Shown: in pieces, positions 1 to 64,000 of the stretch
Position numbering within the stretch: position 1 is the stretch's first letter
How the letters are laid out: each line of letters begins with the position of its first letter
From: Albidovulum marisflavi
Lineage (GTDB): Bacteria; Pseudomonadota; Alphaproteobacteria; Rhodobacterales; Rhodobacteraceae
DNA: 64,000 nucleotides
Direction of reading: 5' to 3'
Assembly (NCBI RefSeq): GCF_025751435.1
Contig: NZ_JAOWKY010000001.1
Location: forward strand, 976,001 to 1,040,000
Notes under the pieces: generated by a model
Databases searched by the model: none
Seen by the model: the letters and a program-made list of their open reading frames with translations, nothing else
What the model was told of the DNA's origin: nothing
Made by a program: the position numbers and the translations under genes

Positions 1-721
1 TGTCCGTCTTGACGCCCTTGACCCGGTCACCCTCGATCCGGATCATTTCGATCTTCTGTCCGTAGTGAAACCGAGCGCCGAGCGCTGCGGCCTTTTCCGC
101 CAGTGCCATCGTGAACATGCGGCAATCGCCGGTCCGGTCGGCGGTCAGGCGCAGGCCGCCCACGAACTTGTCCCGAACAAGGGCAAGCGCGGGTTCGGCG
201 GCGATGCAGCCGTCGGGGTCGAGCACCTCGAAAGGGCTGTCGAACTCGGCAAGGATATCCTGGTCCGCCTTCGACGCCTTCATCTGCTTTTCCGTGCGGA
301 AAAGCTGCAGCGTGCCCTGTTCGCGGCCGTCGTATTCGATGCCCGTTTCGGAGATCAGGTCGGGCATGACGTCGCGCGAATAGTTCGAAATGCGGACCAT
401 GCGCGACTTGTTCACGGCGTAGGAGGCGTCGTTGCAATTCATCAGCATCTGCGCGCCCCACTTCCACATGCGCGGGCTGATCAGCGGCCAGATGAAAAGC
501 GGCCGGCGCTTCATGAAAAGCCATTTCAGCGCCTTCATCGGGACGCCGGGTGCAGCCCAGGGCGAAGACATGCCATAGGAAAGCTCGCCCGCGTTGGCGT
601 AGCTGGTTTCCAGGCCGGGTCCCGGTTGCCGGTCCAGAACAACCACTTCCGCCCCCGCCTTGGCAAGGTAGTAGGCCGTTGTGACGCCAATCACGCCAGC
701 GCCCATCACAATGATTCTCAT
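1..721 (-). CDS. dadA: D-amino acid dehydrogenase, small subunit type (5' part only; gene runs off the left edge)
   Basis: FAD-dependent membrane-associated oxidoreductase of the DadA/DAO family, which deaminates D-amino acids (typically D-alanine to pyruvate) and passes electrons to the respiratory chain. About 240 N-terminal residues are visible, read from the ATG at 721-719. They open with a Rossmann dinucleotide motif (GAGVIGVTTAYYLAKAG) and then the family-typical TSYANAGELSYGMSSPWAAPG stretch. The frame stays open to base 1, so the C-terminal substrate-binding half lies outside the window. No partner gene is adjacent. The family assignment is firm; the exact substrate is by analogy. Confidence 0.9.
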   Translation of the reverse strand, partial: MRIIVMGAGVIGVTTAYYLAKAGAEVVVLDRQPGPGLETSYANAGELSYGMSSPWAAPGVPMKALKWLFMKRRPLFIWPLISPRMWKWGAQMLMNCNDASYAVNKSRMVRISNYSRDVMPDLISETGIEYDGREQGTLQLFRTEKQMKASKADQDILAEFDSPFEVLDPDGCIAAEPALALVRDKFVGGLRLTADRTGDCRMFTMALAEKAAALGARFHYGQKIEMIRIEGDRVKGVKTD

Positions 722-833
722 GGCTTTATCCCGATCCAGATTTCGCGCGCCGCTAGCATAGCAGAAGGCACCCCGCAATCGAGCGGGGCTGCTGGACTCA
801 TGGTTGCCTTGCAGGTGGACTGGTGGCCGGCAA

Positions 834-1256
834 TCAGAGCGTGAGGTGTCTTGCGCGCGCTCCACGCTCGATCGCGGCGGCGTGCAGGCGGTCGATGTTC
901 AGTTCGTGCCGCACCTCGGCAAGAAGGCGCAGTTCGTCCTGGCCCAACATGCCATCGGCCGCGGCGACGTCGCAGGCAAGGGCGTAGGCGGTTTCCCAAA
1001 GCCTGTCGGGCAGAGCATCGCGCACCATCGCGAAAAGCGTGTCCAGTCCGTCATCATCTTCCATCAGCCGATAGACGGTCTGGGCGACCTCCTTGATCGT
1101 GTCGATGTCGTAGTCGGCGAAGATCGGCAGGTGGTTCACCTGGCGTTCGATCGCCACGAGTTCCGACGTGCGGATGGTTTGATCAGAGATTGAAACGGTG
1201 ACCATGATCGCGACAAGCGCATCCTGGGGGGTGAAGGCGGGAAGGGTGTGCGTCAC
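834..1256 (-). CDS. TerB-like (tellurite resistance TerB family) protein
   Basis: Small acidic, mostly helical protein of about 140 residues. The second half carries the TerB-like pattern of acidic residues around VAAADGMLGQDELRLL. I chose the GTG at 1256-1254 because AAGGA (1265-1269 on the plus strand as TCCTT) lies 8 nt upstream; longer readings have no such site. TerB-domain proteins bind divalent metal through acidic residues, but the role of these short stand-alone members is not known. It is divergent from lysK across a 110-nt gap. Function beyond the fold is not claimed. Confidence 0.72.
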   Translation of the reverse strand: MTHTLPAFTPQDALVAIMVTVSISDQTIRTSELVAIERQVNHLPIFADYDIDTIKEVAQTVYRLMEDDDGLDTLFAMVRDALPDRLWETAYALACDVAAADGMLGQDELRLLAEVRHELNIDRLHAAAIERGARARHLTL

Positions 1257-1290
1257 GTTCAAAGTCCTTGATATGCCGAGGGGCAAATTA

Positions 1291-1319
1291 TTGACGATCC
1301 GTCCCCCGTTCAATAGGAG
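1291..1319 (+). promoter_or_regulatory. Candidate sigma70-type promoter for lysK
   Basis: TTGACG (1291-1296), a 17-bp spacer and TAGGAG (1314-1319) sit about 48 bp before the lysK start in the divergent gap between the TerB-like gene and lysK. The -35 box is good and the -10 box is poor, so this is a pattern match only. Confidence 0.3.
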
Positions 1320-1366
1320 ACGGAGTTTGCGGCACATGCGATGCCGCGGTTTCGGGAAATATTGTC

Positions 1367-2947
1367 ATGTCTTCTTTGCGCGATGCCGCGATGAACTCCA
1401 AAGCCTGGCCTTTCGAGGAAGCGCGCCGCGTGCTCAAACGCTATGAGAAGAAGGCGCCCGAAAAGGGCTACGTCCTGTTCGAAACGGGCTATGGCCCTTC
1501 GGGCCTTCCCCATATCGGCACCTTCGGCGAGGTGCAGCGCACGACGATGATCCGCCGCGCGTTCGAGATCATCTCGGACATTCCGACCCGGCTCGTCTGC
1601 TTTTCCGACGATCTTGACGGGATGCGAAAGGTGCCGGACAACGTGCCCCAGCAGGAGATGCTGAAGGAAAACCTTCAGCGCCCGCTGACCTCGGTTCCCG
1701 ACCCGTTCGGCGAATTCGAAAGCTTCGGGCACCACAACAACGCAATGTTGCGCCGGTTCCTGGATACCTTCGGGTTCGAGTACGAGTTCATCAGCGCGAC
1801 CGACTTCTACAGGTCCGGCCAGTTCGACGAGATCCTTCTGCGCTGCTGCGAGAAGTACGACGACATCATGAAGATCATGCTGGCCTCGCTGCGCGAGGAA
1901 CGCCAGCAAAGCTATTCCTGCTTCCTGCCGATCCACCCAGAGACCGGCCGCGTGCTTTATGTGCCGATGAAGAACGTCGACGCCGCGAAGGGCGAGATCA
2001 CCTTCGACGACGAAGATGGACGGGAATGGACGCTGCCCGTGACGGGCGGCAACGTGAAGCTGCAGTGGAAGCCCGACTTCGGCGCCCGCTGGGCGGCGCT
2101 TGGCGTCGACTTCGAGATGTACGGCAAGGACCATTCGACCAATACGCCGATCTATGATGGTATCTGCGAGGTTCTGGGCGCGAAGGCCCCGGAGCACTTC
2201 ACCTACGAGCTTTTCCTGGACGAGCAGGGGCAGAAGATTTCGAAGTCCAAGGGCAACGGCCTGACCATCGACGAATGGCTGACCTATGCCTCGACCGAAA
2301 GCCTTGGCTACTTCATGTACCAGAAGCCCAAGACGGCGAAGCGGCTCTGGTGGGATGTGATCCCCAAGGCGGTGGACGAGTACCACCAGCAGCTTCGCGC
2401 ATTTCCGGATCAGGACCAGGCGGGCAAGCTAGCCAACCCGGTCTGGCACATCCATAACGGCAACCCGCCGGCCTCTGACATGGTGGTTCCGTTCGCGATG
2501 CTTCTGAACCTTGCCAGCGTTGCCGGCGCCAAGGACAAGTCCGGGCTGTGGGGCTTCATCCGCCGCTACGCGCCCGAAGCGACGCCGGACAACAACCCGC
2601 AGCTTGACCAGGCGGCGGAATTCGCCGTGCGCTATTTCAACGACTTCGTCGCGCCCTCGCGCAACTTCCGGGCGCCGAGCGACAAGGAACGGGCCGCGAT
2701 GGAGGATCTCGTCGCGCGGCTCAGGGCATGGGACGGCGGCCTTGACGCGGAGGCGTTGCAGTCGACGGTCTTCGCCGTCGGCAAGGAGCACGGGTTCGAG
2801 CCTTTGCGCGATTGGTTCACGGCCCTCTACGAGGTCCTTCTGGGAGCGTCCCAGGGACCGCGTTTCGGCGGCTTCATCGCGCTTTACGGGATTTCGGAAA
2901 CGATCGCCCTGATCGAAAAGGCGCTGTCTGGGGACATGGCGGCCTAG
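1367..2947 (+). CDS. lysK: Lysyl-tRNA synthetase, class I
   Basis: Charges tRNA-Lys with lysine in the cytoplasm. At 526 residues it has the class I Rossmann signatures: the HIGH-type box is HIGT at residues 49-52 and the KMSKS-type box is KISKS at 290-294. Class I LysRS, in place of the class II LysS of most bacteria, is characteristic of many alphaproteobacteria. The ATG at 1367 is used; an internal ATG at 1391 (MNSKAWPF) is a possible alternative, as the upstream Shine-Dalgarno is weak. The gene stands alone; its TAG stop overlaps the stop of the convergent CHAD gene within the palindrome CTAG at 2944-2947. Confidence 0.95.
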
Positions 2948-3810
2948 TGCCGCCACACCTTCCACCAGCCGTGCCAGCGGCAGGACAGGCCGCTTGCCGG
3001 TTCGCTGAAGAAGCGCGATCCCAGGGCATCGGCCGCTGATAGCAGGCGATCCTTTTCCTGCTGCGCGGTGGCGATGAAGTCCGATCCGCCCTCGACGCCT
3101 TCAAAGGCCTCGATCAGGAACGCGAGATCGCGAGCTTCGCCAAGCCGTTCCCCCAGGGCATCTGCAGCGGCAACATGATGTGCCATCATCTCGGGCCAGA
3201 TCGGCGCAAGCAGGCGCGCGTGATACCAATGGTCCTTGGCGCGCTTGCGCCATTGATGAAGTGTCTCGCCACCAGGGGCCTTCCGGGCGGCGTCCATTGC
3301 CTTCTGGGCCGCGATCCAGCTGCGCTCCAATCCCGGCAAAAGCGCGTCGAAGCCTTTTTCCGTGACCTTCCAGTTTCGGGATCGTTCGCAAATTTCCTGC
3401 AAGAGCCGCGCGTGTTCTGCCAGTGCCGCCTCTGCCTCTTCGGGGGTTGGTTGCGCCGGAGGCTGCACGACGGCATCGCGCAGCGCCTCGCGCGCCTCGA
3501 ACGGGACATAGACGCGGCGCGATAGCGCGTCGAAAGTTTCCGCAAGCGCATGGCTGTCGCGCAGGTCCGAGATCACGCGGCCGGCGGCGCGCAATGCCTG
3601 GTTCTCGCGCTCGAAACCCTTGAAATTGGGACGGACCAGCCGGATCAGCGCTCGCGTCTTCTTGATGTTCTTGCGCAGTTCGCGAACGCGTTCTTGCTGC
3701 GGGCGCTCTGCGTCGGCGATCAGAGCCAGAGAGGCTTCGATGCGGTTACGGGCAAGGCGGCGGACCGACTTCGTGATGGACTCGTCCTTGTCCGGGAAGG
3801 CGAATGGCAT
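2944..3810 (-). CDS. CHAD domain protein
   Basis: A 288-residue, largely alpha-helical protein rich in Arg, Lys and conserved His, matching the CHAD family (conserved histidine alpha-helical domain). Typical elements are [18 protein letters not shown] near residue 45 and [17 protein letters not shown] in the second half. CHAD proteins bind polyphosphate, and some localise to polyphosphate granules. There is no CYTH domain or polyphosphate kinase next to it, so this is a stand-alone CHAD protein. It is convergent with lysK and shares the CTAG stop palindrome with it. Family confident; cellular role inferred. Confidence 0.85.
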
Positions 3811-4061
3811 TTTTGATCCGTGTTATCTGACGCGGAAGATTGCGACCGGCGTATTTGACAACATCCAGGTAACGCCCATGTGACGGCGCGCGGTGGCTTC
3901 ATCCGCGCGATAGGAGTCTGATGATAGCACTCATGCCCGGGGGCTGACGTCCCCGCCTTCGGCACGAGTGTTCCATTTCGCGACAGATGGCGGCTGAAGC
4001 CCCCTTTGGGGGGTAGCGGACCACTTGTCCCGAAGGGTGGCGATCACAGGGGATTCACGGG
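3811..4061. other. Intergenic region, no gene seen
   Basis: This 251-nt gap between the divergent CHAD and beta-helix genes has no convincing coding sequence. It holds a small C5-TTT-G5 hairpin at 4000-4012, not followed by a T-run. Promoters for both flanking genes should lie here, but I could not assign boxes with confidence. Confidence 0.5.
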
Positions 4062-6359
4062 ATGAACAAGGCGATCACGGATGGGCTGGCGCTGATGCCG
4101 CCTGCTTTCGAAGACGGGCTCGACATGTGGTCGAGAGAGGATGGCACGCCGGGATCGGCCACCTACGAGGGGTCCGCGAACGCGGCGCTGGTCACGGCGG
4201 ACCAGGATTTCGGCGCCTGCCTTGAGATGATCAAGACCGATACGACGCAGAAGCTGCGCTGCATGGTCGAGACTCCCGTCCTGCCCGGTTGCTACCTGCG
4301 CGTGACGGCGCGCGTGAAGGCGATCAGCGGCAACCTGCCCGCGGTCCGAATTGCCGCTTGGGCAGGCACGTCGGGCAACGCGCACCTGGCCGGCGTGGCC
4401 GAGACCGGCCCTGGCGTGGCACTGACCGCCTACGGCAAGGTCGAAACCGTCCAGGCAATAATCGGGACCGGCGCGCGCCAGGGCGTGGACATGGCCTGGG
4501 GAGCGTCGGCGATCTTCTGCCATGTGGGCCTTGACCTGACGGGGGCCAACGGCGGCGTCGTTCGGATCGACGACATCGAGGTCGAGGACGTCACCTCGGC
4601 CTTCCTGCGCGACCTCATGGATTGGGTGGATGTGCGCGATTATGGCGCGAAGGGCGACGGCGCAACGAACGACGCCGCCGCATTCGATGCCGCGGACGCC
4701 GCCGCCGCGGCATCGGGGCGGACGCTGCTTGTTTCGTCAGGCAGCTACTTTCTGGACGCGGATGTGACGCTTGAAGCGCCCGTGCGGTTTCAGGGGACCC
4801 TGACCATGCCCGTCAACAGGCGGCTGGCGATCACCCGGAACTACACGCTTGACGCCTATATCGACGCGTTCGGTGACGAAGAGGAAGGGTTCCGCAAGGC
4901 GTTCCAGGCGCTGATCAACTTCACTGACCACGACTCGCTCGACATGGGCGGCCGAAGGGTCAACGTCACGGCGCCGATCGACATGCAGGCCGCGGTCAGC
5001 AACAAGACCACGTTTTTCACCCGGCGCGTGATCCGCAATGGCCAGTTCGAGGTCGAGGACGGGCCCGCATGGGCTCCGACCGTCGTGACCTCGATTGCGA
5101 CCTACAGCACGTCGAGCGATACGACGCTGACCTCTGTCGCGAACATAGCCGGGATCGCGCCCGGATCGCTGGTTCAGGGGAATGGCGTCGGGCGCGAGGT
5201 CTATGTGACCTCGGTCAACGTCGGGGCCGGCACGCTGAAGCTGAGCAAGCCGCTGCACGATGCCGCGGGCACGCAGACGTTCACCTTCACGCGGTTCAAG
5301 TACGTGCTGGACTTCTCGGGCTTCTCCGCACTGGACAAGATGTCGCTGGCGGAAGTCGAAATCCAGTGCAACGGCGATGCGAGCGGCATCCTGCTGCCGC
5401 CATCGGGCAAGAATTTCCTGATCCGGGACTGTGCCATCAACCAGCCGCGGGATCGGGGCATCACCTCGCATGGCGATGGATGCCAGGGCATGGAGATCGA
5501 CCGCTGCCAGTTCCTGTCCGCGGAAGTGTCGCTGCCGGCGCAGGACCGCGTTTCGATCCTGTTCAACACCAACGGGAACGACGTCAAGGTGCGGGAATGC
5601 CGCGCGGTTCGCTTCCGGCATTTCGGCGTCGTCGGCGGCAACAACAACCTTTTCATCGGCAACCACTTCTTCCAGGGCGACAACCAGTCGAACAGTGTGC
5701 GGCTGGCCGGCCTGGTGCTGGCCGGCAGCAACCTGTCCACGACGATCACCGGTAACTATGTCGACAACTGTTTTATCGAGGTCACGAACGAATACGAATC
5801 CGATCCGGGCTTTGCCAACCAGTTCTCCTTCGGGGGGCTGACGATCACAGGGAACACCTTCGTCGCCTCGGATGTGGCCAGATGGTTCAGCTGGATCGTG
5901 TTCAAGCCCTACGGTCCGGGACACTTCATCGAGGGGCTGAACCTGACGGGCAACACCTTCAAGGTCTTCAACGGGTCGATCGACCGGGTGGACAAGGTGG
6001 ACACGACCTATGCCCAGCTGGACAACAGCCGGATGGAAAACATCCTGGTCCAGGGTAACACGTTCCGTTCGGTCGACTGGCCGATCGCCAACCCCGTGAC
6101 GGTCGAACATGTGCAATCGACGACCGCGACGACCTGGACGATCGATCCTTCGGCGCGTCTGCCCTTCGGCGGGTGGGCCCGGAACGTGGACGCCATCGTC
6201 TCGGAAGGAGTGATCACCGGAAATACCGGCGAACGGCGCGCTGACATGCCCTATGTGACAGTAGAACAGGGGGCGGCCAAGCAGCAGGTCACGCTGCACT
6301 GGGCCAATCTATCGAAGGGGCGTGTTCACGTCAGGGTGCGCATGGACAATCCGACCTGA
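4062..6359 (+). CDS. Right-handed parallel beta-helix protein (pectate lyase / GH28-related, tail-spike-like)
   Basis: 765 residues without signal peptide or membrane segment. Residues 1-185 look like a beta-sandwich carbohydrate-binding module. At about 192 the sequence DYGAKGDGATNDAAAF is the N-terminal hallmark of pectate-lyase-superfamily (Pectate_lyase_3) beta-helices and phage tail spikes. From about 430 to 690 there are recurrent Asn/Gly-rich rungs (GNTF, ITGN, GNYVDN) typical of parallel beta-helices. No catalytic residues could be assigned. It stands alone: no phage, capsule or secretion genes adjoin it. From memory, Rhodobacterales carry close homologues of this length and opening sequence, and a gene-transfer-agent head-spike role (GhsB-like) is possible but unverified. 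Confidence 0.8.
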   Translation: MNKAITDGLALMPPAFEDGLDMWSREDGTPGSATYEGSANAALVTADQDFGACLEMIKTDTTQKLRCMVETPVLPGCYLRVTARVKAISGNLPAVRIAAWAGTSGNAHLAGVAETGPGVALTAYGKVETVQAIIGTGARQGVDMAWGASAIFCHVGLDLTGANGGVVRIDDIEVEDVTSAFLRDLMDWVDVRDYGAKGDGATNDAAAFDAADAAAAASGRTLLVSSGSYFLDADVTLEAPVRFQGTLTMPVNRRLAITRNYTLDAYIDAFGDEEEGFRKAFQALINFTDHDSLDMGGRRVNVTAPIDMQAAVSNKTTFFTRRVIRNGQFEVEDGPAWAPTVVTSIATYSTSSDTTLTSVANIAGIAPGSLVQGNGVGREVYVTSVNVGAGTLKLSKPLHDAAGTQTFTFTRFKYVLDFSGFSALDKMSLAEVEIQCNGDASGILLPPSGKNFLIRDCAINQPRDRGITSHGDGCQGMEIDRCQFLSAEVSLPAQDRVSILFNTNGNDVKVRECRAVRFRHFGVVGGNNNLFIGNHFFQGDNQSNSVRLAGLVLAGSNLSTTITGNYVDNCFIEVTNEYESDPGFANQFSFGGLTITGNTFVASDVARWFSWIVFKPYGPGHFIEGLNLTGNTFKVFNGSIDRVDKVDTTYAQLDNSRMENILVQGNTFRSVDWPIANPVTVEHVQSTTATTWTIDPSARLPFGGWARNVDAIVSEGVITGNTGERRADMPYVTVEQGAAKQQVTLHWANLSKGRVHVRVRMDNPT

Positions 6360-6394
6360 CCATCGGCGGGCGCGACCGTCGCTGTAACACAGAT

Positions 6395-6446
6395 GGCCGG
6401 TGGCGATGCGGATCGCGCGATGCATCCGCAACGCAGCCGGCCTTTT
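6395..6446 (+). terminator. Probable rho-independent terminator of the beta-helix gene
   Basis: Outer stem GGCCGG (6395-6400) pairs with CCGGCC (6437-6442), and an inner stem TGCGGAT (6407-6413) pairs with ATCCGCA (6424-6430). TTTTG follows. It lies 36 nt after the beta-helix stop and before the convergent HugZ-like gene. The long, interrupted stem lowers confidence. Confidence 0.5.
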
Positions 6447-6481
6447 GCTTTGTCACATGGGCAAGTTTGGGCCCTGCACGC

Positions 6482-6976
6482 TCATCCGGCCGCGAAATCT
6501 GTACGAAGCAGCAGAAAAGCCTTGCCGAAGCCGGCGTTCAATGCGGCGCTTTCGATCTCGAAAACAACGAAATGAAAATCCGCGAAATCGGCGTAAAGCC
6601 CGGACTTCGGATGATCGGATAGCCATCTGGCACGGATCGCCGAATGCTCCGGCGCCTGGCGATCAACGAAACGTGCCCGTACCGAAAGCGTCAGGCGTGG
6701 ATGGGTCAGCGGGTCGCCGCGTGATCCCGGCTCTCCGACAAGGAGCGAGGCCCTCGGGTCCGCCGCAAGCGCACGGGTGTGCACCGACAGATCCGAGATC
6801 AGAGTGACGGGCGCGCCATCAGGCGCAAGGCCGAACCCGACCCGGGTCACATGCGGGGTGCCAGTGTCGGGATGCAGCACGCCAAGAGCCGCGAAGCGTG
6901 CGGAACGCATCAGTTCCTGGGCCAGTTCCCGCGCTTCGTCGTCGGTTTCCCTGATGGGTGAGGGCTTGTCGGTCAT
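6482..6976 (-). CDS. HugZ-like pyridoxamine 5'-phosphate oxidase-fold protein
   Basis: 164 residues with the split-barrel flavin/haem fold of the HugZ family. ELMRSARFAALGVLHPDTGTPHVTRVGFGL opens the barrel and DPRASLLVGEPG with DPLTHPRLTLSVRARFV forms the central strands. HugZ-type proteins bind haem or flavin and are linked to haem utilisation. The C-terminal DUF2470 domain of long HugZ proteins is absent, so this is the short form. No haem-uptake gene is nearby. The start at 6976 is supported by GGAG about 9 nt upstream. It could equally be a general flavin reductase. Confidence 0.75.
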   Translation of the reverse strand: MTDKPSPIRETDDEARELAQELMRSARFAALGVLHPDTGTPHVTRVGFGLAPDGAPVTLISDLSVHTRALAADPRASLLVGEPGSRGDPLTHPRLTLSVRARFVDRQAPEHSAIRARWLSDHPKSGLYADFADFHFVVFEIESAALNAGFGKAFLLLRTDFAAG

Positions 6977-7410
6977 TCCGGCACTCCACCTGGCTGGTTC
7001 GACGGCGCGCCTGGGCCTGGCAAGCTGCCTTCGCCATCCGCGACGTCAGGCGAATCACTGATTCGCGTGATCGCTAACAGGCACTGTTGCATCTGTTCGA
7101 CATTCAATACCCCCTTTGCCGCGGGATTCGACGCTCCGCCCGCTTCCGGCGGCATTCCGCCTAAAACCGGCCGCGACCGCAACAGACATGATGCGGTAAA
7201 TCCAATGAGAATTCGAGGATCAGTCAATAAATTTACAGATATCCTAGATTGCCTGTGAAAGAATTAACAGGAAAACGCAATCAATAAAATGGGTTACGTA
7301 ATATTCGACAATTGGTTTACAGTGGCCGCGTGACACCTGGTGCCCGTGATCAGCCAAGCGGCGGCGTGAGGTGTCCCGTGGGGCGCAAATGACAAGTGGA
7401 GGATCATGCG
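6977..7410. promoter_or_regulatory. Regulatory region upstream of acs
   Basis: A 434-nt non-coding stretch. Bases 7190-7320 are clearly AT-richer than the flanks. They contain the inverted repeat CCTGT-N10-ACAGG (7252-7271) and an 8-bp palindrome TTACGTAA (about 7295). These are plausible operator or promoter elements for the acs cluster, but no consensus for a named regulator was recognised. A short open frame across it lacks coding character. Confidence 0.45.
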
Positions 7411-9384
7411 ATGGCCGGTAGAGATCAGGGTTCAGCCGAGGCGAATTCAAAGCATCCCATTCCTCCTGGTTTTGAAAACGCAGTGGTTACGCCTGATGCC
7501 TACAAGGCGATGTACGCCGCCTCGATGTCGGATCCCGAAGCCTTCTGGGGCGAGCAGGGCAAGCGCATCGACTGGATCACGCCCTACACCAAGGTGAAGA
7601 ACACCAACTTCAACTTCGGAGAAGTGTCCATCAAGTGGTTCGAGGACGGCGTGCTGAACGTCGCGGCGAACTGCATCGACCGCCATCTGCCGACGCGTGG
7701 CGATCAGGTCGCGATCATCTGGGAGCCGGACGACCCCAGCACCCCGGCCAAGCACATCACCTACAACGAGCTGCACGAAAAGGTTTGCCGCATGGCCAAC
7801 GTCCTGCTCAGCCAGGGCGTGATGCGTGGCGACAGGGTCGTGATCTACCTGCCGATGATCCCCGAGGCCGCCTACGCGATGCTGGCCTGCGCGCGGATCG
7901 GAGCCATTCATTCGATCGTCTTCGCGGGCTTCTCGCCCGACGCCCTTGCCAACCGGATCAATGACAGCGACGCCAAGCTGGTCATCACGGCCGACAGCGC
8001 TCCGCGCGGCGGCCGGCGCACGCCGCTGAAGGCCAACACCGATGCGGCCCTTCTGCACTGCAAGGACAAGGTGCGCTGCCTTGTCGTCAAGCACACCGGG
8101 GACCAGACCAGCTGGGTCGATGGTCGCGACGTCGACGTGCTGGCGCTGATGGAAACCGCGGCGCCCGACTGCCCGGTGCGTCCGATGGGGGCGGAAGATC
8201 CGCTGTTCATCCTCTACACCTCCGGCTCGACCGGCAAGCCCAAGGGGGTTGTCCACACCTCGGGCGGCTATCTGGTCTATGCCTCGATGACCCACCAGAT
8301 GACCTTCGACTACAAGGACGGTGACGTCTTCTGGTGCACGGCCGACGTGGGTTGGGTGACCGGCCACAGCTACATCATCTACGGCCCGCTGGCGAACGGC
8401 GCCACGACGCTGATGTTCGAGGGCGTGCCGACCTATCCGGACGCGGGCCGTTTCTGGGCGGTTTGCGAAAAGCACAAGGTCAATCAGTTCTACACGGCGC
8501 CGACCGCCATCCGCGCTCTGATGGGCCAGGGGCCGGAGTGGGTGGAAAAGCATGACCTGTCGTCGCTGCGTGTGCTGGGCTCGGTCGGCGAACCGATCAA
8601 CCCCGAGGCTTGGGTCTGGTACGACAAGTACGTCGGCAAGGGCAAATGCCCCATCGTGGACACCTTCTGGCAGACCGAGACCGGCGGCCACATGATCACC
8701 TCGCTCCCTGGCGCGATCGAGACCAAACCGGGCGCGGCCACGCTGCCGTTCTTCGGGGTGAAGCCTGCGGTGCTGACCGCCGAAGGTGGCCAACTGGTTG
8801 AGGGCAACGGGGTCGAGGGCGTGTTGTGCATCGCCGACAGCTGGCCCGGTCAGATGCGCACGGTCTGGGGCGACCACGAGCGCTTCCAGCAGACCTATTT
8901 CGAGCAATACAAGGGCTACTACTTCACCGGCGACGGCTGCCGCCGGGATGAGGACGGCTACTACTGGATCACCGGCCGGGTCGATGACGTGATCAACGTT
9001 TCGGGCCACCGCATGGGCACCGCCGAGGTCGAAAGCGCGCTGGTTGCGCATGCCAAGGTCGCCGAGGCCGCCGTCGTCGGCTATCCGCACGAGATCAAGG
9101 GACAGGGCATCTACGCCTATGTCACCCTGATGAACGATGTGGAACCGACCGAGGAGCTGCGCAAGGAGCTTGTCAAGTGGGTCAGGACCGAGATCGGGCC
9201 GATCGCCTCTCCCGACCTGATCCAGTGGGCACCGGGCCTGCCCAAGACCCGTTCGGGCAAGATCATGCGCCGCATCCTGCGCAAGATCGCGGAAAACGAC
9301 TTCGGGGCTCTGGGCGACACCTCGACCCTGGCGGATCCGTCGGTCGTGGATGACCTGATCGACAACCGCATGAACCGGGGCTGA
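7411..9384 (+). CDS. acs: Acetyl-CoA synthetase (AMP-forming)
   Basis: Activates acetate to acetyl-CoA through acetyl-AMP, releasing AMP and PPi. 657 residues, normal family length. The adenylation P-loop [11 protein letters not shown] starts at residue 269; the C-terminal motif SGKIMRR holds catalytic Lys617, the residue acetylated by Pat-type enzymes. The CoA-site segment reads [11 protein letters not shown], where relatives usually have DEGVRGGRKIP; its two Arg are kept. The ATG at 7411 follows GGAGGA (7398-7403) at 7 nt; an upstream GTG at 7396 overlaps that site and is rejected. First gene of the cluster running to 17004, four nucleotides before adk. Confidence 0.97.
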
Positions 9385-9388
9385 GGGC

Positions 9389-10066
9389 ATGAGCGTTTCC
9401 ACAGCACCCGCCGTCCTGATCCTTCTTGGCCCTCCGGGGGCCGGGAAGGGTACGCAGGCCCGCATGCTTGAAGAAAAGTTCGGGCTGGTCCAACTGTCCA
9501 CCGGGGATCTTCTCAGGGCCGCCGTGGCCGCGGGAACGCCCGCGGGCCTTGCGGCCAAGACGGTGATGGAGGCGGGCGGTCTGGTCAGCGACGAAATCGT
9601 GCTTGCCATCCTGAAGGACCGCATGGCCGATCCAGATACCGCACGCGGCGTCATACTGGACGGATTTCCGCGCACGGCAGGCCAGGCCGAGGCGCTGGAC
9701 AAGCTGCTGGCCGACGCCGGCGGCCGCGTGACCGCGGCGATCAGCCTCGAGGTCGATGACGCGGCGATGGTTGGCCGCGTGTCCGGCCGCTACACCTGCG
9801 CCGGCTGCGGCGAGGGATATCACGACGAATTCAAGCAGCCCGCGACGGCGGGCACTTGTGACAAATGCGGCGGCACGGCGTTCAAGCGCCGCGCCGACGA
9901 CAATGCCGAGACGGTGCGTGCGCGGCTGGAAGCCTATCACGCCCAGACGGCTCCGCTGATCGCGCACTACCGGGCGATGGGGGTTCTTGAGACAATCGAC
10001 GCGATGGGGACCATCGAGGCGATCGCCGAAGGGCTTGGCGCCATCGTCGGGCGCGTCTCGGCTTAG
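9389..10066 (+). CDS. adk: Adenylate kinase, long-lid Cys4 (zinc) type
   Basis: Interconverts AMP + ATP and 2 ADP. 225 residues with P-loop GPPGAGKGTQ at 14-23 and the NMP-binding STGDLLR motif. The LID carries four cysteines (Cys137, 140, 157, 160), the zinc-binding form. Its position directly after acs suggests that it recycles the AMP made by acetate activation. Rhodobacterales normally also have an adk in the ribosomal protein operon; whether this genome has a second copy cannot be seen here. Confidence 0.93.
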   Translation: MSVSTAPAVLILLGPPGAGKGTQARMLEEKFGLVQLSTGDLLRAAVAAGTPAGLAAKTVMEAGGLVSDEIVLAILKDRMADPDTARGVILDGFPRTAGQAEALDKLLADAGGRVTAAISLEVDDAAMVGRVSGRYTCAGCGEGYHDEFKQPATAGTCDKCGGTAFKRRADDNAETVRARLEAYHAQTAPLIAHYRAMGVLETIDAMGTIEAIAEGLGAIVGRVSA

Positions 10067-10072
10067 GGGAGG

Positions 10073-10097
10073 CCGGTTCCCCGTGAGGGGGGGCCGG
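10073..10097 (+). other. Intercistronic stem-loop between adk and the symporter genes
   Basis: CCGGTTCCCC pairs with GGGG(G)GGCCGG around a GTGA (GNRA-type) tetraloop, using two G-U pairs and one bulge. No T-run follows, so it is more likely an mRNA processing or stability element than a terminator. It could set different expression for enzymes and transporter. Confidence 0.4.
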
Positions 10098-10128
10098 AAA
10101 CGAACGAGGGAGTTCAGGGAGTAACAAC

Positions 10129-10386
10129 ATGGCGGATAAATCTTCATCCAACGCCTATTGGGCTGCCAATATCCGGCTGATCAGGGTTCTCCTGATCGTC
10201 TGGGGCTTGGTGTCCTTCGGCTTTGGGATCTTGCTGCGCCCGATGCTGTCGGGTGTCGGGGTCGGCGGAACCGATCTTGGCTTCTGGTTTGCCCAACAGG
10301 GCTCCATTCTCGTGTTCCTGGTTCTGATCTTCGTTTATGCCGCGCGCATGAACAAGCTCGACCGTGAACACGGCGTGGAAGAATAA
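10129..10386 (+). CDS. DUF4212 protein, small subunit of a sodium/solute symporter
   Basis: 85 residues with two predicted membrane helices (about 15-37 and 50-72) and a family-typical opening (YWAANIRLIRVLLIVWGLVS). DUF4212 proteins are encoded directly before SSS-family symporters and are thought to be their small membrane partner. The gene is 15 nt before the large subunit and has the Shine-Dalgarno GGGAG. Substrate is probably acetate or another short carboxylate, inferred from acs upstream. Confidence 0.85.
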   Translation: MADKSSSNAYWAANIRLIRVLLIVWGLVSFGFGILLRPMLSGVGVGGTDLGFWFAQQGSILVFLVLIFVYAARMNKLDREHGVEE

Positions 10387-10401
10387 GGGAGAGCGGGGAT
10401 A

Positions 10402-12159
10402 ATGGATCAGTATACCCTTAACCTGCTGATCGTCGGCGCGACCTTCGCGCTGTACATCGGCATCGCCATCTGGGCCCGCGCGGGCTCGACGAGCGAATTC
10501 TACGCCGCCGGCCGCGGCGTTCACCCGGTCATGAACGGCATGGCCACCGGCGCTGACTGGATGTCGGCGGCATCGTTCATCTCGATGGCCGGCCTCATTG
10601 CCTTCGGCGGCTACGACACCTCGGCCTACCTGATGGGCTGGACCGGCGGCTATGTGCTGCTGGCGATGCTCCTGGCACCGTACCTGCGCAAGTTCGGCAA
10701 GTTCACCGTGCCGGAGTTCATCGGCGACCGCTTCTATTCGCCGACGGCGCGCCTTGTGGCGGTGGTCTGCCTGATCGTCGCTTCGGTCACCTACGTTATC
10801 GGCCAGATGACCGGCGTGGGCGTTGCATTCTCCCGCTTCCTGGAAGTGGAGAATTCCACCGGTCTCTACATCGGTGCGGGCATCGTGTTCATGTACGCGG
10901 TTCTTGGCGGCATGAAGGGCATCACCTACACGCAGGTCGCCCAGTATGTCGTCCTGATCATCGCCTACACGATCCCGGCGGTCTTCATCTCGCTGCAGCT
11001 GACCGGCAACCCGATCCCGGGCCTGGGCCTGTTCTCGAACGATGTCGCGACGGGTCAGCCGCTTCTGTCGACGCTTGAAGGGCTCGTGACCGATCTCGGC
11101 TTCAAATCCTACCTGAGCCAGTCCGACACGACGTTGAACATGGTTCTGTTCACGGCTTCGCTGATGATCGGTACCGCCGGTCTGCCGCACGTGATCGTCC
11201 GCTTCTTCACCGTTCCGAAGGTCGCCGACGCGCGCTCCTCGGCCGGCTGGGCGCTGGTGTTCATCGCGCTGCTTTACCTGACCGCCCCGGCGGTTGCGGC
11301 GATGGCGCGTCTGAACCTCATCAACACCTTCCATCCGAACGGCGTGGGTGAAGCCACCCTGACGCTCGCGGAAATCGAAGCTGGTGTGGATGCCCAGGGC
11401 AAGGACATCACCTGGGTGAACAACTGGGCGAAAACCGGTCTGCTGAAGTTCGACGACAAGAACGGCGACGGCATGATCCAGTATGTCGGCGACAAGGACG
11501 CCAACGAGCTGACCGTGAACAACGACATCATGGTTCTGGCCAACCCGGAAATCGCGAACCTGCCGGGCTGGGTCATCGCTCTGGTCGCCGCCGGTGGTCT
11601 TGCCGCCGCGCTCTCGACCGCAGCGGGCCTTCTGCTGGCGATCTCGTCGGCGATCAGCCACGACCTGATCAAGGGCGCGATCAACCCGAAGATCTCGGAA
11701 CGGGGCGAACTGCTGGCGGCGCGTATCTCGATGGGTGTTGCCATCGCGGTCGCGACCTACCTCGGCCTCAACCCTCCGGGCTTTGCGGCCCAGACGGTGG
11801 CGCTCGCCTTCGGTCTTGCTGCGGCCTCGCTCTTCCCGGCGATCCTCATGGGGATCTTCTCGAAGCGCATCAACAACACCGGCGCCGTTGCCGGGATGCT
11901 GGCTGGCCTGCTTGTGACGGTTGTCTACATCTTCCTTCACAAGGGCTGGTTCTTCATCCCCGACACCAACAGCTTCACCGACGCCGATCCGCTGCTCCTG
12001 TCGATCAAGTCGACCTCGTTCGGCGCGGTTGGTGCGATCGTCAACTTCGTGGTTGCCTACGTGGTGTCCAACGCCACCGAGGAACCGCCGGTCGAGATTC
12101 AGGAACTGGTGGAATCGATCCGCGTCCCGAAGGGCGCAGGTGCGGCCACCGGTCACTGA
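10402..12159 (+). CDS. Sodium:solute symporter, large subunit (VC_2705-type SSS, ActP-related)
   Basis: 585 residues with about 13 membrane helices and an SSS signature (TSEFYAAGRGVHPVMNGMA near 30, ADWMSAASFISMAGL near 52). This subfamily pairs with DUF4212 and is related to the acetate permease ActP. A hydrophilic loop of about 75 residues (315-390) holds D-K-N-G-D-G-M-I at 352-359, an EF-hand/dockerin-like loop. The acs neighbourhood points to acetate or a similar monocarboxylate. I do not give the symbol actP because the pairing with DUF4212 marks a distinct subfamily. Confidence 0.9.
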   Translation: MDQYTLNLLIVGATFALYIGIAIWARAGSTSEFYAAGRGVHPVMNGMATGADWMSAASFISMAGLIAFGGYDTSAYLMGWTGGYVLLAMLLAPYLRKFGKFTVPEFIGDRFYSPTARLVAVVCLIVASVTYVIGQMTGVGVAFSRFLEVENSTGLYIGAGIVFMYAVLGGMKGITYTQVAQYVVLIIAYTIPAVFISLQLTGNPIPGLGLFSNDVATGQPLLSTLEGLVTDLGFKSYLSQSDTTLNMVLFTASLMIGTAGLPHVIVRFFTVPKVADARSSAGWALVFIALLYLTAPAVAAMARLNLINTFHPNGVGEATLTLAEIEAGVDAQGKDITWVNNWAKTGLLKFDDKNGDGMIQYVGDKDANELTVNNDIMVLANPEIANLPGWVIALVAAGGLAAALSTAAGLLLAISSAISHDLIKGAINPKISERGELLAARISMGVAIAVATYLGLNPPGFAAQTVALAFGLAAASLFPAILMGIFSKRINNTGAVAGMLAGLLVTVVYIFLHKGWFFIPDTNSFTDADPLLLSIKSTSFGAVGAIVNFVVAYVVSNATEEPPVEIQELVESIRVPKGAGAATGH

Positions 12160-12173
12160 TCGGTCTGAAACAC

Positions 12174-12197
12174 GGCGCGTCCCCTCGGGGGCGCGCC
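12174..12197 (+). other. Stem-loop between symporter and DUF294 genes
   Basis: GGCGCG-T-CCCC pairs with GGGGCGCGCC around a 3-nt loop, with one bulged T. There is no T-tract; the DUF294 Shine-Dalgarno (TAGGAGG, 12207-12213) follows within 10 nt. It may act as an attenuator or transcript boundary. Confidence 0.4.
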
Positions 12198-12218
12198 ATC
12201 CTTGTGTAGGAGGTTCGG

Positions 12219-14042
12219 TTGAGCGACGTTGAAGGGATTGCCGCGTTTCTCGCAACCGTACACCCCTACGACAGCCTGCCGCGGGACGAACTGGCGCGTG
12301 TCGCCGGTTCCTTCAGCCGCAGGGAAACCCCGGCCGGGACCGAAATCTACGCGTTCGGCGATCCGATGTCCGGCCTGTTCCTGATCGAGGCCGGGGGCGT
12401 CGAGATACTGGACAGGAACGGCGGCCTTGTCTCGCTTCTGGGTGCGCGCAACTCGTTCGGCGAACGCGGGCTCTTGCGTGACGGCCTGGCGGTGACGACG
12501 GCGCGCACGACCGAGGACAGCCGGCTGCTGCTTTTGCCCGTCACTGAACTGCGTCGGTTGATTACAGGCTTTCCCGCCTTCGAACGGTTTTTCAACCGCG
12601 CGCGCGGAAGCGAGGCGCGCGCCAATGACCTGAGCGCGCGCAAGGTCGCCGATCTGATGGCGCGCGACCCGATCGCCTGCGGTCCGGACACGACCGTGAC
12701 GAGCGCAGCGCAGCAGATGCGCGACGCGCATGTCTCAAGCCTTGGCGTGACCGACGATGCGGGACGGCTCTTGGGGATCGTCACGACGCGGGACCTGTCG
12801 AATCGCGTCCTGGCCGAGGGTCTGGACGGAACGGCGACGGTGCGCGCCGTCATGACCTCCGATCCGGTGACGCTGACGCCCGAGGCGCTTGGCACCGACA
12901 TTCTCCACCTGATGCTGGAGCGCAAGATCGGCCACCTGCCCGTCGTGCGGGATGGCCGGTTTGCCGGCATGATCACCCAGACCGACCTGACCCGTTTCCA
13001 GGCACTGTCGTCAGCCGTCCTGATCCGCGATCTGTCGGATGCCGAAACCGTCGAGGAGATGGCGGCGGTGACAGCCCGCATCCCTTCGCTTCTGGTGCAG
13101 CTTGTGGGCGGCAACAACGCGCACGAGGTGGTCACGCGCCTTGTCACCGACATTGCGGACGCGGTCACGCGCCGCCTTCTGGCCCTGGCCGAGGCGGAAC
13201 TGGGCGCGCCACCTGTCCCCTATCTCTGGCTGGCCTGCGGTTCGCAGGGGCGGCAGGAACAGACCGGCGTGTCCGACCAGGACAACTGCCTGATGCTCGA
13301 CGATTCCGTGACCGCGGATGACATGGGCTACTTCCGCGATCTGGCCGTGCGGGTTTCGGACGGGCTGAACGCCTGCGGTTACGTCTACTGCCCGGGCGAC
13401 ATGATGGCGACGAACCCGCGCTGGTGTCAGCCCGTCAGCGTCTGGCGCGACTACTTCCGCGGCTGGATCGCCACGCCCAATCCAGAGGCGCAGATGCTCG
13501 CCTCGGTCATGTTCGATCTGCGCCCGATCGGCGGCGCGGCCAGCCTGTTCGGAGACCTGCAGTCCCAGACGCTTGAGTCGGCGTCGAAGAACTCGATCTT
13601 CGTTGCGCACATGGTTTCGAACTCGCTCAAGCATACGCCGCCGCTTGGCCTCTTGCGGGGGTTCGCGACGATCCGTTCGGGCGAGCATCGCAATCACATC
13701 GACCTGAAGCACAACGGGGTGGTGCCTGTCGCGGACCTGGCGCGCGTCTATGCGCTGCAGGGACGGCTGGCGCCTGCAAACACCCGCGCGCGCCTGCTGG
13801 CCGCGGCAGAGGCTGGCGTGATTTCCGCCTCGGGCGCGCGTGACCTGACCGAGGCTTACGACCTGATCGCGGAAACCCGGCTTGAAAACCAGTCCCGGCA
13901 GGTCAAGGCAGGGCGGAAGCCCGATAATTACCTTGCCCCCTCCGACCTGTCGGACTTCGAGCGCAGCCATCTGCGCGACGCCTTCGTCGTCGTGAGGACC
14001 ATGCAGTCGGCTGTGGGGCAGGGCAAAGGCATGTTGGGATAG
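12219..14042 (+). CDS. cNMP-binding / CBS-pair / DUF294 putative nucleotidyltransferase
   Basis: 607 residues. A cyclic-nucleotide-binding domain (about 20-125) is followed by two CBS motifs (about 145-275, of the type that binds adenylates). A DUF294 GlnD-type nucleotidyltransferase domain comes next, with G341-S342-x2-R345 and the metal pair Asp353/Asp355 (SDQD), then a DUF294 C-terminal domain. The start is TTG at 12219, supported by TAGGAGG five nt upstream. The catalytic motif looks intact. By family logic it transfers a nucleotide to an unknown target under control of cNMP and adenylate levels. Target and direction of control are not known. Confidence 0.88.
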   Translation: MSDVEGIAAFLATVHPYDSLPRDELARVAGSFSRRETPAGTEIYAFGDPMSGLFLIEAGGVEILDRNGGLVSLLGARNSFGERGLLRDGLAVTTARTTEDSRLLLLPVTELRRLITGFPAFERFFNRARGSEARANDLSARKVADLMARDPIACGPDTTVTSAAQQMRDAHVSSLGVTDDAGRLLGIVTTRDLSNRVLAEGLDGTATVRAVMTSDPVTLTPEALGTDILHLMLERKIGHLPVVRDGRFAGMITQTDLTRFQALSSAVLIRDLSDAETVEEMAAVTARIPSLLVQLVGGNNAHEVVTRLVTDIADAVTRRLLALAEAELGAPPVPYLWLACGSQGRQEQTGVSDQDNCLMLDDSVTADDMGYFRDLAVRVSDGLNACGYVYCPGDMMATNPRWCQPVSVWRDYFRGWIATPNPEAQMLASVMFDLRPIGGAASLFGDLQSQTLESASKNSIFVAHMVSNSLKHTPPLGLLRGFATIRSGEHRNHIDLKHNGVVPVADLARVYALQGRLAPANTRARLLAAAEAGVISASGARDLTEAYDLIAETRLENQSRQVKAGRKPDNYLAPSDLSDFERSHLRDAFVVVRTMQSAVGQGKGMLG

Positions 14043-14050
14043 GACGGACG

Positions 14051-14554
14051 ATGATCTGGGATCTTGTTGCGATGGTGACGGCGGGTGTCGGCGGGGCAGG
14101 GATCCTGCTGCTGGTCGCCAGGGTGCTGCGCGTGAAATTGCCCAGGTGGGCGGTTCCGGCGACGGCTGGCGTCGCGATGTTCGTCTTCGCGGTCTGGAAC
14201 GAATACGCGTGGTATCCCCGCGTTCGCGATGCGCTGCCCGAAAGCGTCCGCATCGTCTCCGCTCCGGCCGACGCAGCGTTCTACCAGCCCTGGACCTATG
14301 CCTTCCCGATCGTCCGGCGCTTCCTTGCGGTCGATCTCGGGTCTGCCATCCATTCCGAGACCGAGCCGCAACAGTTCGTCGCCCCCGTGATGTTCATCGA
14401 ACGCTGGACACCGGTCAGACAGCTGCCGTTCGCCTTCGATTGCGCGAACGGCCGTCGGACCGACGTCTTCCCGGGTGGCAGGATCGAGGACGCCGAATGG
14501 GTGACGCCTGGACCGGAGGACGACCTTCTGGCCACGGCCTGCGCGGGAGGATGA
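14051..14554 (+). CDS. Unknown membrane protein in the acs cluster
   Basis: 167 residues that I do not recognise. Two predicted membrane helices (about 5-27 and 37-52) are followed by a soluble domain of about 110 residues containing two Cys (DCANGRR and TACAGG). It starts 8 nt after the DUF294 stop and ends 1 nt before the REC gene, so it is part of the same transcript and probably works with them. A short periplasmic or cytoplasmic accessory to the sensor or symporter is conceivable, without direct evidence. Confidence 0.75.
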   Translation: MIWDLVAMVTAGVGGAGILLLVARVLRVKLPRWAVPATAGVAMFVFAVWNEYAWYPRVRDALPESVRIVSAPADAAFYQPWTYAFPIVRRFLAVDLGSAIHSETEPQQFVAPVMFIERWTPVRQLPFAFDCANGRRTDVFPGGRIEDAEWVTPGPEDDLLATACAGG

Positions 14555-14555
14555 C

Positions 14556-14957
14556 ATGGCGGACAGCGCGACGAAGCCACGGGTTCTGGTTGTCGAGGAC
14601 GAAGACAATATCGCCATCGCGCTTGATTATCTGCTGACGCGAGAGGGTTACGCGCACGACCGCGTCGCGAATGGCTCCGAGGCGATGCCCCGGATCCGTT
14701 CGGATCGTCCGGACGTGGTTCTGCTGGACGTGATGCTTCCCGAAGTCTCCGGCTACGAGATCTGTCAGGACATCCGCATGGACCCTGACCTGCGCGGGGT
14801 CAAGATCCTGATGATGACGGCCCGCGGCTCGGCGATGGAGCGGCGAAAGGGGCTTGCCTTGGGGGCCGACGGCTTCATCGCGAAACCCTTCGAACTGAAA
14901 GAACTGCGCGAGGAGCTCAGGCGGCTGATCTCTGACGAGGGGAACGCAGATGCTTGA
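14556..14957 (+). CDS. Single-domain response regulator (REC, CheY-like)
   Basis: 133 residues, one receiver domain and no output domain. The acidic pocket (Glu14-Asp15), phospho-acceptor Asp58 (LLDVMLP), Thr88 (MMTARG) and Lys110 (AKPF) are all present, so it should be phosphorylatable. GGGAGG precedes the ATG by 5 nt. It overlaps the next gene by 8 nt, indicating coupled translation with the membrane sensor/exonuclease protein. That neighbour lacks the phosphodonor His, so the phosphate source is unclear. Confidence 0.92.
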   Translation: MADSATKPRVLVVEDEDNIAIALDYLLTREGYAHDRVANGSEAMPRIRSDRPDVVLLDVMLPEVSGYEICQDIRMDPDLRGVKILMMTARGSAMERRKGLALGADGFIAKPFELKELREELRRLISDEGNADA

Positions 14958-17004
14958 GAAACTGAGCCTCAGGCTCAGGGTCTTTCTGTTCTTTGCCTTT
15001 CTGGCGGTGGGTAGCACGGCCGCGATCGTTCTGGGACTGTGGGTCGGATACCACCGGATCGAAAGCGCGGGTCCCATGTCGGCATTCGTCATGGCCGGCC
15101 TGGTCTCAGGCTTTGCGATTATGGGCCTGTGTGCCTGGGTTTGGTTCCTGTTCGACGAAAACGTCGCCCGCGCCATCGGCCGCATCGCGGGCGGGATGCG
15201 GGCCGAAGCCCATGCGGGCGGGGCGACGCTGAACGAAACCGTGGCGCGCTATCTGGGCGACCTTGCGCCAGCCGCCGCCGCGGTCACCGAAACGCTGAGC
15301 GAAACCCGGAACGCGCTGGCCGAGGCCGTGCAGCGCGAAACCGTGCGGCTGGCCGACGAAAAGGCGCGGCTTGAAACGCTTCTGGCCGATGTGACGGTTG
15401 GTGTCCTGCAATGTTCGGCCGATCATCAGCTTGTCTTCTACAACGGCCAGGCCGTCGACCTGTTGGGGGCCGGTGCCACGCCGGGACTGGACCGCAAGGT
15501 TTTCGCCTATCTGCGCGAAGGCCCCGTCCGGCAGGCGCATGACCGGCTTGTCGCCATCGGCGACGCCGAAGCGGTTTCGGACCTGCTGTGCGCGACAGTT
15601 GCGGGCGCGCGCGTTCTTGCGGCCCGCATGCGCCTTGTCCCTGACGGGGGGTATGTTCTGACTCTGCGCGACGTCACCGGTGACCTGGCCGCCCATGCTG
15701 CGCGCGAGCGGCTGCTGGCCGAGGTCTTCGACCGCATCCGCCGTCCCGCCGCGAACCTGCAAACGGCGATCAGCGTGATTGCCGAGGGTGAAGACGCGCC
15801 CGAGGTTTCCGCGGCGATGGTCGAGGACGCGACCGCGCTTGCGCGCGCGATCAACGACCTGGCCGCGCGCTACGATGCCGAGCGCGCGGGCTGGTGGCCG
15901 CTGCCCATGGTGCGCGCGACGGACCTGACCGACTCTCTTCGCGCGCGGGCCGAGGCTGGCGGGCTTTCGATGACCTCCAAGGCACCCGATCTGATCCTGC
16001 GCTGCGACGGGTTCGAGATCGTGGCGCTGATCTCGGGTCTTGCTGAGGCCGTGGCCGGACTGACCGGGCAACGCGCCTTCGACCTGGTCATGGCAGAGGA
16101 CGGCGCCGGGGCGGTGATCGACCTTGTCTGGACAGGCGAGCCGGTGGCGGTGGGCTGGCTCGATACCTGGCTCGCCCGCCCGGTCGACCCCGCAGCGCCC
16201 GATGTCACGGGGCGGACGGTGCTGGACACCCATGCGACCGAATGCTGGCCCGAACGCCGCGCGCATGGCCGCGCGGCGATCCGCCTTCCGCTGCGCGACG
16301 CCCGCCGCGCGGCCCGCCGTCCGGCCCCCATAAGCCGCAGTGTCGTCTATGACTTCGAGCTTCTGTCCAAGGCGCGCAACGCCGCGGTGATGGAAACGCC
16401 GCTGACCGATCTGACCTACGTCGTCTTCGACACCGAGACAACCGGACTGCTGCCCAGCCAGGGGGACGAGATCGTTCAGCTTGCCGCCGTCCGCATCGTC
16501 AACGGCCGCCGGGTCGAGCGCGAGGCCCTGGACCTGCTGGTCAACCCCGGCCGCTCGATCCCGCCACGCGCGACCGAGGTTCACGGCATCACCGAAGCCA
16601 TGGTGGCCGACGCGCCCAGGATCGGAGAGATCGGACGCAGGTTCCACGACTTTGCCGAGGGCGCGGTGCTGATCGCGCACAATGCGCCGTTCGACATGGA
16701 GTTCCTGCGCCGCCATGAAGTCGACATCGGTCTTCGTTTCGACAACCCGATCCTGGATACGGTGCTGCTGTCGGCGGTCGTCTTCGGCCAGGGGGAAACC
16801 CACAGCCTTGACGCCCTGACGCACCGGCTGGGCATCACCATTCCCGAAGAGGCGCGCCACACGGCGATCGGCGATACGCTGGCCACCGCCGACGCCTTCC
16901 TGAAACTGCTACCGATGCTGGAAGCGCAGGGAATACGGACGTTCGGCGACGTTCTGGCCGAGGTGAAGAAGCACGGGCGCCTTCTGAAAGACCTGAACGC
17001 CTAG
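14950..17004 (+). CDS. Degenerate membrane histidine kinase fused to a DEDDh 3'-5' exonuclease (DnaQ-like)
   Basis: 684 residues. Two membrane helices (about 8-32, 43-68), a linker/coiled coil, then a PAS-like domain (about 140-245). A HisKA-like helix follows, in which the H-box reads VFDRIRRPA: Asp261 replaces the phospho-acceptor His. The segment 290-450 resembles an HATPase but lacks recognisable N and G boxes. Residues 487-670 are an intact DnaQ-family exonuclease with Asp494, Glu496, Asp582, His637, Asp642. So the sensor half is probably a non-catalytic signal or scaffold module that controls a nuclease acting on a nucleic acid or nucleotide bond. Cluster neighbours suggest a link to carboxylate uptake. 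Confidence 0.88.
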   Translation: MLEKLSLRLRVFLFFAFLAVGSTAAIVLGLWVGYHRIESAGPMSAFVMAGLVSGFAIMGLCAWVWFLFDENVARAIGRIAGGMRAEAHAGGATLNETVARYLGDLAPAAAAVTETLSETRNALAEAVQRETVRLADEKARLETLLADVTVGVLQCSADHQLVFYNGQAVDLLGAGATPGLDRKVFAYLREGPVRQAHDRLVAIGDAEAVSDLLCATVAGARVLAARMRLVPDGGYVLTLRDVTGDLAAHAARERLLAEVFDRIRRPAANLQTAISVIAEGEDAPEVSAAMVEDATALARAINDLAARYDAERAGWWPLPMVRATDLTDSLRARAEAGGLSMTSKAPDLILRCDGFEIVALISGLAEAVAGLTGQRAFDLVMAEDGAGAVIDLVWTGEPVAVGWLDTWLARPVDPAAPDVTGRTVLDTHATECWPERRAHGRAAIRLPLRDARRAARRPAPISRSVVYDFELLSKARNAAVMETPLTDLTYVVFDTETTGLLPSQGDEIVQLAAVRIVNGRRVEREALDLLVNPGRSIPPRATEVHGITEAMVADAPRIGEIGRRFHDFAEGAVLIAHNAPFDMEFLRRHEVDIGLRFDNPILDTVLLSAVVFGQGETHSLDALTHRLGITIPEEARHTAIGDTLATADAFLKLLPMLEAQGIRTFGDVLAEVKKHGRLLKDLNA

Positions 17005-17047
17005 GGCGCCGACGCTTTCCTTGTGCAGACAGGGCTGCGCCGGCGCG

Positions 17048-17815
17048 TCAGTTGAAAGGGTCTTCCGGGTAGCCGACCCCGACAAGGTACAGGCCCTGCG
17101 GCGGGCACACGGGGCCGCAGTGGGCGCGGTCGCGGGCGTCCAGCGCGGCCTTGACCTCGTCGGGGTGCCAGCTTCCCGCGCCGACCCGTTCCAGCGTTCC
17201 CACGATCGACCTGACCTGATTGTGCAGGAAGCTGCGGGCGCGCAGGAAGAACCGGTGTTCGCGCCCATGCGGGATGTCGTGCGTCTCGATCCTGATTTCG
17301 TCCAGCGTCTTGACCGGGCTTTTCGCCTGGCAGAGCGCCGCGCGGAATGTGGTGAAGTCATGCAGACCGACAAGATGGGCCGCGCCCGCCCGCATCGCCC
17401 GGGCGTCGAGCGGCCCGCGCACCTGCCAGACCAGCCCCGCGTCATGCGTGACCGGCGCGCGGCGTTCGACAAGGCGGAACAGGTAGCGCCGCTCGACCGC
17501 CGAGAAGCGCGCGTGAAAATCCTTCGGCACGCGGGCGGCGGTCAGGATCGACACCGGTGCCGGCCGCAGATGATGGTTCAGCGCCTCGGACAGGCGGAAA
17601 GGGTCCCAGTCCCGCGCAAGGTCCACATGCGCGACCTGGCCCGTGGCGTGAACGCCCGCGTCCGTGCGGCCGGCCGCCGCGATCGAGGGCACATCGTGCT
17701 CCAGCTTCGCCAGCGCCGCTTCCACCGCGCCTTGGACCGAAGTCTGTTCGGCCTGACGTTGCCAGCCCGCGAAGGGGCCGCCATGATATTCGATTTTCAA
17801 CGCATAACGGGGCAT
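17048..17815 (-). CDS. truA: tRNA pseudouridine synthase A
   Basis: Converts U38-40 in the tRNA anticodon arm to pseudouridine. 255 residues from the ATG at 17815 ([12 protein letters not shown]); catalytic Asp52 lies in [12 protein letters not shown] longer in-frame start at 17842 adds nine residues with no family support and runs into the ycjX leader. It is convergent with the sensor/exonuclease gene (43 nt between stops) and divergent from ycjX. Firm assignment. Confidence 0.95.
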
Positions 17816-17909
17816 GGCCCGACCTACCCCGGCGGCACGCACTTGGCAACGCCTCTACCACCCGCCGCGACCCCGTCCTATGGTGATCGAAAGCGACAGG
17901 GGGACGACC

Positions 17910-19325
17910 TTGAGCATCGGCGATTTCGTGGACGATCTGACGGCGCGGGCCGAAGCGCTGGGGCAGGGGCTGACCGGAGGGTTCGGCACGCGCACCGTGC
18001 GCCTGGGCGTCACCGGGCTGTCGCGCGCCGGCAAGACCGTCTTCATTACCCAGCTTGTCGCCAACCTTCTGGAACGCGGCCGCATGAGCGGGCTTCGCGC
18101 CGTGGCCGAAGGGCGCATCCTTGCCGCGTTTCTGCAGCCGCAGCCCGACGACACCGTCCCGCGCTTCGACTACGAAACCCATCTGGCAGCGCTGACCGGG
18201 CCAGACCCGCACTGGCCGGAAAGCACCCGCGCGGTCAGCGAATTGCGGCTGTCGCTGCGGGTCGCGCCATCGGGACTTCTGGCGGGGCTTGGGGGTGAGC
18301 GGCGCGTCAACATCGATATCGTCGACTATCCCGGCGAATGGCTTCTCGACCTCGGTCTGATGGACATGGATTTTGGCCGCTGGTCGCGCGAGGTTATGAC
18401 GCGCATCGCCGCACGGGCCGAGGCGGCCGGATACCTGAAGGCGCTGCAGGCGATCGACCCCGCGGCGCCTTTCGACGAGGTGCAGGCCAAATCGCTGTCG
18501 GGCCATTATGATAGCTACCTGAAGGCGGCCAGGGCGGCAGGGTATTCCGACTGCGGGCCGGGACGTTTCCTGCTGCCTGGCGAACTTGAGGGCTCGCCGG
18601 TGCTGACCTTCGCGCCCTTGCCCCGGACCGAAGCAGCGCCGCGCGGCTCTGTCTGGCACGAAATGGCGCGCCGGTACGAGGCCTACAAGTCCAAGGTCGT
18701 GCGCCCTTTCTTCCGCGATCATTTTGCCCGCATCGACCGGCAGGTCGTGCTGGTGGATGTGCTGGGCGCGATCCATTCGGGCCCCCGCGCCGTCGAGGAT
18801 CTGCGCGGCGCGATGGAGGCCGTTCTGGGCGCATTCCGTCCCGGGCGTCCGGGATGGCTGGCGGGGCTTCTGGGCGGGCGGCGCGTGGAACGCATCCTCT
18901 TTGCCGCAACCAAGGCCGATCATCTGCACCATTCCCAGCACGCAAGGCTGACGCGGTTCCTTGCCGCGCTTTTGCGCAGCGCGCGTGACCGTGCGGATTT
19001 TGCCGGGGCCGACACCGCGGCGATGGCCATTGCCGCTCTTCGCGCGACGGTCGAGGAAAGCCACGAAAGGGGGGGCGAGGTCGTCGACTGCGTGCGTGGC
19101 CGGTTGCTTGCGGGCGGGCGCGAAGCGGCCCTGTTCCCCGGCGAACTGCCCGAGTCGCCCGCCGCGATGCTGGCCGAGGCGCATGGCGGCGCGGAACATT
19201 GGCTGGATGCCGACTACGCCGTGATGGCCTTTGCGCCCGCGCGGCTGTCGTTGCGGCCCGGCGATGGGCCGCCGCATATCCGGCTGGACCGTGCGGCGGA
19301 GTTCCTGATCGGGGATCTGTTGTGA
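17910..19325 (+). CDS. ycjX: YcjX-family P-loop NTPase
   Basis: Predicted GTP-binding protein of the YcjX family (DUF463), often stress- or phage-shock-associated and paired with YcjF. From the TTG at 17910 (471 residues) the P-loop GLSRAGKTVF sits at 36-45 with Lys42, and DYPGEWLLDL is the switch region. AGGGGGA lies five nt before the TTG; an ATG at 17880 is a longer alternative. Followed after 58 nt by the YcjF-like gene, the usual pairing. Cellular function remains undefined in the family. Confidence 0.87.
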   Translation: MSIGDFVDDLTARAEALGQGLTGGFGTRTVRLGVTGLSRAGKTVFITQLVANLLERGRMSGLRAVAEGRILAAFLQPQPDDTVPRFDYETHLAALTGPDPHWPESTRAVSELRLSLRVAPSGLLAGLGGERRVNIDIVDYPGEWLLDLGLMDMDFGRWSREVMTRIAARAEAAGYLKALQAIDPAAPFDEVQAKSLSGHYDSYLKAARAAGYSDCGPGRFLLPGELEGSPVLTFAPLPRTEAAPRGSVWHEMARRYEAYKSKVVRPFFRDHFARIDRQVVLVDVLGAIHSGPRAVEDLRGAMEAVLGAFRPGRPGWLAGLLGGRRVERILFAATKADHLHHSQHARLTRFLAALLRSARDRADFAGADTAAMAIAALRATVEESHERGGEVVDCVRGRLLAGGREAALFPGELPESPAAMLAEAHGGAEHWLDADYAVMAFAPARLSLRPGDGPPHIRLDRAAEFLIGDLL

Positions 19326-19383
19326 TGCGGGAAAACCGGGCTTTGCGCAGGTGCTGCGGCCGAAGCGAAAGGGGCGCGACCAC

Positions 19384-20379
19384 ATGAAGAAACCTGTCCT
19401 GATCGAACATGACGCGCCCGCCCCGCTGGACCCCGGGGCGGCGCCGCCGATCCCCGACGAGCCGGTCGAAGGGCGGGCGATGGTCCGGGCGGTCGCCGTC
19501 GCAAGCCGTCGCGGGTCCGCCCTGGGGCGGTTCGCCCTGACAGCGCTGCTGGCGCTTGTCACCTTCATCGCCTCGGTGATGGCCTGGCGGTTCGTCGATG
19601 GGTTGCTGGCTTCAAGCCCGGTCCTGGGGCTGATCGCGGCGCTTCTGATCGCGGCCTTCGTGCTTGCCCTGGTGCTTCTGGCCATCAGGGAGATGTCTGC
19701 CTATCTGCGGCTTGCGCGGATCGACCGCTTGTCCCGGTCGGTCGACGCCGTGATCGCAACGGGTGATCTTCAGGCCGGTCGTGGCACGGTCGCGGCGCTT
19801 GAACGCCTTTATGCCGGGCGTGAGGATACGGCCTGGGGGATCGCGCGGCTGAAAGAGCAGGGCCCGGACATACTGGATGCGGACACGCTTCTGGCCATGG
19901 CCGAGCGTGAACTGATGGGTCCGCTTGACCTTGCCGCGCGGGCAGAGATCCAGGCTTCGGCCAGGCAGGTCGCGGCGGTGACGGCGATCGTCCCCCTTGC
20001 GCTGGCCGACGTCGCGGCGGCGCTGTTCGCCAACCTGCGCATGATCCGCCGCATCGCCGAGATCTACGGCGGTCGAACCGGAGCCTTTGGCGGCTGGCGG
20101 CTGTTGCGGCGGGTGATGGGCCATCTTGTCGCCACCGGCGCGGTCGCCGTCGGCGACGACATGATCCAGTCGGTCGCAGGCGGCGGGCTTCTGTCGAAGT
20201 TGTCGCGCCGCTTCGGCGAAGGCGTGATAAACGGCGCCCTGACCGCCCGCGTCGGCGTGGCCGCGATGGAGCTTTGCCGGCCGATGCCGTTTCGCGCCTT
20301 GCCCAAGCCGCGCGTGACAAATCTGGTCACAAGGGGGCTCGCGGGCCTGTTCGGCGGAGGCGGGTCGGAAAAATCCTGA
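19384..20379 (+). CDS. ycjF: YcjF-like membrane protein (DUF697, TIGR01620)
   Basis: 331 residues from the ATG at 19384, preceded by AAGGGGC. Two membrane helices (about 45-67 and 75-98) are followed by a DUF697-type domain with further hydrophobic segments (VAAVTAIVPLALADVAAALFANLRMIRRIAEIYGGR is family-typical). YcjF proteins accompany YcjX; they probably act together at the inner membrane. The start could be at 19351, but that lacks a ribosome site. Confidence 0.85.
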   Translation: MKKPVLIEHDAPAPLDPGAAPPIPDEPVEGRAMVRAVAVASRRGSALGRFALTALLALVTFIASVMAWRFVDGLLASSPVLGLIAALLIAAFVLALVLLAIREMSAYLRLARIDRLSRSVDAVIATGDLQAGRGTVAALERLYAGREDTAWGIARLKEQGPDILDADTLLAMAERELMGPLDLAARAEIQASARQVAAVTAIVPLALADVAAALFANLRMIRRIAEIYGGRTGAFGGWRLLRRVMGHLVATGAVAVGDDMIQSVAGGGLLSKLSRRFGEGVINGALTARVGVAAMELCRPMPFRALPKPRVTNLVTRGLAGLFGGGGSEKS

Positions 20380-20450
20380 CTTCCCCGAAGGCGCGGTTCG
20401 GGTATCAATAGCCCAAGGGCCGGGAAAACCGGCGCGAGCGGAGAGGGGCG

Positions 20451-23225
20451 ATGGATTTCGAGATCATGCTTGGGCTTGTCGCCTTCGGCTTGCTCATTGC
20501 CCTGCCTGTCGCTCTGATCGTTCTGTTCGTGTCGGTCTCGGGCCTCAGGCGCCGGATGGCGACGCTCGAAGGCCGCCTGCTGGATCTTCGCCGGGACCTG
20601 GGTCGCCTGAATGCCCAAGCCGCCCCGGCCCGGCCGGATGAAGAACCCGAAAGGCCCGAGCCAGAGGCTACCCAGCCCGAATTCGTGACCGCGGAACCCG
20701 AGACCCAGCAACCGCCCACCGCGCCCCCTTTGGACGAACCCGCCAAGACGCCCGCAACGATTTCCGGCCCCTGGTCGGATCTGCCCCCCCCGGGGGATGC
20801 AACCCCGGTACTTCCACCGGCACACCCGCCCGTGCCTGACCGGGTTTCCCCGCTTGGGGAGTGGATCGTGTCGAACTGGGTCTATGTCGTCTCGGCGCTT
20901 TCGCTGGCGCTGGCCGGGGTGTTCCTGGTGCAATACGGCGTCGAGAACGGCCTGCTTCCGCCGCCGGCGCGCGTGATCGGGGCCATCCTGTTCGGGCTTG
21001 CGCTGATCGCGGGCGGCGAATGGGTGCGCCGCCGCTGGGGGGATGAGGTCAGCGTCGTCACCGCCCATGTCCCCTCGACCTTGTCGGGCGCGGGGCTTGT
21101 GTCGATCTTCTCGGCGGTTCTTGCCGCGCGGCAGCTCTACGATCTGATCGGGTCTGAAACGGCCTTTGCCGGTCTTCTTCTGACTGCGGCGCTGGCCGTG
21201 GTTCTGGGCTGGTTTCACGGCCCCTTCCTTGCGGCCGTCGGGTTGATCGGTGCGTCCGCCGCGCCCTTCCTGGTCGGTGGCGACGGCGAGGCGCCCTATT
21301 GGCTGTACGGCTACTACGCGATCGTGGCGGCCGTTGGCCTGACGGTCGACACGATCCGCCGATGGGCCTGGGTGTCTGTCCTTGCGGTCGCGCTTGGCTA
21401 TGGCGGCACTTGGCTTGTGCTGATGGGAACCGGCGGCGCGGGCTGGGCGGCGCTGACGCTGGTCGCTCTTGCCGGGTTCGCGGTCTGCATTCCCGCACGC
21501 GGCTTCATGCCGGATCATCAGGGCACGACGCTGGCAGAGGCCGTCCTTGCCCGCGCCGCCAAGCCCCACTTCCCGACGCTGCTTGCCGGGGGCGCCGTCG
21601 CGCTTTCTACCGTCTGGCTAAGCGGCATGGCGACCGCGACGGCGGCGGAAAGCGTTCTGGTCCTCCTGTGCCTGACGGTGCTCGCATTGGCGCTGGTCGT
21701 CTGGGCCGAGGGTGCCCCCGCGCTAAGCGATCTGGCTGCGATCCCGGCGGCAGGCTTCCTTTTGCGCCTTGGGTTCGAGGGGTTGAACCGCTGGCCGCTG
21801 GCCACCGAGTATGCCGCCAAGGCGATCGCCTATCGCGAACCCGAAAGCGCAGCGCCGATGACTGCCGCGTTGCTGCTGGGGCTCGGAACGGCGATCACGC
21901 TGGCCGCGGCGCGGCAAAGCGGGCGGGCAAGCCGTTGGCGCGCGGGTTGGGCTGCGGGGGCAGCGCTGGTCGCGCCCCTGACCGCGCTGGTGCTTGAGCT
22001 GTTCTGGGCGCCGTCCCGGGTGCTTGGAAGCTACCCTTGGGCCCTGCATGTCATCGCGCTTGGCGCCCTGATGGCCGGGATGGCCATGCAGTTCGCCCGC
22101 GCGGATGGCGAGGACCGGCGCCGCGCCGCATATGCGGTCCTGTCGACGCTGTCGCTCATCGCGCTTGCGCTGTTCCTGATCCTGACGAAAGGCGCGCTGA
22201 GCCTTGCCCTTGGTGTCCTGATCGTCGTCGCGGCCGCGCTGGACCGCCGGTTCCGCCTGCCCGAGATGGGCTGGTTTATCCAGGCCGCTGCACTTGTACT
22301 GACCTGGCGTCTGGTGATCGACCCCGGCCTTGAGTGGGCGGTGGACCGTGGTCCGCTGTGGGAGGTCGTCGCATCCTACGCGGGCGCCGTCGCGGCGGCT
22401 GGGGCCGCGCTGCACCTGCTGCGCGATCTGGAACGCAAGACCGCCAAGGTTTTCCTGGAAAGTGCGTTCGCAGGGTATGCGGCGCTGTTCGCCAACGTGA
22501 TGATCCTGCGCTGGCTGCTTGAGCGGGGCGGGGACGACTTCATTTCTCACTGGGGTTTGACGCTGAACGCGATGCCTTGGCTCATCACCATGCTTGCCCA
22601 GTTGCATCGCGTCCAGTTGGGCGGCGCGATGCGATGGCTGCGATGGACCATCGCGGTCGTCGCGGGGTTGCTTGCTGCGGGCGGCCTGGCCCTTGCGACC
22701 CTTCTTGCCAATCCGCTGTTCGGCTTTATGGGGGGGCGCAGCGGCGATGTCCTTGGCCCGCCGATCCTCGACACGCTTTTCGTGGCCTACGCGGTTCCGG
22801 GCCTCTTGATCCTGCTGGCGCTGACGCGGCTGCGCCATTTGCACAAGCTGCTTCGCATCCTGTTGGGCGCGGGCGGCGTGGCGTTGCTTTCGCTTTACGC
22901 CGGGCTTGAGATCCGCAGGCTCTGGCAGGGACCCGACATCAGTGTTTCCGGCGTCCTGCAGGGCGAGCTTTACAGCTACACGATCGCGCTGATGGTCGTG
23001 GGCGCGGGGCTTTTGTACCAGTCGCTTGCGCGCGGCTCGGTCGGGCTGCGCCGCGGCGCGATGACGGTGATCGCGCTGACCATCGCCAAGGTCTTCCTGA
23101 TCGACATCTCCGGGCTGACCGGGCTGACGCGGGTGTTCTCGCTTCTGGCGCTGGGTCTTGCACTGATCGGGCTTGGCCTGCTGAACCGCTGGGTCGCAAA
23201 GGCTCAAGGCGGTGGCCGCAGCTAG
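20451..23225 (+). CDS. DUF2339 large polytopic membrane protein
   Basis: 924 residues. A first membrane helix (about 5-27), a short coiled coil (35-60) and a Pro/Glu-rich low-complexity linker (60-135) precede more than 20 hydrophobic helices filling the rest. This is the DUF2339 architecture. Function of the family is not established; a cell-envelope or transport role is only a guess. GAGAGGGG before the ATG is a good ribosome site. Its TAG stop overlaps the stop of the convergent truncated-haemoglobin gene in CTAG at 23222-23225. Confidence 0.85.
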   Translation: MDFEIMLGLVAFGLLIALPVALIVLFVSVSGLRRRMATLEGRLLDLRRDLGRLNAQAAPARPDEEPERPEPEATQPEFVTAEPETQQPPTAPPLDEPAKTPATISGPWSDLPPPGDATPVLPPAHPPVPDRVSPLGEWIVSNWVYVVSALSLALAGVFLVQYGVENGLLPPPARVIGAILFGLALIAGGEWVRRRWGDEVSVVTAHVPSTLSGAGLVSIFSAVLAARQLYDLIGSETAFAGLLLTAALAVVLGWFHGPFLAAVGLIGASAAPFLVGGDGEAPYWLYGYYAIVAAVGLTVDTIRRWAWVSVLAVALGYGGTWLVLMGTGGAGWAALTLVALAGFAVCIPARGFMPDHQGTTLAEAVLARAAKPHFPTLLAGGAVALSTVWLSGMATATAAESVLVLLCLTVLALALVVWAEGAPALSDLAAIPAAGFLLRLGFEGLNRWPLATEYAAKAIAYREPESAAPMTAALLLGLGTAITLAAARQSGRASRWRAGWAAGAALVAPLTALVLELFWAPSRVLGSYPWALHVIALGALMAGMAMQFARADGEDRRRAAYAVLSTLSLIALALFLILTKGALSLALGVLIVVAAALDRRFRLPEMGWFIQAAALVLTWRLVIDPGLEWAVDRGPLWEVVASYAGAVAAAGAALHLLRDLERKTAKVFLESAFAGYAALFANVMILRWLLERGGDDFISHWGLTLNAMPWLITMLAQLHRVQLGGAMRWLRWTIAVVAGLLAAGGLALATLLANPLFGFMGGRSGDVLGPPILDTLFVAYAVPGLLILLALTRLRHLHKLLRILLGAGGVALLSLYAGLEIRRLWQGPDISVSGVLQGELYSYTIALMVVGAGLLYQSLARGSVGLRRGAMTVIALTIAKVFLIDISGLTGLTRVFSLLALGLALIGLGLLNRWVAKAQGGGRS

Positions 23226-23638
23226 CGCAGCCGGGGGACGCCGTTGTCGAACTTCTGCGCCTCGACCACGCCGTAGCGCAGGCCCTGGCCGATCCGATGC
23301 GCCAGCGCCGACCATGCGGCGGCGGTTTCGGGCTTCAGGTTCCGGCGCAGGACGCTGTCGAAAAGCCCGAGCCAAGGGTCGAACATGCCGGGCCGGACAT
23401 TGCCTGCCGCCTTGTGAACCGCCAGCGGATTTCCGTCATAGCCCTTTTCGTAAAGGATCGCGTTGCGCCAGAAGGCCATGATCTTCCGCTCGTGCGCGGG
23501 CCAGTCCTTCACATGTGCCGCGAAGACCGGGCCAAGACCGGGATGTTCCCGGATCGCGGCGTAGAATTCGGTCACGACCGTCTCGATTTCTTCCGGCGTG
23601 ATCTCGAAGCGCGGGGGCAGGGGGCTTGGCGGCGGCAT
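23222..23638 (-). CDS. Group III truncated haemoglobin
   Basis: 138 residues from the ATG at 23638, with AAAGGA six nt upstream. The sequence matches group III truncated globins: TEFYAAIREHPGLGPVF (helix B/E region), WPAHERKIMAFWRNAIL, and proximal His75 in NPLAVHKAAG. Such globins bind O2 or NO and are linked to microaerobic growth or NO handling, but roles differ between species. No NO-related neighbours are present. A longer in-frame opening (to 23902) is rejected as lacking family similarity. Confidence 0.9.
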   Translation of the reverse strand: MPPPSPLPPRFEITPEEIETVVTEFYAAIREHPGLGPVFAAHVKDWPAHERKIMAFWRNAILYEKGYDGNPLAVHKAAGNVRPGMFDPWLGLFDSVLRRNLKPETAAAWSALAHRIGQGLRYGVVEAQKFDNGVPRLR

Positions 23639-23871
23639 GGCAGGTCCTTTCGGCCCCATTCCTGCGCCGAATGCGCGGCACAGGCAAGGGACGCTTTGCC
23701 GCGCCCCTTTACCATCGGAAGCGGCCTGAATATAAGCCCCGGACATGAGGCGCATATCCGCGATCATCATTCGAATTACCTGCCCGGCGCACTGAGCCTT
23801 CAGTCGCCGGGACAAGGCGTATGAGCCCTCGCGCCGCCCCTGATCCGATCCCCTTGCCAAGGACGCCCAAG

Positions 23872-26811
23872 ATGTGCGCCGACACGCCTGAAAAGACCGC
23901 ACCCGACTACCGCGACACCGTCTTCCTTCCCGAAACCGATTTTCCCATGCGCGCGGGCCTGCCCGCCCGCGAACCTGACTGGCTGGCCCGTTGGGAACGG
24001 ATCGGCGTCTACGATCGCCTGCGCGAAAAGCAGGGCCGCGCCCCCTTCACCCTGCATGACGGCCCGCCCTATGCCAACGGGCACCTGCACATCGGCCATG
24101 CGCTGAACAAGGTGCTGAAGGACATGGTGGTGCGGTCCCAGCAGATGATGGGCCGTGACGCGCGCTATGTCCCCGGCTGGGACTGCCACGGCCTGCCGAT
24201 CGAGTGGAAGATTGAGGAACAGTACCGCGCCAAGGGCCTGAACAAGGACGAGGTCGAAACCGTCGCGTTCCGCCAGGAATGCCGCAAGTTCGCCGAGGGC
24301 TGGATCGACATCCAGCGCGAGGAGTTCAAGCGCCTGGGCGTCACCGGCAACTGGGCCGATCCCTACCTGACCATGGACTTCCACGCCGAAGCCGTGATCG
24401 CGGAAGAGTTCATGAAGTTCGTGATGAACGGCTCGCTCTACCAGGGCTCGAAGCCCGTGATGTGGTCGCCGGTCGAAAAGACCGCGCTCGCCGAGGCCGA
24501 GGTCGAATACCACGACCACACCAGCCACACGATCTGGGTGCGGTTCCCGGTGGCCGCGGCCTCCGAGTTCAAGGACATGGACGGCTGCATCCGCACTGAC
24601 TTGCTTCAGTCGGCCGTCGTGATCTGGACCACGACCCCCTGGACGATCCCGCAGAACCGCGCCGTCGCCTACAACCCCGAGATCGCCTATGGTCTCTACG
24701 AGGTCGGCGCGGTGGCCGAGAACGCCTCGGCCAAGACCGGCGAAAAGCTGATCGTCGCCGACAAGCTGGCCGAAGGCATCTTCACCGCCGCCAAGGTCGA
24801 GGGCCATACGCGCCTGCGCGACGTGACCGCCGAGGAACTGGGATCGCTGACGCTTGCCCACCCCTTCCGCGGCGTGGACGGCGCCGGCGGCGAATGGGAC
24901 TATGACGTGCCGATGCTGCCCGGCGATCACGTCACCGACGATGCGGGCACGGGCTTTGTTCACACCGCGCCCAGCCACGGCGACGACGACTACCAGCTTG
25001 GACTGAAGTTCGGCCTGCCCATGACCTACAACGTCATGGAGGACGGGACCTACCGCACATCGCTGCCGCTTTTCGGGGGGCAGGCGATCATCCAGCCCGA
25101 CGGCAAGGAAGGCCCGGCCAACGTGTCGGTCATCAAGCAGCTGGCCTATGCGGGCGCGCTGTTCGCCAAGGGCAAGGTCAAGCATTCCTACCCGCATTCC
25201 TGGCGGTCCAAGGCGCCGCTGATCTACCGCAACACGCCGCAGTGGTTCGTGGCCATCGACAAGACGCTGGATGACGGCATGTCGACCTACGGCGACACGA
25301 TCCGCAAACGGGCGCTGAATTCGATCAACCAGCTGGTTGAGTGGACCCCTGTCACGGGCCGCAACCGCCTGAACTCGATGATCGAGGCGCGGCCGGACTG
25401 GGTGCTGTCGCGTCAGCGCGCCTGGGGCGTGCCGTTGACCTGCTTCGTGAAGAAGGGCGCGCAGCCGACCGACGCCGACTTCCTTCTGAGGAACGCCGAA
25501 GTCAATGCCCGCATCACCGCCGCCTTCGAGGCCGAGGGCGCGGACTGCTGGTATGTCGAGGGCGCCAAGGAACGGTTCCTGTCCGGCATCGTCGACATCG
25601 ACGGCTACGACCAGGTCTTCGACATCCTCGACGTCTGGTTCGACAGCGGATCGACCCATGCCTTCGTCCTGCGCGACCGCCCTGACGGAACCGCGGACGG
25701 GCTGGCCGATCTTTACCTTGAAGGCACCGACCAGCACCGCGGCTGGTTCCATTCCTCGATGCTTCAGTCCTGTGGCACCAAGGGCCGCGCGCCCTATCGC
25801 GGCGTGCTGACCCATGGCTTCACGCTCGATGAAAAGGGCATGAAGATGTCCAAGTCACTGGGCAACACCGTCGCGCCGCAAGAGGTGATCAGCGAATACG
25901 GCGCCGACATCCTGCGTCTTTGGGTGGCGCAGTCGGACTACACCGTGGACCTTCGGATCGGGAAAGAGATCCTGAAGGGCACCGCCGACAGCTACCGCCG
26001 CCTGCGCAACACGATGCGCTTCCTGCTGGGCAACCTCGCCGGGTTCGCCGAGGAGGAGCGGGTCGCGCCCGCCGACATGCCGGAACTGGAACGCTGGGTT
26101 CTGCACCGGCTGGCGGAACTCGACCATGTCGTGCGCAAGGGCTACGCGAAATACGACTTCCAGGGCGTGTTCCAGACGCTCTTCACCTTCTGCACGGTGG
26201 ACCTTTCGGCGGTCTATTTCGACATCCGCAAGGACGCGCTTTACTGCGACGCGCCGACCGCGCTGCGCCGCCGCGCGGCCCGCACCGTGCTCGATATCCT
26301 CTTCCACCGCCTGACGACCTGGCTCGCCCCGATCCTGGTCTTCACGATGGAGGAAGTCTGGCTATGCCGCTTCCCGGGCGAGGCCTCCTCGGTCCACCTG
26401 ATCGACATGCCGGAGACGCCCGCCGACTGGCTGGACGAACCCCTGGCCCGCAAGTGGGACGCGCTGCGCCGCGTGCGCCGCGTCGTCAACGCCGCGCTTG
26501 AGATCCAGCGCACCGCCAAGGTCATCGGCGCCTCGCTTGAGGCCGCGCCCGTCGTGCATGTCGAAGATGCCGATGTGCTGGCCGCGCTCAAGTCGGTCGA
26601 TTTCGCGGATGTCTGCATCACCTCGGACATCCAGCTGACCGCAGATCCCGCCCCGGAAGAGGCCTTCCGACTGCCCGAAGTTCCCGGCGTCGGCGTGGTG
26701 TTCGAAGAGGCGGAGGGCGAAAAGTGCCAGCGCTGCTGGAAGATTCTGCCGGACGTGGGCAACCACGACCATCCCGGCACCTGCCACCGCTGCAACGACG
26801 TCCTTGGATGA
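23872..26811 (+). CDS. ileS: Isoleucyl-tRNA synthetase
   Basis: Charges tRNA-Ile and edits misactivated valine. 979 residues from the ATG at 23872, which has AAGGA 8 nt upstream; an ATG at 23821 gives 17 more residues without support. HIGH is at 73-76, KMSKS at 658-662 and the C-terminal zinc cysteines are at 952, 955, 971 and 974 (CQRC, CHRC). No T-box leader is visible. Its stop overlaps the ogt start as ATGA (26808-26811), so ogt is translationally coupled. Confidence 0.96.
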   Translation: MCADTPEKTAPDYRDTVFLPETDFPMRAGLPAREPDWLARWERIGVYDRLREKQGRAPFTLHDGPPYANGHLHIGHALNKVLKDMVVRSQQMMGRDARYVPGWDCHGLPIEWKIEEQYRAKGLNKDEVETVAFRQECRKFAEGWIDIQREEFKRLGVTGNWADPYLTMDFHAEAVIAEEFMKFVMNGSLYQGSKPVMWSPVEKTALAEAEVEYHDHTSHTIWVRFPVAAASEFKDMDGCIRTDLLQSAVVIWTTTPWTIPQNRAVAYNPEIAYGLYEVGAVAENASAKTGEKLIVADKLAEGIFTAAKVEGHTRLRDVTAEELGSLTLAHPFRGVDGAGGEWDYDVPMLPGDHVTDDAGTGFVHTAPSHGDDDYQLGLKFGLPMTYNVMEDGTYRTSLPLFGGQAIIQPDGKEGPANVSVIKQLAYAGALFAKGKVKHSYPHSWRSKAPLIYRNTPQWFVAIDKTLDDGMSTYGDTIRKRALNSINQLVEWTPVTGRNRLNSMIEARPDWVLSRQRAWGVPLTCFVKKGAQPTDADFLLRNAEVNARITAAFEAEGADCWYVEGAKERFLSGIVDIDGYDQVFDILDVWFDSGSTHAFVLRDRPDGTADGLADLYLEGTDQHRGWFHSSMLQSCGTKGRAPYRGVLTHGFTLDEKGMKMSKSLGNTVAPQEVISEYGADILRLWVAQSDYTVDLRIGKEILKGTADSYRRLRNTMRFLLGNLAGFAEEERVAPADMPELERWVLHRLAELDHVVRKGYAKYDFQGVFQTLFTFCTVDLSAVYFDIRKDALYCDAPTALRRRAARTVLDILFHRLTTWLAPILVFTMEEVWLCRFPGEASSVHLIDMPETPADWLDEPLARKWDALRRVRRVVNAALEIQRTAKVIGASLEAAPVVHVEDADVLAALKSVDFADVCITSDIQLTADPAPEEAFRLPEVPGVGVVFEEAEGEKCQRCWKILPDVGNHDHPGTCHRCNDVLG

Positions 26812-27266
26812 CTTCGCAGGCGGCCTTTGACGGGCCGCTTGGCCGGCTGGTCCTGACGGAAACGGGCGGGGCCATCACACGGCTGGAATGGAGCGGGGCG
26901 GAAGTCGCGGACAGCGGGTCGCCCCTGCTTGACGAGGCGTGCCGGCAACTGGGCGAATACTTCGCGCGGCGGCAGCAGGAATTCGAACTGCCGCTTGCCT
27001 ATGCGCAGGGGCTGACCGGCGCGGTGATGCGGGCTATGTGCGCCATTCCCTTTGGGCAAACCCGCACCTACGGCGATCTGGCGAAGGACCTGGGCGCTTC
27101 GGCCCAGGCGATCGGACAGGCCTGCGGGGCCAACCCCATTCCGGTCGTCGTGCCCTGCCACCGCATTCTTGGGGCGACGGGTCTTGGCGGATTCTCAGCA
27201 CCCGGCGGGGTCGAAACGAAGGTCGCCCTTCTGAAACACGAAGGCGCGGCCTCGCTTCTGATCTGA
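26808..27266 (+). CDS. ogt: Methylated-DNA--[protein]-cysteine S-methyltransferase
   Basis: Repairs O6-alkylguanine by suicidal transfer of the alkyl group to its active cysteine. 152 residues; active site VVPCHRILG with Cys117 and the DNA-binding helix around TYGDLAKDLGASAQAIGQA. The ATG overlaps the ileS stop by four bases. It lacks the Ada N-terminal domain, so it is a stand-alone Ogt type. Confidence 0.93.
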   Translation: MTSQAAFDGPLGRLVLTETGGAITRLEWSGAEVADSGSPLLDEACRQLGEYFARRQQEFELPLAYAQGLTGAVMRAMCAIPFGQTRTYGDLAKDLGASAQAIGQACGANPIPVVVPCHRILGATGLGGFSAPGGVETKVALLKHEGAASLLI

Positions 27267-27292
27267 CCAGGGCGCGTCTGCGCCCCGCCGGG

Positions 27293-27985
27293 TCATTCGC
27301 GTTCGGGGAACATCTGCTGCGCCACGCCCGCGACCAAGAGGTAGATCGAGGTGATGGCCAGCCCCCAGTGCGCGATGTTGCCGGATGTGAAATCCAACCA
27401 GGCCGACCAGCCGGCGAAACCGGTCCAGGCCAGCGCGATCGGCAAGGACAGGCCGCGCCAGCGCTGCGTGCGAACGGGGTGAATGAACTTGAGGTTCGTG
27501 AACATCGTCCCGGCCAGCGCCACGACGATGCCCAGGATCAGGTAGAAGTTGGGTTCAAGCGCGAAAAGCACCAGAACCACCATGTTCCAGCAAGCCGGAA
27601 ACCCCGCGAAGGAGTTGTCCTTGGTTTTCATCCGCGTGTCGACGAAGTAGATCGCGCTGGCATAGGTGATAACGATGATCGCAAGCCAGCCCGTCCATCC
27701 CGGAAGCAGCCCCGACTGGAACAGGGCGAAGGCCGGAATGAAGACATAGGTCAGGTAGTCGATGATCAGGTCAAGCAGGACGCCGTCGTAGGTCGGCCAT
27801 TCGGTCTTGACATGGTAGCGCCGTGCAAGGGGGCCGTCGATCCCGTCCACGACCAGCGCGACCACGAGCCAAAGGAACATCATGCTCCATTGGCCCTGAG
27901 CCGCGGCCAGCATCGCCAGCATCGACAGCACAGCGCCGGTCGCCGTAAAAAGGTGAACAAGAAGGGCTTTTATCGCAGAAGTCAT
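27293..27985 (-). CDS. pcs: Phosphatidylcholine synthase
   Basis: Condenses choline with CDP-diacylglycerol to make phosphatidylcholine in the inner membrane. 230 residues and about seven membrane helices. The CDP-alcohol phosphotransferase motif is of Pcs spacing, D-G-x2-A-R-x12-G-x3-D-x3-D, with Asp50, Arg55, Gly68, Asp72 and Asp76. The ATG at 27985 follows GAGGG; a TTG at 28003 is less likely. Convergent with ogt. PC-containing membranes and free-choline use are typical of many alphaproteobacteria. Confidence 0.94.
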   Translation of the reverse strand: MTSAIKALLVHLFTATGAVLSMLAMLAAAQGQWSMMFLWLVVALVVDGIDGPLARRYHVKTEWPTYDGVLLDLIIDYLTYVFIPAFALFQSGLLPGWTGWLAIIVITYASAIYFVDTRMKTKDNSFAGFPACWNMVVLVLFALEPNFYLILGIVVALAGTMFTNLKFIHPVRTQRWRGLSLPIALAWTGFAGWSAWLDFTSGNIAHWGLAITSIYLLVAGVAQQMFPERE

Positions 27986-28024
27986 CGCACCCTCTTGGCG
28001 CAAATCAGGTCGTGGCGCAACCGC

Positions 28025-28954
28025 TCAGGCACGGGGATGGGCCTTTTCGTAGACCTCCATCAGCCGCGCGGCGTCCACCGCGGTATAGGCCTGCGTGGTC
28101 GAGAGAGAGGCATGGCCCAACAGCTCTTGAATGGCGCGCAGATCTCCTCCGGCGGCCAGCAGATGGGTGGCGAAGCTGTGGCGCAGAGCATGGGGCGTCG
28201 CACTGGCGGGCAGGCCAAGCGCTTCGCGCGCCTGTTCCATCGCGCGGGCGATGAGCCGGGGGTTCAGCGGTCCGCCGCGCACGCCCCGGAACAGCGGTGA
28301 CGCGGGCTCGTCCGCTACCGGGAAGGGGCAGAGCCGGACATAGTCCCGAACCGCCGACTGCGCCGCCGGCAAGACCGGCACGATCCGTTCCTTGCCGCCC
28401 TTGCCGCGAATACGAAGGGCCGATGGCAACTCGGTTTCGGCCCCCGTCAGCGACAGGGCTTCCGAAATGCGCAGCCCACAGCCGTAAAGCAGCGTCACGA
28501 CAGCCGCGTCGCGGGCCGCGATCCAGTCTTCACGCGCAATGTCTGCGACCGTCCCGATGACAGAACGCGCGGCGTCTTCGCTCAGCGGGCGGGGAAGCTT
28601 GCGTTGGTATCTGGGGCTGCGCGCGGCAAGGACTGCCGTGGGGTCGAACCCCTCGCGCTCGGCGAGCCAGCGGAAGAAGCCCTTGACCGCGGACAATGTG
28701 CGCGCTGCCGACCGCGCCGATGCGCCGCCTGCCCGGACATGTGCCAGGAAGGCCCGCATGTCCGACTGCGACACCGCTTTCAGCCGCGTCATTCCGACGG
28801 CGTCGCCGTTGTGCGCAGACAGGAACGCAAGGAACCCGGACAGGTCGGATTGGTAGGCGCGCAGGGTGTTTGCTGAAGCGCCGTCCAGAGCCTTCAGGTG
28901 CGAAAGCCACCCCGCCAGCGCATCACGCAAGGCGGGTGAAGGCAGCACGCTCAT
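28025..28954 (-). CDS. xerC: Tyrosine recombinase XerC
   Basis: Resolves chromosome dimers at dif with XerD during division. 309 residues with an N-terminal SAM-like DNA-binding domain (1-105). The catalytic residues are complete: Arg162 (GLRISEAL), Lys185, His255 and Arg258 (PHALRHSF), His281 and nucleophile Tyr290. The start overlaps the stop of the DUF484 gene by one base, the normal DUF484-xerC arrangement. Not an integrase of a mobile element: no att site or cargo is seen. Confidence 0.94.
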   Translation of the reverse strand: MSVLPSPALRDALAGWLSHLKALDGASANTLRAYQSDLSGFLAFLSAHNGDAVGMTRLKAVSQSDMRAFLAHVRAGGASARSAARTLSAVKGFFRWLAEREGFDPTAVLAARSPRYQRKLPRPLSEDAARSVIGTVADIAREDWIAARDAAVVTLLYGCGLRISEALSLTGAETELPSALRIRGKGGKERIVPVLPAAQSAVRDYVRLCPFPVADEPASPLFRGVRGGPLNPRLIARAMEQAREALGLPASATPHALRHSFATHLLAAGGDLRAIQELLGHASLSTTQAYTAVDAARLMEVYEKAHPRA

Positions 28955-29661
28955 CAGCCGAGCCAGCGGCGCATCGCTCTTTCGAAAACGCCGGCGAAGA
29001 AAGTCAGGAGGTCGGTGCCGTGGCTCGGGCGGAACTGCTCGGCGTCTTCCGAGCCAAGCGCGAGCATCCCGGTCATCCGGCCCGCGCCAAGGTCAAGCCG
29101 CATCAGCGCCTCTGACCCGATCCATTCGGCCCGGTCGCCGTGCAAGGCAAACAGTTCCGGCTGCACCGGCCGCAGCACGACGGAACGGGCGGGTGCCGGG
29201 CGGCCGCCGCGCATGTAGTCCTCGACGAAGCCAGGGTCGGCGATCAAGACGATGTCGCGGAACTGCGCCAGCGCGGCGCCTTCGTCCGCATGGCTGCTTT
29301 CCAGCACCAGACGGATCGAGTCCACGCGCAGGACCTGGGCCACGTCGTTCGCGATGCAGGACAGGAACTCCTCGAAGGTCAGGGGTTCCAGCAGTTTCAG
29401 GATCGCACGGTGGATCTGGTTGGTTCCGGCCAGATTTTCATAGGCCGCCGCGATCACGCTGCGGTGGGTGTCCTCCAGCCGGTCCAGCCGCGCCTCAAGC
29501 CGTTCCATGGCGATGCCGCGAAGGTCCACGACATTCGCGCCCATCGCCCGCTCATTTGCGGAGATGAGCGCGCGCATCAGGTCCCGATCCTCGAGAATCG
29601 CTTCAGGCTTCGCCATGATCCTGGCGCGCAATTCCGCTGCGATGGCCGCGGTTTCCGTCAT
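28954..29661 (-). CDS. DUF484 family protein
   Basis: 235 residues: a helical N-terminal third (ending about 75) and a GAF-like C-terminal domain (about 80-230; NQIHRAILKLLEPLTFEEFL onwards). DUF484 genes sit next to xerC in many proteobacteria, suggesting a role near chromosome resolution or its control, but no activity is established. Co-transcribed with xerC. Confidence 0.9.
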   Translation of the reverse strand: MTETAAIAAELRARIMAKPEAILEDRDLMRALISANERAMGANVVDLRGIAMERLEARLDRLEDTHRSVIAAAYENLAGTNQIHRAILKLLEPLTFEEFLSCIANDVAQVLRVDSIRLVLESSHADEGAALAQFRDIVLIADPGFVEDYMRGGRPAPARSVVLRPVQPELFALHGDRAEWIGSEALMRLDLGAGRMTGMLALGSEDAEQFRPSHGTDLLTFFAGVFERAMRRWLG

Positions 29662-29716
29662 GTCCGTCCCTTTATCTGCCCGATCAGACTGGTTTTTCCG
29701 GGACTATACACGGGTC

Positions 29717-30370
29717 TTACAGGATTTTCTGCCCCGTTTTTGCCCAGTCCTTCAGAAACTGCTCCAGTCCCTTGTCGGTCAGGACGTGGTTCGCCATCGA
29801 CTTGATGACCGAGGGCGGCGCCGTCACGACGTCGGCGCCGATCTTTGCGCAGTCGATGACATGATTGACCGACCGGATCGACGCCGCGAGGATTTCGGTG
29901 GAAAAGCTGTAGTTGTCGTAGATGATCCGGATGTCCTCGATCAGGTCGGTCCCGTCGTAGTGGATATCGTCGATCCGGCCGATGAAGGGCGAGATGAAGG
30001 ATGCCCCGGCCTTGGCCGCAAGGATCGCCTGCGCCGCCGAGAAGCAAAGCGTGACGTTGACCTTGTGGCCCTCGGATGCGAAAGCCTTGCAGGCGGTGAG
30101 CCCGTCCCAGTTCAGCGGCACCTTGATCGCGATGTTCGGCGCGATCTTGGCAAGCTTCATCCCCTCGGCGATCATCTCCTTGGCCTCGGTGGCCACGACT
30201 TCGGCGGAAACAGGGCCCGAGACCATGTCGCAGATTTCTTTCGTCACCTCGATGATGTCGCGACCCGACTTCAGGATCAGCGAGGGGTTCGTGGTGACGC
30301 CGTCGACCATGCCAAGGTCGTTCAGTTCCTTGATGGCGGCGGTGTCGGCGGTATCGACAAAGAATTTCAT
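29717..30370 (-). CDS. fsa: Fructose-6-phosphate aldolase / transaldolase-like enzyme
   Basis: 217 residues, the short (about 220) transaldolase subfamily containing both Fsa and small Tal enzymes. Schiff-base Lys83 ([11 protein letters not shown]) and opening [16 protein letters not shown] are characteristic. It acts in fructose-6-phosphate/dihydroxyacetone or pentose-phosphate interconversion; sequence alone does not separate the two activities. Divergent from priA across 84 nt, which must hold both promoters. Confidence 0.9.
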
Positions 30371-30454
30371 GGCGGCGGTTCCCCGGCTGGCAGCTGTTTT
30401 CCGGCGCCCTTCTAGCGCAAGCGGGCCTGCGCCGGAACCCTTCTTCGGGGGGCT

Positions 30455-32653
30455 GTGGTGACGGGGCCGGACTTTTTCGAGCAAGGTGATCTGGTGGCGG
30501 TCCTCACGACCGAGCCGCTGGGCCGCACGCTTGACTACCGCGCGCCGCCGGGCGGATGTCATGCCGGCGCCTTCGTCGAGGCCCCCTTGGGCCCGCGCCG
30601 GGTCATGGGCGTGGTCTGGGGGCCGGGCGAAGGCGGCTTCGACCCCGCGAAGATCCGGTCGGTGACGCGCGTGCTGGACGCGGCGCCGATGGGTGCGGCC
30701 ATGCGCGCCTTCCTTGCGCGCGCGGCGGACTACACGCTGACGTCCATGCCCGCGATGCTGCGGCTTGCCACGCGTGCACCGGGGCTTGCGGATCCGCCGG
30801 GGCCGCGCAGGGTCTATCGCAAGGGCTGGTCGTCGCCCGACCGCATGACCGACGCCCGCGCCCGGGTGATGGAGGTTCTCGACGACTACGGCGGCGCGGC
30901 CTTTACCTTGGGAGAACTGGCTGGATTGGCTGGGGTGTCGACCGGCGTCGTCAAGGGGCTGGTCAAGCAGGGCGCTGTGGCCGAGGAGGACGCGCCCCGC
31001 GATGTGCCCTATCCGCGGCTCGATCCCGAACTGCCGGGAAAGACGCTGGTCGGGGATCAGGCCGGTGCCGCGGACAGATTGCGCGGCGCGATCCGGTCTG
31101 GGCGCTACGGCACGACCTTGCTGAAGGGCGTGACCGGGTCGGGCAAGACCGAAGTGTATCTCGAGGCAGTGGCCGAATGCTTGCGGCAGGGCCGGCAGGC
31201 GCTGGTCCTGCTGCCCGAGATCGCTCTCACGGCCGAGTTCCTGTCGCGGGTCGAGGACCGCTTTGGCGCGCGTCCCGGCGAATGGCATTCCGGCGTGACG
31301 CAGACCGAGCGGCGGCGGCTCTGGCGGATGGCCGGCGAAGGGGGCGTGGGGTTGGTTGTCGGCGCGCGCTCTGCCCTGTTCCTGCCGTTCCGCGACCTGG
31401 GGCTGATCGTCGTGGATGAAGAACACGACACCTCCTACAAGCAGGAGGACGGAGCGCTTTACAATGCCCGCGACATGGCGGTGCTGCGCGCTTCGCTGTG
31501 CGACGCGCAGGTGGTGCTTGCCTCTGCCACACCCTGCCTTGAAACCTGGGCGAACGCCGAGGCGGGGAAATACGCGCGGATCGACCTGACATCGCGTTTC
31601 GGGACGGCGGAACTGCCCGAGATGCGGGCGATCGACATGCGGGCCGAAACGCTTGAGGCGAACCGCTGGATCGGTCCGACGCTGGCAGCCGCCGTCCGCG
31701 GCCGGATCCAAGCGGGCGAGCAGGCGCTGTTGTTCCTGAACCGCCGGGGGTATGCGCCGGTCACGATCTGCCGCGCCTGCGGCCACCAGATCGGTTGCGA
31801 GCACTGCGACGCGCGCATGGTCGAGCATCGGTTCCTGAAGCGGCTTGTCTGCCACCAGTGCGGCGAGACGAAGCCGATGCCAGAGAGCTGCCCGTCGTGT
31901 GGCGTTGCCGGGCGGCTGGCACCTGTCGGCCCAGGTGTCGAGCGGTTGGCCGAGGAGGTGGCAGAGCGGTTTCCCGAGGCCCGTGTTGCGGTCCTCTCGT
32001 CGGACCTTTTCACCTCGGCCCGCGCGCTGAAGGACAAGATCGGGGAAATCGCGGCGGGCGGGGCCGACATCATCATCGGCACGCAATTGGTCGCCAAGGG
32101 ACACAACTTTCCGCTGTTGACGCTGGTGGGCGTGATCGACGCGGACCTGGGGCTTCAGGGCTCTGACCTGCGCGCGGCCGAACGCACCTTTCAGCTGATG
32201 CGGCAGGTGTCGGGCCGTGCGGGCCGGAGCGAGCGGCCCGGTGTCGCGCTCTTGCAGACCTATCAGCCCGAACATGCCGTCATCCGCGCGATCCTGTCTG
32301 GAGAAGAAGAGGCGTTCTGGCGCGCCGAGGCCGCGGAGAGGCAGGCGGCGGGGATGCCGCCGTTCGGCAGGTTGGCGGGCATCGTCCTGTCCTCGCCCGA
32401 CGTGCAAAGCGTGTTCGACTTCGCCAACGAACTTGCCCGCCGCGACGCGCCACTGCGCAAGATCGGCGCGCAGGTCTTCGGTCCCGCACCTGCACCCATA
32501 GCCAGGGTCCGGGGGCGGCACCGTGTCAGGCTGCTGGTCAAGGCGGCAAAGGGCGCACCCTTGCAGGCGGCGCTTGCGGACTGGGTCGCACAATTGAGGC
32601 CGCCCAACAACCTGCGGCTTCAGGTCGACATCGACCCGCAAAGTTTCTGGTAG
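30455..32653 (+). CDS. priA: Primosomal protein N' (replication restart helicase)
   Basis: Reloads the replicative helicase at stalled forks. 732 residues: a PriA DNA-binding domain (1-110), a Walker A with Lys231 (GVTGSGKTE), DEEH at 321-324, and zinc-binding CxxC pairs ([13 protein letters not shown] and [17 protein letters not shown]) between the helicase lobes. Start is GTG at 30455 (GTG GTG), with the G-rich run just before it serving as Shine-Dalgarno. Confidence 0.95.
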
Positions 32654-32708
32654 GGCGCCTTTCGGTTTCCCCCTCGCAAATCGGCGCGGGCCGGGATATT
32701 GCGAACGC

Positions 32709-33944
32709 ATGGCGCATCCGGTCCTTCCTCTTCGCGAAACCGCAGGGCTGCCGGTGTGGCGCCGGCCGCAGGCACTGTTGTTCGTGATGGCAGCGGCGAT
32801 GCCGGTGGCGTTTTCCACCTGGTCCGCGCTTCTCAACAACTTCGTCATCTCGGTCGCGGGGTTCGACGGGGCCGACATCGGTCTTCTGCACACCGTGCGC
32901 GAGATCCCGGGGTTTCTGGCCATCGGCGTTATCGCCGTCCTGATCTTCGTGCGCGAACAGGTCCTGGCGCTGTCGTCGCTGGTCCTGCTGGGGGTGGCGA
33001 CGGCGATCACGGCGTGGTTCCCCTCGCTCGGCGGGATCCTGGTCATCACGCTCTTGTCGTCGGTCGGGTTTCACTACTACGAAACCGTGAACCAGTCGCT
33101 GCAGCTTCAGTGGCTTGACCGCAAGCATGCGCCGCAGACGCTGGGCTGGATCGCGGCGGCCGGATCGGCGGCGACGCTGGTCGCCTATGTGCTGATCGTG
33201 CTGACCTGGCGCCGCTTCGATCTGTCGTACAATTTCGTCTATCTGGTTTCGGGCGGGTTCACGGCGGCGGTCGGTCTTTTGTGCCTGGTGCTGTATCCCC
33301 GTTTCGAGGCGCCGCACCCGCAGATCAAGCGCCTGGTCCTGCGCCGCCGCTACTGGCTGTACTATCTGCTGCAGTTCTTCGCGGGCGCCCGGCGGCAGAT
33401 CTTTGTCGTCTTCGCCGGCTTCATGATGGTCGAACGCTTTGGCTTTCGGGTTGACGAGGTGACGGGCCTGTTCCTCATCAACCTTGTTGCGAACATGATC
33501 TTTGCCCCGATCATGGGCAGGGTCGTCGCGAAATGGGGCGAGCGGCGCGCACTGATGTTCGAATACACCGGCCTTGTCTGCGTCTTCCTGGCCTATGGAG
33601 GCATCTACATGTTTGGGTGGGGCGTGCTGCTGGCGGCGGCGCTTTACGTTATAGACCACCTGTTCTTCGCGCTGGCGATCGCGCTGAAGACCTATTTCCA
33701 GAAGATCGCGGCGCCCGAGGATATCGCACCCACCGCGGCTGTGGCGTTCACCATCAACCACATTTCCGCCGTCGTGCTACCGGTGGTCCTGGGGCTGGTC
33801 TGGATCGTCGCGCCTGCCGCGGTCTTCCTGATCGCAGCGGGCATATCCAGCGCGTCGCTTGCGCTTTCGTTCCTGATACCGCGCCATCCCGAACCCGGTC
33901 ACGAAACGCTTTTGACCCGGCCGCGTCTGGCCCCTGCGGAATAG
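32709..33944 (+). CDS. Major facilitator superfamily transporter, substrate unknown
   Basis: 411 residues with about 12 membrane helices in two halves separated by a cytoplasmic loop around residue 200. No substrate-defining motif was recognised. Its frame begins 55 nt after priA. No linked regulator or biosynthetic gene points to a substrate. Confidence 0.85.
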
Positions 33945-33949
33945 TCCAA

Positions 33950-33978
33950 GCGCGATCTTCGCGCCGAAGTGATCGCGC
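33950..33978 (+). other. Stem-loop after the MFS gene
   Basis: GCGCGATC-TTCG pairs with CGAA-(GT)-GATCGCGC, 12 base pairs with a 2-nt bulge and a 3-nt loop, 6 nt after the MFS stop. No T-run follows, so it may be a weak terminator or an mRNA 3'-end stabiliser. Confidence 0.4.
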
Positions 33979-34043
33979 GCAGATGGTACAGGTCCGCGCC
34001 ACTGCCTATATTCGCCCGTAAGCTGCAATCAGGAGGTATGCCA

Positions 34044-34706
34044 ATGCTCAGCGCCTTGTTCGGACGCCTTGCCCGTATGCCGGAAGCGCAAGAGGCCCTG
34101 CCGGGACGGGATGAGCCGATCCCGACGGCGGAGTTCCATTTCCTGTCCGGGCTGCCACTGAAATCGCCTGTGCCGAACGGCATGGAAGAGGCGATGTTCG
34201 GCATGGGCTGTTTCTGGGGCGTTGAGCGGAAGTTCTGGCAGGTCGACGGCGTGTGGCTGACCATGGTCGGCTACGCGGCCGGGATCACGCCGAACCCGAC
34301 ATACCAGGAAACCTGCACGGGCAGGACCGGCCATAATGAGGTCGTGCGGGTGATCTACGACCCGGATGTCGTCAGCTACGAAGACCTCCTGAAGGTATTC
34401 TGGGAAGGGCATGACCCGACGCAGGGCAACCGTCAGGGCAACGACATCGGCACGCAGTACCGCTCGGGCATCTACACATACACGGCTGCGCAGGCCGAGG
34501 CGGCGGAGACCAGCCGCGCGTTTTATGCCGAGCGTCTGAAGGCCGCCGGATACGGACCCATCACCACGGAAATCGCGCCCGCGGGCACGTTCTATTTCGC
34601 CGAAGACTATCACCAGCAATACCTGGCGAAGAACCCGGGCGGCTACTGCGGCGTCGGCGGCACCGGCGTGTCCTGCCCGATCGGCCTGCCCGACGCGCGG
34701 GCATAA
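34044..34706 (+). CDS. msrA: Peptide methionine sulfoxide reductase MsrA
   Basis: Repairs methionine-S-sulfoxide in proteins. 220 residues; catalytic Cys56 in [13 protein letters not shown], and two C-terminal Cys ([16 protein letters not shown]) for disulfide recycling. The N-terminal extension of about 45 residues before the core is common in alphaproteobacterial MsrA. ATG 34044 lies 7 nt after AGGAGG (34031-34036); the ATG at 34038 is too close to it. MsrB is not adjacent. Confidence 0.95.
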
Positions 34707-34709
34707 GAT

Positions 34710-35384
34710 CTATCGGCTGGTGCTGGATCGCGTGCTGGCCGCGTCCGCCTCCATGCGGTCAAGCAGGATGTTCAGGCCATGTTCGAACATGGCGCGATGG
34801 TGATCCTTGCCGAAATAGGCGCCGATCGCGGTGATCGCGGGGAAGTCGGCCCGCGCCCTTTCGCCCGGCACCGGCTCCACGGCGGAAGGTCCCTTGGCAT
34901 AGCCCATCGCTTCGTCGATCGCAGCGCCGGTGACATAGTAGCCGATCGCGCGGAAATGTAGCGCCAGCGCCCGTCCGCCAAGGCCCGAGGCCGCCATCAT
35001 CCCTACGATGTCCTCAAGGAAGGCCATGCCGGCTGCGTTGTTCAGCCGGAACGTCGCGAAGTAGAGAATGAAGCCGGGGTGTCGAAGCGCCGTCTGCCGG
35101 TAGCTTGCGCAAAAATCGAAAATACGTGCCCGCCAGGGGGCGCCTTCGGGCGGGATCGGGGTCTCGCTGATGCAGATCCCGACCAGCGCCTCGAACAGAT
35201 GCGCCTTCGACGGATAATAGTGGTACAGGCTCATGGCCTGGCAGTTCAGACGGGCGGCGAGATTGCGGAAGCTGAATCCGTCCAGCCCGGCCTCGTCCAC
35301 CAGGGCCATGGCCTCTTGCGCGATCCGCTCGGCGTTGAGCGGTTCGCGCCTTTTCCTTCCCCGGTGTTGGCTGGTCTCCGGCAT
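34710..35384 (-). CDS. TetR/AcrR-family transcriptional repressor
   Basis: 224 residues from the ATG at 35384. The TetR helix-turn-helix spans about 20-66 (FSFRNLAARLNCQAMSLYHYYPSKAHLFEAL), followed by a helical ligand-binding domain. An in-frame ATG at 35441 would put a GC palindrome in the coding sequence and has no ribosome site. It lies 72 nt after the AhpD-like gene on the same strand. It probably represses that gene and itself through the CTTAC-N3-GTAAG pair at 35924-35969. Ligand unknown. Confidence 0.88.
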   Translation of the reverse strand: MPETSQHRGRKRREPLNAERIAQEAMALVDEAGLDGFSFRNLAARLNCQAMSLYHYYPSKAHLFEALVGICISETPIPPEGAPWRARIFDFCASYRQTALRHPGFILYFATFRLNNAAGMAFLEDIVGMMAASGLGGRALALHFRAIGYYVTGAAIDEAMGYAKGPSAVEPVPGERARADFPAITAIGAYFGKDHHRAMFEHGLNILLDRMEADAASTRSSTSR

Positions 35385-35414
35385 CGGTCCCCTGTCTCGC
35401 TCTGACGCTGAAAT

Positions 35415-35436
35415 CCCGGCGCGCGCGCGCGCCGGG
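35415..35436. repeat. 22-bp perfect GC palindrome between AhpD-like and TetR genes
   Basis: CCCGGC-(GC)5-GCCGGG reads identically on both strands, with an uninterrupted alternating GC core of 14 bp or more. In RNA it would form a strong hairpin between the two cistrons and could lower tetR expression relative to its neighbour. Alternating GC tracts can also adopt Z-DNA. Confidence 0.6.
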
Positions 35437-35456
35437 GGCATGTGTCGGGCCAGCGC

Positions 35457-35891
35457 TCAGCTTCCGCCAAGCTCCTTGCGGAAGGTTTCGAAGTCAACCT
35501 GCATCCCGTGGAAGATCGTGCTCCAGTTGCGGGTCATGCCGGCCATGGCGACGGCCTCGGCAATTTCCTGGTCCGTCGCGCCGGCCGCATGGGCGGACTC
35601 GGTGTCGGCCCAGATGCAGTAGTCGCAAGGAATCTGCGCCGCGACGGCGAGCGAGATCAGGGCCTTTGTCTTCGGATCAAGGGCCGTATCTGGCGAGAGT
35701 TCCAGCTCCTTGTATTGCTTCCACAGGCCCGGAAGCGCCGCCTGGGAGACCGAGGCCATGAAGGTCGGCACGCCCCCGAACGTGGCCTGAACGTCGTCGA
35801 GGGTCGCCTTGACCTCGGCGTCGTCCGCGATCGCGGGCTGTACGGCAAGCAGCGTGGAGAAAACGAAAGCGGCGGTGGTGAAGCGGGTCAT
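35457..35891 (-). CDS. Exported AhpD/carboxymuconolactone decarboxylase-like protein
   Basis: 144 residues with a Sec signal peptide (hydrophobic 5-18, cleavage likely after Ala22 in PAIA). The mature part is an AhpD-like helical fold with the redox pair Cys89-x2-Cys92 (IPCDYCIWAD). The position of the AhpD catalytic His, four after the second Cys, is Asp96. Most relatives are cytoplasmic peroxide-defence or decarboxylase proteins; this one should be periplasmic. GGAAGG six nt before the ATG. Controlled by the adjacent TetR, by inference. Confidence 0.85.
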   Translation of the reverse strand: MTRFTTAAFVFSTLLAVQPAIADDAEVKATLDDVQATFGGVPTFMASVSQAALPGLWKQYKELELSPDTALDPKTKALISLAVAAQIPCDYCIWADTESAHAAGATDQEIAEAVAMAGMTRNWSTIFHGMQVDFETFRKELGGS

Positions 35892-35923
35892 CTTCGGCCT
35901 TCCTTTCTGGATTCGGTGATTGC

Positions 35924-35976
35924 CTTACGTCGTAAGGCTGTATGAAATTGTTAAAACTTACACTGTAAGAAAACAA
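35924..35976 (-). promoter_or_regulatory. Promoter with two TetR-type operators
   Basis: Two copies of CTTAC-N3-GTAAG, at 35924-35936 and 35957-35969, have centres 33 bp apart (about three turns). On the minus strand TTGTTT (-35, 35976-35971), a 17-bp spacer and TAACAA (-10, 35953-35948) form a candidate promoter. One palindrome fills the spacer and the other lies around the start of transcription. This is the classical arrangement for repression of the AhpD-like/tetR transcript. Confidence 0.65.
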
Positions 35977-36086
35977 TTCACGACTCCGTGATCTGATAGC
36001 GGGAGATGGTCTTGTCCGGGGTCCGGCTTGACCTCCCGCAGGGCGCGGCCTAAGGCCGGAAGATGCAACCGGCGCCGGAGGCCCCA

Positions 36087-36956
36087 ATGCCCGTCTATTC
36101 CGCCCTCACCACCCTGGATGCCCGCGAACCCGCTGAGGCCCTTGCCGAGGCGCTTGAGAACCTGGAGCCAGAGCCGTCGGGCGTCGGCGTTTTCGAGATC
36201 GAGGACGGATCGGGTCGTTACGAAGTCGGCGCCTATTTCGAAGAGATGCCCGACGAAATCGTGCTTGCCCTGATTGCCATGGCCCACGACGCGCGGCCCT
36301 TCGCGGTATCCGAGGTGCCCGACACCGATTGGGTCGCGCATGTGAGACGCGAACTTCAGCCGGTCGAAGCGGGGCGCTTCTTCGTCTATGGAAGCCACGA
36401 CGCCGACAAGGTGCCTACGGATTGCGTTCCCTTGCTGATCGAGGCGGCAATGGCCTTTGGCACCGGTCACCACGCCACCACCAAGGGATGCCTTCTGGCG
36501 CTTGACCGGTTGGAGAATCAGGGCTTCCGCGCCCGCAAGGTGGCGGACATCGGCTGCGGGACGGCCGTTCTGGCGATGGCGGCGGCGGCGATCTGGCCCG
36601 AACCCGTGATTGCTTCCGACATTGATCCGGTGGCCGTGGAAGTCGCTGCGGCCAATGTCGCCGCGAACGGAATGGCAGGCCGCGTGCACTGCGTCGAGGC
36701 TGCCGGCTTCGATCACCCCGACCTGCGCGCGGGCGCGCCCTATGACCTGATCTTCGCCAACATATTGAAGGGGCCGCTGATCGAGCTTGCGCCTGCGATT
36801 GCCGGGGCTCTGGCCAGCGGAGGGCGTGCGATCCTGTCCGGAATCCTCAACACTCAGGCCGATTCTGTGGCCGAAGCCTACAATTTGACAGGTTTGAATG
36901 TCACGGATCGCGACGAATTGGCTGAATGGACAACATTGGTCCTGAAGAGGGGCTAA
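36087..36956 (+). CDS. prmA: Ribosomal protein L11 methyltransferase
   Basis: SAM-dependent trimethylation of ribosomal protein L11. 289 residues from the ATG at 36087, five nt after GGAGG (36077-36081). N-terminal substrate domain, then FGTGHHATTKG (about 135), the SAM motif DIGCGTAVLAMAAAA and FANILKGPL near 220, all PrmA signatures. An ATG at 36063 would add eight residues. Divergent from the AhpD-like gene. Confidence 0.95.
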   Translation: MPVYSALTTLDAREPAEALAEALENLEPEPSGVGVFEIEDGSGRYEVGAYFEEMPDEIVLALIAMAHDARPFAVSEVPDTDWVAHVRRELQPVEAGRFFVYGSHDADKVPTDCVPLLIEAAMAFGTGHHATTKGCLLALDRLENQGFRARKVADIGCGTAVLAMAAAAIWPEPVIASDIDPVAVEVAAANVAANGMAGRVHCVEAAGFDHPDLRAGAPYDLIFANILKGPLIELAPAIAGALASGGRAILSGILNTQADSVAEAYNLTGLNVTDRDELAEWTTLVLKRG

Positions 36957-37054
36957 ATCAAAGCGGCTTCAAGGCATATGCCCTACTTTCGCCGCATTTT
37001 GAACGCAGCTTGAACGTCGGCGAAGGGCGCCAAGGCAAGTGCAGGAGATTGGCC

Positions 37055-37402
37055 GTGGTCGATCCCAACATGAAAAACTTCTACGGACGCGTCGACCGTA
37101 TCCAGCGGGTTCATGCTGCCGGCGGAGGCTTCGAGGCGCAGGGAACCTTGGGCATGTTCCACTACAACGCCCTGCGCAAGAAGCGCCGCCGTGCGACGTG
37201 GCTGATGCCGGCATTGCTGGTTTGCGTGACAGTCCTGTTGATCAAGGCTGGCGTCATGGCGACGATCGGACCCGAACTTTACCAGGACCGGATCGCGATG
37301 CTGCAGCAGGGCAACGCGCTGGATCGGGCGGGCGCCTATGTGCTGGAAGCAGGTCAGGCTACCGTCTGGCTGTCCGAAATCATCCGCGGCGTGATACGCT
37401 GA
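37055..37402 (+). CDS. Small single-pass membrane protein, unknown
   Basis: 115 residues from the GTG at 37055, seven nt after AGGAG. It has a cytoplasmic N-terminus with a basic patch (LRKKRRRATW), one membrane helix (about 48-68) and a C-terminal tail of about 45 residues outside. I do not recognise a family, though the compact length and clean terminator after it argue for a real gene. It is convergent with the DUF1127 gene. Confidence 0.7.
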   Translation: MVDPNMKNFYGRVDRIQRVHAAGGGFEAQGTLGMFHYNALRKKRRRATWLMPALLVCVTVLLIKAGVMATIGPELYQDRIAMLQQGNALDRAGAYVLEAGQATVWLSEIIRGVIR

Positions 37403-37421
37403 TCCGCCGCACATCGAGCAG

Positions 37422-37458
37422 AAAAGGCCGTGCCCGGCATCCCGGACACGGCCTTTTT
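37422..37458. terminator. Bidirectional rho-independent terminator
   Basis: AAAAGGCCGTG...CACGGCCTTTTT, with an inner CCGG/CCGG pairing, gives a stem of at least 12 bp flanked by A4 on one side and T5 on the other. It lies between the convergent membrane-protein gene and the DUF1127 gene and should stop both. Confidence 0.85.
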
Positions 37459-37478
37459 GTTTGGCTTGGCTGAATGGA

Positions 37479-37667
37479 TCAGCGGCGCGACATTTCCTCG
37501 ATATCGCCGCGGCACAGGCCGATATCGTCCAGTTCGCGGTCCGAAAGGCGCGAAAGCGCATTGCGGGTCACGCGGGCGTCGTTCCAGTTGGCGACGATGG
37601 AAACCAGGCTGCCGAAGAAGCCGGTGTGCATGCCGGAGGCGGTGCGGGTGTTGCTGTAGGTCGTCAT
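37479..37667 (-). CDS. DUF1127 (YjiS-like) small protein
   Basis: 62 residues from the ATG at 37667, with GAGGA 8 nt upstream. The C-terminal part NALSRLSDRELDDIGLCRGDI is the DUF1127 signature. These short basic proteins are widespread in alphaproteobacteria; in Rhodobacter a DUF1127 protein is reported to bind RNA and affect sRNA turnover. The gene is preceded by a cluster of hairpins (37694-37789). Confidence 0.88.
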   Translation of the reverse strand: MTTYSNTRTASGMHTGFFGSLVSIVANWNDARVTRNALSRLSDRELDDIGLCRGDIEEMSRR

Positions 37668-37693
37668 TTTCGTGGTCCTCAGAAAATCTTGTT

Positions 37694-37711
37694 GCAAGGG
37701 AATGTCCTTGC
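37694..37711 (-). repeat. Hairpin 1 of three, DUF1127 leader
   Basis: GCAAGG (37694-37699), 6-nt loop, CCTTGC (37706-37711): a perfect inverted repeat 27 nt before the DUF1127 start. It shares the stem sequence GCAAGG with hairpin 2. Confidence 0.55.
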
Positions 37712-37740
37712 TGCTGAGGCCGATTTAGAGAAGGCAAAAT

Positions 37741-37769
37741 GGAACGGCAAGGCATGGCCTTGCAGTTCC
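37741..37769 (-). repeat. Hairpin 2 of three: 13-bp stem, terminator-like on the minus strand
   Basis: GGAACGGCAAGGC and GCCTTGCAGTTCC pair with a single mismatch around ATG. Read on the minus strand it is followed by ATTTTGCC, so it could end a small RNA or act as an attenuator before the DUF1127 gene. Confidence 0.55.
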
Positions 37770-37770
37770 G

Positions 37771-37789
37771 CCATGCAGCAAATGCATGG
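37771..37789 (-). repeat. Hairpin 3 of three
   Basis: CCATGCA (37771-37777), 5-nt loop, TGCATGG (37783-37789): a perfect 7-bp inverted repeat abutting hairpin 2. Confidence 0.5.
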
Positions 37790-37981
37790 GTCATATCGGT
37801 GTTAACTTCCAGTAATAAAACGGTTTCTGCAAGTGCGAAAATTGTCGTTTTCTGCACATGCGAAGGCGAATTCCGACCGCTTGGTCGCGCGGACCATAAA
37901 GGCGGCGCCTGCCATTCTGGCTTTGCGATGTTCGCGCTTCGTGCTAGTCGTGTCCGAAAAGCAACACGAGCAGGGTGAACA

Positions 37982-38485
37982 ATGCGCGTTCTGGGGATCG
38001 ACCCGGGGCTTAGAAACCTCGGATGGGGTGTGATCGAGGCCAGAGGATCGCGACTCAGCCATGTCGCAAACGGGATCATTCATTCCGAGGGGGCCGACCT
38101 GGCGCAGAGGCTGAAGTCTCTGCATGCGGCCCTGACGGATGTGATAGAGCGCCACGCACCCGATGCGGCCGCGGTCGAACAGACCTTCGTCAACAAGGAT
38201 GCCGTCGCGACGCTGAAGCTTGGGCAGGCGCGGGGCATAGCCCTGCTTGCGCCCGCGCAGGCCGGTCTGACCGTAGGGGAATACGCCCCCAACGCGGTAA
38301 AGAAGGCCGTGGTGGGGGTCGGGCACGCGGCCAAGGGGCAGGTGGAACACATGGTGCGCTTCCAGTTGCCCGGCGTAGACCTGGCGGGGCCCGATGCGGC
38401 CGACGCGCTGGCCGTCGCAATCTGCCACGCGCATCATCTGCAAAGCGCGGGCCGCTTGGCCGCGGCGCTGAAGGGGTCGACATGA
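37982..38485 (+). CDS. ruvC: Holliday junction endonuclease RuvC
   Basis: Cuts Holliday junctions with RuvAB. 167 residues; Asp7 ([12 protein letters not shown]), Glu in [13 protein letters not shown], and the C-terminal Asp pair ([11 protein letters not shown]) form the metal site. The stop overlaps the ruvA start as ATGA (38482-38485). First gene of ruvCAB. Confidence 0.96.
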
Positions 38486-39150
38486 TCGGACGGATTGCCG
38501 GCATCATCCTGCATCGTTCGATGGACCATGTGCTGATCGACGTGCGGGGCGTGGGCTACGTGGTCCATGTATCGCAACGGACCGCCGCCGCCCTGCCGCC
38601 GGTGGGCGAGGCTGCGGCGCTTTATACCGACCTTCTGGTCCGCGAAGATCTGCTTCAGCTGTTCGGGTTCCCGACGCTTCTGGAAAAGGAATGGCACCGG
38701 CTCCTGATGACCGTGCAGGGGGTGGGCGCCAAGGCGTCAATGGCGATCCTCGGGACGCTCGGGGCCGAGGGTCTGGCGCGCGCGATCGCGCTTGGGGACG
38801 CGGCATCGGTGAAGGCCGCGCCTGGCGTGGGCCCGAAGCTTGCGCAGCGGGTGGTGATGGAGCTCAAGGACAAGGCGCCGACGGTCATGGCGTTGGGCGG
38901 CGCGCTGACGGTCGACGTGGCACCCTCGGACGAGGTGATCGAGGCACCGGCGCCGCGCCGGGCGAAACCGGTGGCGCGGCCCGCACCTGCGGCGGCCGCG
39001 ACCGCCGACGCGCTGTCCGCCCTCGTCAATCTTGGCTACGGGCAGGGGGAGGCCGCGGCAGCCGTGGCGCAGGCGTCGGGCGAAAACGATGGCGCGGCCA
39101 CGCCGGCGCTGATCCGCGCCGCGCTGAAACTTCTTGCGCCGAAAGGGTAG
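38482..39150 (+). CDS. ruvA: Holliday junction DNA helicase subunit RuvA
   Basis: Junction-binding tetramer that loads RuvB. 222 residues from ATG 38482: an OB-fold N-terminus ([19 protein letters not shown]), tandem helix-hairpin-helix motifs ([35 protein letters not shown]) and a C-terminal RuvB-contact domain after a Pro/Ala-rich linker at about 150-175. Translationally coupled to ruvC. Confidence 0.95.
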
Positions 39151-39153
39151 GCC

Positions 39154-40179
39154 ATGGAGCCCGATCCAACGCTTCGCGCGGCCCCCCAACCCGAAGATGT
39201 CGACCGCCCGATGCGGCCGCAGGCCCTCAGCGAATTCGTGGGCCAGGAGGAGGCGCGGGCGAACCTGCGCGTCTTCATCGAAAGCGCGCGGCGGCGCGGC
39301 GAGGCGATGGACCACACGCTGTTTCACGGCCCCCCCGGCCTTGGCAAGACCACGCTGGCGCAGATCATGTCCAAGGAACTGGGCGTGAACTTCCGCATGA
39401 CCTCCGGCCCGGTCCTGGCGCGGGCGGGCGACCTGGCGGCGATCCTGACCAATCTTGAGGCCAGGGACGTCCTGTTCATCGACGAGATTCACCGCCTGAA
39501 TCCCGCGGTTGAAGAGGTCCTTTACCCCGCGATGGAGGATTTCGAGCTGGACCTGGTGATCGGCGAGGGGCCGGCGGCGCGCACCGTGCGGATCGAGCTT
39601 CAGCCCTTCACCCTTGTCGGGGCGACGACCCGGCTCGGGCTTCTGACCACGCCCCTGCGCGACCGCTTTGGCATCCCGACGCGGCTTCAGTTCTACACCG
39701 TGAACGAACTGGACCTGATCGTCGGGCGTGGTGCGCGGCTGATGGGTGTGCCCTCGGAACCCGCGGGCACGCTCGAAATCGCCAAGCGCGCCCGCGGAAC
39801 GCCGCGGATCGCCGGGCGGCTCTTGCGCCGCGTCGTCGATTTCGCGCTGGTCGAGGGAGACGGACGGCTGACGCGTGAGATCGCGGACGGGGCGCTGACG
39901 CGTCTGGGTGTCGACCACCTTGGCCTTGACGGCGCGGACCGCCGCTATCTGACGCTGATCGCGGAAAACTACGCGGGCGGGCCGGTCGGTGTCGAAACCA
40001 TATCGGCCGCGCTTTCGGAAAGTCGCGACGCCATCGAAGAGGTGATCGAGCCATACCTGCTGCAGCAGGGTCTGATCCAGAGGACGCCGCGCGGGCGGAT
40101 GCTGGCGCAGAAGGCCTGGGCGCACCTGGGGCTTCCGCAGCCGCGCGGCGCCGGGCAGGGGCACCTGTTCGGCAAGTGA
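39154..40179 (+). CDS. ruvB: Holliday junction DNA helicase subunit RuvB
   Basis: AAA+ branch-migration motor. 341 residues with Walker [14 protein letters not shown], Walker B DEIHRLNP and the C-terminal winged helix ([18 protein letters not shown]-type, here IEPYLLQQG). Begins 3 nt after ruvA; third gene of the ruvCAB operon. Confidence 0.96.
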
Positions 40180-40280
40180 TCGCGCCCTCTGTCAGCCATC
40201 GGGGCCGCGCATGCCTGGCCAAGGCCGCTTGAATCCCCTCCGGGCTTGCCGCAAGCGAGGCCGAAGCGAAAGGACCTTCC

Positions 40281-40898
40281 ATGAAAGCCAATGAGATCGA
40301 GGCCCTCTTCACCCGCAGCGCGGACGGCTACGTCTTTGCCCGCTGGGTGCGTCCCATCGTTCCCGTGGTGTTCGGTGTCGATGACGCGACGCTCAAGACC
40401 GTGAAAGGCGCGATCGAGGCGGTGGTCACGCTGGCCGGACACCGCATGGCAGAGACCGACCCGGACCAGGGGGCCAACCTGATGATCTTCTTCTTCAGGG
40501 ACTGGTCGGAACTGCTTGAGGTGCCGGACCTGGACCGGCTGGTGCCCGGCCTGCCGGAGCTTGTCGCCCAGCTTGAGGCCGATGGCGCGAACCAGTACCG
40601 GCATTTCCGGTTCGAGCAGGACGGCGCCATCCGCGCCTGCGTCGCCTTTGTGCGGATGGACCGGGAGTTGTCGGACCTTCCGGCCGAGGTGCTGGCGCTC
40701 GGTCTTGCCGCGCAAATCATCCTTCTTTGGTCGGATCGCGCTTTCCAGGCGCGTTCCCCCCTCGCACAGGTCGGTGAAAATGTGATACTGCGCCCCGACG
40801 TGGCGGGCGTGATCCGCGCGGCCTACGATCCGGTTCTGCCGGCGGCGGCGCGCGACCCCTCGCATGCGCTGCGGCTTACGGCACGGATTGGAGTGTGA
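40281..40898 (+). CDS. Conserved protein of unknown function
   Basis: 205 residues, soluble, no signal or membrane segment. I recognise no domain. The ATG follows AAAGGA at 8 nt. The stop is 3 nt before argC, so the two are probably one transcript. Even residue composition and codon use like its neighbours indicate a genuine gene. Confidence 0.8.
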   Translation: MKANEIEALFTRSADGYVFARWVRPIVPVVFGVDDATLKTVKGAIEAVVTLAGHRMAETDPDQGANLMIFFFRDWSELLEVPDLDRLVPGLPELVAQLEADGANQYRHFRFEQDGAIRACVAFVRMDRELSDLPAEVLALGLAAQIILLWSDRAFQARSPLAQVGENVILRPDVAGVIRAAYDPVLPAAARDPSHALRLTARIGV

Positions 40899-40901
40899 CA
40901 G

Positions 40902-41816
40902 ATGGCGAAGAAGGTGTTCATCGACGGCGAAGTGGGAACGACGGGTCTGCAGATCCGCGAGCGTCTTCAGGGCCGTGACGACATCCGTCTGATTTCCCTG
41001 TCCGAGACGGCCCGGAAGGACCGCGCCGCGCGGCTGGACGCCTTCGCCGAGGCCGATGTGTCGATCCTTTGCCTTCCCGATCCGGCGGTGCACGAGGTCG
41101 CGCCGGACCTGAAGGCGATGAACGCCCGGGTCATCGACGCCTCGACCGCGCATCGCGTGGATCCGGACTGGGTCTTCGGCTTCGCCGAGATGGCATCGGG
41201 CCAGCGCGCGGCGATCGCGGGTGCGCAACGGGTGTCGAACCCGGGTTGCTGGTCGACCTGCGCCATCGCGCTGATCCGGCCGCTGGTCGCAGCCGGGATC
41301 ATCGATCCGTCGCGGCCACCCTCGATTTCCGGGGTGTCCGGCTATACCGGCGGCGGCAAGGCGATGATCGAGGAATTCGAAAGCGGCAAGGTCTCGGGAT
41401 CGTTCCTCTATGGCACGGGGCAAGCGCACAAGCACCTTCCGGAAATCCGTCTTCACGGGCTTCTGGATCGCGCGCCGGTTTTCGTTCCGTCTGTCGGGGA
41501 CTATGCGCAGGGCATGGCGGTTGCGGTCGAGCTCGAGCTGGGCAGCGACGGGATCGCGGCCGCCGAAGCCGCACTGGCGGATGCCTATGCGGGCGAGGCC
41601 TTCGTTTCGGTCGTGCCGGCGTCGGCCGACCAGCCGCGGGTCATGCCACAGCGGCTGAACGGAACCAACCGGCTGGAGCTGTCGGTGCATGGCAACCCCG
41701 AAACCGGCGCCGCAACGCTGATCGCGGTGCTGGACAACCTTGGCAAGGGCGCGTCCGGCGCGGCGGTCCAGAACCTGAACATCATGCTGGGCATCGAGGA
41801 GGGGCGCGGTCTCTGA
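40902..41816 (+). CDS. argC: N-acetyl-gamma-glutamyl-phosphate reductase, type 2
   Basis: NADPH-dependent third step of arginine synthesis. 304 residues, the shorter type 2 (AstD/ArgC2-like) form. Opening IDGEVGTTGLQIRERL is the dinucleotide fold; catalytic Cys116 is in SNPGCWSTC; GSFLYGTGQAHKHLPE is a type 2 hallmark. It lies away from other arg genes. Confidence 0.94.
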   Translation: MAKKVFIDGEVGTTGLQIRERLQGRDDIRLISLSETARKDRAARLDAFAEADVSILCLPDPAVHEVAPDLKAMNARVIDASTAHRVDPDWVFGFAEMASGQRAAIAGAQRVSNPGCWSTCAIALIRPLVAAGIIDPSRPPSISGVSGYTGGGKAMIEEFESGKVSGSFLYGTGQAHKHLPEIRLHGLLDRAPVFVPSVGDYAQGMAVAVELELGSDGIAAAEAALADAYAGEAFVSVVPASADQPRVMPQRLNGTNRLELSVHGNPETGAATLIAVLDNLGKGASGAAVQNLNIMLGIEEGRGL

Positions 41817-41829
41817 CGCGCCTGATGGA

Positions 41830-42231
41830 ATGGTCCACGAATTCGGTCTGCGCGTCTATTACGAAGACACCGACCTTGCCGGCATCGTGTACTACGCCAA
41901 CTACCTCAAGTTCATCGAGCGCGCGCGCAGCGAATGGGTGCGCGCGCTTGGCATCGATCAGGCCCGCCTGAAGGCCGAGGCGGGCATCGTCTTTGCCGTT
42001 CGCCGGATCGAGGCTGATTATCTGCGTCCCGGCAAGTTCGACGACGAGCTTACGGTGCTGACCCGTCCCCAGGCGACAAGCGGCGCGCGGATCGTGCTGG
42101 AGCAGGATGTGTTGCGCGGCGGTGAGCGGCTTTTCGCAGCGGTGGTCACGCTGGTCTGCCTGACCGACGCAGGCCAGCCCGCGCGGATACCGGCGGAACT
42201 TCGCCGAAAGATGGAGCCTTCGCAGCACTGA
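41830..42231 (+). CDS. ybgC: YbgC-family acyl-CoA thioesterase
   Basis: Hotdog-fold (4-hydroxybenzoyl-CoA thioesterase family) enzyme, 133 residues. The active-site segment YYEDTDLAGIVYYANYL holds the catalytic Asp. It is the usual first gene of the tol-pal cluster, here 129 nt before tolQ. Hydrolyses short- or medium-chain acyl-CoA; its link to Tol-Pal function is not settled. Confidence 0.93.
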   Translation: MVHEFGLRVYYEDTDLAGIVYYANYLKFIERARSEWVRALGIDQARLKAEAGIVFAVRRIEADYLRPGKFDDELTVLTRPQATSGARIVLEQDVLRGGERLFAAVVTLVCLTDAGQPARIPAELRRKMEPSQH

Positions 42232-42360
42232 TAGCGCCCGTTCAGGCGGATTGCGTTACGGCCGGTCACGGCAATCTGTTGGCATCGTCCAAGAAAGCAA
42301 GATAATATCACGTCAAATCAGAGCCGCCTGAAACGCGGCCTAACCGGCGAGCAGATCCTG

Positions 42361-43056
42361 ATGGAAACCGAAACCCTTGCGATGGCGCAGGAGATCGACT
42401 TCTCCTTGGTTGCGCTTTTCATGCGCGCGACGCTGACCGTTCAGCTTGTGATGATCATCCTGACCGTGGCCTCGGTCTGGTCCTGGGCGATCATCGTTCA
42501 GAAGTTCATCTCGTACCGGACCGCACGGCGCGAGGCAGCGGTCTTCGACCGGGCCTTCTGGTCCGGCGAGCCGCTGGATGAACTGTTCGAACGTATCGGC
42601 GGCCAGCCCGACGGCGCGTCGGAAAAGATCTTTGCCAGCGGCATGGTCGAATGGCGCCGGTCCCACCGGCAGGACGGCGAACTGATCGCGGGCGCGCAGG
42701 CCCGCATCGACCGCTCCATGGACGTTGCCATCCAGAAGGCGACCGAGGATGTGATGCGCGGGCTGCCCGTTCTGGCGACCGTGGGCTCGACCGCGCCGTT
42801 CATCGGCCTGTTCGGCACCGTCTGGGGCATCAAGGTCGCCTTTGAACAGATCGCGATTTCGCAAAGCACGTCATTCTCGGTCGTGGCGCCCACCATCGCC
42901 GAGGCGCTTCTGGCGACTGCGCTCGGCCTTCTGGCCGCCATCCCCGCCGTGATCTTCTACAACAAGCTGTCGACCGACGGCGACCGCATCGTCGCGGGGT
43001 ACGAGGCCTTCGCGGACGAATTCTCAACGATCCTGTCGCGCCAGTTGGACGCCTGA
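42361..43056 (+). CDS. tolQ: Tol-Pal system proton channel TolQ
   Basis: ExbB/TolQ/MotA-type inner-membrane protein of the envelope-constriction machine. 231 residues, three membrane helices (about 18-38, 135-157, 175-197). The VGSTAPFIGLFGTVWGIKVAF segment is family-typical. Upstream ribosome site is weak; an ATG at 42382 is an alternative. tolR follows after 3 nt. Confidence 0.95.
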   Translation: METETLAMAQEIDFSLVALFMRATLTVQLVMIILTVASVWSWAIIVQKFISYRTARREAAVFDRAFWSGEPLDELFERIGGQPDGASEKIFASGMVEWRRSHRQDGELIAGAQARIDRSMDVAIQKATEDVMRGLPVLATVGSTAPFIGLFGTVWGIKVAFEQIAISQSTSFSVVAPTIAEALLATALGLLAAIPAVIFYNKLSTDGDRIVAGYEAFADEFSTILSRQLDA

Positions 43057-43059
43057 GCC

Positions 43060-43542
43060 ATGGGGGCCGGTGTCATCAAGGGTGGCGGCAGGGGCGGGCG
43101 GAACCGTCGCCGAGGCCGTCGCGGCAGTTCGCAGATGATGAGCGAAATCAACGTCACGCCCTTCGTCGACGTGATGCTTGTGCTTCTGGTCATCTTCATG
43201 GTGGCCTCGCCCCTTCAGGTGGTGGGGGTGCCGCTCGAGTTGCCCAAGACCGCCGCTCAGGCGGTTGCGACCGAACAGGAAGAACCCCTGACCATTTCGG
43301 TGCAGGCGGACGGCACGATCTCGATCCAGAACGAACCCATCGTCGAGGGCGAGCTGATCGGCAAGCTCATGGCGGTCTCGGCGGAGCGCACCAGCGACAA
43401 GCTGTTCCTGCGGGCCGACGGCACCATTCCCTATGAGCGGGTGGTGCAGGTCATGGGCGCGCTGAACTCTGCCGGATTCGGCAATATCGTGCTGGTGACG
43501 GACGCGGGTGGCCCCAGTTTCGGCGCTCAGGGCGGGAACTAG
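43060..43542 (+). CDS. tolR: Tol-Pal system protein TolR
   Basis: ExbD-like partner of TolQ that couples proton flow to the periplasm. 160 residues, one membrane helix (about 36-56) carrying the essential Asp in FVDVMLVLLVIFMV. A basic, Gly-rich N-terminus precedes it. Followed after 5 nt by tolA. Confidence 0.95.
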   Translation: MGAGVIKGGGRGGRNRRRGRRGSSQMMSEINVTPFVDVMLVLLVIFMVASPLQVVGVPLELPKTAAQAVATEQEEPLTISVQADGTISIQNEPIVEGELIGKLMAVSAERTSDKLFLRADGTIPYERVVQVMGALNSAGFGNIVLVTDAGGPSFGAQGGN

Positions 43543-43547
43543 GGCAG

Positions 43548-44744
43548 ATGCCCCGCGACAGATCCAAACGCATCGGCTTCATCGTATCGGCAGGATTTCA
43601 CCTCGGGGTGATCCTGTGGTTGCTGGTGGGCGGGATCTTCTTTTCGCACGATATGCCTCCGACTTCGGTCGCGACCGAGGTTTCGCTGATCTCGGCGGCG
43701 GAATACGAAGCGATGGTCGCCGCCGCACCCAGGGCCCCGGAAGAAACGCCGGCACAGCCGTCCTTGCCCGCGCCCCCCGCGGCCGAAGAGCCCGCGCCCG
43801 CACCCGTCGACGAGGCCGAGCCCGAAACCGTGACGCCGGAACCTCCGGTCGCCGAGCCCGAGCCTGATGTTGCCCCCGATGTGACGGAACTGACGCCTCC
43901 CGCGGCGGAGGTCACGGACACACCGCCCAGCCCGATCATGCCCCCGGTCGAGGAACCGTCTGCGACCATCATGACCGAGGTTTCCAAGCGGCCCACCCCG
44001 CGGCCCGCACCGCGCGTGGCGCCGGTTCCGACCGAGGCGCCCGAGCCAGACGCTGCGCCAGCGCCCGACACCGTGGAACAGACGGTGGAGGCACCGGCAG
44101 AGGAGGCGCAGCCGCAGGAAACACAGGAGGCCGCTGCGCCCGAAGAGGCGGGAGAGGTCCTGGAGACCGAAGAAAACAAGGATACCGAAGAGGTGGCCTC
44201 TGCCGCGCCTCTGACTTCGGCGCGCCCAAAGGCGCGGCCCGAGAAGCCGAAGACGCCAGAAGCGCAGCCCGAAACGACGGCTGCGGCGAAGCCCGCCGAG
44301 CCGGCGTCCGAGGCAGAGAGCCCCAGCCAATCCGACGCCGTCGCCGATGCCCTGGCCGAAGCGCTGGCAGGTGCGGCGTCCGAAGAGCCGGCACCCGGCA
44401 CCGGCACCGCACCCAGTGGCCCGCCGATGACAGGGGGCGAAAAGGACGCGCTGGTGGTCGCCGTGAAGCAGTGCTGGAATGTTGGCGCGCTGTCCACCGA
44501 TGCGCTGCGCACGATCGTGACGGTTTCGGTGGGCATGTCCCCCGACGGCAAGCCCGACTCCAGCTCGATCCGGATGGTGAGCTACGAGGGCGGCGACGAG
44601 ACCTCGGCCAAGCAGGCGTTCGAGGCCGGCCGCCGCGCGATCCTGCGCTGCGCCGGCGAGGGCTACCCGCTTCCGCGAGAAAAGTACGAGCAATGGAAAG
44701 AGATCGAGATCGTCTTCAACCCCGAAAAGATGAGGCTGAGATGA
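43548..44744 (+). CDS. tolA: Tol-Pal system protein TolA
   Basis: Links inner and outer membranes in the Tol-Pal complex. 398 residues: a membrane anchor (about 10-30), a long Pro/Glu/Ala-rich periplasmic domain (about 60-285, low complexity) and a C-terminal TonB-like domain of about 100 residues. Its stop overlaps an ATG at 44741 in the tolB frame, but the real tolB start is downstream. Confidence 0.92.
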
Positions 44745-44872
44745 TCACTCTTTCGTCATCCGCCCGGCGGCCAGCCGCCCAACTGTCCACAGCGGGCTTG
44801 CGCGACGCGGCCCCGATTGCGATGACCGTCAGGACATCGCAAAGCCCCACCCAACCCTCTGCCGGAGGAAGA

Positions 44873-46204
44873 ATGTCCCGGATCCTACGCAACCTCTGCC
44901 TGGCCCTGGCCGTGCTTGCCCCTGTCGCGATGCCCGCGATGGCGCAGAACGGTCCCCTGCGCATCGTGATCGAAGAGGGCGTGATCGAACCATTGCCCTT
45001 TGCGGCCCCCGCGTTCATCGCTGAAAACCCCTCGGCGGCAGAGTTCGCCGACCAGATCACCCGCGTGGTGGCGGCGGACCTGGCGGGCACTGGCCTTTTC
45101 CGAGAGATTCCCCAGTCCGCCCATATCGCGCGGGTCACGAACTTCGACGCGCCGGTGTCCTATGCGGACTGGAAGGCCATCAACGCGCAGGCGCTGGTCA
45201 CGGGGTCGGTGGCATTGGGATCCGACGGGCGGCTGAACGTCAAGTTCCGCCTCTTCGACGTGTTTTCGGGACAGCCCATGGGCGACGGGCTTCAGTTCGG
45301 GGGCGGGTCCGACAACTGGCGGCGGATCGCACACAAGGTGGCCGACCAGGTCTATTCGCGTATCACCGGCGAAAGCGGCTATTTCGACAGCCGGGTGGTA
45401 TTCGTCTCGGAAAGCGGTCCGAAAGACCAGCGGCTGAAGCGTCTGGCCATCATGGACTATGACGGCGCCAGCGTTCAGTACCTGACCGACAGTTCGGCCA
45501 TCGTGCTGGCACCACGCTTTTCGCCGGACGGCAGCCGGGTTCTGTATACCTCGTACGAGACCGGCTTTCCGCGGATCAAGATGCTGGACATAGCGTCGGT
45601 CACGTCGCGGCCGCTTGCCGATCTGTCCGGCAACATGACCTTTGCGCCGCGCTTCTCGCCCGACGGGGGAACGGTGATCTATTCGGTCGAACAGGGCGGC
45701 AATACCGACATCTACGCCCTGGCTCTTGGGTCGAACCAGCCCGTGCGGCTCACGAACGCGCCGTCGATCGAAACGGCGCCGTCGTTTTCGCCCGATGGCA
45801 GCCGGATCGTGTTTGAAAGCGACAGGTCAGGAACCCAGCAGCTTTACGTGATGCCGGTCGGCGGTGGAGAACCAACGCGCATCAGCTTTGGCGAGGGTCG
45901 CTACGGCACGCCGGTCTGGAGCCCGCGCGGCGACCTGATCGCCTTCACCAAGCAGAACGCCGGCCGCTTCCATATCGGCGTCATGCGCGCGGACGGCAGC
46001 GAAGAGCGGCTTTTGACCGCATCCTTCCTGGATGAGGGGCCCACCTGGGCCCCCAACGGGCGCGTCATCATGTTCACGCGCGAAAGCGCGGGTGCAGGCG
46101 GATCCGCACAGCTTTATTCGGTCGACATCTCGGGCCGGAACCTGCGGGCGGTTCCGACCGAGGGCGCGGCGTCAGACCCCGCTTGGTCTCCGCTTTTGCC
46201 CTGA
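44873..46204 (+). CDS. tolB: Tol-Pal system beta-propeller protein TolB
   Basis: Periplasmic protein that binds Pal and TolA. 443 residues from ATG 44873 with a signal peptide ([18 protein letters not shown]), an N-terminal alpha/beta domain and a six-bladed propeller of SPDG repeats ([14 protein letters not shown]). GGAGGA precedes the ATG closely. An in-frame ATG at 44741 overlapping the tolA stop would prepend 44 residues without family similarity and mask the signal peptide. Confidence 0.95.
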
Positions 46205-46213
46205 AGAACAAAG

Positions 46214-46240
46214 CCCGGCACGGCGTTCCCAAGTGCCGGG
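46214..46240 (+). other. Stem-loop between tolB and pal
   Basis: CCCGGCAC and GTGCCGGG pair perfectly around an 11-nt loop, 9 nt after the tolB stop. There is no T-run, so it is more likely an mRNA-stability or partial-termination element that lets pal be expressed at a higher level. Confidence 0.45.
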
Positions 46241-46291
46241 CGGAATGATAAGGTAACGGCCATCGAGCCATAAACTAGAGGCGGCAAGGCA

Positions 46292-46816
46292 ATGAACAAA
46301 TTCTCGATGATCCTTCTTCTGGCTGGCGCACTGGGTGTTTCGGCCTGTAACAATCCCGACCGGTTCGGTGCGGGCGGGGCGGGTGCCGGTGGCGCCGGCG
46401 GTGCGGGCGGGATTAACACCGCCTCGCTCGGCGATCCGAACGACCCGAACTCTCCGGCGTATTTCAATCAGACGATCGGCGACACGGTCCGGTTCTCGGT
46501 CGACCAGTCGATCCTGACGATGGAATCGCAAAACGTCCTGGCGGGGCAAGCGCAGTGGATGAACCAGCATCCGCAGTACAACGCGGTCATCGAAGGCCAC
46601 GCCGACGAACAGGGCACGCGGGAATACAACATTGCGCTTGGCGCGCGCCGCGCCAACGCCGTGCAGGAATTCCTGATCGCACAGGGCGTGTCGCCCGCGC
46701 GCCTTCGCACCGTCTCCTACGGCAAGGAACGTCCCCTTGCGATCTGCTCGGACGAAACCTGCTATGCACAGAACCGGCGCGCGGTGACGGTGATCACCGT
46801 GGGCGGCGGCGTCTGA
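46292..46816 (+). CDS. pal: Peptidoglycan-associated lipoprotein Pal
   Basis: Outer-membrane lipoprotein that anchors peptidoglycan and binds TolB. 174 residues; lipobox LGVSAC with lipidated Cys19, a short Gly/Ala-rich linker (27-40) and an OmpA-like domain with the peptidoglycan-binding NIALGARRANAV segment. Confidence 0.96.
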   Translation: MNKFSMILLLAGALGVSACNNPDRFGAGGAGAGGAGGAGGINTASLGDPNDPNSPAYFNQTIGDTVRFSVDQSILTMESQNVLAGQAQWMNQHPQYNAVIEGHADEQGTREYNIALGARRANAVQEFLIAQGVSPARLRTVSYGKERPLAICSDETCYAQNRRAVTVITVGGGV

Positions 46817-46829
46817 TACGGGTCATCGC

Positions 46830-47678
46830 ATGATCCGGGCGTTGGTTCTTTCCACCCTGCTCGCGGCGGCGGCCCTTCCGGCTGCCGCCCAGGATGCCGA
46901 AACGCTGGCCGAACTCAGGTCGGAGCTGATGCGGCTTGCGCAGGACCTGCAATCGCTCAGGTCCGAGCTTGTGACCGGCGGTCAGACGGCGATGCAGTCG
47001 GCCGGCGGCACAAGCGCGCTGGATCGCATGAACGCCATGGAGGCCGAGATCGTCCGCCTGACCGCGCGGACCGAAGAGTTGCAGAACCGCATCGACCGCG
47101 TCGTGACGGACGGGACCAACCGGATTGGCGACCTCGAGTTCCGCATCTGCGAACTTGAAGAGGGTTGCGACGTGTCGAACATGCCGATCACCGGCATGCT
47201 GGGCGGGTCGGCGGGGGCGGGTGCCGTCGCGGCACCCGCGCCATCGACGGCGCCGGCGGCAAGCGCTGCGGCAAATGGAGGCACGCCCGAGCTTGCGATC
47301 AGCGAGAAAGCTGATTTCGAGCGCGCAAAGGCGGCTCTGGACGGCGGAGAGTATCAGGCCGCAGCAGACCAATTCGCGGCCTTTTCCCAGACCTATCCCG
47401 GCAGTCCGCTGATGGGTGACGCGCAGTTCCTGCGTGGCGAGGCGCTTGCCGGGCTGGGCGACACATCAGGCGCGGCGCGGGCCTATCTGGACGCGTTTTC
47501 GGGCGCGCCCGACGGGCCGAAAGCTCCGGCTGCGTTGCTGCGGCTGGGAGCAGCCTTGGGGATCCTCGGCCAGGTCCAGGAGGCTTGCGTGACCCTTGGC
47601 GAGGTGCCGCGACGGTTCCCGCAGTCGCAGGAGGCGGCAGAAGCGGCGTCCACGATGCAAAGCCTCGGGTGCCAGTGA
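46830..47678 (+). CDS. cpoB: Cell division coordinator CpoB (YbgF)
   Basis: Periplasmic TPR protein of the tol-pal operon that ties peptidoglycan synthesis to constriction. 282 residues: signal peptide (to about 20), coiled coil (21-105), Ala/Pro linker and three TPR-like repeats (about 150-275). The stop overlaps the tilS start as GTGA. Confidence 0.92.
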   Translation: MIRALVLSTLLAAAALPAAAQDAETLAELRSELMRLAQDLQSLRSELVTGGQTAMQSAGGTSALDRMNAMEAEIVRLTARTEELQNRIDRVVTDGTNRIGDLEFRICELEEGCDVSNMPITGMLGGSAGAGAVAAPAPSTAPAASAAANGGTPELAISEKADFERAKAALDGGEYQAAADQFAAFSQTYPGSPLMGDAQFLRGEALAGLGDTSGAARAYLDAFSGAPDGPKAPAALLRLGAALGILGQVQEACVTLGEVPRRFPQSQEAAEAASTMQSLGCQ

Positions 47679-48925
47679 CGGCCACGGTGCATCCGAAGGA
47701 CGCATTGCGGGATTTCTTTGCGCCCGGGCGGCCCGACCGCCTGGGCGTTGCCGTTTCCGGAGGCGGGGATTCGACCGCGCTTCTGTGTCTTCTGGCCGAC
47801 TTGCGCGCCGAGGGCGGCCCCAAGCTTGCCGCCGTGACCGTCGATCACACCCTTCGCCCCGAATCCGCGCAGGAAGCCGCTCTGGTGGCGGCGCTCTGTG
47901 CGCAACTTGGCGTCGATCATGCGACGCTGCGATGGACCGGCTGGGACGGCCGCGGCAACCTGTCGGACGCGGCGCGGCGCGCGCGGCAGGCCCTGATCGC
48001 CAACTGGGCGAGGGACAGCGAAATCGGGACGGTGGCCTTGGCCCACACCAGCGACGATCAGGCCGAGACCTTTCTTCTGCGGCTCGCGCGGGGCTCCGGG
48101 GTGGACGGCCTGTCGGGGATGGCGCCGCGCAGGCGGTCCCACGGCATCGAATGGGTGCGGCCGCTTCTGGGTGTCCGCAGGCAGGCACTGCGCGACGACC
48201 TGTCCGCCCGGGGCGTCGGCTGGGTCGAGGATCCGACGAACGCCGACGAACGCTATGACCGCGTCAGGGCGCGCAAGGCGCTGGACCTGCTCGCCCCCCT
48301 CGGCCTGACGGTTCCCCGTCTGACGGAAACGGCAGGGCGGATGGCGCGGGCGCGTTCGGCCCTGGATAGCGCGGTGGCCGATCTTGCGCGCGTCGCCTGC
48401 ACGATCGAGGCGGGAGACGTGGTGATTGCCCGCGACGGTTTCGATGCCGCGCCCGAAGAAGTTCGCCTGAGGCTTCTGGCGCACGCGGTCCGGTTTGTCG
48501 CTTCGGCCGAGTACCGCCCCCGGTTCGAACCGCTGACCGAAGCCGCGGCGGCGCTGGCGCGGGGCGGGCGCAGGACGCTGGCGGGCACGCTTCTTTCGGC
48601 GACCGGGCGCGCCTATCGGGTCGCGCGGGAACATCGGGCGGTGGCGGGCCTGACCGTTCCCGTCGGAGAGGTCTGGGATGGGCGCTGGCGCATGGCTGGT
48701 CCAGCTTTGCAGGGGGCAGAGATCAGGGCACTGGGGCCCGAGGGGATGGCGCAGCTTGATGATCCGCGCGCTTCGGGACTGCCCTACGCCACTCTGGTCG
48801 CATCACCTGCGGTGTGGAGCGGCGCGCGGCTTGTCGCCGCGCCAATCGCCTTGTTTGGCAGCAATTGGCGCGCGGAACCGCTGTTCAGCGTCCAGAGCTT
48901 CATCTCTTCCATTTTCGCGCATTGA
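47675..48925 (+). CDS. tilS: tRNA(Ile)-lysidine synthetase
   Basis: Modifies C34 of tRNA-Ile(CAU) to lysidine so it reads AUA. 416 residues; the PP-loop is VAVSGGGDSTALLCL and HTSDDQAETFLLRLARGSG is the next conserved block. The GTG at 47675 overlaps the cpoB stop. Usual neighbour of ftsH in proteobacteria. Confidence 0.94.
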   Translation: MTATVHPKDALRDFFAPGRPDRLGVAVSGGGDSTALLCLLADLRAEGGPKLAAVTVDHTLRPESAQEAALVAALCAQLGVDHATLRWTGWDGRGNLSDAARRARQALIANWARDSEIGTVALAHTSDDQAETFLLRLARGSGVDGLSGMAPRRRSHGIEWVRPLLGVRRQALRDDLSARGVGWVEDPTNADERYDRVRARKALDLLAPLGLTVPRLTETAGRMARARSALDSAVADLARVACTIEAGDVVIARDGFDAAPEEVRLRLLAHAVRFVASAEYRPRFEPLTEAAAALARGGRRTLAGTLLSATGRAYRVAREHRAVAGLTVPVGEVWDGRWRMAGPALQGAEIRALGPEGMAQLDDPRASGLPYATLVASPAVWSGARLVAAPIALFGSNWRAEPLFSVQSFISSIFAH

Positions 48926-48999
48926 ACCTGACCGGCATATCTCTATTTTAAGGACAAGACCGCCGCGCGAGCGGATAAGGAATTTTTTGGAGGTTCCCC

Positions 49000-50910
49000 T
49001 TGGGTAACGCGAGAAACCTGGCCTTCTGGGTCGTGCTGTTCCTGCTCGTCCTGGCGCTGTTCACCCTGTTCAAGGGCGACCCGACCGGCGTGGGGGCCAA
49101 CACCATTTCCTACTCCGAGTTCATTCAGCGCGTGGACAAGGGCGAAGTCGAAAGTGTGACGCTGGACGGCGAGACGGTGCAGATCCGAACGACGGACGGC
49201 AAGCAGCTCACCACGATCCGCCCGCTTGGCGAAACCATCACGGACCAGTTGATCGACAAGAACGTCAACGTGATCGCGAAGCGCCAGGAACAGTCCGGCT
49301 TCTTGTCGTTGTTCGGCTTCTGGATGCCATTCCTGGTTCTGATCGGAGTCTGGATCTTCTTCATGAACCGGATGCAGGGTGGCGGAAAGGGCGGGGCGAT
49401 GGGCTTCGGCAAGAGCCGCGCCAAGCTGCTGACCGAGCGGCAGGGCCGGGTGACCTTCGACGATGTCGCGGGCATCGACGAGGCCAAGGAAGAGCTTGAG
49501 GAGATCGTCGAATTCCTGCGCAACCCGCAGAAGTTCTCGCGCCTCGGTGGCAAGATCCCGAAAGGCGCGCTTCTGGTCGGCCCTCCGGGCACCGGTAAGA
49601 CGCTTCTGGCCCGCGCCATCGCTGGCGAGGCGGGTGTGCCCTTCTTCACCATTTCCGGCTCAGACTTCGTCGAGATGTTCGTGGGCGTCGGCGCGTCCCG
49701 CGTGCGCGACATGTTCGAGCAGGCCAAGAAGAACGCGCCCTGCATCGTGTTCATCGACGAAATCGACGCGGTGGGTCGTGCCCGTGGTGTCGGCATCGGC
49801 GGCGGCAACGACGAGCGCGAACAGACACTGAACCAGTTGCTGGTCGAAATGGACGGCTTCGATGCGAACGAAGGCGTGATCATCGTCGCCGCGACCAACC
49901 GTCGCGACGTCCTGGACCCCGCGCTGCTGCGTCCTGGCCGCTTCGACCGCCAGATCACCGTGCCGAATCCCGACATCAAGGGCCGCGAAAAGATCCTGGG
50001 TGTTCATGCCCGCAAGGTGCCCCTGGGGCCCAACGTGGACCTGCGCATCATCGCGCGCGGCACGCCGGGCTTTTCGGGCGCGGACCTTGCGAACCTCGTG
50101 AACGAGGCAGCGCTGATGGCCGCGCGCGTCGGCCGGCGTTTCGTCACGATGGATGACTTCGAAAGCGCCAAGGACAAGGTCATGATGGGTGCCGAGCGCC
50201 GGTCGATGGTCATGACCCAGGACCAGAAGGAAAAGACCGCCTATCACGAAGCCGGCCACGCCATCGTGGGTCTGAAGCTGACCAAGACCGACCCGGTCTA
50301 CAAGGCGACGATCATCCCGCGCGGCGGCGCGCTTGGCATGGTCGTGAGCCTGCCGGAAATGGACAAGCTGCAGATGCTCAAGGACGAGGCGCGCGAAAAG
50401 ATCGCCATGACCATGGCGGGCAAGGCGGCCGAGATCTACAAGTACGGCGCCGACAGCGTGTCGTCCGGTCCGGTGGGCGACATCCAGCAGGCCTCGAGCC
50501 TTGCGCGCGCGATGGTCATGCGTTGGGGCATGTCGGACAAGGTCGGCAACATCGACTATTCCGAAGCCCACGAAGGGTATCGCGGCAACACCGGCGGTTT
50601 CTCGGTCTCGGCGCATACCAAGGAGTTGATCGAGGAAGAGGTCAAGCGCTTCATCGACGAAGGCTATGCCACCGCGTCGCGGATCATCGAAGAGAACTCA
50701 GAAGAGTTCGAGCGGTTGGCGCAGGGGCTTCTGGAGTACGAAACCCTGACCGGTGACGAGATCAAGCGCGTGATGCGCGGCGATCCCCCGGTTTCCGACG
50801 ACGATGACGGCGACAAGCCCGACGAAGGAAACGCCCCCAGCGTCACGGCCATTCCCAAGACCAAGCCGAAATCGCCCAAGGGCGGGATGGAGCCCGAACC
50901 CTCGGCGTAA
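49000..50910 (+). CDS. ftsH: ATP-dependent zinc metalloprotease FtsH
   Basis: Membrane AAA+ protease that degrades misassembled membrane proteins and regulators. 636 residues: two helices (about 8-24, 103-122), Walker A with Lys200 (GPPGTGKT), second region [10 protein letters not shown], and zinc site HEAGH at 416-420. It begins with TTG, six nt after GGAGG (48989-48993). Confidence 0.97.
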
Positions 50911-50931
50911 CGCGGTCGAAACGATCTGGTG

Positions 50932-50954
50932 AAAGGCCCCCGCGGGGGCCTTTC
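50932..50954 (+). terminator. Rho-independent terminator of ftsH
   Basis: AAAGGCCCCC-GC-GGGGGCCTTT: a 10-bp stem with a minimal loop followed by TTTCG, 22 nt after the ftsH stop. Symmetrical, so it could work in both directions, though no gene converges on it. Confidence 0.7.
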
Positions 50955-51119
50955 GCATGTGCCGACCCGGGTGCGTCTCTGTCGTTCCGGTCCGTGAAGC
51001 CGCCCTCGGGAAACATCGGGACTTCGGTGCAAGAGATGGGTTGAAAGCCGGGCCATGAAGCCCCTACTGTTCGGCGTCCGACCATGCGGCCGGAACCTTG
51101 CCGGAAGGAATGGCGCAGC

Positions 51120-51902
51120 ATGACCGGAAGCTCTGACTGGAATCCCGCGGCCTATGCGCGCTTCGCCGATCTGCGGCTCAGGCCCGCGCTGGATCTGATG
51201 CATCGCGTGGGCGACATCCGAGTGCAGGGGGACATCGTGGACCTTGGCTGCGGGTCGGGTTCGGTTGGGGCCGCGCTTCGTCACCGTTTTCCGGGCCGGC
51301 GTATCACCGGGGTGGATGCATCCCCGGCGATGCTGGCGGAAGCGGCGAAGACCGAGGACTACGACGAACTGCTCGCGGCCGACATCGCCGGGTGGGAGCC
51401 CGCAGCCGCCCCCGCGCTGGTCTTTTCGAACGCCACCCTGCAGTGGCTCGGAGACCATGGGGCGCTTGTGTCCAGGCTTGCCGAATCTCTTGCACCCGGC
51501 GGCGTGCTGGCCGTGCAGATGCCGCGCCAGTACGGCGCGCCGTCGCACCGCTTCCTGCGGGAATTCGCGGCCGAAATGTTCCCGGACCGTTTCGACTTCA
51601 CCGGCTGGAAGGCGCCGGTTTCGGCACCGGTCGAGTATCACAGGATGCTGGCGCCGCTTGGCAGCGCGGATGTCTGGGAAACCGACTACGTGCAGCGGCT
51701 CGCGCCTACGGATGGGGGGCACCCGGTCCGACGCTTCACCGAATCCACCGCCATGCGGCCGTTTGCCGACAAGCTTTCCGGCACAGAGCTTGCCGCCTTC
51801 TTGGCGCGGTATGAAGCCGCCCTGGCATCGGCCTATCCGGTCGAATCCGACGGATCGGTCCTGTTTCCGTTCCGAAGGCTGTTCTTCGTCCTTCAACGCT
51901 GA
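51120..51902 (+). CDS. tam: Trans-aconitate 2-methyltransferase
   Basis: SAM-dependent methylation of trans-aconitate. 260 residues from ATG 51120; SAM motif DLGCGSGSVGAALRHRFPG and the Tam-typical opening (W-N-P-x2-Y-x-R-F) with VFSNATLQWL. Monocistronic by context. The alternative is a related small-molecule methyltransferase, less likely given these motifs. Confidence 0.88.
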   Translation: MTGSSDWNPAAYARFADLRLRPALDLMHRVGDIRVQGDIVDLGCGSGSVGAALRHRFPGRRITGVDASPAMLAEAAKTEDYDELLAADIAGWEPAAAPALVFSNATLQWLGDHGALVSRLAESLAPGGVLAVQMPRQYGAPSHRFLREFAAEMFPDRFDFTGWKAPVSAPVEYHRMLAPLGSADVWETDYVQRLAPTDGGHPVRRFTESTAMRPFADKLSGTELAAFLARYEAALASAYPVESDGSVLFPFRRLFFVLQR

Positions 51903-52000
51903 GCCAGGCGCAGGGGGGGCGTGCCAGATCGGAACGTCCGTTTCCGATCGTGAACGGCGCGACGGTGAAGCTTTCATGAAGTTCTTTGCCGCTGGCGATT

Positions 52001-52047
52001 CCGACAAATTAAGTGTCGGAAATCTCCGAATACGACGGCATTCCGTC
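52001..52047 (+). promoter_or_regulatory. Two-hairpin leader of fhs (possible cis-regulatory RNA)
   Basis: CCGACA-N7-TGTCGG (52001-52019) and GACGG-CATT-CCGTC (52034-52047) form adjacent perfect stems 50 nt before the fhs start. I recognise no riboswitch class. A folate- or one-carbon-responsive leader is conceivable. Confidence 0.35.
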
Positions 52048-52096
52048 AGCTAAGAGGGGCGGAACCCGACGCTTACCGCAGGGAGACACGAGGAAT

Positions 52097-53773
52097 ATGG
52101 CGTTCAAGACCGACATCGAAATCGCGCGTGAAGCGAAAAAACAGCCGATCCAGCAGATCGGCGACAAGCTTGGCATTCCGACCGAGCACCTCCTGCCCTA
52201 CGGCCATGACAAGGCGAAGGTCAGCCAGGACTTCATCCGCTCGCTCGAAGGGCGCCCGGACGGGAAGCTGATCCTGGTCACGGCGATCAACCCGACGCCG
52301 GCCGGTGAAGGCAAGACCACGACCACCGTGGGCCTTGGCGACGGTCTGAACCGCATCGGCAAGAAAGCCGTGATCTGCATCCGCGAAGCCTCGCTCGGGC
52401 CGAACTTCGGCATGAAGGGCGGCGCGGCGGGCGGCGGTTACGCCCAGGTTGTCCCGATGGAGGAAATGAACCTCCACTTCACCGGCGACTTCCACGCGAT
52501 CACCTCGGCGCACAACCTGCTGTCGGCGATGATCGACAACCATATCTACTGGGGCAACGAGCTTCAGATCGACGAGCGCCGCGTTTCCTGGCGCCGCGTC
52601 ATGGACATGAACGATCGCGCGCTGCGCGATATCGTCGTGTCGCTTGGCGGCGTGTCGAACGGCTTCCCGCGCCAGACCGGCTTCGACATCACCGTGGCCT
52701 CGGAAGTCATGGCGATCCTGTGCCTTGCAAAGGACCTGGAAGACCTGCAAAAGCGCCTCGGTGACATCGTCGTCGCCTACCGCCGCGACAAATCGCCGAT
52801 CTACTGCCGCGACATCAAGGCCGACGGCGCGATGACCGTTCTGCTCAAGGACGCGATGCAGCCGAACCTCGTGCAGACGCTGGAAAACAACCCGGCCTTC
52901 GTGCACGGCGGCCCCTTCGCGAACATCGCGCACGGCTGCAACTCGGTCATCGCGACGAAGACCGCGCTGAAACTGGGCGAATACGTCGTGACCGAAGCCG
53001 GCTTCGGCGCAGACCTCGGCGCTGAAAAGTTCTTCGACATCAAGTGCCGCAAGGCGGGGCTGAAGCCTGCCGCTGCCGTCATCGTTGCCACCGTGCGCGC
53101 GATGAAGATGAACGGCGGCGTCGCCAAGGCCGACCTGGGGGCCGAGAACGTCGAGGCCGTCAAGAAGGGCTGCCCGAACCTGGGCCGTCATATCGCCAAC
53201 GTGAAGTCGTTCGGCGTGCCGGTCGTCGTCGCGATCAACCACTTCTACTCGGACACGGATGCCGAAGTCGCGGCGGTCAAGGCCTATGTCGCCGAGCAGG
53301 GTGCGGAAGCGATCCTCTGCAAGCACTGGGCCAACGGTTCCGCGGGGATCGAGGATCTGGCGAACAAGGTCGTCGAGCTTGCCGAAGGCGGCAGCGCGAA
53401 CTTCGCGCCTCTGTATCCGGATGACATGCCGCTGTTCCAGAAGATCGAAACAGTCGCCAAGCGCATCTACCATGCCGACGAAGTGCTGGCCGACAAGTCG
53501 ATCCGCGACCAGCTGAAGACCTGGGAAGACGCCGGTTACGGCCACCTGCCGGTCTGTATGGCGAAAACCCAGTACAGCTTCACCACCGACCCGAACCGCC
53601 GTGGCGCGCCCACCGGCCACTCGGTCCCGGTGCGCGAAGTCCGGCTTTCGGCCGGCGCGGGCTTCATCGTCGTCATCTGCGGCGAGATCATGACCATGCC
53701 GGGTCTGCCCAAGACCCCGGCCGCCGAGGTCATCCGCATCAACGACGAGGGCAACGTCGAAGGTCTGTTCTGA
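52097..53773 (+). CDS. fhs: Formate--tetrahydrofolate ligase
   Basis: Makes 10-formyl-THF from formate with ATP. 558 residues, standard length; P-loop region [15 protein letters not shown] with Lys73, and the Fhs signature [15 protein letters not shown] near 115. ATG at 52097 (GAGGAAT just upstream). Works with FolD, two genes downstream, to feed one-carbon units. Confidence 0.96.
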
Positions 53774-53798
53774 TCGGCGGTCCCAAGTTGCGATAACG

Positions 53799-53826
53799 GA
53801 TCGGGCGCGTTATTACGCGCCCGATC
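53799..53826 (+). other. Stem-loop between fhs and the chorismate mutase gene
   Basis: GATCGGGCGCG and CGCGCCCGATC pair perfectly (11 bp) around TTATTA. The following bases (TGATCTTG) are only weakly T-rich, so partial termination or mRNA protection is more likely than full stop. Confidence 0.5.
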
Positions 53827-53847
53827 TGATCTTGTGGAGCGATAGCG

Positions 53848-54159
53848 ATGAAGGCGCCGGCGGATTGCCATTCGATGCCCGAACTCAGGGCAGAGATCGA
53901 CAGGCTGGATGCCGAGCTGGTCGCGAAGCTTGTCGAGCGCGCCGGATATATCGACCGCGCTTGCGAACTCAAGAAGGCCAACGGCCTTCCCGCCCGGATC
54001 GAGGAACGGGTCGAGGAGGTTGTGGCCAAGGTGACGGCGCGTGCGCAGGCCGATGGCCTGGACCCCGCGCTGGTCGAGGAACTGTGGCGGCGGCTCATCG
54101 AATGGTCGATCGCGCGGGAAGAACGCCGGCTTGGCCCGGACACGCTGAAGAGGGATTAG
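53848..54159 (+). CDS. Chorismate mutase, AroQ class
   Basis: 103 residues, all helical. MPELRAEIDRLDAELVAKLVERAGYI is the AroQ opening, with Arg11-type and Lys38-type active-site residues preserved (RAEID, CELKKANGL). Converts chorismate to prephenate. It is monofunctional, not fused to prephenate dehydratase. Position between fhs and folD is unexpected for aromatic amino acid synthesis. A PchB-like isochorismate lyase is the alternative. Confidence 0.85.
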   Translation: MKAPADCHSMPELRAEIDRLDAELVAKLVERAGYIDRACELKKANGLPARIEERVEEVVAKVTARAQADGLDPALVEELWRRLIEWSIAREERRLGPDTLKRD

Positions 54160-54162
54160 GAC

Positions 54163-55053
54163 ATGACGGCGCAAATCATCGACGGCAAGGCCTTTGCGGC
54201 CAAGGTGCGGGGCCAGGTGGCCGAACACGTTGCGCGGCTCAAGACCGATCATGGGATCACTCCGGGTCTTGCCGTGGTTCTGGTCGGCGAAGACCCGGCC
54301 AGCCAGGTCTATGTCCGCTCGAAGGGCAAGTCGACCGTCGAGTCGGGCATGAACTCCTACGAGCACAAGCTTGACGCGACAACGTCCGAGGCCGACCTTC
54401 TGGCGCTGATCGACAAGCTGAACAACGATCCGGCAGTCCATGGGATCCTGGTCCAGTTGCCGCTGCCGAAACATCTGGATTCGGACCTGGTCATCAACTC
54501 GATCGATCCCGCGAAGGACGTCGATGGCTTCCACATCTCGAACGTCGGGCTTCTGGGAACCGGGCAGAAAAGCATGGTGCCCTGCACGCCGCTCGGCTGC
54601 CTGATGATGCTGCGTGACCATCACGGCAAGCTCGCCGGGATGGACGCCGTCGTGGTCGGCCGTTCGAACATCGTCGGCAAGCCGATGGCGCAGCTTCTGT
54701 TGGGCGACAGCTGCACCGTGACGATCGCGCACAGCCGCACCAAGGACCTGGGCGAGGTCTGCCGCCGCGCCGACATCCTGGTCGCCGCAGTTGGCCGCCC
54801 CGAGATGATCCCGGGCGACTGGGTCAAGCCGGGCGCCACCGTGATCGACGTCGGCATCAACCGGATCGAGCGCGACGGCAAGACCGTGCTGGTGGGCGAC
54901 GTGGACTTTGCCAGCGCGGCCACGGTTGCGGGTGCGATCACCCCGGTTCCCGGCGGTGTCGGGCCGATGACTATCGCCTGCCTGCTGGCGAACACGCTGA
55001 CCGCGTGCTGCCGGGCGAATGGCCTGGCCGAACCCGAAGGGCTCACCGCCTGA
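54163..55053 (+). CDS. folD: Methylenetetrahydrofolate dehydrogenase/cyclohydrolase
   Basis: Bifunctional conversion of 5,10-methylene- to 10-formyl-THF. 296 residues; Tyr50, Lys54 and Lys56 are the catalytic set (YVRSKGK), followed by QLPLPKH and the nucleotide fold [12 protein letters not shown]. Begins 3 nt after the chorismate mutase gene; a strong terminator follows. Confidence 0.95.
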
Positions 55054-55077
55054 GGCAAAGACACCGCAAAGACGTCG

Positions 55078-55106
55078 AACCCCGGCTGCTGCCGGGGTTT
55101 TCCTTT
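55078..55106 (+). terminator. Rho-independent terminator after folD
   Basis: AACCCCGGC-TGCT-GCCGGGGTT, a 9-bp stem with a 4-nt loop, followed by TTCCTTTTG. It ends the fhs-folD transcript. Confidence 0.85.
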
Positions 55107-55222
55107 TGCTAAGGTCGCGCATTGCTGGCTGGCGCTGATCGGTCGCCCCAGCCCCCGATCTTACGCATCGTTCCGACCTGTGTCAGACTGGATCCCCGCC
55201 GCAGTCGTGCGAGGGTCGGGAT

Positions 55223-55510
55223 ATGGCGAAGGGGCACTGGATCGGTCACATCACCGTTAAGAATCCGGATGCGTATGAGCGCTACAAGGCGGCTAACGCG
55301 GCTGCGTTTGCCAGGTTCGGAGGCCGCTTCATCGTCAGGGGCGGGCGTTTCCAATGCCTTGTCGGTCATGCGCGCGAACACCACGTGGTGATCGAGTTCG
55401 ACAGCTACGACGCGGCGCTGGCCTGCTACAATTCGCCGGAATACCGCGAAGCGCAGAAGCTTCAGACGGAATCCAGCGAAAACGACATCATCGTGATCGA
55501 AGGGGTGTGA
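55223..55510 (+). CDS. DUF1330 domain protein
   Basis: 95 residues, a small ferredoxin-like dimer fold of the DUF1330 (Dabb-like) group: VKNPDAYERYKAANAAAFARFGGRFIVRGG and ALACYNSPEYREAQKL are typical. The function of the family is unknown. Stands alone, convergent with rfbA. Confidence 0.88.
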   Translation: MAKGHWIGHITVKNPDAYERYKAANAAAFARFGGRFIVRGGRFQCLVGHAREHHVVIEFDSYDAALACYNSPEYREAQKLQTESSENDIIVIEGV

Positions 55511-55526
55511 CGCCGAAACGGCTTGA

Positions 55527-56420
55527 TCATTCCGCTTCGGCCTCGTCGGCGATACGGGCAAGATACCTGCCGTACTGGGTCTTGAGGTAGGGCTTGGCAA
55601 GTTCGCGCAGTGCATCGGCCGCGATCCAGCCGTTCAGGAACGCGATTTCCTCGGGGCAGCCGACCTTCAGGTTCTGGCGTGCCTCGATCGTGCGGATGAA
55701 CTCGGCCGCTTCCAGCAGGCTTTCGTGGGTTCCGGTGTCCAGCCATGCGTAGCCACGCCCCATGCGCTCGACGTTCAGCTGCCCTTCGGCCCGGTAGAGA
55801 TTGAGCAGATCGGTGATCTCAAGCTCTCCGCGCGCCGAGGGGCGGATGCTGCGGGCCCGTTCTGGTGCGGTTCCATCCAGGAAGTAGATCCCGGTGACGG
55901 CATGGTTGCTTTTCGGGTGCCGTGGCTTTTCGACGATCGACAGGACGCGGCCGTCACGGTCGAACTCCACCACGCCGTAACGCTCCGGGTCTGCGACGCG
56001 GTAGCCAAAGACGGTGCCGCCCCGTTCCTGCCGGTCCGCCGCTTTCAGCTTGTCCGAAAGCCCCGGTCCGAAGAACACGTTGTCGCCCAACACCATGGCC
56101 GATGGCGCGCCGCCCAGAAAGTCTTCGGCCAGCAGATACGCCTGTGCAAGCCCGTCGGGCGAGGGCTGCTCGATGTAATCAAAGCGCATTCCCCAAGCCG
56201 AGCCGTCGCCCAGGAGCGCGCGGAACTGCGGCAGGTCGCGCGGGGTCGATATGATCGCGACCTCGCGGATGTGGCACAGCATAAGGGCCGAAAGCGGGTA
56301 GTAGATCATCGGCTTGTCGTAGAGCGGCAGCATCTGCTTGGAGACCGAATGGGTGATCGGGTAAAGCCGCGTGCCCGATCCGCCCGCCAGAATGATGCCC
56401 TTGCGGCCTGTCGCGGTCAT
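55527..56420 (-). CDS. rfbA: Glucose-1-phosphate thymidylyltransferase
   Basis: First step to dTDP-rhamnose. 297 residues; nucleotide-binding [11 protein letters not shown] near the N-terminus and the [11 protein letters not shown]-type sugar-nucleotide motifs. ATGA overlap with the rfbD stop (56417-56420), so rfbD-rfbA are one transcript. Confidence 0.95.
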
Positions 56421-57286
56421 TGTGCAGACTCCAGTTCCTTGAGCACCCGCGCCAGCCCTGCGCGCCAGTCGGGTTGGCCTATGCCGTGTGTTTCTCGTAT
56501 TCGCGTGCAGTCGAGCGCTGAATTGGCGGGCCGTCGCGCCGGCGTCGGATAGGCGCTGGACGGGATGCGGCGGATGCGCGGCTTTCTGGTCGGGAAAGCG
56601 GCGTCAAAGATCGCCTCGGCGAAGTCGGCCCAACTCACGGTCGGAGCTCCGGCGTAATGGAAGGTGCCGCCTGGCCTGCCCGCCGACAGTCCTTCGGCCA
56701 ACAACAGCAAGGTCTGCGCGATGTCGTCGGCCGGGGTCGGGCCGCCCCGCTGGTCATCGACCACGGAAATCTCTTCCCGTTCCAAGCCCAAGCGCAGCAT
56801 CGTCTTGACGAAGTTTCTGCCGTGCGCGGAAAAGACCCAGGAGGTGCGCAGGATGACATGCCTGCCATCGGCAGCGGCGATCTGATGTTCACCGGCCAGC
56901 TTGGTCTGGCCATAGACGCCAAGCGGGCCGGTCGCGTCGCTTTCCTTCCAGCCGCGATCGGCTGACCCGTCAAAGACATAGTCCGTGGACATATGAAGGA
57001 ACGGCACGCCGCGCGCCGCTGCCGCCCGCGCCATGGCCCCGGGCGCCTCTGCATTGACGGTATGGGCGATCGACGGCTCCGCCTCGGCCTGGTCGACGGC
57101 GGTATAGGCGGCGGCATTGATGACGGCGTCCGCTGCGCTCGCGGTGACCGCAGCCGCGCAGGCGGCCGGATCGGTCAGGTCCGCGGCACCCCGCCCGAGG
57201 CTTTCAAGCCGATGCCCCCGCCCGGCGGCCTTGCGCGCCAGTTCGCGGGCGACCTGCCCCGTTTCACCGAATACCAGTAGTCGCAT
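56417..57286 (-). CDS. rfbD: dTDP-4-dehydrorhamnose reductase
   Basis: Last step to dTDP-L-rhamnose. 289 residues from the ATG at 57286 (GAGGAAGG upstream); SDR fold [12 protein letters not shown], catalytic Tyr-Lys in [10 protein letters not shown] longer in-frame opening to 57373 has no family support. Divergent from the protease gene. Confidence 0.94.
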
Positions 57287-57548
57287 GCCTTCCTCACCTG
57301 CGGACGTTCGAGTTCTGGCACGCGAAGCCGGTGATGGAAATGAAATTCGCCGGTCTCGCTCGCGCCGGAACACGATCCATCACGCATTCGCGAAAATTCC
57401 GACACATCGTTCCCAAATGCGAAAACAATGCCGATCTAGGGCTTCGAATGGCGCCCGGCCGCGCGCGAGACCACGACCGGCAACACCACTCCACCGTCCT
57501 TGCGGTGCAGGATGCCATCGAGTTCCACCGTCTCGCAGGAAAGAGAAG
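57287..57548. promoter_or_regulatory. Divergent promoter region, rfbD / Do protease
   Basis: 262 nt without a gene and with an AT-richer central part (about 57385-57430). Both divergent genes need promoters here; an envelope-stress sigma factor could drive the protease, but no consensus was recognised. Confidence 0.4.
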
Positions 57549-59060
57549 ATGATCGGAAAAACAGTTTCCTCCGCTGGCCGCAAGCGCGTCATTGCCGGCC
57601 TTTCGACACTTGCCGTCGTCGCGGCGCTTGGTGCGCCGCTGGCACCCATTCCATATGTCACCGGACCCGCCACCGCCTCTGTCGGCGATCCGCTTGTGTC
57701 CTATGCCGATATCGTCGAGGCGAACAAACCCGCCGTGGTCACGATCACGACCGAAATGGTCCGCCCCGTCTCGCAGCGGGATCAGGGTGGCCCCCAGGGC
57801 TTCCCGCCAGAAGAGTTCTTCCGCCGCTTCTTCGGCGAAAACATCCCCGGTCTGCCGGGGGGGCAGGGGCCGGCGCCTCAACAGCCGCCGCAAGGCCGGG
57901 CCCTGGGATCCGGTTTCATCGTTTCGGCGGACGGATATGTCGTGACGAACAACCATGTCGTTGACGGTGCGACAAGGATCACCGTTGCGCTGGACGACGG
58001 TCGCGAAATGCCGGCAACTCTTGTCGGCACCGACACGAAAAGCGATATCGCCGTGCTCAAGGTCGAGGCATCGGAAAGCCTGCCAACCGTTCGCTGGGGG
58101 GACAGCGATGCGCTGAGGGTCGGTGATCCGGTCCTTGCCATCGGCGATCCCTTCGGGATCGGCACGACGGTGACGGCCGGGATCGTGTCCGCCCGCGGTC
58201 GCGATCTTCATTCGGGGCCGTATGACGACTTCATCCAGGTCGACGCGGCGATCAACCACGGCAACTCCGGCGGCCCGCTTGTGGATGACGAGGGCACCGT
58301 CGTTGGCATCAACACGGCGATCTATTCCCCGAACGGCGGAAACGTCGGGGTCGGGTTCGCGATCCCTGCGGCCCACGCCCAGCAGGTCGTTGCCAAGATC
58401 ATCGAACACGGCACGATCGAGCACGGCTTCATCGGCGTGACGATCCAGCCCGTGGACGATGAGATCGCGGCAGCGATCGGGCTTGAACAGGCCGCCGGTG
58501 CCCTGGTCGCCTCGGTCCAGCCGGACTCGCCTGCGAAGGCTGCCGGCGTCCAGGTCGGGGACCTTGTCCTCAAGGTCAACGGCATCGAGATCGAGACGCC
58601 AAAGGACCTTTCGCGCGCCATCGCCGACCTGAGTCCGGGCCAGGACGCGGCCCTGGTGGTGCTGCGTGGCGGGGATCAGTCCGAGCTCACGGTCACGGTC
58701 GGAAAATTGGACGGCGATCAGATCGCTGCCGCGCCAAACCAGAGCGGCCAGGGCGTCGCTGTTGCCGACCTTGGCCTATCGGTCAAGACGCTGACCCCGT
58801 CGGACGGTGAGGCGCTTGGCCTGCCCGAAGGCACCAAGGGCGCGATCGTTTCCAGCGTCGAGCCGGGAAGCGAGGCGGCCGACAAGGACATCCGCGAGGG
58901 CGACGTGATCCTGTCGGTGAACCAGGCGCCCGTCACCACTGCGGACGAGGTTGCCACCGCAATCGATCAGGCCAAGGCCAAGCACCGCGAGGCGGCGCTG
59001 CTCATGATCGCGCGCGGTCAGGCACGATCGTTCGTGGCCGTCCCGTTCCACGTCGGCTGA
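57549..59060 (+). CDS. Periplasmic Do-type serine protease (DegP/DegQ/MucD)
   Basis: Protease-chaperone for damaged envelope proteins. 503 residues from the ATG at 57549, with AGGAAAGAG upstream. Export signal (about 12-44), then a trypsin-like domain with His136 (NNHVVDG), Asp166 (SDIAVLK) and Ser240 (HGNSGGPL). Two PDZ domains follow (about 270-375 and 400-495). It sits between the two halves of the dTDP-rhamnose genes, on the opposite strand. Confidence 0.93.
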   Translation: MIGKTVSSAGRKRVIAGLSTLAVVAALGAPLAPIPYVTGPATASVGDPLVSYADIVEANKPAVVTITTEMVRPVSQRDQGGPQGFPPEEFFRRFFGENIPGLPGGQGPAPQQPPQGRALGSGFIVSADGYVVTNNHVVDGATRITVALDDGREMPATLVGTDTKSDIAVLKVEASESLPTVRWGDSDALRVGDPVLAIGDPFGIGTTVTAGIVSARGRDLHSGPYDDFIQVDAAINHGNSGGPLVDDEGTVVGINTAIYSPNGGNVGVGFAIPAAHAQQVVAKIIEHGTIEHGFIGVTIQPVDDEIAAAIGLEQAAGALVASVQPDSPAKAAGVQVGDLVLKVNGIEIETPKDLSRAIADLSPGQDAALVVLRGGDQSELTVTVGKLDGDQIAAAPNQSGQGVAVADLGLSVKTLTPSDGEALGLPEGTKGAIVSSVEPGSEAADKDIREGDVILSVNQAPVTTADEVATAIDQAKAKHREAALLMIARGQARSFVAVPFHVG

Positions 59061-59097
59061 AGTGGTCGGGGCGTGGCTGCGCGCTGCGCCCCATCAC

Positions 59098-60138
59098 CTA
59101 TCCCGAGGCGCCAAGCCGCTGGCCAACGCCGTCGCGGTTCTGGAGCGCGCGCCACCAACCCTCATGGTCCAGAAACCACTGGACCGTTGTTTCCAGTCCC
59201 TCGTCCAGCGTGACCGAGGGGCGCCAGCCCAGTTCGTTGCGGATGCGGTCGGGGTTGATGGCGTAGCGCTTGTCATGCCCCGGACGGTCCGTGACGAAGC
59301 TGATCTGTTCAGCGTAGGGCCGGTTTCCGGGGCGTTTTTCATCCAGGATCGCGCAGATCCGGCGCACGATCTGCAGGTTCGTCGCTTCGTTTTCGCCGCC
59401 GATGTTGTAGCTGCGCCCGACCCGGCCCTTCTGTACGACAAGCAAGAGCGCGTCGGCGTGGTCTTCGACGTAAAGCCAGTCCCGCACGTTGTCGCCCGCG
59501 CCGTAGACGGGGATCGGGGCGCCGGCCAGCGCCTTGAGGATCACCACGGGAATGAGCTTTTCGGGGAAGTGGTAGGGGCCGTAGTTGTTCGAACAGTTCG
59601 TCAGCACGACCGGCAGCCCGTAGGTTTCATGCCATGCGCGGACCAGATGGTCGGACGCCGCCTTGGAGGCGGAGTAGGGCGAACGGGGATCGTAGGGCGT
59701 GTCCTCGGTGAACTGCCCGGTCGCGCCGAGCGATCCGAACACCTCGTCGGTGGAAATGTGGTGGAAGCGGAAGGTTGCAGGCTTGCCCGCAGCCGCCCAG
59801 TAGGCGCGGGCGGCTTCCAGCATCGTGTAGGTGCCGGTGATGTTGGTTTCGATGAAGGCGGCAGGGCCGTCGATGGACCGGTCGACATGGCTTTCCGCTG
59901 CAAGGTGCATGATCGCGTCGGGCCGGTGGTGGTCAAGGATTGCATCTACGCGCGCCCTGTCGCAGATATCGGCCTGCTCAAAGCTGTAGCGCGGACTGTC
60001 CGCCACCTCGGCCACGTTCGAAAGGCTGCCCGCATAGGTCAACTTGTCCAGGTTCACGACGGCATGGCCCGCGCGGATCGCGTGGCGCACGACCGCCGAC
60101 CCGATAAAGCCAGCCCCCCCTGTCACGAGGATCTTCAT
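59098..60138 (-). CDS. rfbB: dTDP-glucose 4,6-dehydratase
   Basis: Second step to dTDP-rhamnose. 346 residues; NAD fold [16 protein letters not shown] and catalytic YSASKAASD, with [12 protein letters not shown] before it. Overlaps the rfbC stop by four nt (60135-60138). Convergent with the protease gene. Confidence 0.96.
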
Positions 60139-60704
60139 CCGCGGGCCTCATGGGTGAAGGGGGACTGGAATGAGCCGAAGGACTGCGCGGCGCGGTCCTT
60201 GTCCGACAGGATCGCGGTTGCCGGGTCGATGCCCCAGTCGATGCCGATACCGGGGTCGTCGAAACGGACGGCTCCGTCACACTCGGGCGCGTAGAAATCC
60301 GAACACTTGTAAAGCACCTCGCAATCGGGCTCGCGCGTGATGAAGCCGTGCAGGAACCCCGCGGGGATCAGCAATTGACGGCCATCCTCGGCAGACAGAT
60401 CGACCCCCACCCATTTGCCGTAGGTGGGCGACCCCGAGCGGATGTCCACCGCGACGTCAAGGATCCGCCCGCGTCCGCACCGGACGAGCTTGGCTTGCGC
60501 ATGGGGCGGCGACTGGTAGTGCAGGCCGCGCACCGTGCCGGCGTCGCGCGAATAGGAATGATTGTCCTGAACGAACTGGGTGGCGATTCCGGCCTCGGCC
60601 AGCACGCGGGCGTTCCAGACTTCGGAAAACCAGCCGCGGGCGTCTCCGAAGCGGCGCGGCGTCAGGATCATGACCCCTTCCAGATCGGTCTGTTCTATCT
60701 GCAT
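60135..60704 (-). CDS. rfbC: dTDP-4-dehydrorhamnose 3,5-epimerase
   Basis: Third step to dTDP-L-rhamnose. 189 residues, cupin fold; catalytic His62 (RGLHYQ) and the family signature [14 protein letters not shown]. rfbC-rfbB form a separate transcript from rfbD-rfbA. Confidence 0.95.
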
Positions 60705-60783
60705 GTCCGTTCCTGGACTTGTTGATGTTCATCATCTCTTAGGGCTTGGCACCCAGCCGGGAAAGGTCCTTGCGTGGCCAGGC

Positions 60784-61227
60784 TCAGACGCGCGACAGGA
60801 AAAGCCCGGCTGCGACCAATGCGACGGCCGCGATCCTTTTGGGCGAAATCGGCTGCACCGCCAGGCCGAAGGCGCCTAGGTGGTCGATCACGAGCGCCGC
60901 GCCCAGTTGGCCCAGAATCAAGGCGGCCAGCGCGGTGACGACGCCCAGGGTCGAGATCGAGGACACCATGGCCCAGACGTAGAACGCGCCCAGAAGCCCT
61001 CCGGCCAGCTGCCATGCCGGGGCGCCCGCCAGTTGGCCAAGCGCGCCGCTGCCCGACATCACGGTAAGTGCCAGAAGACAGGCAAACCCGATCCCGAAAG
61101 ACACCGCGGCGGCCGCCAGCGGGCTTTGCAGCGATCTGCCAAGGGCGCCGTTGACCGGCGCCTGCACTGCGATCGCGGCCCCGCCAAGGACGATCAGCAG
61201 GACCGGCAGCCAGACGCCCTGTGTCAT
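60784..61227 (-). CDS. DMT-family transporter (DUF606/YdcZ-like)
   Basis: 147 residues from the ATG at 61227 and five membrane helices; the short half-length DMT form (QAPVNGALGRSL and LGQLGAALVIDHLG are DUF606 features). Substrate unknown. The start is 4 nt after the dehydrogenase stop, so the two are co-transcribed. Confidence 0.85.
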   Translation of the reverse strand: MTQGVWLPVLLIVLGGAAIAVQAPVNGALGRSLQSPLAAAAVSFGIGFACLLALTVMSGSGALGQLAGAPAWQLAGGLLGAFYVWAMVSSISTLGVVTALAALILGQLGAALVIDHLGAFGLAVQPISPKRIAAVALVAAGLFLSRV

Positions 61228-61231
61228 GACC

Positions 61232-62218
61232 CTAAAGCATCCCCGGAACGACCAGATCGGGCGGGCGGTGGCCGTCCGCAAAGGTCTTGATGTTGATGAT
61301 CACCTTCTCGCCCATTTCGATCCGGCCCTCGACCGTGGCGGACCCCATGTGGGGCAGAAGGACGACGTTGGGCAGTTCCCGCAGGCGGGGATTGATTTCG
61401 ACGCCGTGTTCATAGACGTCAAGCCCGGCGCCCGCGATCTCGTGCGAGCGCAGCATCCGCGTCAGCGCGTTTTCGTCGATGACCTCGCCGCGAGAGGTGT
61501 TCACGATCACGCCGGTCGGCTTCATCAGCTTCAGCCGCCGCGCGTTCATCAGGTGGAAGGTGGCGGGCGTGTGGGGGCAGTTGATGGAAATCACATCCAT
61601 CCGGCTGACCATCTGATCAAGGCTTTCCCAGTAGGTCGCCTCAAGTTCCTCCTCCTGCTCGGGGCGGACCCTGCGGCGGTTGTGATAATGGATCTGCATG
61701 CCGAAGGCGCGGGCACGGCGGGCGACAGCGGTGCCGATCCGGCCCATGCCAAGGATGCCCAGCCGGCGCCCGCCGACGCGCCCGCCCATGAAGGCGGTCG
61801 GGGCCCAGCCCTTCCATTCGCCAGACTGCATGACGGCCAGCCCCTCGGGGATGCGCCGGGTGACCGCCAGGATCAGCGCCATGGTCATGTCGGCGGTATC
61901 CTCGGTCACGACGCCGGGCGTGTTCGACACCAAGATGCCGCGCTGGCGGGCCGAGGCCACGTCGACGTGGTCGATGCCCGCGCCGTAGTTGGCGATCAGC
62001 TTCAGCTTCTCTCCCGCGCCGGCCAGAAGGTTGGCGTCGATGTGATCGGTCACGCAGGGCACCAGGACATCGGCCCTTTGCATCGCGGAGGACAGCTCGT
62101 CGCGGGTCATCTTCGTGTCGGGGTCACGCAGTTCCACGTCGAAGAGTTCCTTCATGCGTGTCTCGACCACCTCGGGCAGGCGTCGCGTGACGACAACACT
62201 CAGACGTTGTGAAGGCAT
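61232..62218 (-). CDS. D-2-hydroxyacid dehydrogenase (glyoxylate reductase-like)
   Basis: 328 residues from the ATG at 62218. NAD(P) motif GILGMGRIGTAVARRA; catalytic Arg (VNTSRGEVIDE), Glu (LDVYEHG) and His (LLPHMGSAT). Reduces glyoxylate or hydroxypyruvate, or acts on another 2-oxoacid; substrate cannot be set from sequence. A longer in-frame opening is rejected because family members begin near MPSQRLSVVV. Confidence 0.9.
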   Translation of the reverse strand: MPSQRLSVVVTRRLPEVVETRMKELFDVELRDPDTKMTRDELSSAMQRADVLVPCVTDHIDANLLAGAGEKLKLIANYGAGIDHVDVASARQRGILVSNTPGVVTEDTADMTMALILAVTRRIPEGLAVMQSGEWKGWAPTAFMGGRVGGRRLGILGMGRIGTAVARRARAFGMQIHYHNRRRVRPEQEEELEATYWESLDQMVSRMDVISINCPHTPATFHLMNARRLKLMKPTGVIVNTSRGEVIDENALTRMLRSHEIAGAGLDVYEHGVEINPRLRELPNVVLLPHMGSATVEGRIEMGEKVIINIKTFADGHRPPDLVVPGML

Positions 62219-62336
62219 CGGGGGCTTCTCCTCTCTTTCGCGGCGCGCTCTTAATTGGCAAAGTGCAGGGGAACGGGGCAAGTCACAAGCCCCGAAAAGG
62301 GCGCCGGTGGCGGCGCGAGGGCATGAGAACAGGCAG

Positions 62337-62849
62337 ATGAAACGGGCAAGACTCGTCGCTATCGCATTTGCAGTCGCAATGGCGCTTTCGCTTCCCGTGG
62401 CGGCAGCCCAAGGGGACGGCGCGAAGGGTCCGGTCACGAACCTGCCGCTGCCGCGCTACGTTTCGCTGAAGACCAGCGAAGGCAATGTCCGGCGGGGCCC
62501 CAGCCTGTCGCATCGGATCGATTGGGTCTTTACCCACCGGTCGATGCCACTGCGCATCACAGCCGAATTCGGACACTGGCGCCGGGTCGAAGACAACGAG
62601 GGGCAAGGCGGCTGGATTCATTATTCGCTGCTTTCCGGGGTCAGGACCGTGCTGGTCGAGGCGAACATGGCGTCCTTGCACACGCGCCCGGACGCAGGCG
62701 CGCCGGTCGTGGCCAAGGCCCAGGCGGGGGTGATCGCCCGGCTTCATACCTGCGAAACCGACTGGTGCGAGATTTCGGCAGACGGCGGAGACGGCTGGGT
62801 GCCCAAGTCTGCCCTGTGGGGCGTGGACCCTGACGAACTGCGCGATTGA
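62337..62849 (+). CDS. Exported SH3-like domain protein
   Basis: 170 residues from the ATG at 62337. A signal peptide (hydrophobic 5-22, cleaved near AAAQ) precedes two bacterial SH3 repeats (SEGNVRRGPSLSHRIDWV and MASLHTRPDAGAPVVAKA). Two Cys (HTCETDWCEIS) could pair. Such domains bind peptidoglycan or cell-wall peptides. Divergent from the dehydrogenase. Confidence 0.85.
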   Translation: MKRARLVAIAFAVAMALSLPVAAAQGDGAKGPVTNLPLPRYVSLKTSEGNVRRGPSLSHRIDWVFTHRSMPLRITAEFGHWRRVEDNEGQGGWIHYSLLSGVRTVLVEANMASLHTRPDAGAPVVAKAQAGVIARLHTCETDWCEISADGGDGWVPKSALWGVDPDELRD

Positions 62850-62919
62850 GGCGATCGGACCTCTGGCCTGTGCGGCCGGAGGGCGCTATGACCACGCCTG
62901 TCTGCGGAGGGGCGTTACG

Positions 62920-63804
62920 ATGGCCGGTCAGAAGAATACCAGGCTGAACATTTCGGCGGGGCTCGCTTCGGTCGCGGTCGCCGCCACGCTTGTCGCGCTT
63001 AAGCTTTGGGCGCTTGGGCTGACCTCTTCGCTGTCGGTCGCGGCCTCGCTTGCGGATAACGCGCTGGACCTGATGATGTCGCTTGGCGGGCTGCTTGCCA
63101 TTCTTTACGCGGCACGCCCGGCGGACGAAGACCATGCCTTTGGCCATACCTCGGTCGAGGATCTGGCCGCACTGGCGCAATCGGTCTTCATCGCGGTGTC
63201 CGGCACGGTGATCGCCTGGGCGGCGACGGCGCGGCTTCTGGGCCTGATGGAGTCCCGCATCGCCGCGCAGGGACAGGGGATTGCGGTCATGGGGCTGTCC
63301 GTCCTGCTGACGCTTATGCTTGTGCTTTGGCAGCGGCGCGTCGCGCGCCGGACCGGCAGCCGCGTCGTGGCGGCGGATTCGCTGCATTACCTGTCCGATT
63401 TGCTGCCCACACTGGGGGCGATCGGGGCGCTGTGGGCATCGCAGCGTTTCGGCCTGGCCCATGTCGACAGCGTCGTGGCGCTGGCCTCGGCGGCCATCCT
63501 GCTGGTCGGATCGATGCGGATCGGAAAGGGTGCCTGGGACGCGCTCATGGATCGCACGGCGGATCCCGACCTGGTGGAGGCGATCGCGGCGATCGCCCGC
63601 GACTGGCCGGGGGTGCGCGGTTTTCACGACCTGAAGACCCGGATGGCGGGCAGCCGGGTCTTCGTCCACATCCATATCGAGCTGGACGGGGACCAGAGCC
63701 TTCGGGACGCACACGCCATCGGCGCCGGTCTGAGGCGGAAGATCATCCTGACCTACCCGCAATGCGAGGTGATCGTGCACAAGGACGTCGCGGGCGAAAG
63801 CTGA
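62920..63804 (+). CDS. Cation diffusion facilitator metal exporter (FieF-like)
   Basis: 294 residues with six membrane helices. The metal site is Asp-x3-Asp in helix 2 (LADNALD) and His-x3-Asp in helix 5 (ADSLHYLSD), as in YiiP; a C-terminal cytoplasmic domain ends FVHIHIELDG. Exports Zn2+, Fe2+ or a similar ion; HxxxD favours zinc. A good ribosome site (GGAGGGG, 9 nt) precedes the ATG. Confidence 0.9.
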   Translation: MAGQKNTRLNISAGLASVAVAATLVALKLWALGLTSSLSVAASLADNALDLMMSLGGLLAILYAARPADEDHAFGHTSVEDLAALAQSVFIAVSGTVIAWAATARLLGLMESRIAAQGQGIAVMGLSVLLTLMLVLWQRRVARRTGSRVVAADSLHYLSDLLPTLGAIGALWASQRFGLAHVDSVVALASAAILLVGSMRIGKGAWDALMDRTADPDLVEAIAAIARDWPGVRGFHDLKTRMAGSRVFVHIHIELDGDQSLRDAHAIGAGLRRKIILTYPQCEVIVHKDVAGES

Positions 63805-63881
63805 GGTTTCGGCGCCCGTCTGCTTCCGCCGTGGACTTCGGTCGGCGGTGAGGGAATAGTCGCTGGCAGGAGGTGGGGCGC

Positions 63882-64000
63882 ATGGAATGGCGGGACCAAG
63901 GCGCGCTTCTGTCGGTCCGCCCGCATGGCGAGACCAGCGCGATCATCGAGGTGTTCACGGCCCATCACGGACGGCACGCGGGTGTCGTGCGCGGCGGCGC
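63882..64000 (+). CDS. recO: DNA repair protein RecO (N-terminus only; runs off the right edge)
   Basis: First 39 residues, opening [25 protein letters not shown], the RecO OB-fold start. GGAGG lies 8 nt before the ATG. RecO assists RecA loading with RecF/RecR. Truncated by the window, so length and zinc site cannot be judged. Confidence 0.88.

Follow-up and report, generated by a model that had tools for sequence, protein, structure and literature searches.

A membrane-anchored DEDDh exonuclease joined to a putative pseudo-histidine kinase and encoded beside a stand-alone receiver in Albidovulum marisflavi

The operon and its exonuclease gene

The window, that is, the whole 64,000-nucleotide stretch of Albidovulum marisflavi DNA analyzed here, carries on its forward (+) strand a DUF4212 small symporter subunit (10129..10386), a VC_2705-family sodium/solute symporter (10402..12159; NCBIfam TIGR03648, 828 bits), a conserved neighbor with cyclic-nucleotide-binding, CBS, and DUF294 nucleotidyltransferase (DUF294_C) regions (12219..14042), and a 167-aa protein (14051..14554) that had no Pfam or NCBIfam match and is conserved in the operon within the host family. 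On the same strand follow a stand-alone receiver (RR1, 14556..14957; Pfam Response_reg, 5e-27) and, overlapping it by 8 bp, a gene with an ATG start (14950..17004) whose 684-aa product combines a membrane anchor, a PAS-like domain, a putative pseudo-histidine kinase, and a DEDDh exonuclease.

Two membrane helices lie within residues 7-66 (14968..15147), as judged from hydrophobic stretches in the sequence and from the AlphaFold model, in which the long N-terminal helices span residues 7-35 and 42-89 and a long helical linker reaches residue 146. The predicted PAS-like domain (residues 148-248; 15391..15693) shows strands and helices in the model and a weak PAS_7 match over the same residues, below the Pfam cut-off (E 3.5e-4; 21.1 bits versus 27). 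Next come a putative pseudo-DHp (residues 243-315; 15676..15894), modeled as two helices at residues 243-278 and 284-315, a degenerate CA domain of predicted HATPase fold (residues 320-453; 15907..16308), and the exonuclease domain (about residues 489-655; 16414..16914). This layout agrees with an earlier note on this DNA, which had described membrane helices, a PAS-like domain, and a HisKA-like part fused to a complete DEDDh exonuclease.

The exonuclease appears intact. RNase_T (PF00929) matched residues 491-650 (E 4e-36; 125.5 bits, cut-off 24), and the catalytic set D494, E496, D582, H637, and D642 is complete, as the note had listed it. Across 136 unique receiver-adjacent relatives these residues were unchanged in every sequence aligned there (135 for D494, E496, and D582, and 134 for H637 and D642, the rest being gaps). 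The modeled structure of the domain matched the PolC exonuclease domain (Z 24.8) and DnaQ (Z 21.7). Fold and all five catalytic residues are common to DnaQ (Pol III epsilon), the exonuclease domains of PolC and DinG, and RNase T, but unlike these the window protein is anchored in the membrane and fused to a PAS-pseudokinase module; a separate DnaQ-like gene lies elsewhere in the source genome (G000:C2:277766-278269). The first 61 genomes to be searched yielded 23 near-full-length copies, counting that of the window itself, and the same layout was found in other classes of the phylum, which makes the fusion more than a chance event. Carriers include Rhodobacter capsulatus and Cereibacter. No description of such a fusion, or of an exonuclease of this type, was found in the open-licence literature.

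A DUF294 gene was located within 4 kb of the exonuclease gene at 118 of 126 loci (those flanked by 3.5 kb or more on each side; some genomes count twice), and at five loci exonuclease and DUF294 are encoded as one protein, Pfam-confirmed for one of them. In Pseudomonas putida KT2440 the pp_0354/pp_0353 genes, targets of MxtR/ErdR (CrbS/CrbR), likewise consist of a CBS-domain gene followed by an RNase_T-family exonuclease (PMC9927547). The exonuclease, pp_0353, is needed for normal growth on pyruvate, its precise role being unclear according to the authors (PMC9927547). Homologs of the pair in P. aeruginosa adjoin actP and yjcH, and the pyruvate/acetate link is probably also common to both systems (PMC9927547). 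The likeness of pp_0353 to the window protein is one of description: the parts of that study drawn on here report RNase_T alone, with no sensor, pseudokinase, or receiver (PMC9927547). A defence role was considered as well and is disfavored by the symporter context; PADLOC matched the exonuclease part only to generic DEDDh and PDC-S48 entries, matched the receiver weakly, and returned nothing for the DUF294 and 167-aa proteins.

A predicted kinase fold and its replaced residues

Because a second aligner gave only exonuclease matches for the full model, residues 244-460 were modeled in isolation (pLDDT 85.7). In both PDB searches with this model, all 50 listed matches were, by title, kinases or kinase-like proteins (phytochromes, LvrB), and the DivL pseudokinase (4q20) ranked second in Foldseek (E 8e-9). 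The modeled CA part aligned with the PrrB CA domain at Z 14.2 (rmsd 2.8, about 130 residues). DivL aligned at Z 12.4 over 194 residues with an rmsd of 14.6, which suggests that the DHp and CA domains are oriented differently in the two structures. Residues 244-460 are thus predicted to take a DHp+CA fold. A Pfam search gave no match to HisKA or HATPase_c in the window protein up to E 1, and since CA homology by sequence profile alone is weak (hhalign probability 2%, E 0.021), the CA assignment is drawn from predicted structure.

Profile alignment with histidine kinases of the same genome matched D261 to the H-box His and W394 to the G1-box Asp, with the G2/ATP-lid stretch in an alignment gap; this profile held only four kinases, the H-box pattern having missed 20 of 25 and one match being too short. 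In the register of that alignment, the N-box positions 363 and 367 hold Asn in 0 and 3 of 136 unique receiver-adjacent relatives, and position 394 is Trp in 134 of these (127 in a set of 129 such relatives). Position 261 was His in none of the 129 (Asp in 90, Glu in 32, hence acidic in 122) and in none of the 136. The note's reading of Asp in place of the phospho-acceptor His and of unrecognizable ATPase boxes is borne out by these counts, and no relative examined restored either the His or the ATP boxes. Since the DEDDh residues are not lost in relatives either, neither of the two findings that the note had named as refuting it was made. An intact ancestor was also sought, and no H-box His occurred in any of the full-length forms taken from the samples of class, phylum, and family. 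Judged by its residues, then, the module's kinase chemistry is gone, those for ATP binding or phospho-His being absent.

Where the N-box and G1 residues have disappeared, L-x-W394-x-G396 and H428/W433 are conserved; R264, W394, G396, H428, and W433 are each retained in 127 to 129 of the 129 relatives (127 for R264, 129 for W433). By H-box register R264 is the equivalent of R553 of DivL, at His+3, and the R553A substitution weakens binding of DivK~P (PMC4211667). Retention of Arg at the position that docks the receiver in DivL argues against a decaying remnant, so that the word "remnant" in the earlier note gives way to a region of predicted DHp+CA fold kept under constraint.

DivL of Caulobacter, a pseudo-histidine kinase that reads DivK~P (PDB 4q20), shares with the window protein the DHp+CA fold, the replaced His, an upstream PAS, the Arg at His+3, and, likely for the window protein, input from a stand-alone receiver (PMC4211667). 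The two differ at the His site, which is Tyr in DivL and Asp in the window protein (Asp/Glu in relatives), and in that DivL keeps its N, G1, F, and G2 boxes, whereas N, G1, and G2 are lost here, G2 as an alignment gap (PMC4211667). The output of DivL is another kinase, CckA, and that of the window protein would be the exonuclease in the same chain (PMC4211667). The receiver of the window protein is encoded next door, unlike that of DivL.

Co-occurrence of DHp and receiver across loci

By its residues the receiver is chemically intact, with the phospho-acceptor D58, K110, and T88 present; among 136 unique partners, Asp and Lys were found in all and Thr/Ser in 134. Receiver and exonuclease genes likewise overlap or directly adjoin in other classes.

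At 156 unique loci, DHp and an adjacent receiver occurred together in 76, neither in 75, DHp only in 3, receiver only in 0, and 2 were undecided, where a DHp was scored by Arg at column 264 plus enough residues (chosen after viewing the alignment), the borderline L253 and L261 counted as DHp-negative, and the receiver window had been widened from -60 to -160 nt once six loci had been noted at -62 to -149. A Fisher value for these counts takes no account of ancestry and is not read as a probability. Of the 115 host-family genomes with a match, 91 (80 + 11) were examined for the receiver. The DHp-only loci are L061 and L218, with no adjacent receiver, and L263, with a degenerate receiver only. 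Loss of the DHp is accompanied by loss of the receiver, while the PAS and often the CA domain persist; the intervening PAS survives the double loss, which therefore was not one deletion. With the DHp/CA columns left out of the tree, DHp and receiver agreed in 90 of 90 rows, with 7 changes each (L261, L262, and the discordant L263 were excluded, and one row, L060, belongs to a different family). Among independent pairs resting on well-supported branches, 4 of 4 agreed, only four such pairs being available (sign test p 0.125). A covariation analysis of the receiver against the exonuclease protein did not point to the DHp in particular (4 of the top 60 pairs, versus about 6.6 expected by column share); its signal mainly reflected shared ancestry (effective number about 84) and was given no weight for the model.

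Because an adjacent, intact receiver tracks the DHp, phosphotransfer probably enters through the receiver. The earlier note had proposed a sensor that switches a nuclease rather than signaling by phosphotransfer; this stands insofar as the module itself appears dead as a kinase, but it overlooked the receiver next door.

The kinase that would phosphorylate this receiver is possibly of the CrbS/MxtR-like transporter type, for which the name SSF-STAC-HK is in use (PMC5715377). Such kinases are intact, unlike the window protein, and the likeness is one of general type; many distant relatives encode one next to the receiver and exonuclease genes, and the source genome has one (G000:C6:96281-98962). 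At distant DHp-bearing loci a transporter-type kinase lay within 3 kb in 14 of 22 (a count that omits host-family loci and includes close relatives among the 14), and in 12 it was directly downstream on the same strand. HisKA and HATPase_c scored above cut-off in all seven of the 14 that were scanned. One host-family locus, L262, has an SSF-type kinase at 55 bp. In the host family the SSF-type kinase was present in 77 of 80 genomes, irrespective of the receiver, so receiver loss does not follow kinase loss; the three genomes without it (G389, G430, and G460) are all receiver-less, and some link between the two is possible. The kinase had its own adjacent receiver paralogue in 43 of 44 host-family genomes compared, and may therefore not serve the exonuclease-linked receiver.

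Proposed mechanism and alternatives

On balance, we favor as the best explanation of the whole a membrane DEDDh exonuclease governed by a repurposed kinase module that reads the co-encoded receiver. A separate, intact kinase, for which the SSF-type enzyme is the best candidate, would phosphorylate the stand-alone receiver, which would then dock on the DHp helices of the dead kinase module. Receiver binding, together with PAS/membrane input, would shift the module to another conformation or dimer state and so make the attached exonuclease more or less accessible or active. The probable role of this enzyme is to trim 3' ends of RNA, together with the neighboring DUF294 nucleotidyltransferase, in a program for uptake of small carboxylates (acetate, pyruvate). 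More tentatively, and with somewhat less than even confidence, we suggest a reversed two-component path from kinase to free receiver to a dead kinase acting as receiver reader, which turns the membrane exonuclease on or off, with exonuclease and DUF294 forming an erase/write pair.

A possible reading, to which we give a little less credence and which is compatible with the repurposed module, makes the exonuclease and DUF294 protein an add/remove pair on a shared substrate (an RNA 3' end or a nucleotidylated protein), with the sensor halves secondary and lineage-specific. The frequent proximity of the two genes and the five single-protein fusions support it, as does the variation of anchor and PAS between relatives; against it, the growth defect of P. 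putida on pyruvate is reported for the exonuclease mutant and not for the CBS-protein mutant (PMC9927547).

It is unlikely that the pseudokinase is only a spacer through which the membrane/PAS sensor dimerizes and transmits its signal, with a receiver that serves another kinase and effector and merely shares the operon. TM-PAS-exonuclease relatives without the kinase region are common, so a PAS can connect directly to the exonuclease, and a receiver gene of its own generally flanks the SSF-type kinase; in addition, L070 and L071, which are without the kinase region, keep a receiver of the same family and an SSF-type kinase within a few kb. However, a mere spacer does not fit a receiver whose presence tracks the DHp rather than the SSF-type kinase, the PAS, or the exonuclease, nor the overlap or direct adjacency of receiver and exonuclease genes that extends to other classes, nor the near invariance of R264.

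We regard it as quite improbable that the module still acts on the receiver, for example as a phosphatase via Asp/Glu261 or a bound water, so that information flows from sensor to receiver with the exonuclease as passenger. The largely acidic position 261, which a docked receiver would presumably face, and the intact receiver chemistry would suit such an activity, but the ATP residues are lost from the CA domain, and DivL, a pseudokinase of the same fold, has neither kinase nor phosphatase activity (PMC4211667). Moreover, the exonuclease residues are kept throughout and the domain survives loss of DHp and receiver, which points to the exonuclease as the constant output. Decay of the middle region as junk being lost is very improbable: several lineages have deleted it partly or wholly, but it occurs in several classes with its own conserved motifs.

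The usual targets of two-component receivers are transcription, second messengers, or motors. If the repurposed-module reading is true, two-component signaling would set the turnover of RNA, or of a nucleotidylated substrate, directly at the membrane and not via transcription, a new route for such a pathway to reach a nuclease. The window protein would be a pseudo-histidine kinase with direct enzymatic output, in which a phospho-receiver controls a nuclease via a dead kinase. The DivL principle would then have a second example, widely distributed, which natural variants that shed DHp and receiver together make testable. The same reading would further suggest a function for the exonuclease/DUF294 pair beside carboxylate-type symporters.

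The kinase-like middle region of the exonuclease protein

The exonuclease gene (14950-17004, + strand) encodes a 684-aa protein in which Pfam recognized an RNase_T exonuclease at residues 491-650 (E 4e-36) and a PAS domain below cut-off only, with no match from about residue 250 to 490. An AlphaFold model using the window protein and 78 relatives as input (pLDDT 81.8, pTM 0.51) placed two helices of membrane length at the N-terminus and, after them, a PAS-like domain, a pair of long helices (243-278 and 284-315), a domain of alpha/beta type (320-453), and lastly the exonuclease. Among known structures, this last part most resembled PolC, DinG, and DnaQ, with Z about 20 to 25. The Pfam match and this layout bear out the fusion of membrane helices, PAS, kinase-like region, and DEDDh exonuclease that an earlier note had claimed. 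In open-licence papers, we found no description of such a pseudokinase-exonuclease protein.

When residues 244-460 were predicted separately (pLDDT 85.7), every one of the 50 listed rows from Foldseek and a second aligner was, judged by title, a histidine kinase or a kinase-like protein (phytochromes, LvrB). DivL (4q20) ranked second in Foldseek, and the CA part of the predicted model matched PrrB with an rmsd of 2.8 over 130 residues. Aligned with four kinases of the window's genome, a profile of the relatives matched over the entire region (E 2e-5, probability 77%) and put D261 at the H-box His and W394 at the G1 Asp; this match was carried by the DHp part, the CA part alone being weak.

Conservation was scored across 129 unique full-length relatives, each having an adjacent receiver gene. 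Residue 261 was Asp in 90 of these, Glu in 32, Ser in 2, Ala in 2, and Thr, Gln, or Met in one each, and His in none. The G1 Asp position was Trp in 127, followed by a conserved Gly396 (128/129), while R264 (127/129), P266 (116/129), H428 (127/129), and W433 (129/129) were also retained. Asn occupied N-box position 363 in 0 and position 367 in 3 of 136 relatives. As modeled, the middle region has the fold of a histidine kinase but lacks the chemistry of one, and the counts at 261, 264, 394, 396, 428, 433, and the N-box therefore indicate an ancient loss of catalytic residues in a module with a conserved set of its own. The earlier note was thus right that the kinase is dead; its term "remnant" does not fit such a module, and it overlooked the adjacent receiver.

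Joint occurrence of the receiver and the DHp

The stand-alone receiver gene (14556-14957, + strand, 133 aa) overlaps the exonuclease gene by 8 bp. The phospho-acceptor Asp and the Lys of the receiver were present in all 136 unique receiver-exonuclease pairs, and Thr/Ser in 134; the chemistry lost by the pseudokinase is retained in the receiver.

Among 156 loci, each with a distinct exonuclease domain, 76 had both a DHp and an adjacent receiver, 75 had neither, and 2 were undecided; three loci (L061, L218, L263) carried a DHp but no adjacent receiver, and no adjacent receiver occurred without a DHp. Where a receiver-less locus still encodes a long protein (L099, L201-L204, L247-L249, and L251, among others), helix 1 of the DHp was deleted or scrambled, with PAS and CA-like domain retained. 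Because the PAS coding sequence sits between the receiver gene and the DHp, one deletion cannot account for this pattern. A 90-row tree excluded the DHp/CA columns and omitted three rows, the discordant L263 among them; on it, the two states were concordant in 90/90, with 7 changes each; independent pairs on well-supported branches agreed in 4/4 cases (p 0.125), with 7 pairs over all branches. In 31 receiver-less genomes the best receiver match elsewhere scored at most 106 bits, whereas 16 genomes with the receiver gave 123 bits or more; the orthologue was therefore lost rather than relocated.

A degenerate receiver-like frame (Response_reg 18.4 bits) lies upstream of the exonuclease gene in L263, and such a frame, with this score, is recorded at L337 8336-8677. 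The DHp motif of the L337 exonuclease is also eroded, and joint decay of receiver and DHp is perhaps under way.

Distribution, operon neighbors, and a candidate kinase

At a loose threshold that also takes in DnaQ, matches occurred in 58 of 61 genomes (own, genus, family, and class); 23 copies, counting the window's own, were near-full-length. In the family, 115/246 genomes matched at 1e-60; in the class, 95/289 at 1e-35, mostly exonuclease-only but including eight full-length forms from other families; and in the phylum, 42/299 at 1e-45, among them full-length forms from other classes. Within the best 80 of 438 relatives, Defluviimonas, Frigidibacter, Gemmobacter, Thioclava, Cereibacter, and Rhodobacter capsulatus are among the named carriers. 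Shorter natural variants also occur: TM-PAS-exonuclease (about 470-550 aa), TM-exonuclease (about 310 aa), an exonuclease fused to CBS-DUF294, and one lying behind a transporter-like membrane domain, which in L046 and L047 was recognized by eye as a multi-helix, EamA/DMT-type-looking transporter.

The operon runs DUF4212, VC_2705-type symporter, cyclic-nucleotide/CBS/DUF294 nucleotidyltransferase, 167-aa protein, receiver, exonuclease. The 167-aa protein (14051-14554) had no match in Pfam or NCBIfam; across the family, kinase-less operons included, it is conserved in the interval that separates the DUF294 gene from the receiver/exonuclease. A DUF294 gene lay within 4 kb of the exonuclease in 118/126 loci, some genomes being counted twice. 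Exonuclease and DUF294 form one protein in five loci (L103 8062-10317, with two CBS domains in Pfam; L104 6503-8638; L113 6764-8908; L119 8043-10265; L340 8549-10783), Pfam confirming one fusion, a sign that the neighboring proteins work together. In a Pseudomonas putida study, pp_0354 (CBS) and pp_0353 (RNase_T) form one operon, and deletion of pp_0353 impaired growth on pyruvate and not on acetate, an effect that pp_0354 deletion did not have; mRNA degradation was the authors' speculation (PMC9927547). In the CrbS/R context of P. fluorescens, a CBS/nucleotidyltransferase protein has been predicted to work by nucleotidylation (PMC5715377). RNA as the exonuclease substrate here therefore remains a guess with indirect support from this literature.

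Of 22 distant DHp-bearing loci with sufficient flank, 14 had a kinase with a transporter-like N-terminus within 3 kb, and some of these 14 are closely related to each other; in 12 the kinase was on the same strand and immediately downstream. Where measured, these kinases span about 840-975 aa stop to stop. HisKA and HATPase_c exceeded the cut-off in all eight kinases that were scanned, of which seven came from the 14 loci and one from L071; an SSF symporter domain exceeded it in two (L071, L328). The window's genome carries one full-length homologue, on a different contig (L350 6282-8975; 45% identity to the L328 kinase), with HisKA and HATPase_c above cut-off and no SSF match at E 0.01, adjoining a short-chain fatty-acyl-CoA-type regulator (4640-5950). 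Such a kinase is present in 77 of 80 family genomes irrespective of DHp and receiver, the other three all being receiver-less; receiver loss therefore tracks the DHp far more closely than the kinase. By coordinates compared by eye, a second receiver, 36-49% identical, lies just upstream of the kinase in 43 of 44 kinase-bearing genomes, the sole exception being the window's genome, where none was found within the 15 kb examined. Because no stand-alone receiver of this family other than the exonuclease-linked one was found there at E 1e-19, the latter is a plausible target on which this kinase may act.

Proposed receiver docking and the comparison with DivL

DivL is a dead kinase that binds DivK~P via the usual receiver-docking surface and requires R553 (His+3) for this (PMC4211667). 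R264 of the exonuclease protein is likewise at His+3; however, the protein lacks the N, G1, and G2 boxes, carries an acidic residue at the His site where DivL has Tyr, and has a nuclease output of its own. By analogy, we infer that it works like DivL, yet do not class it as a DivL member. The receiver would dock on the DHp in a phosphorylation-dependent manner. Against this docking model counts a covariation test that gave no DHp signal, as do L070 and L071, where a kinase-less TM-PAS-exonuclease has a same-family receiver and a transporter-type kinase a few kb away. Under the docking model, the docked receiver, together with PAS and membrane input, would control the exonuclease.
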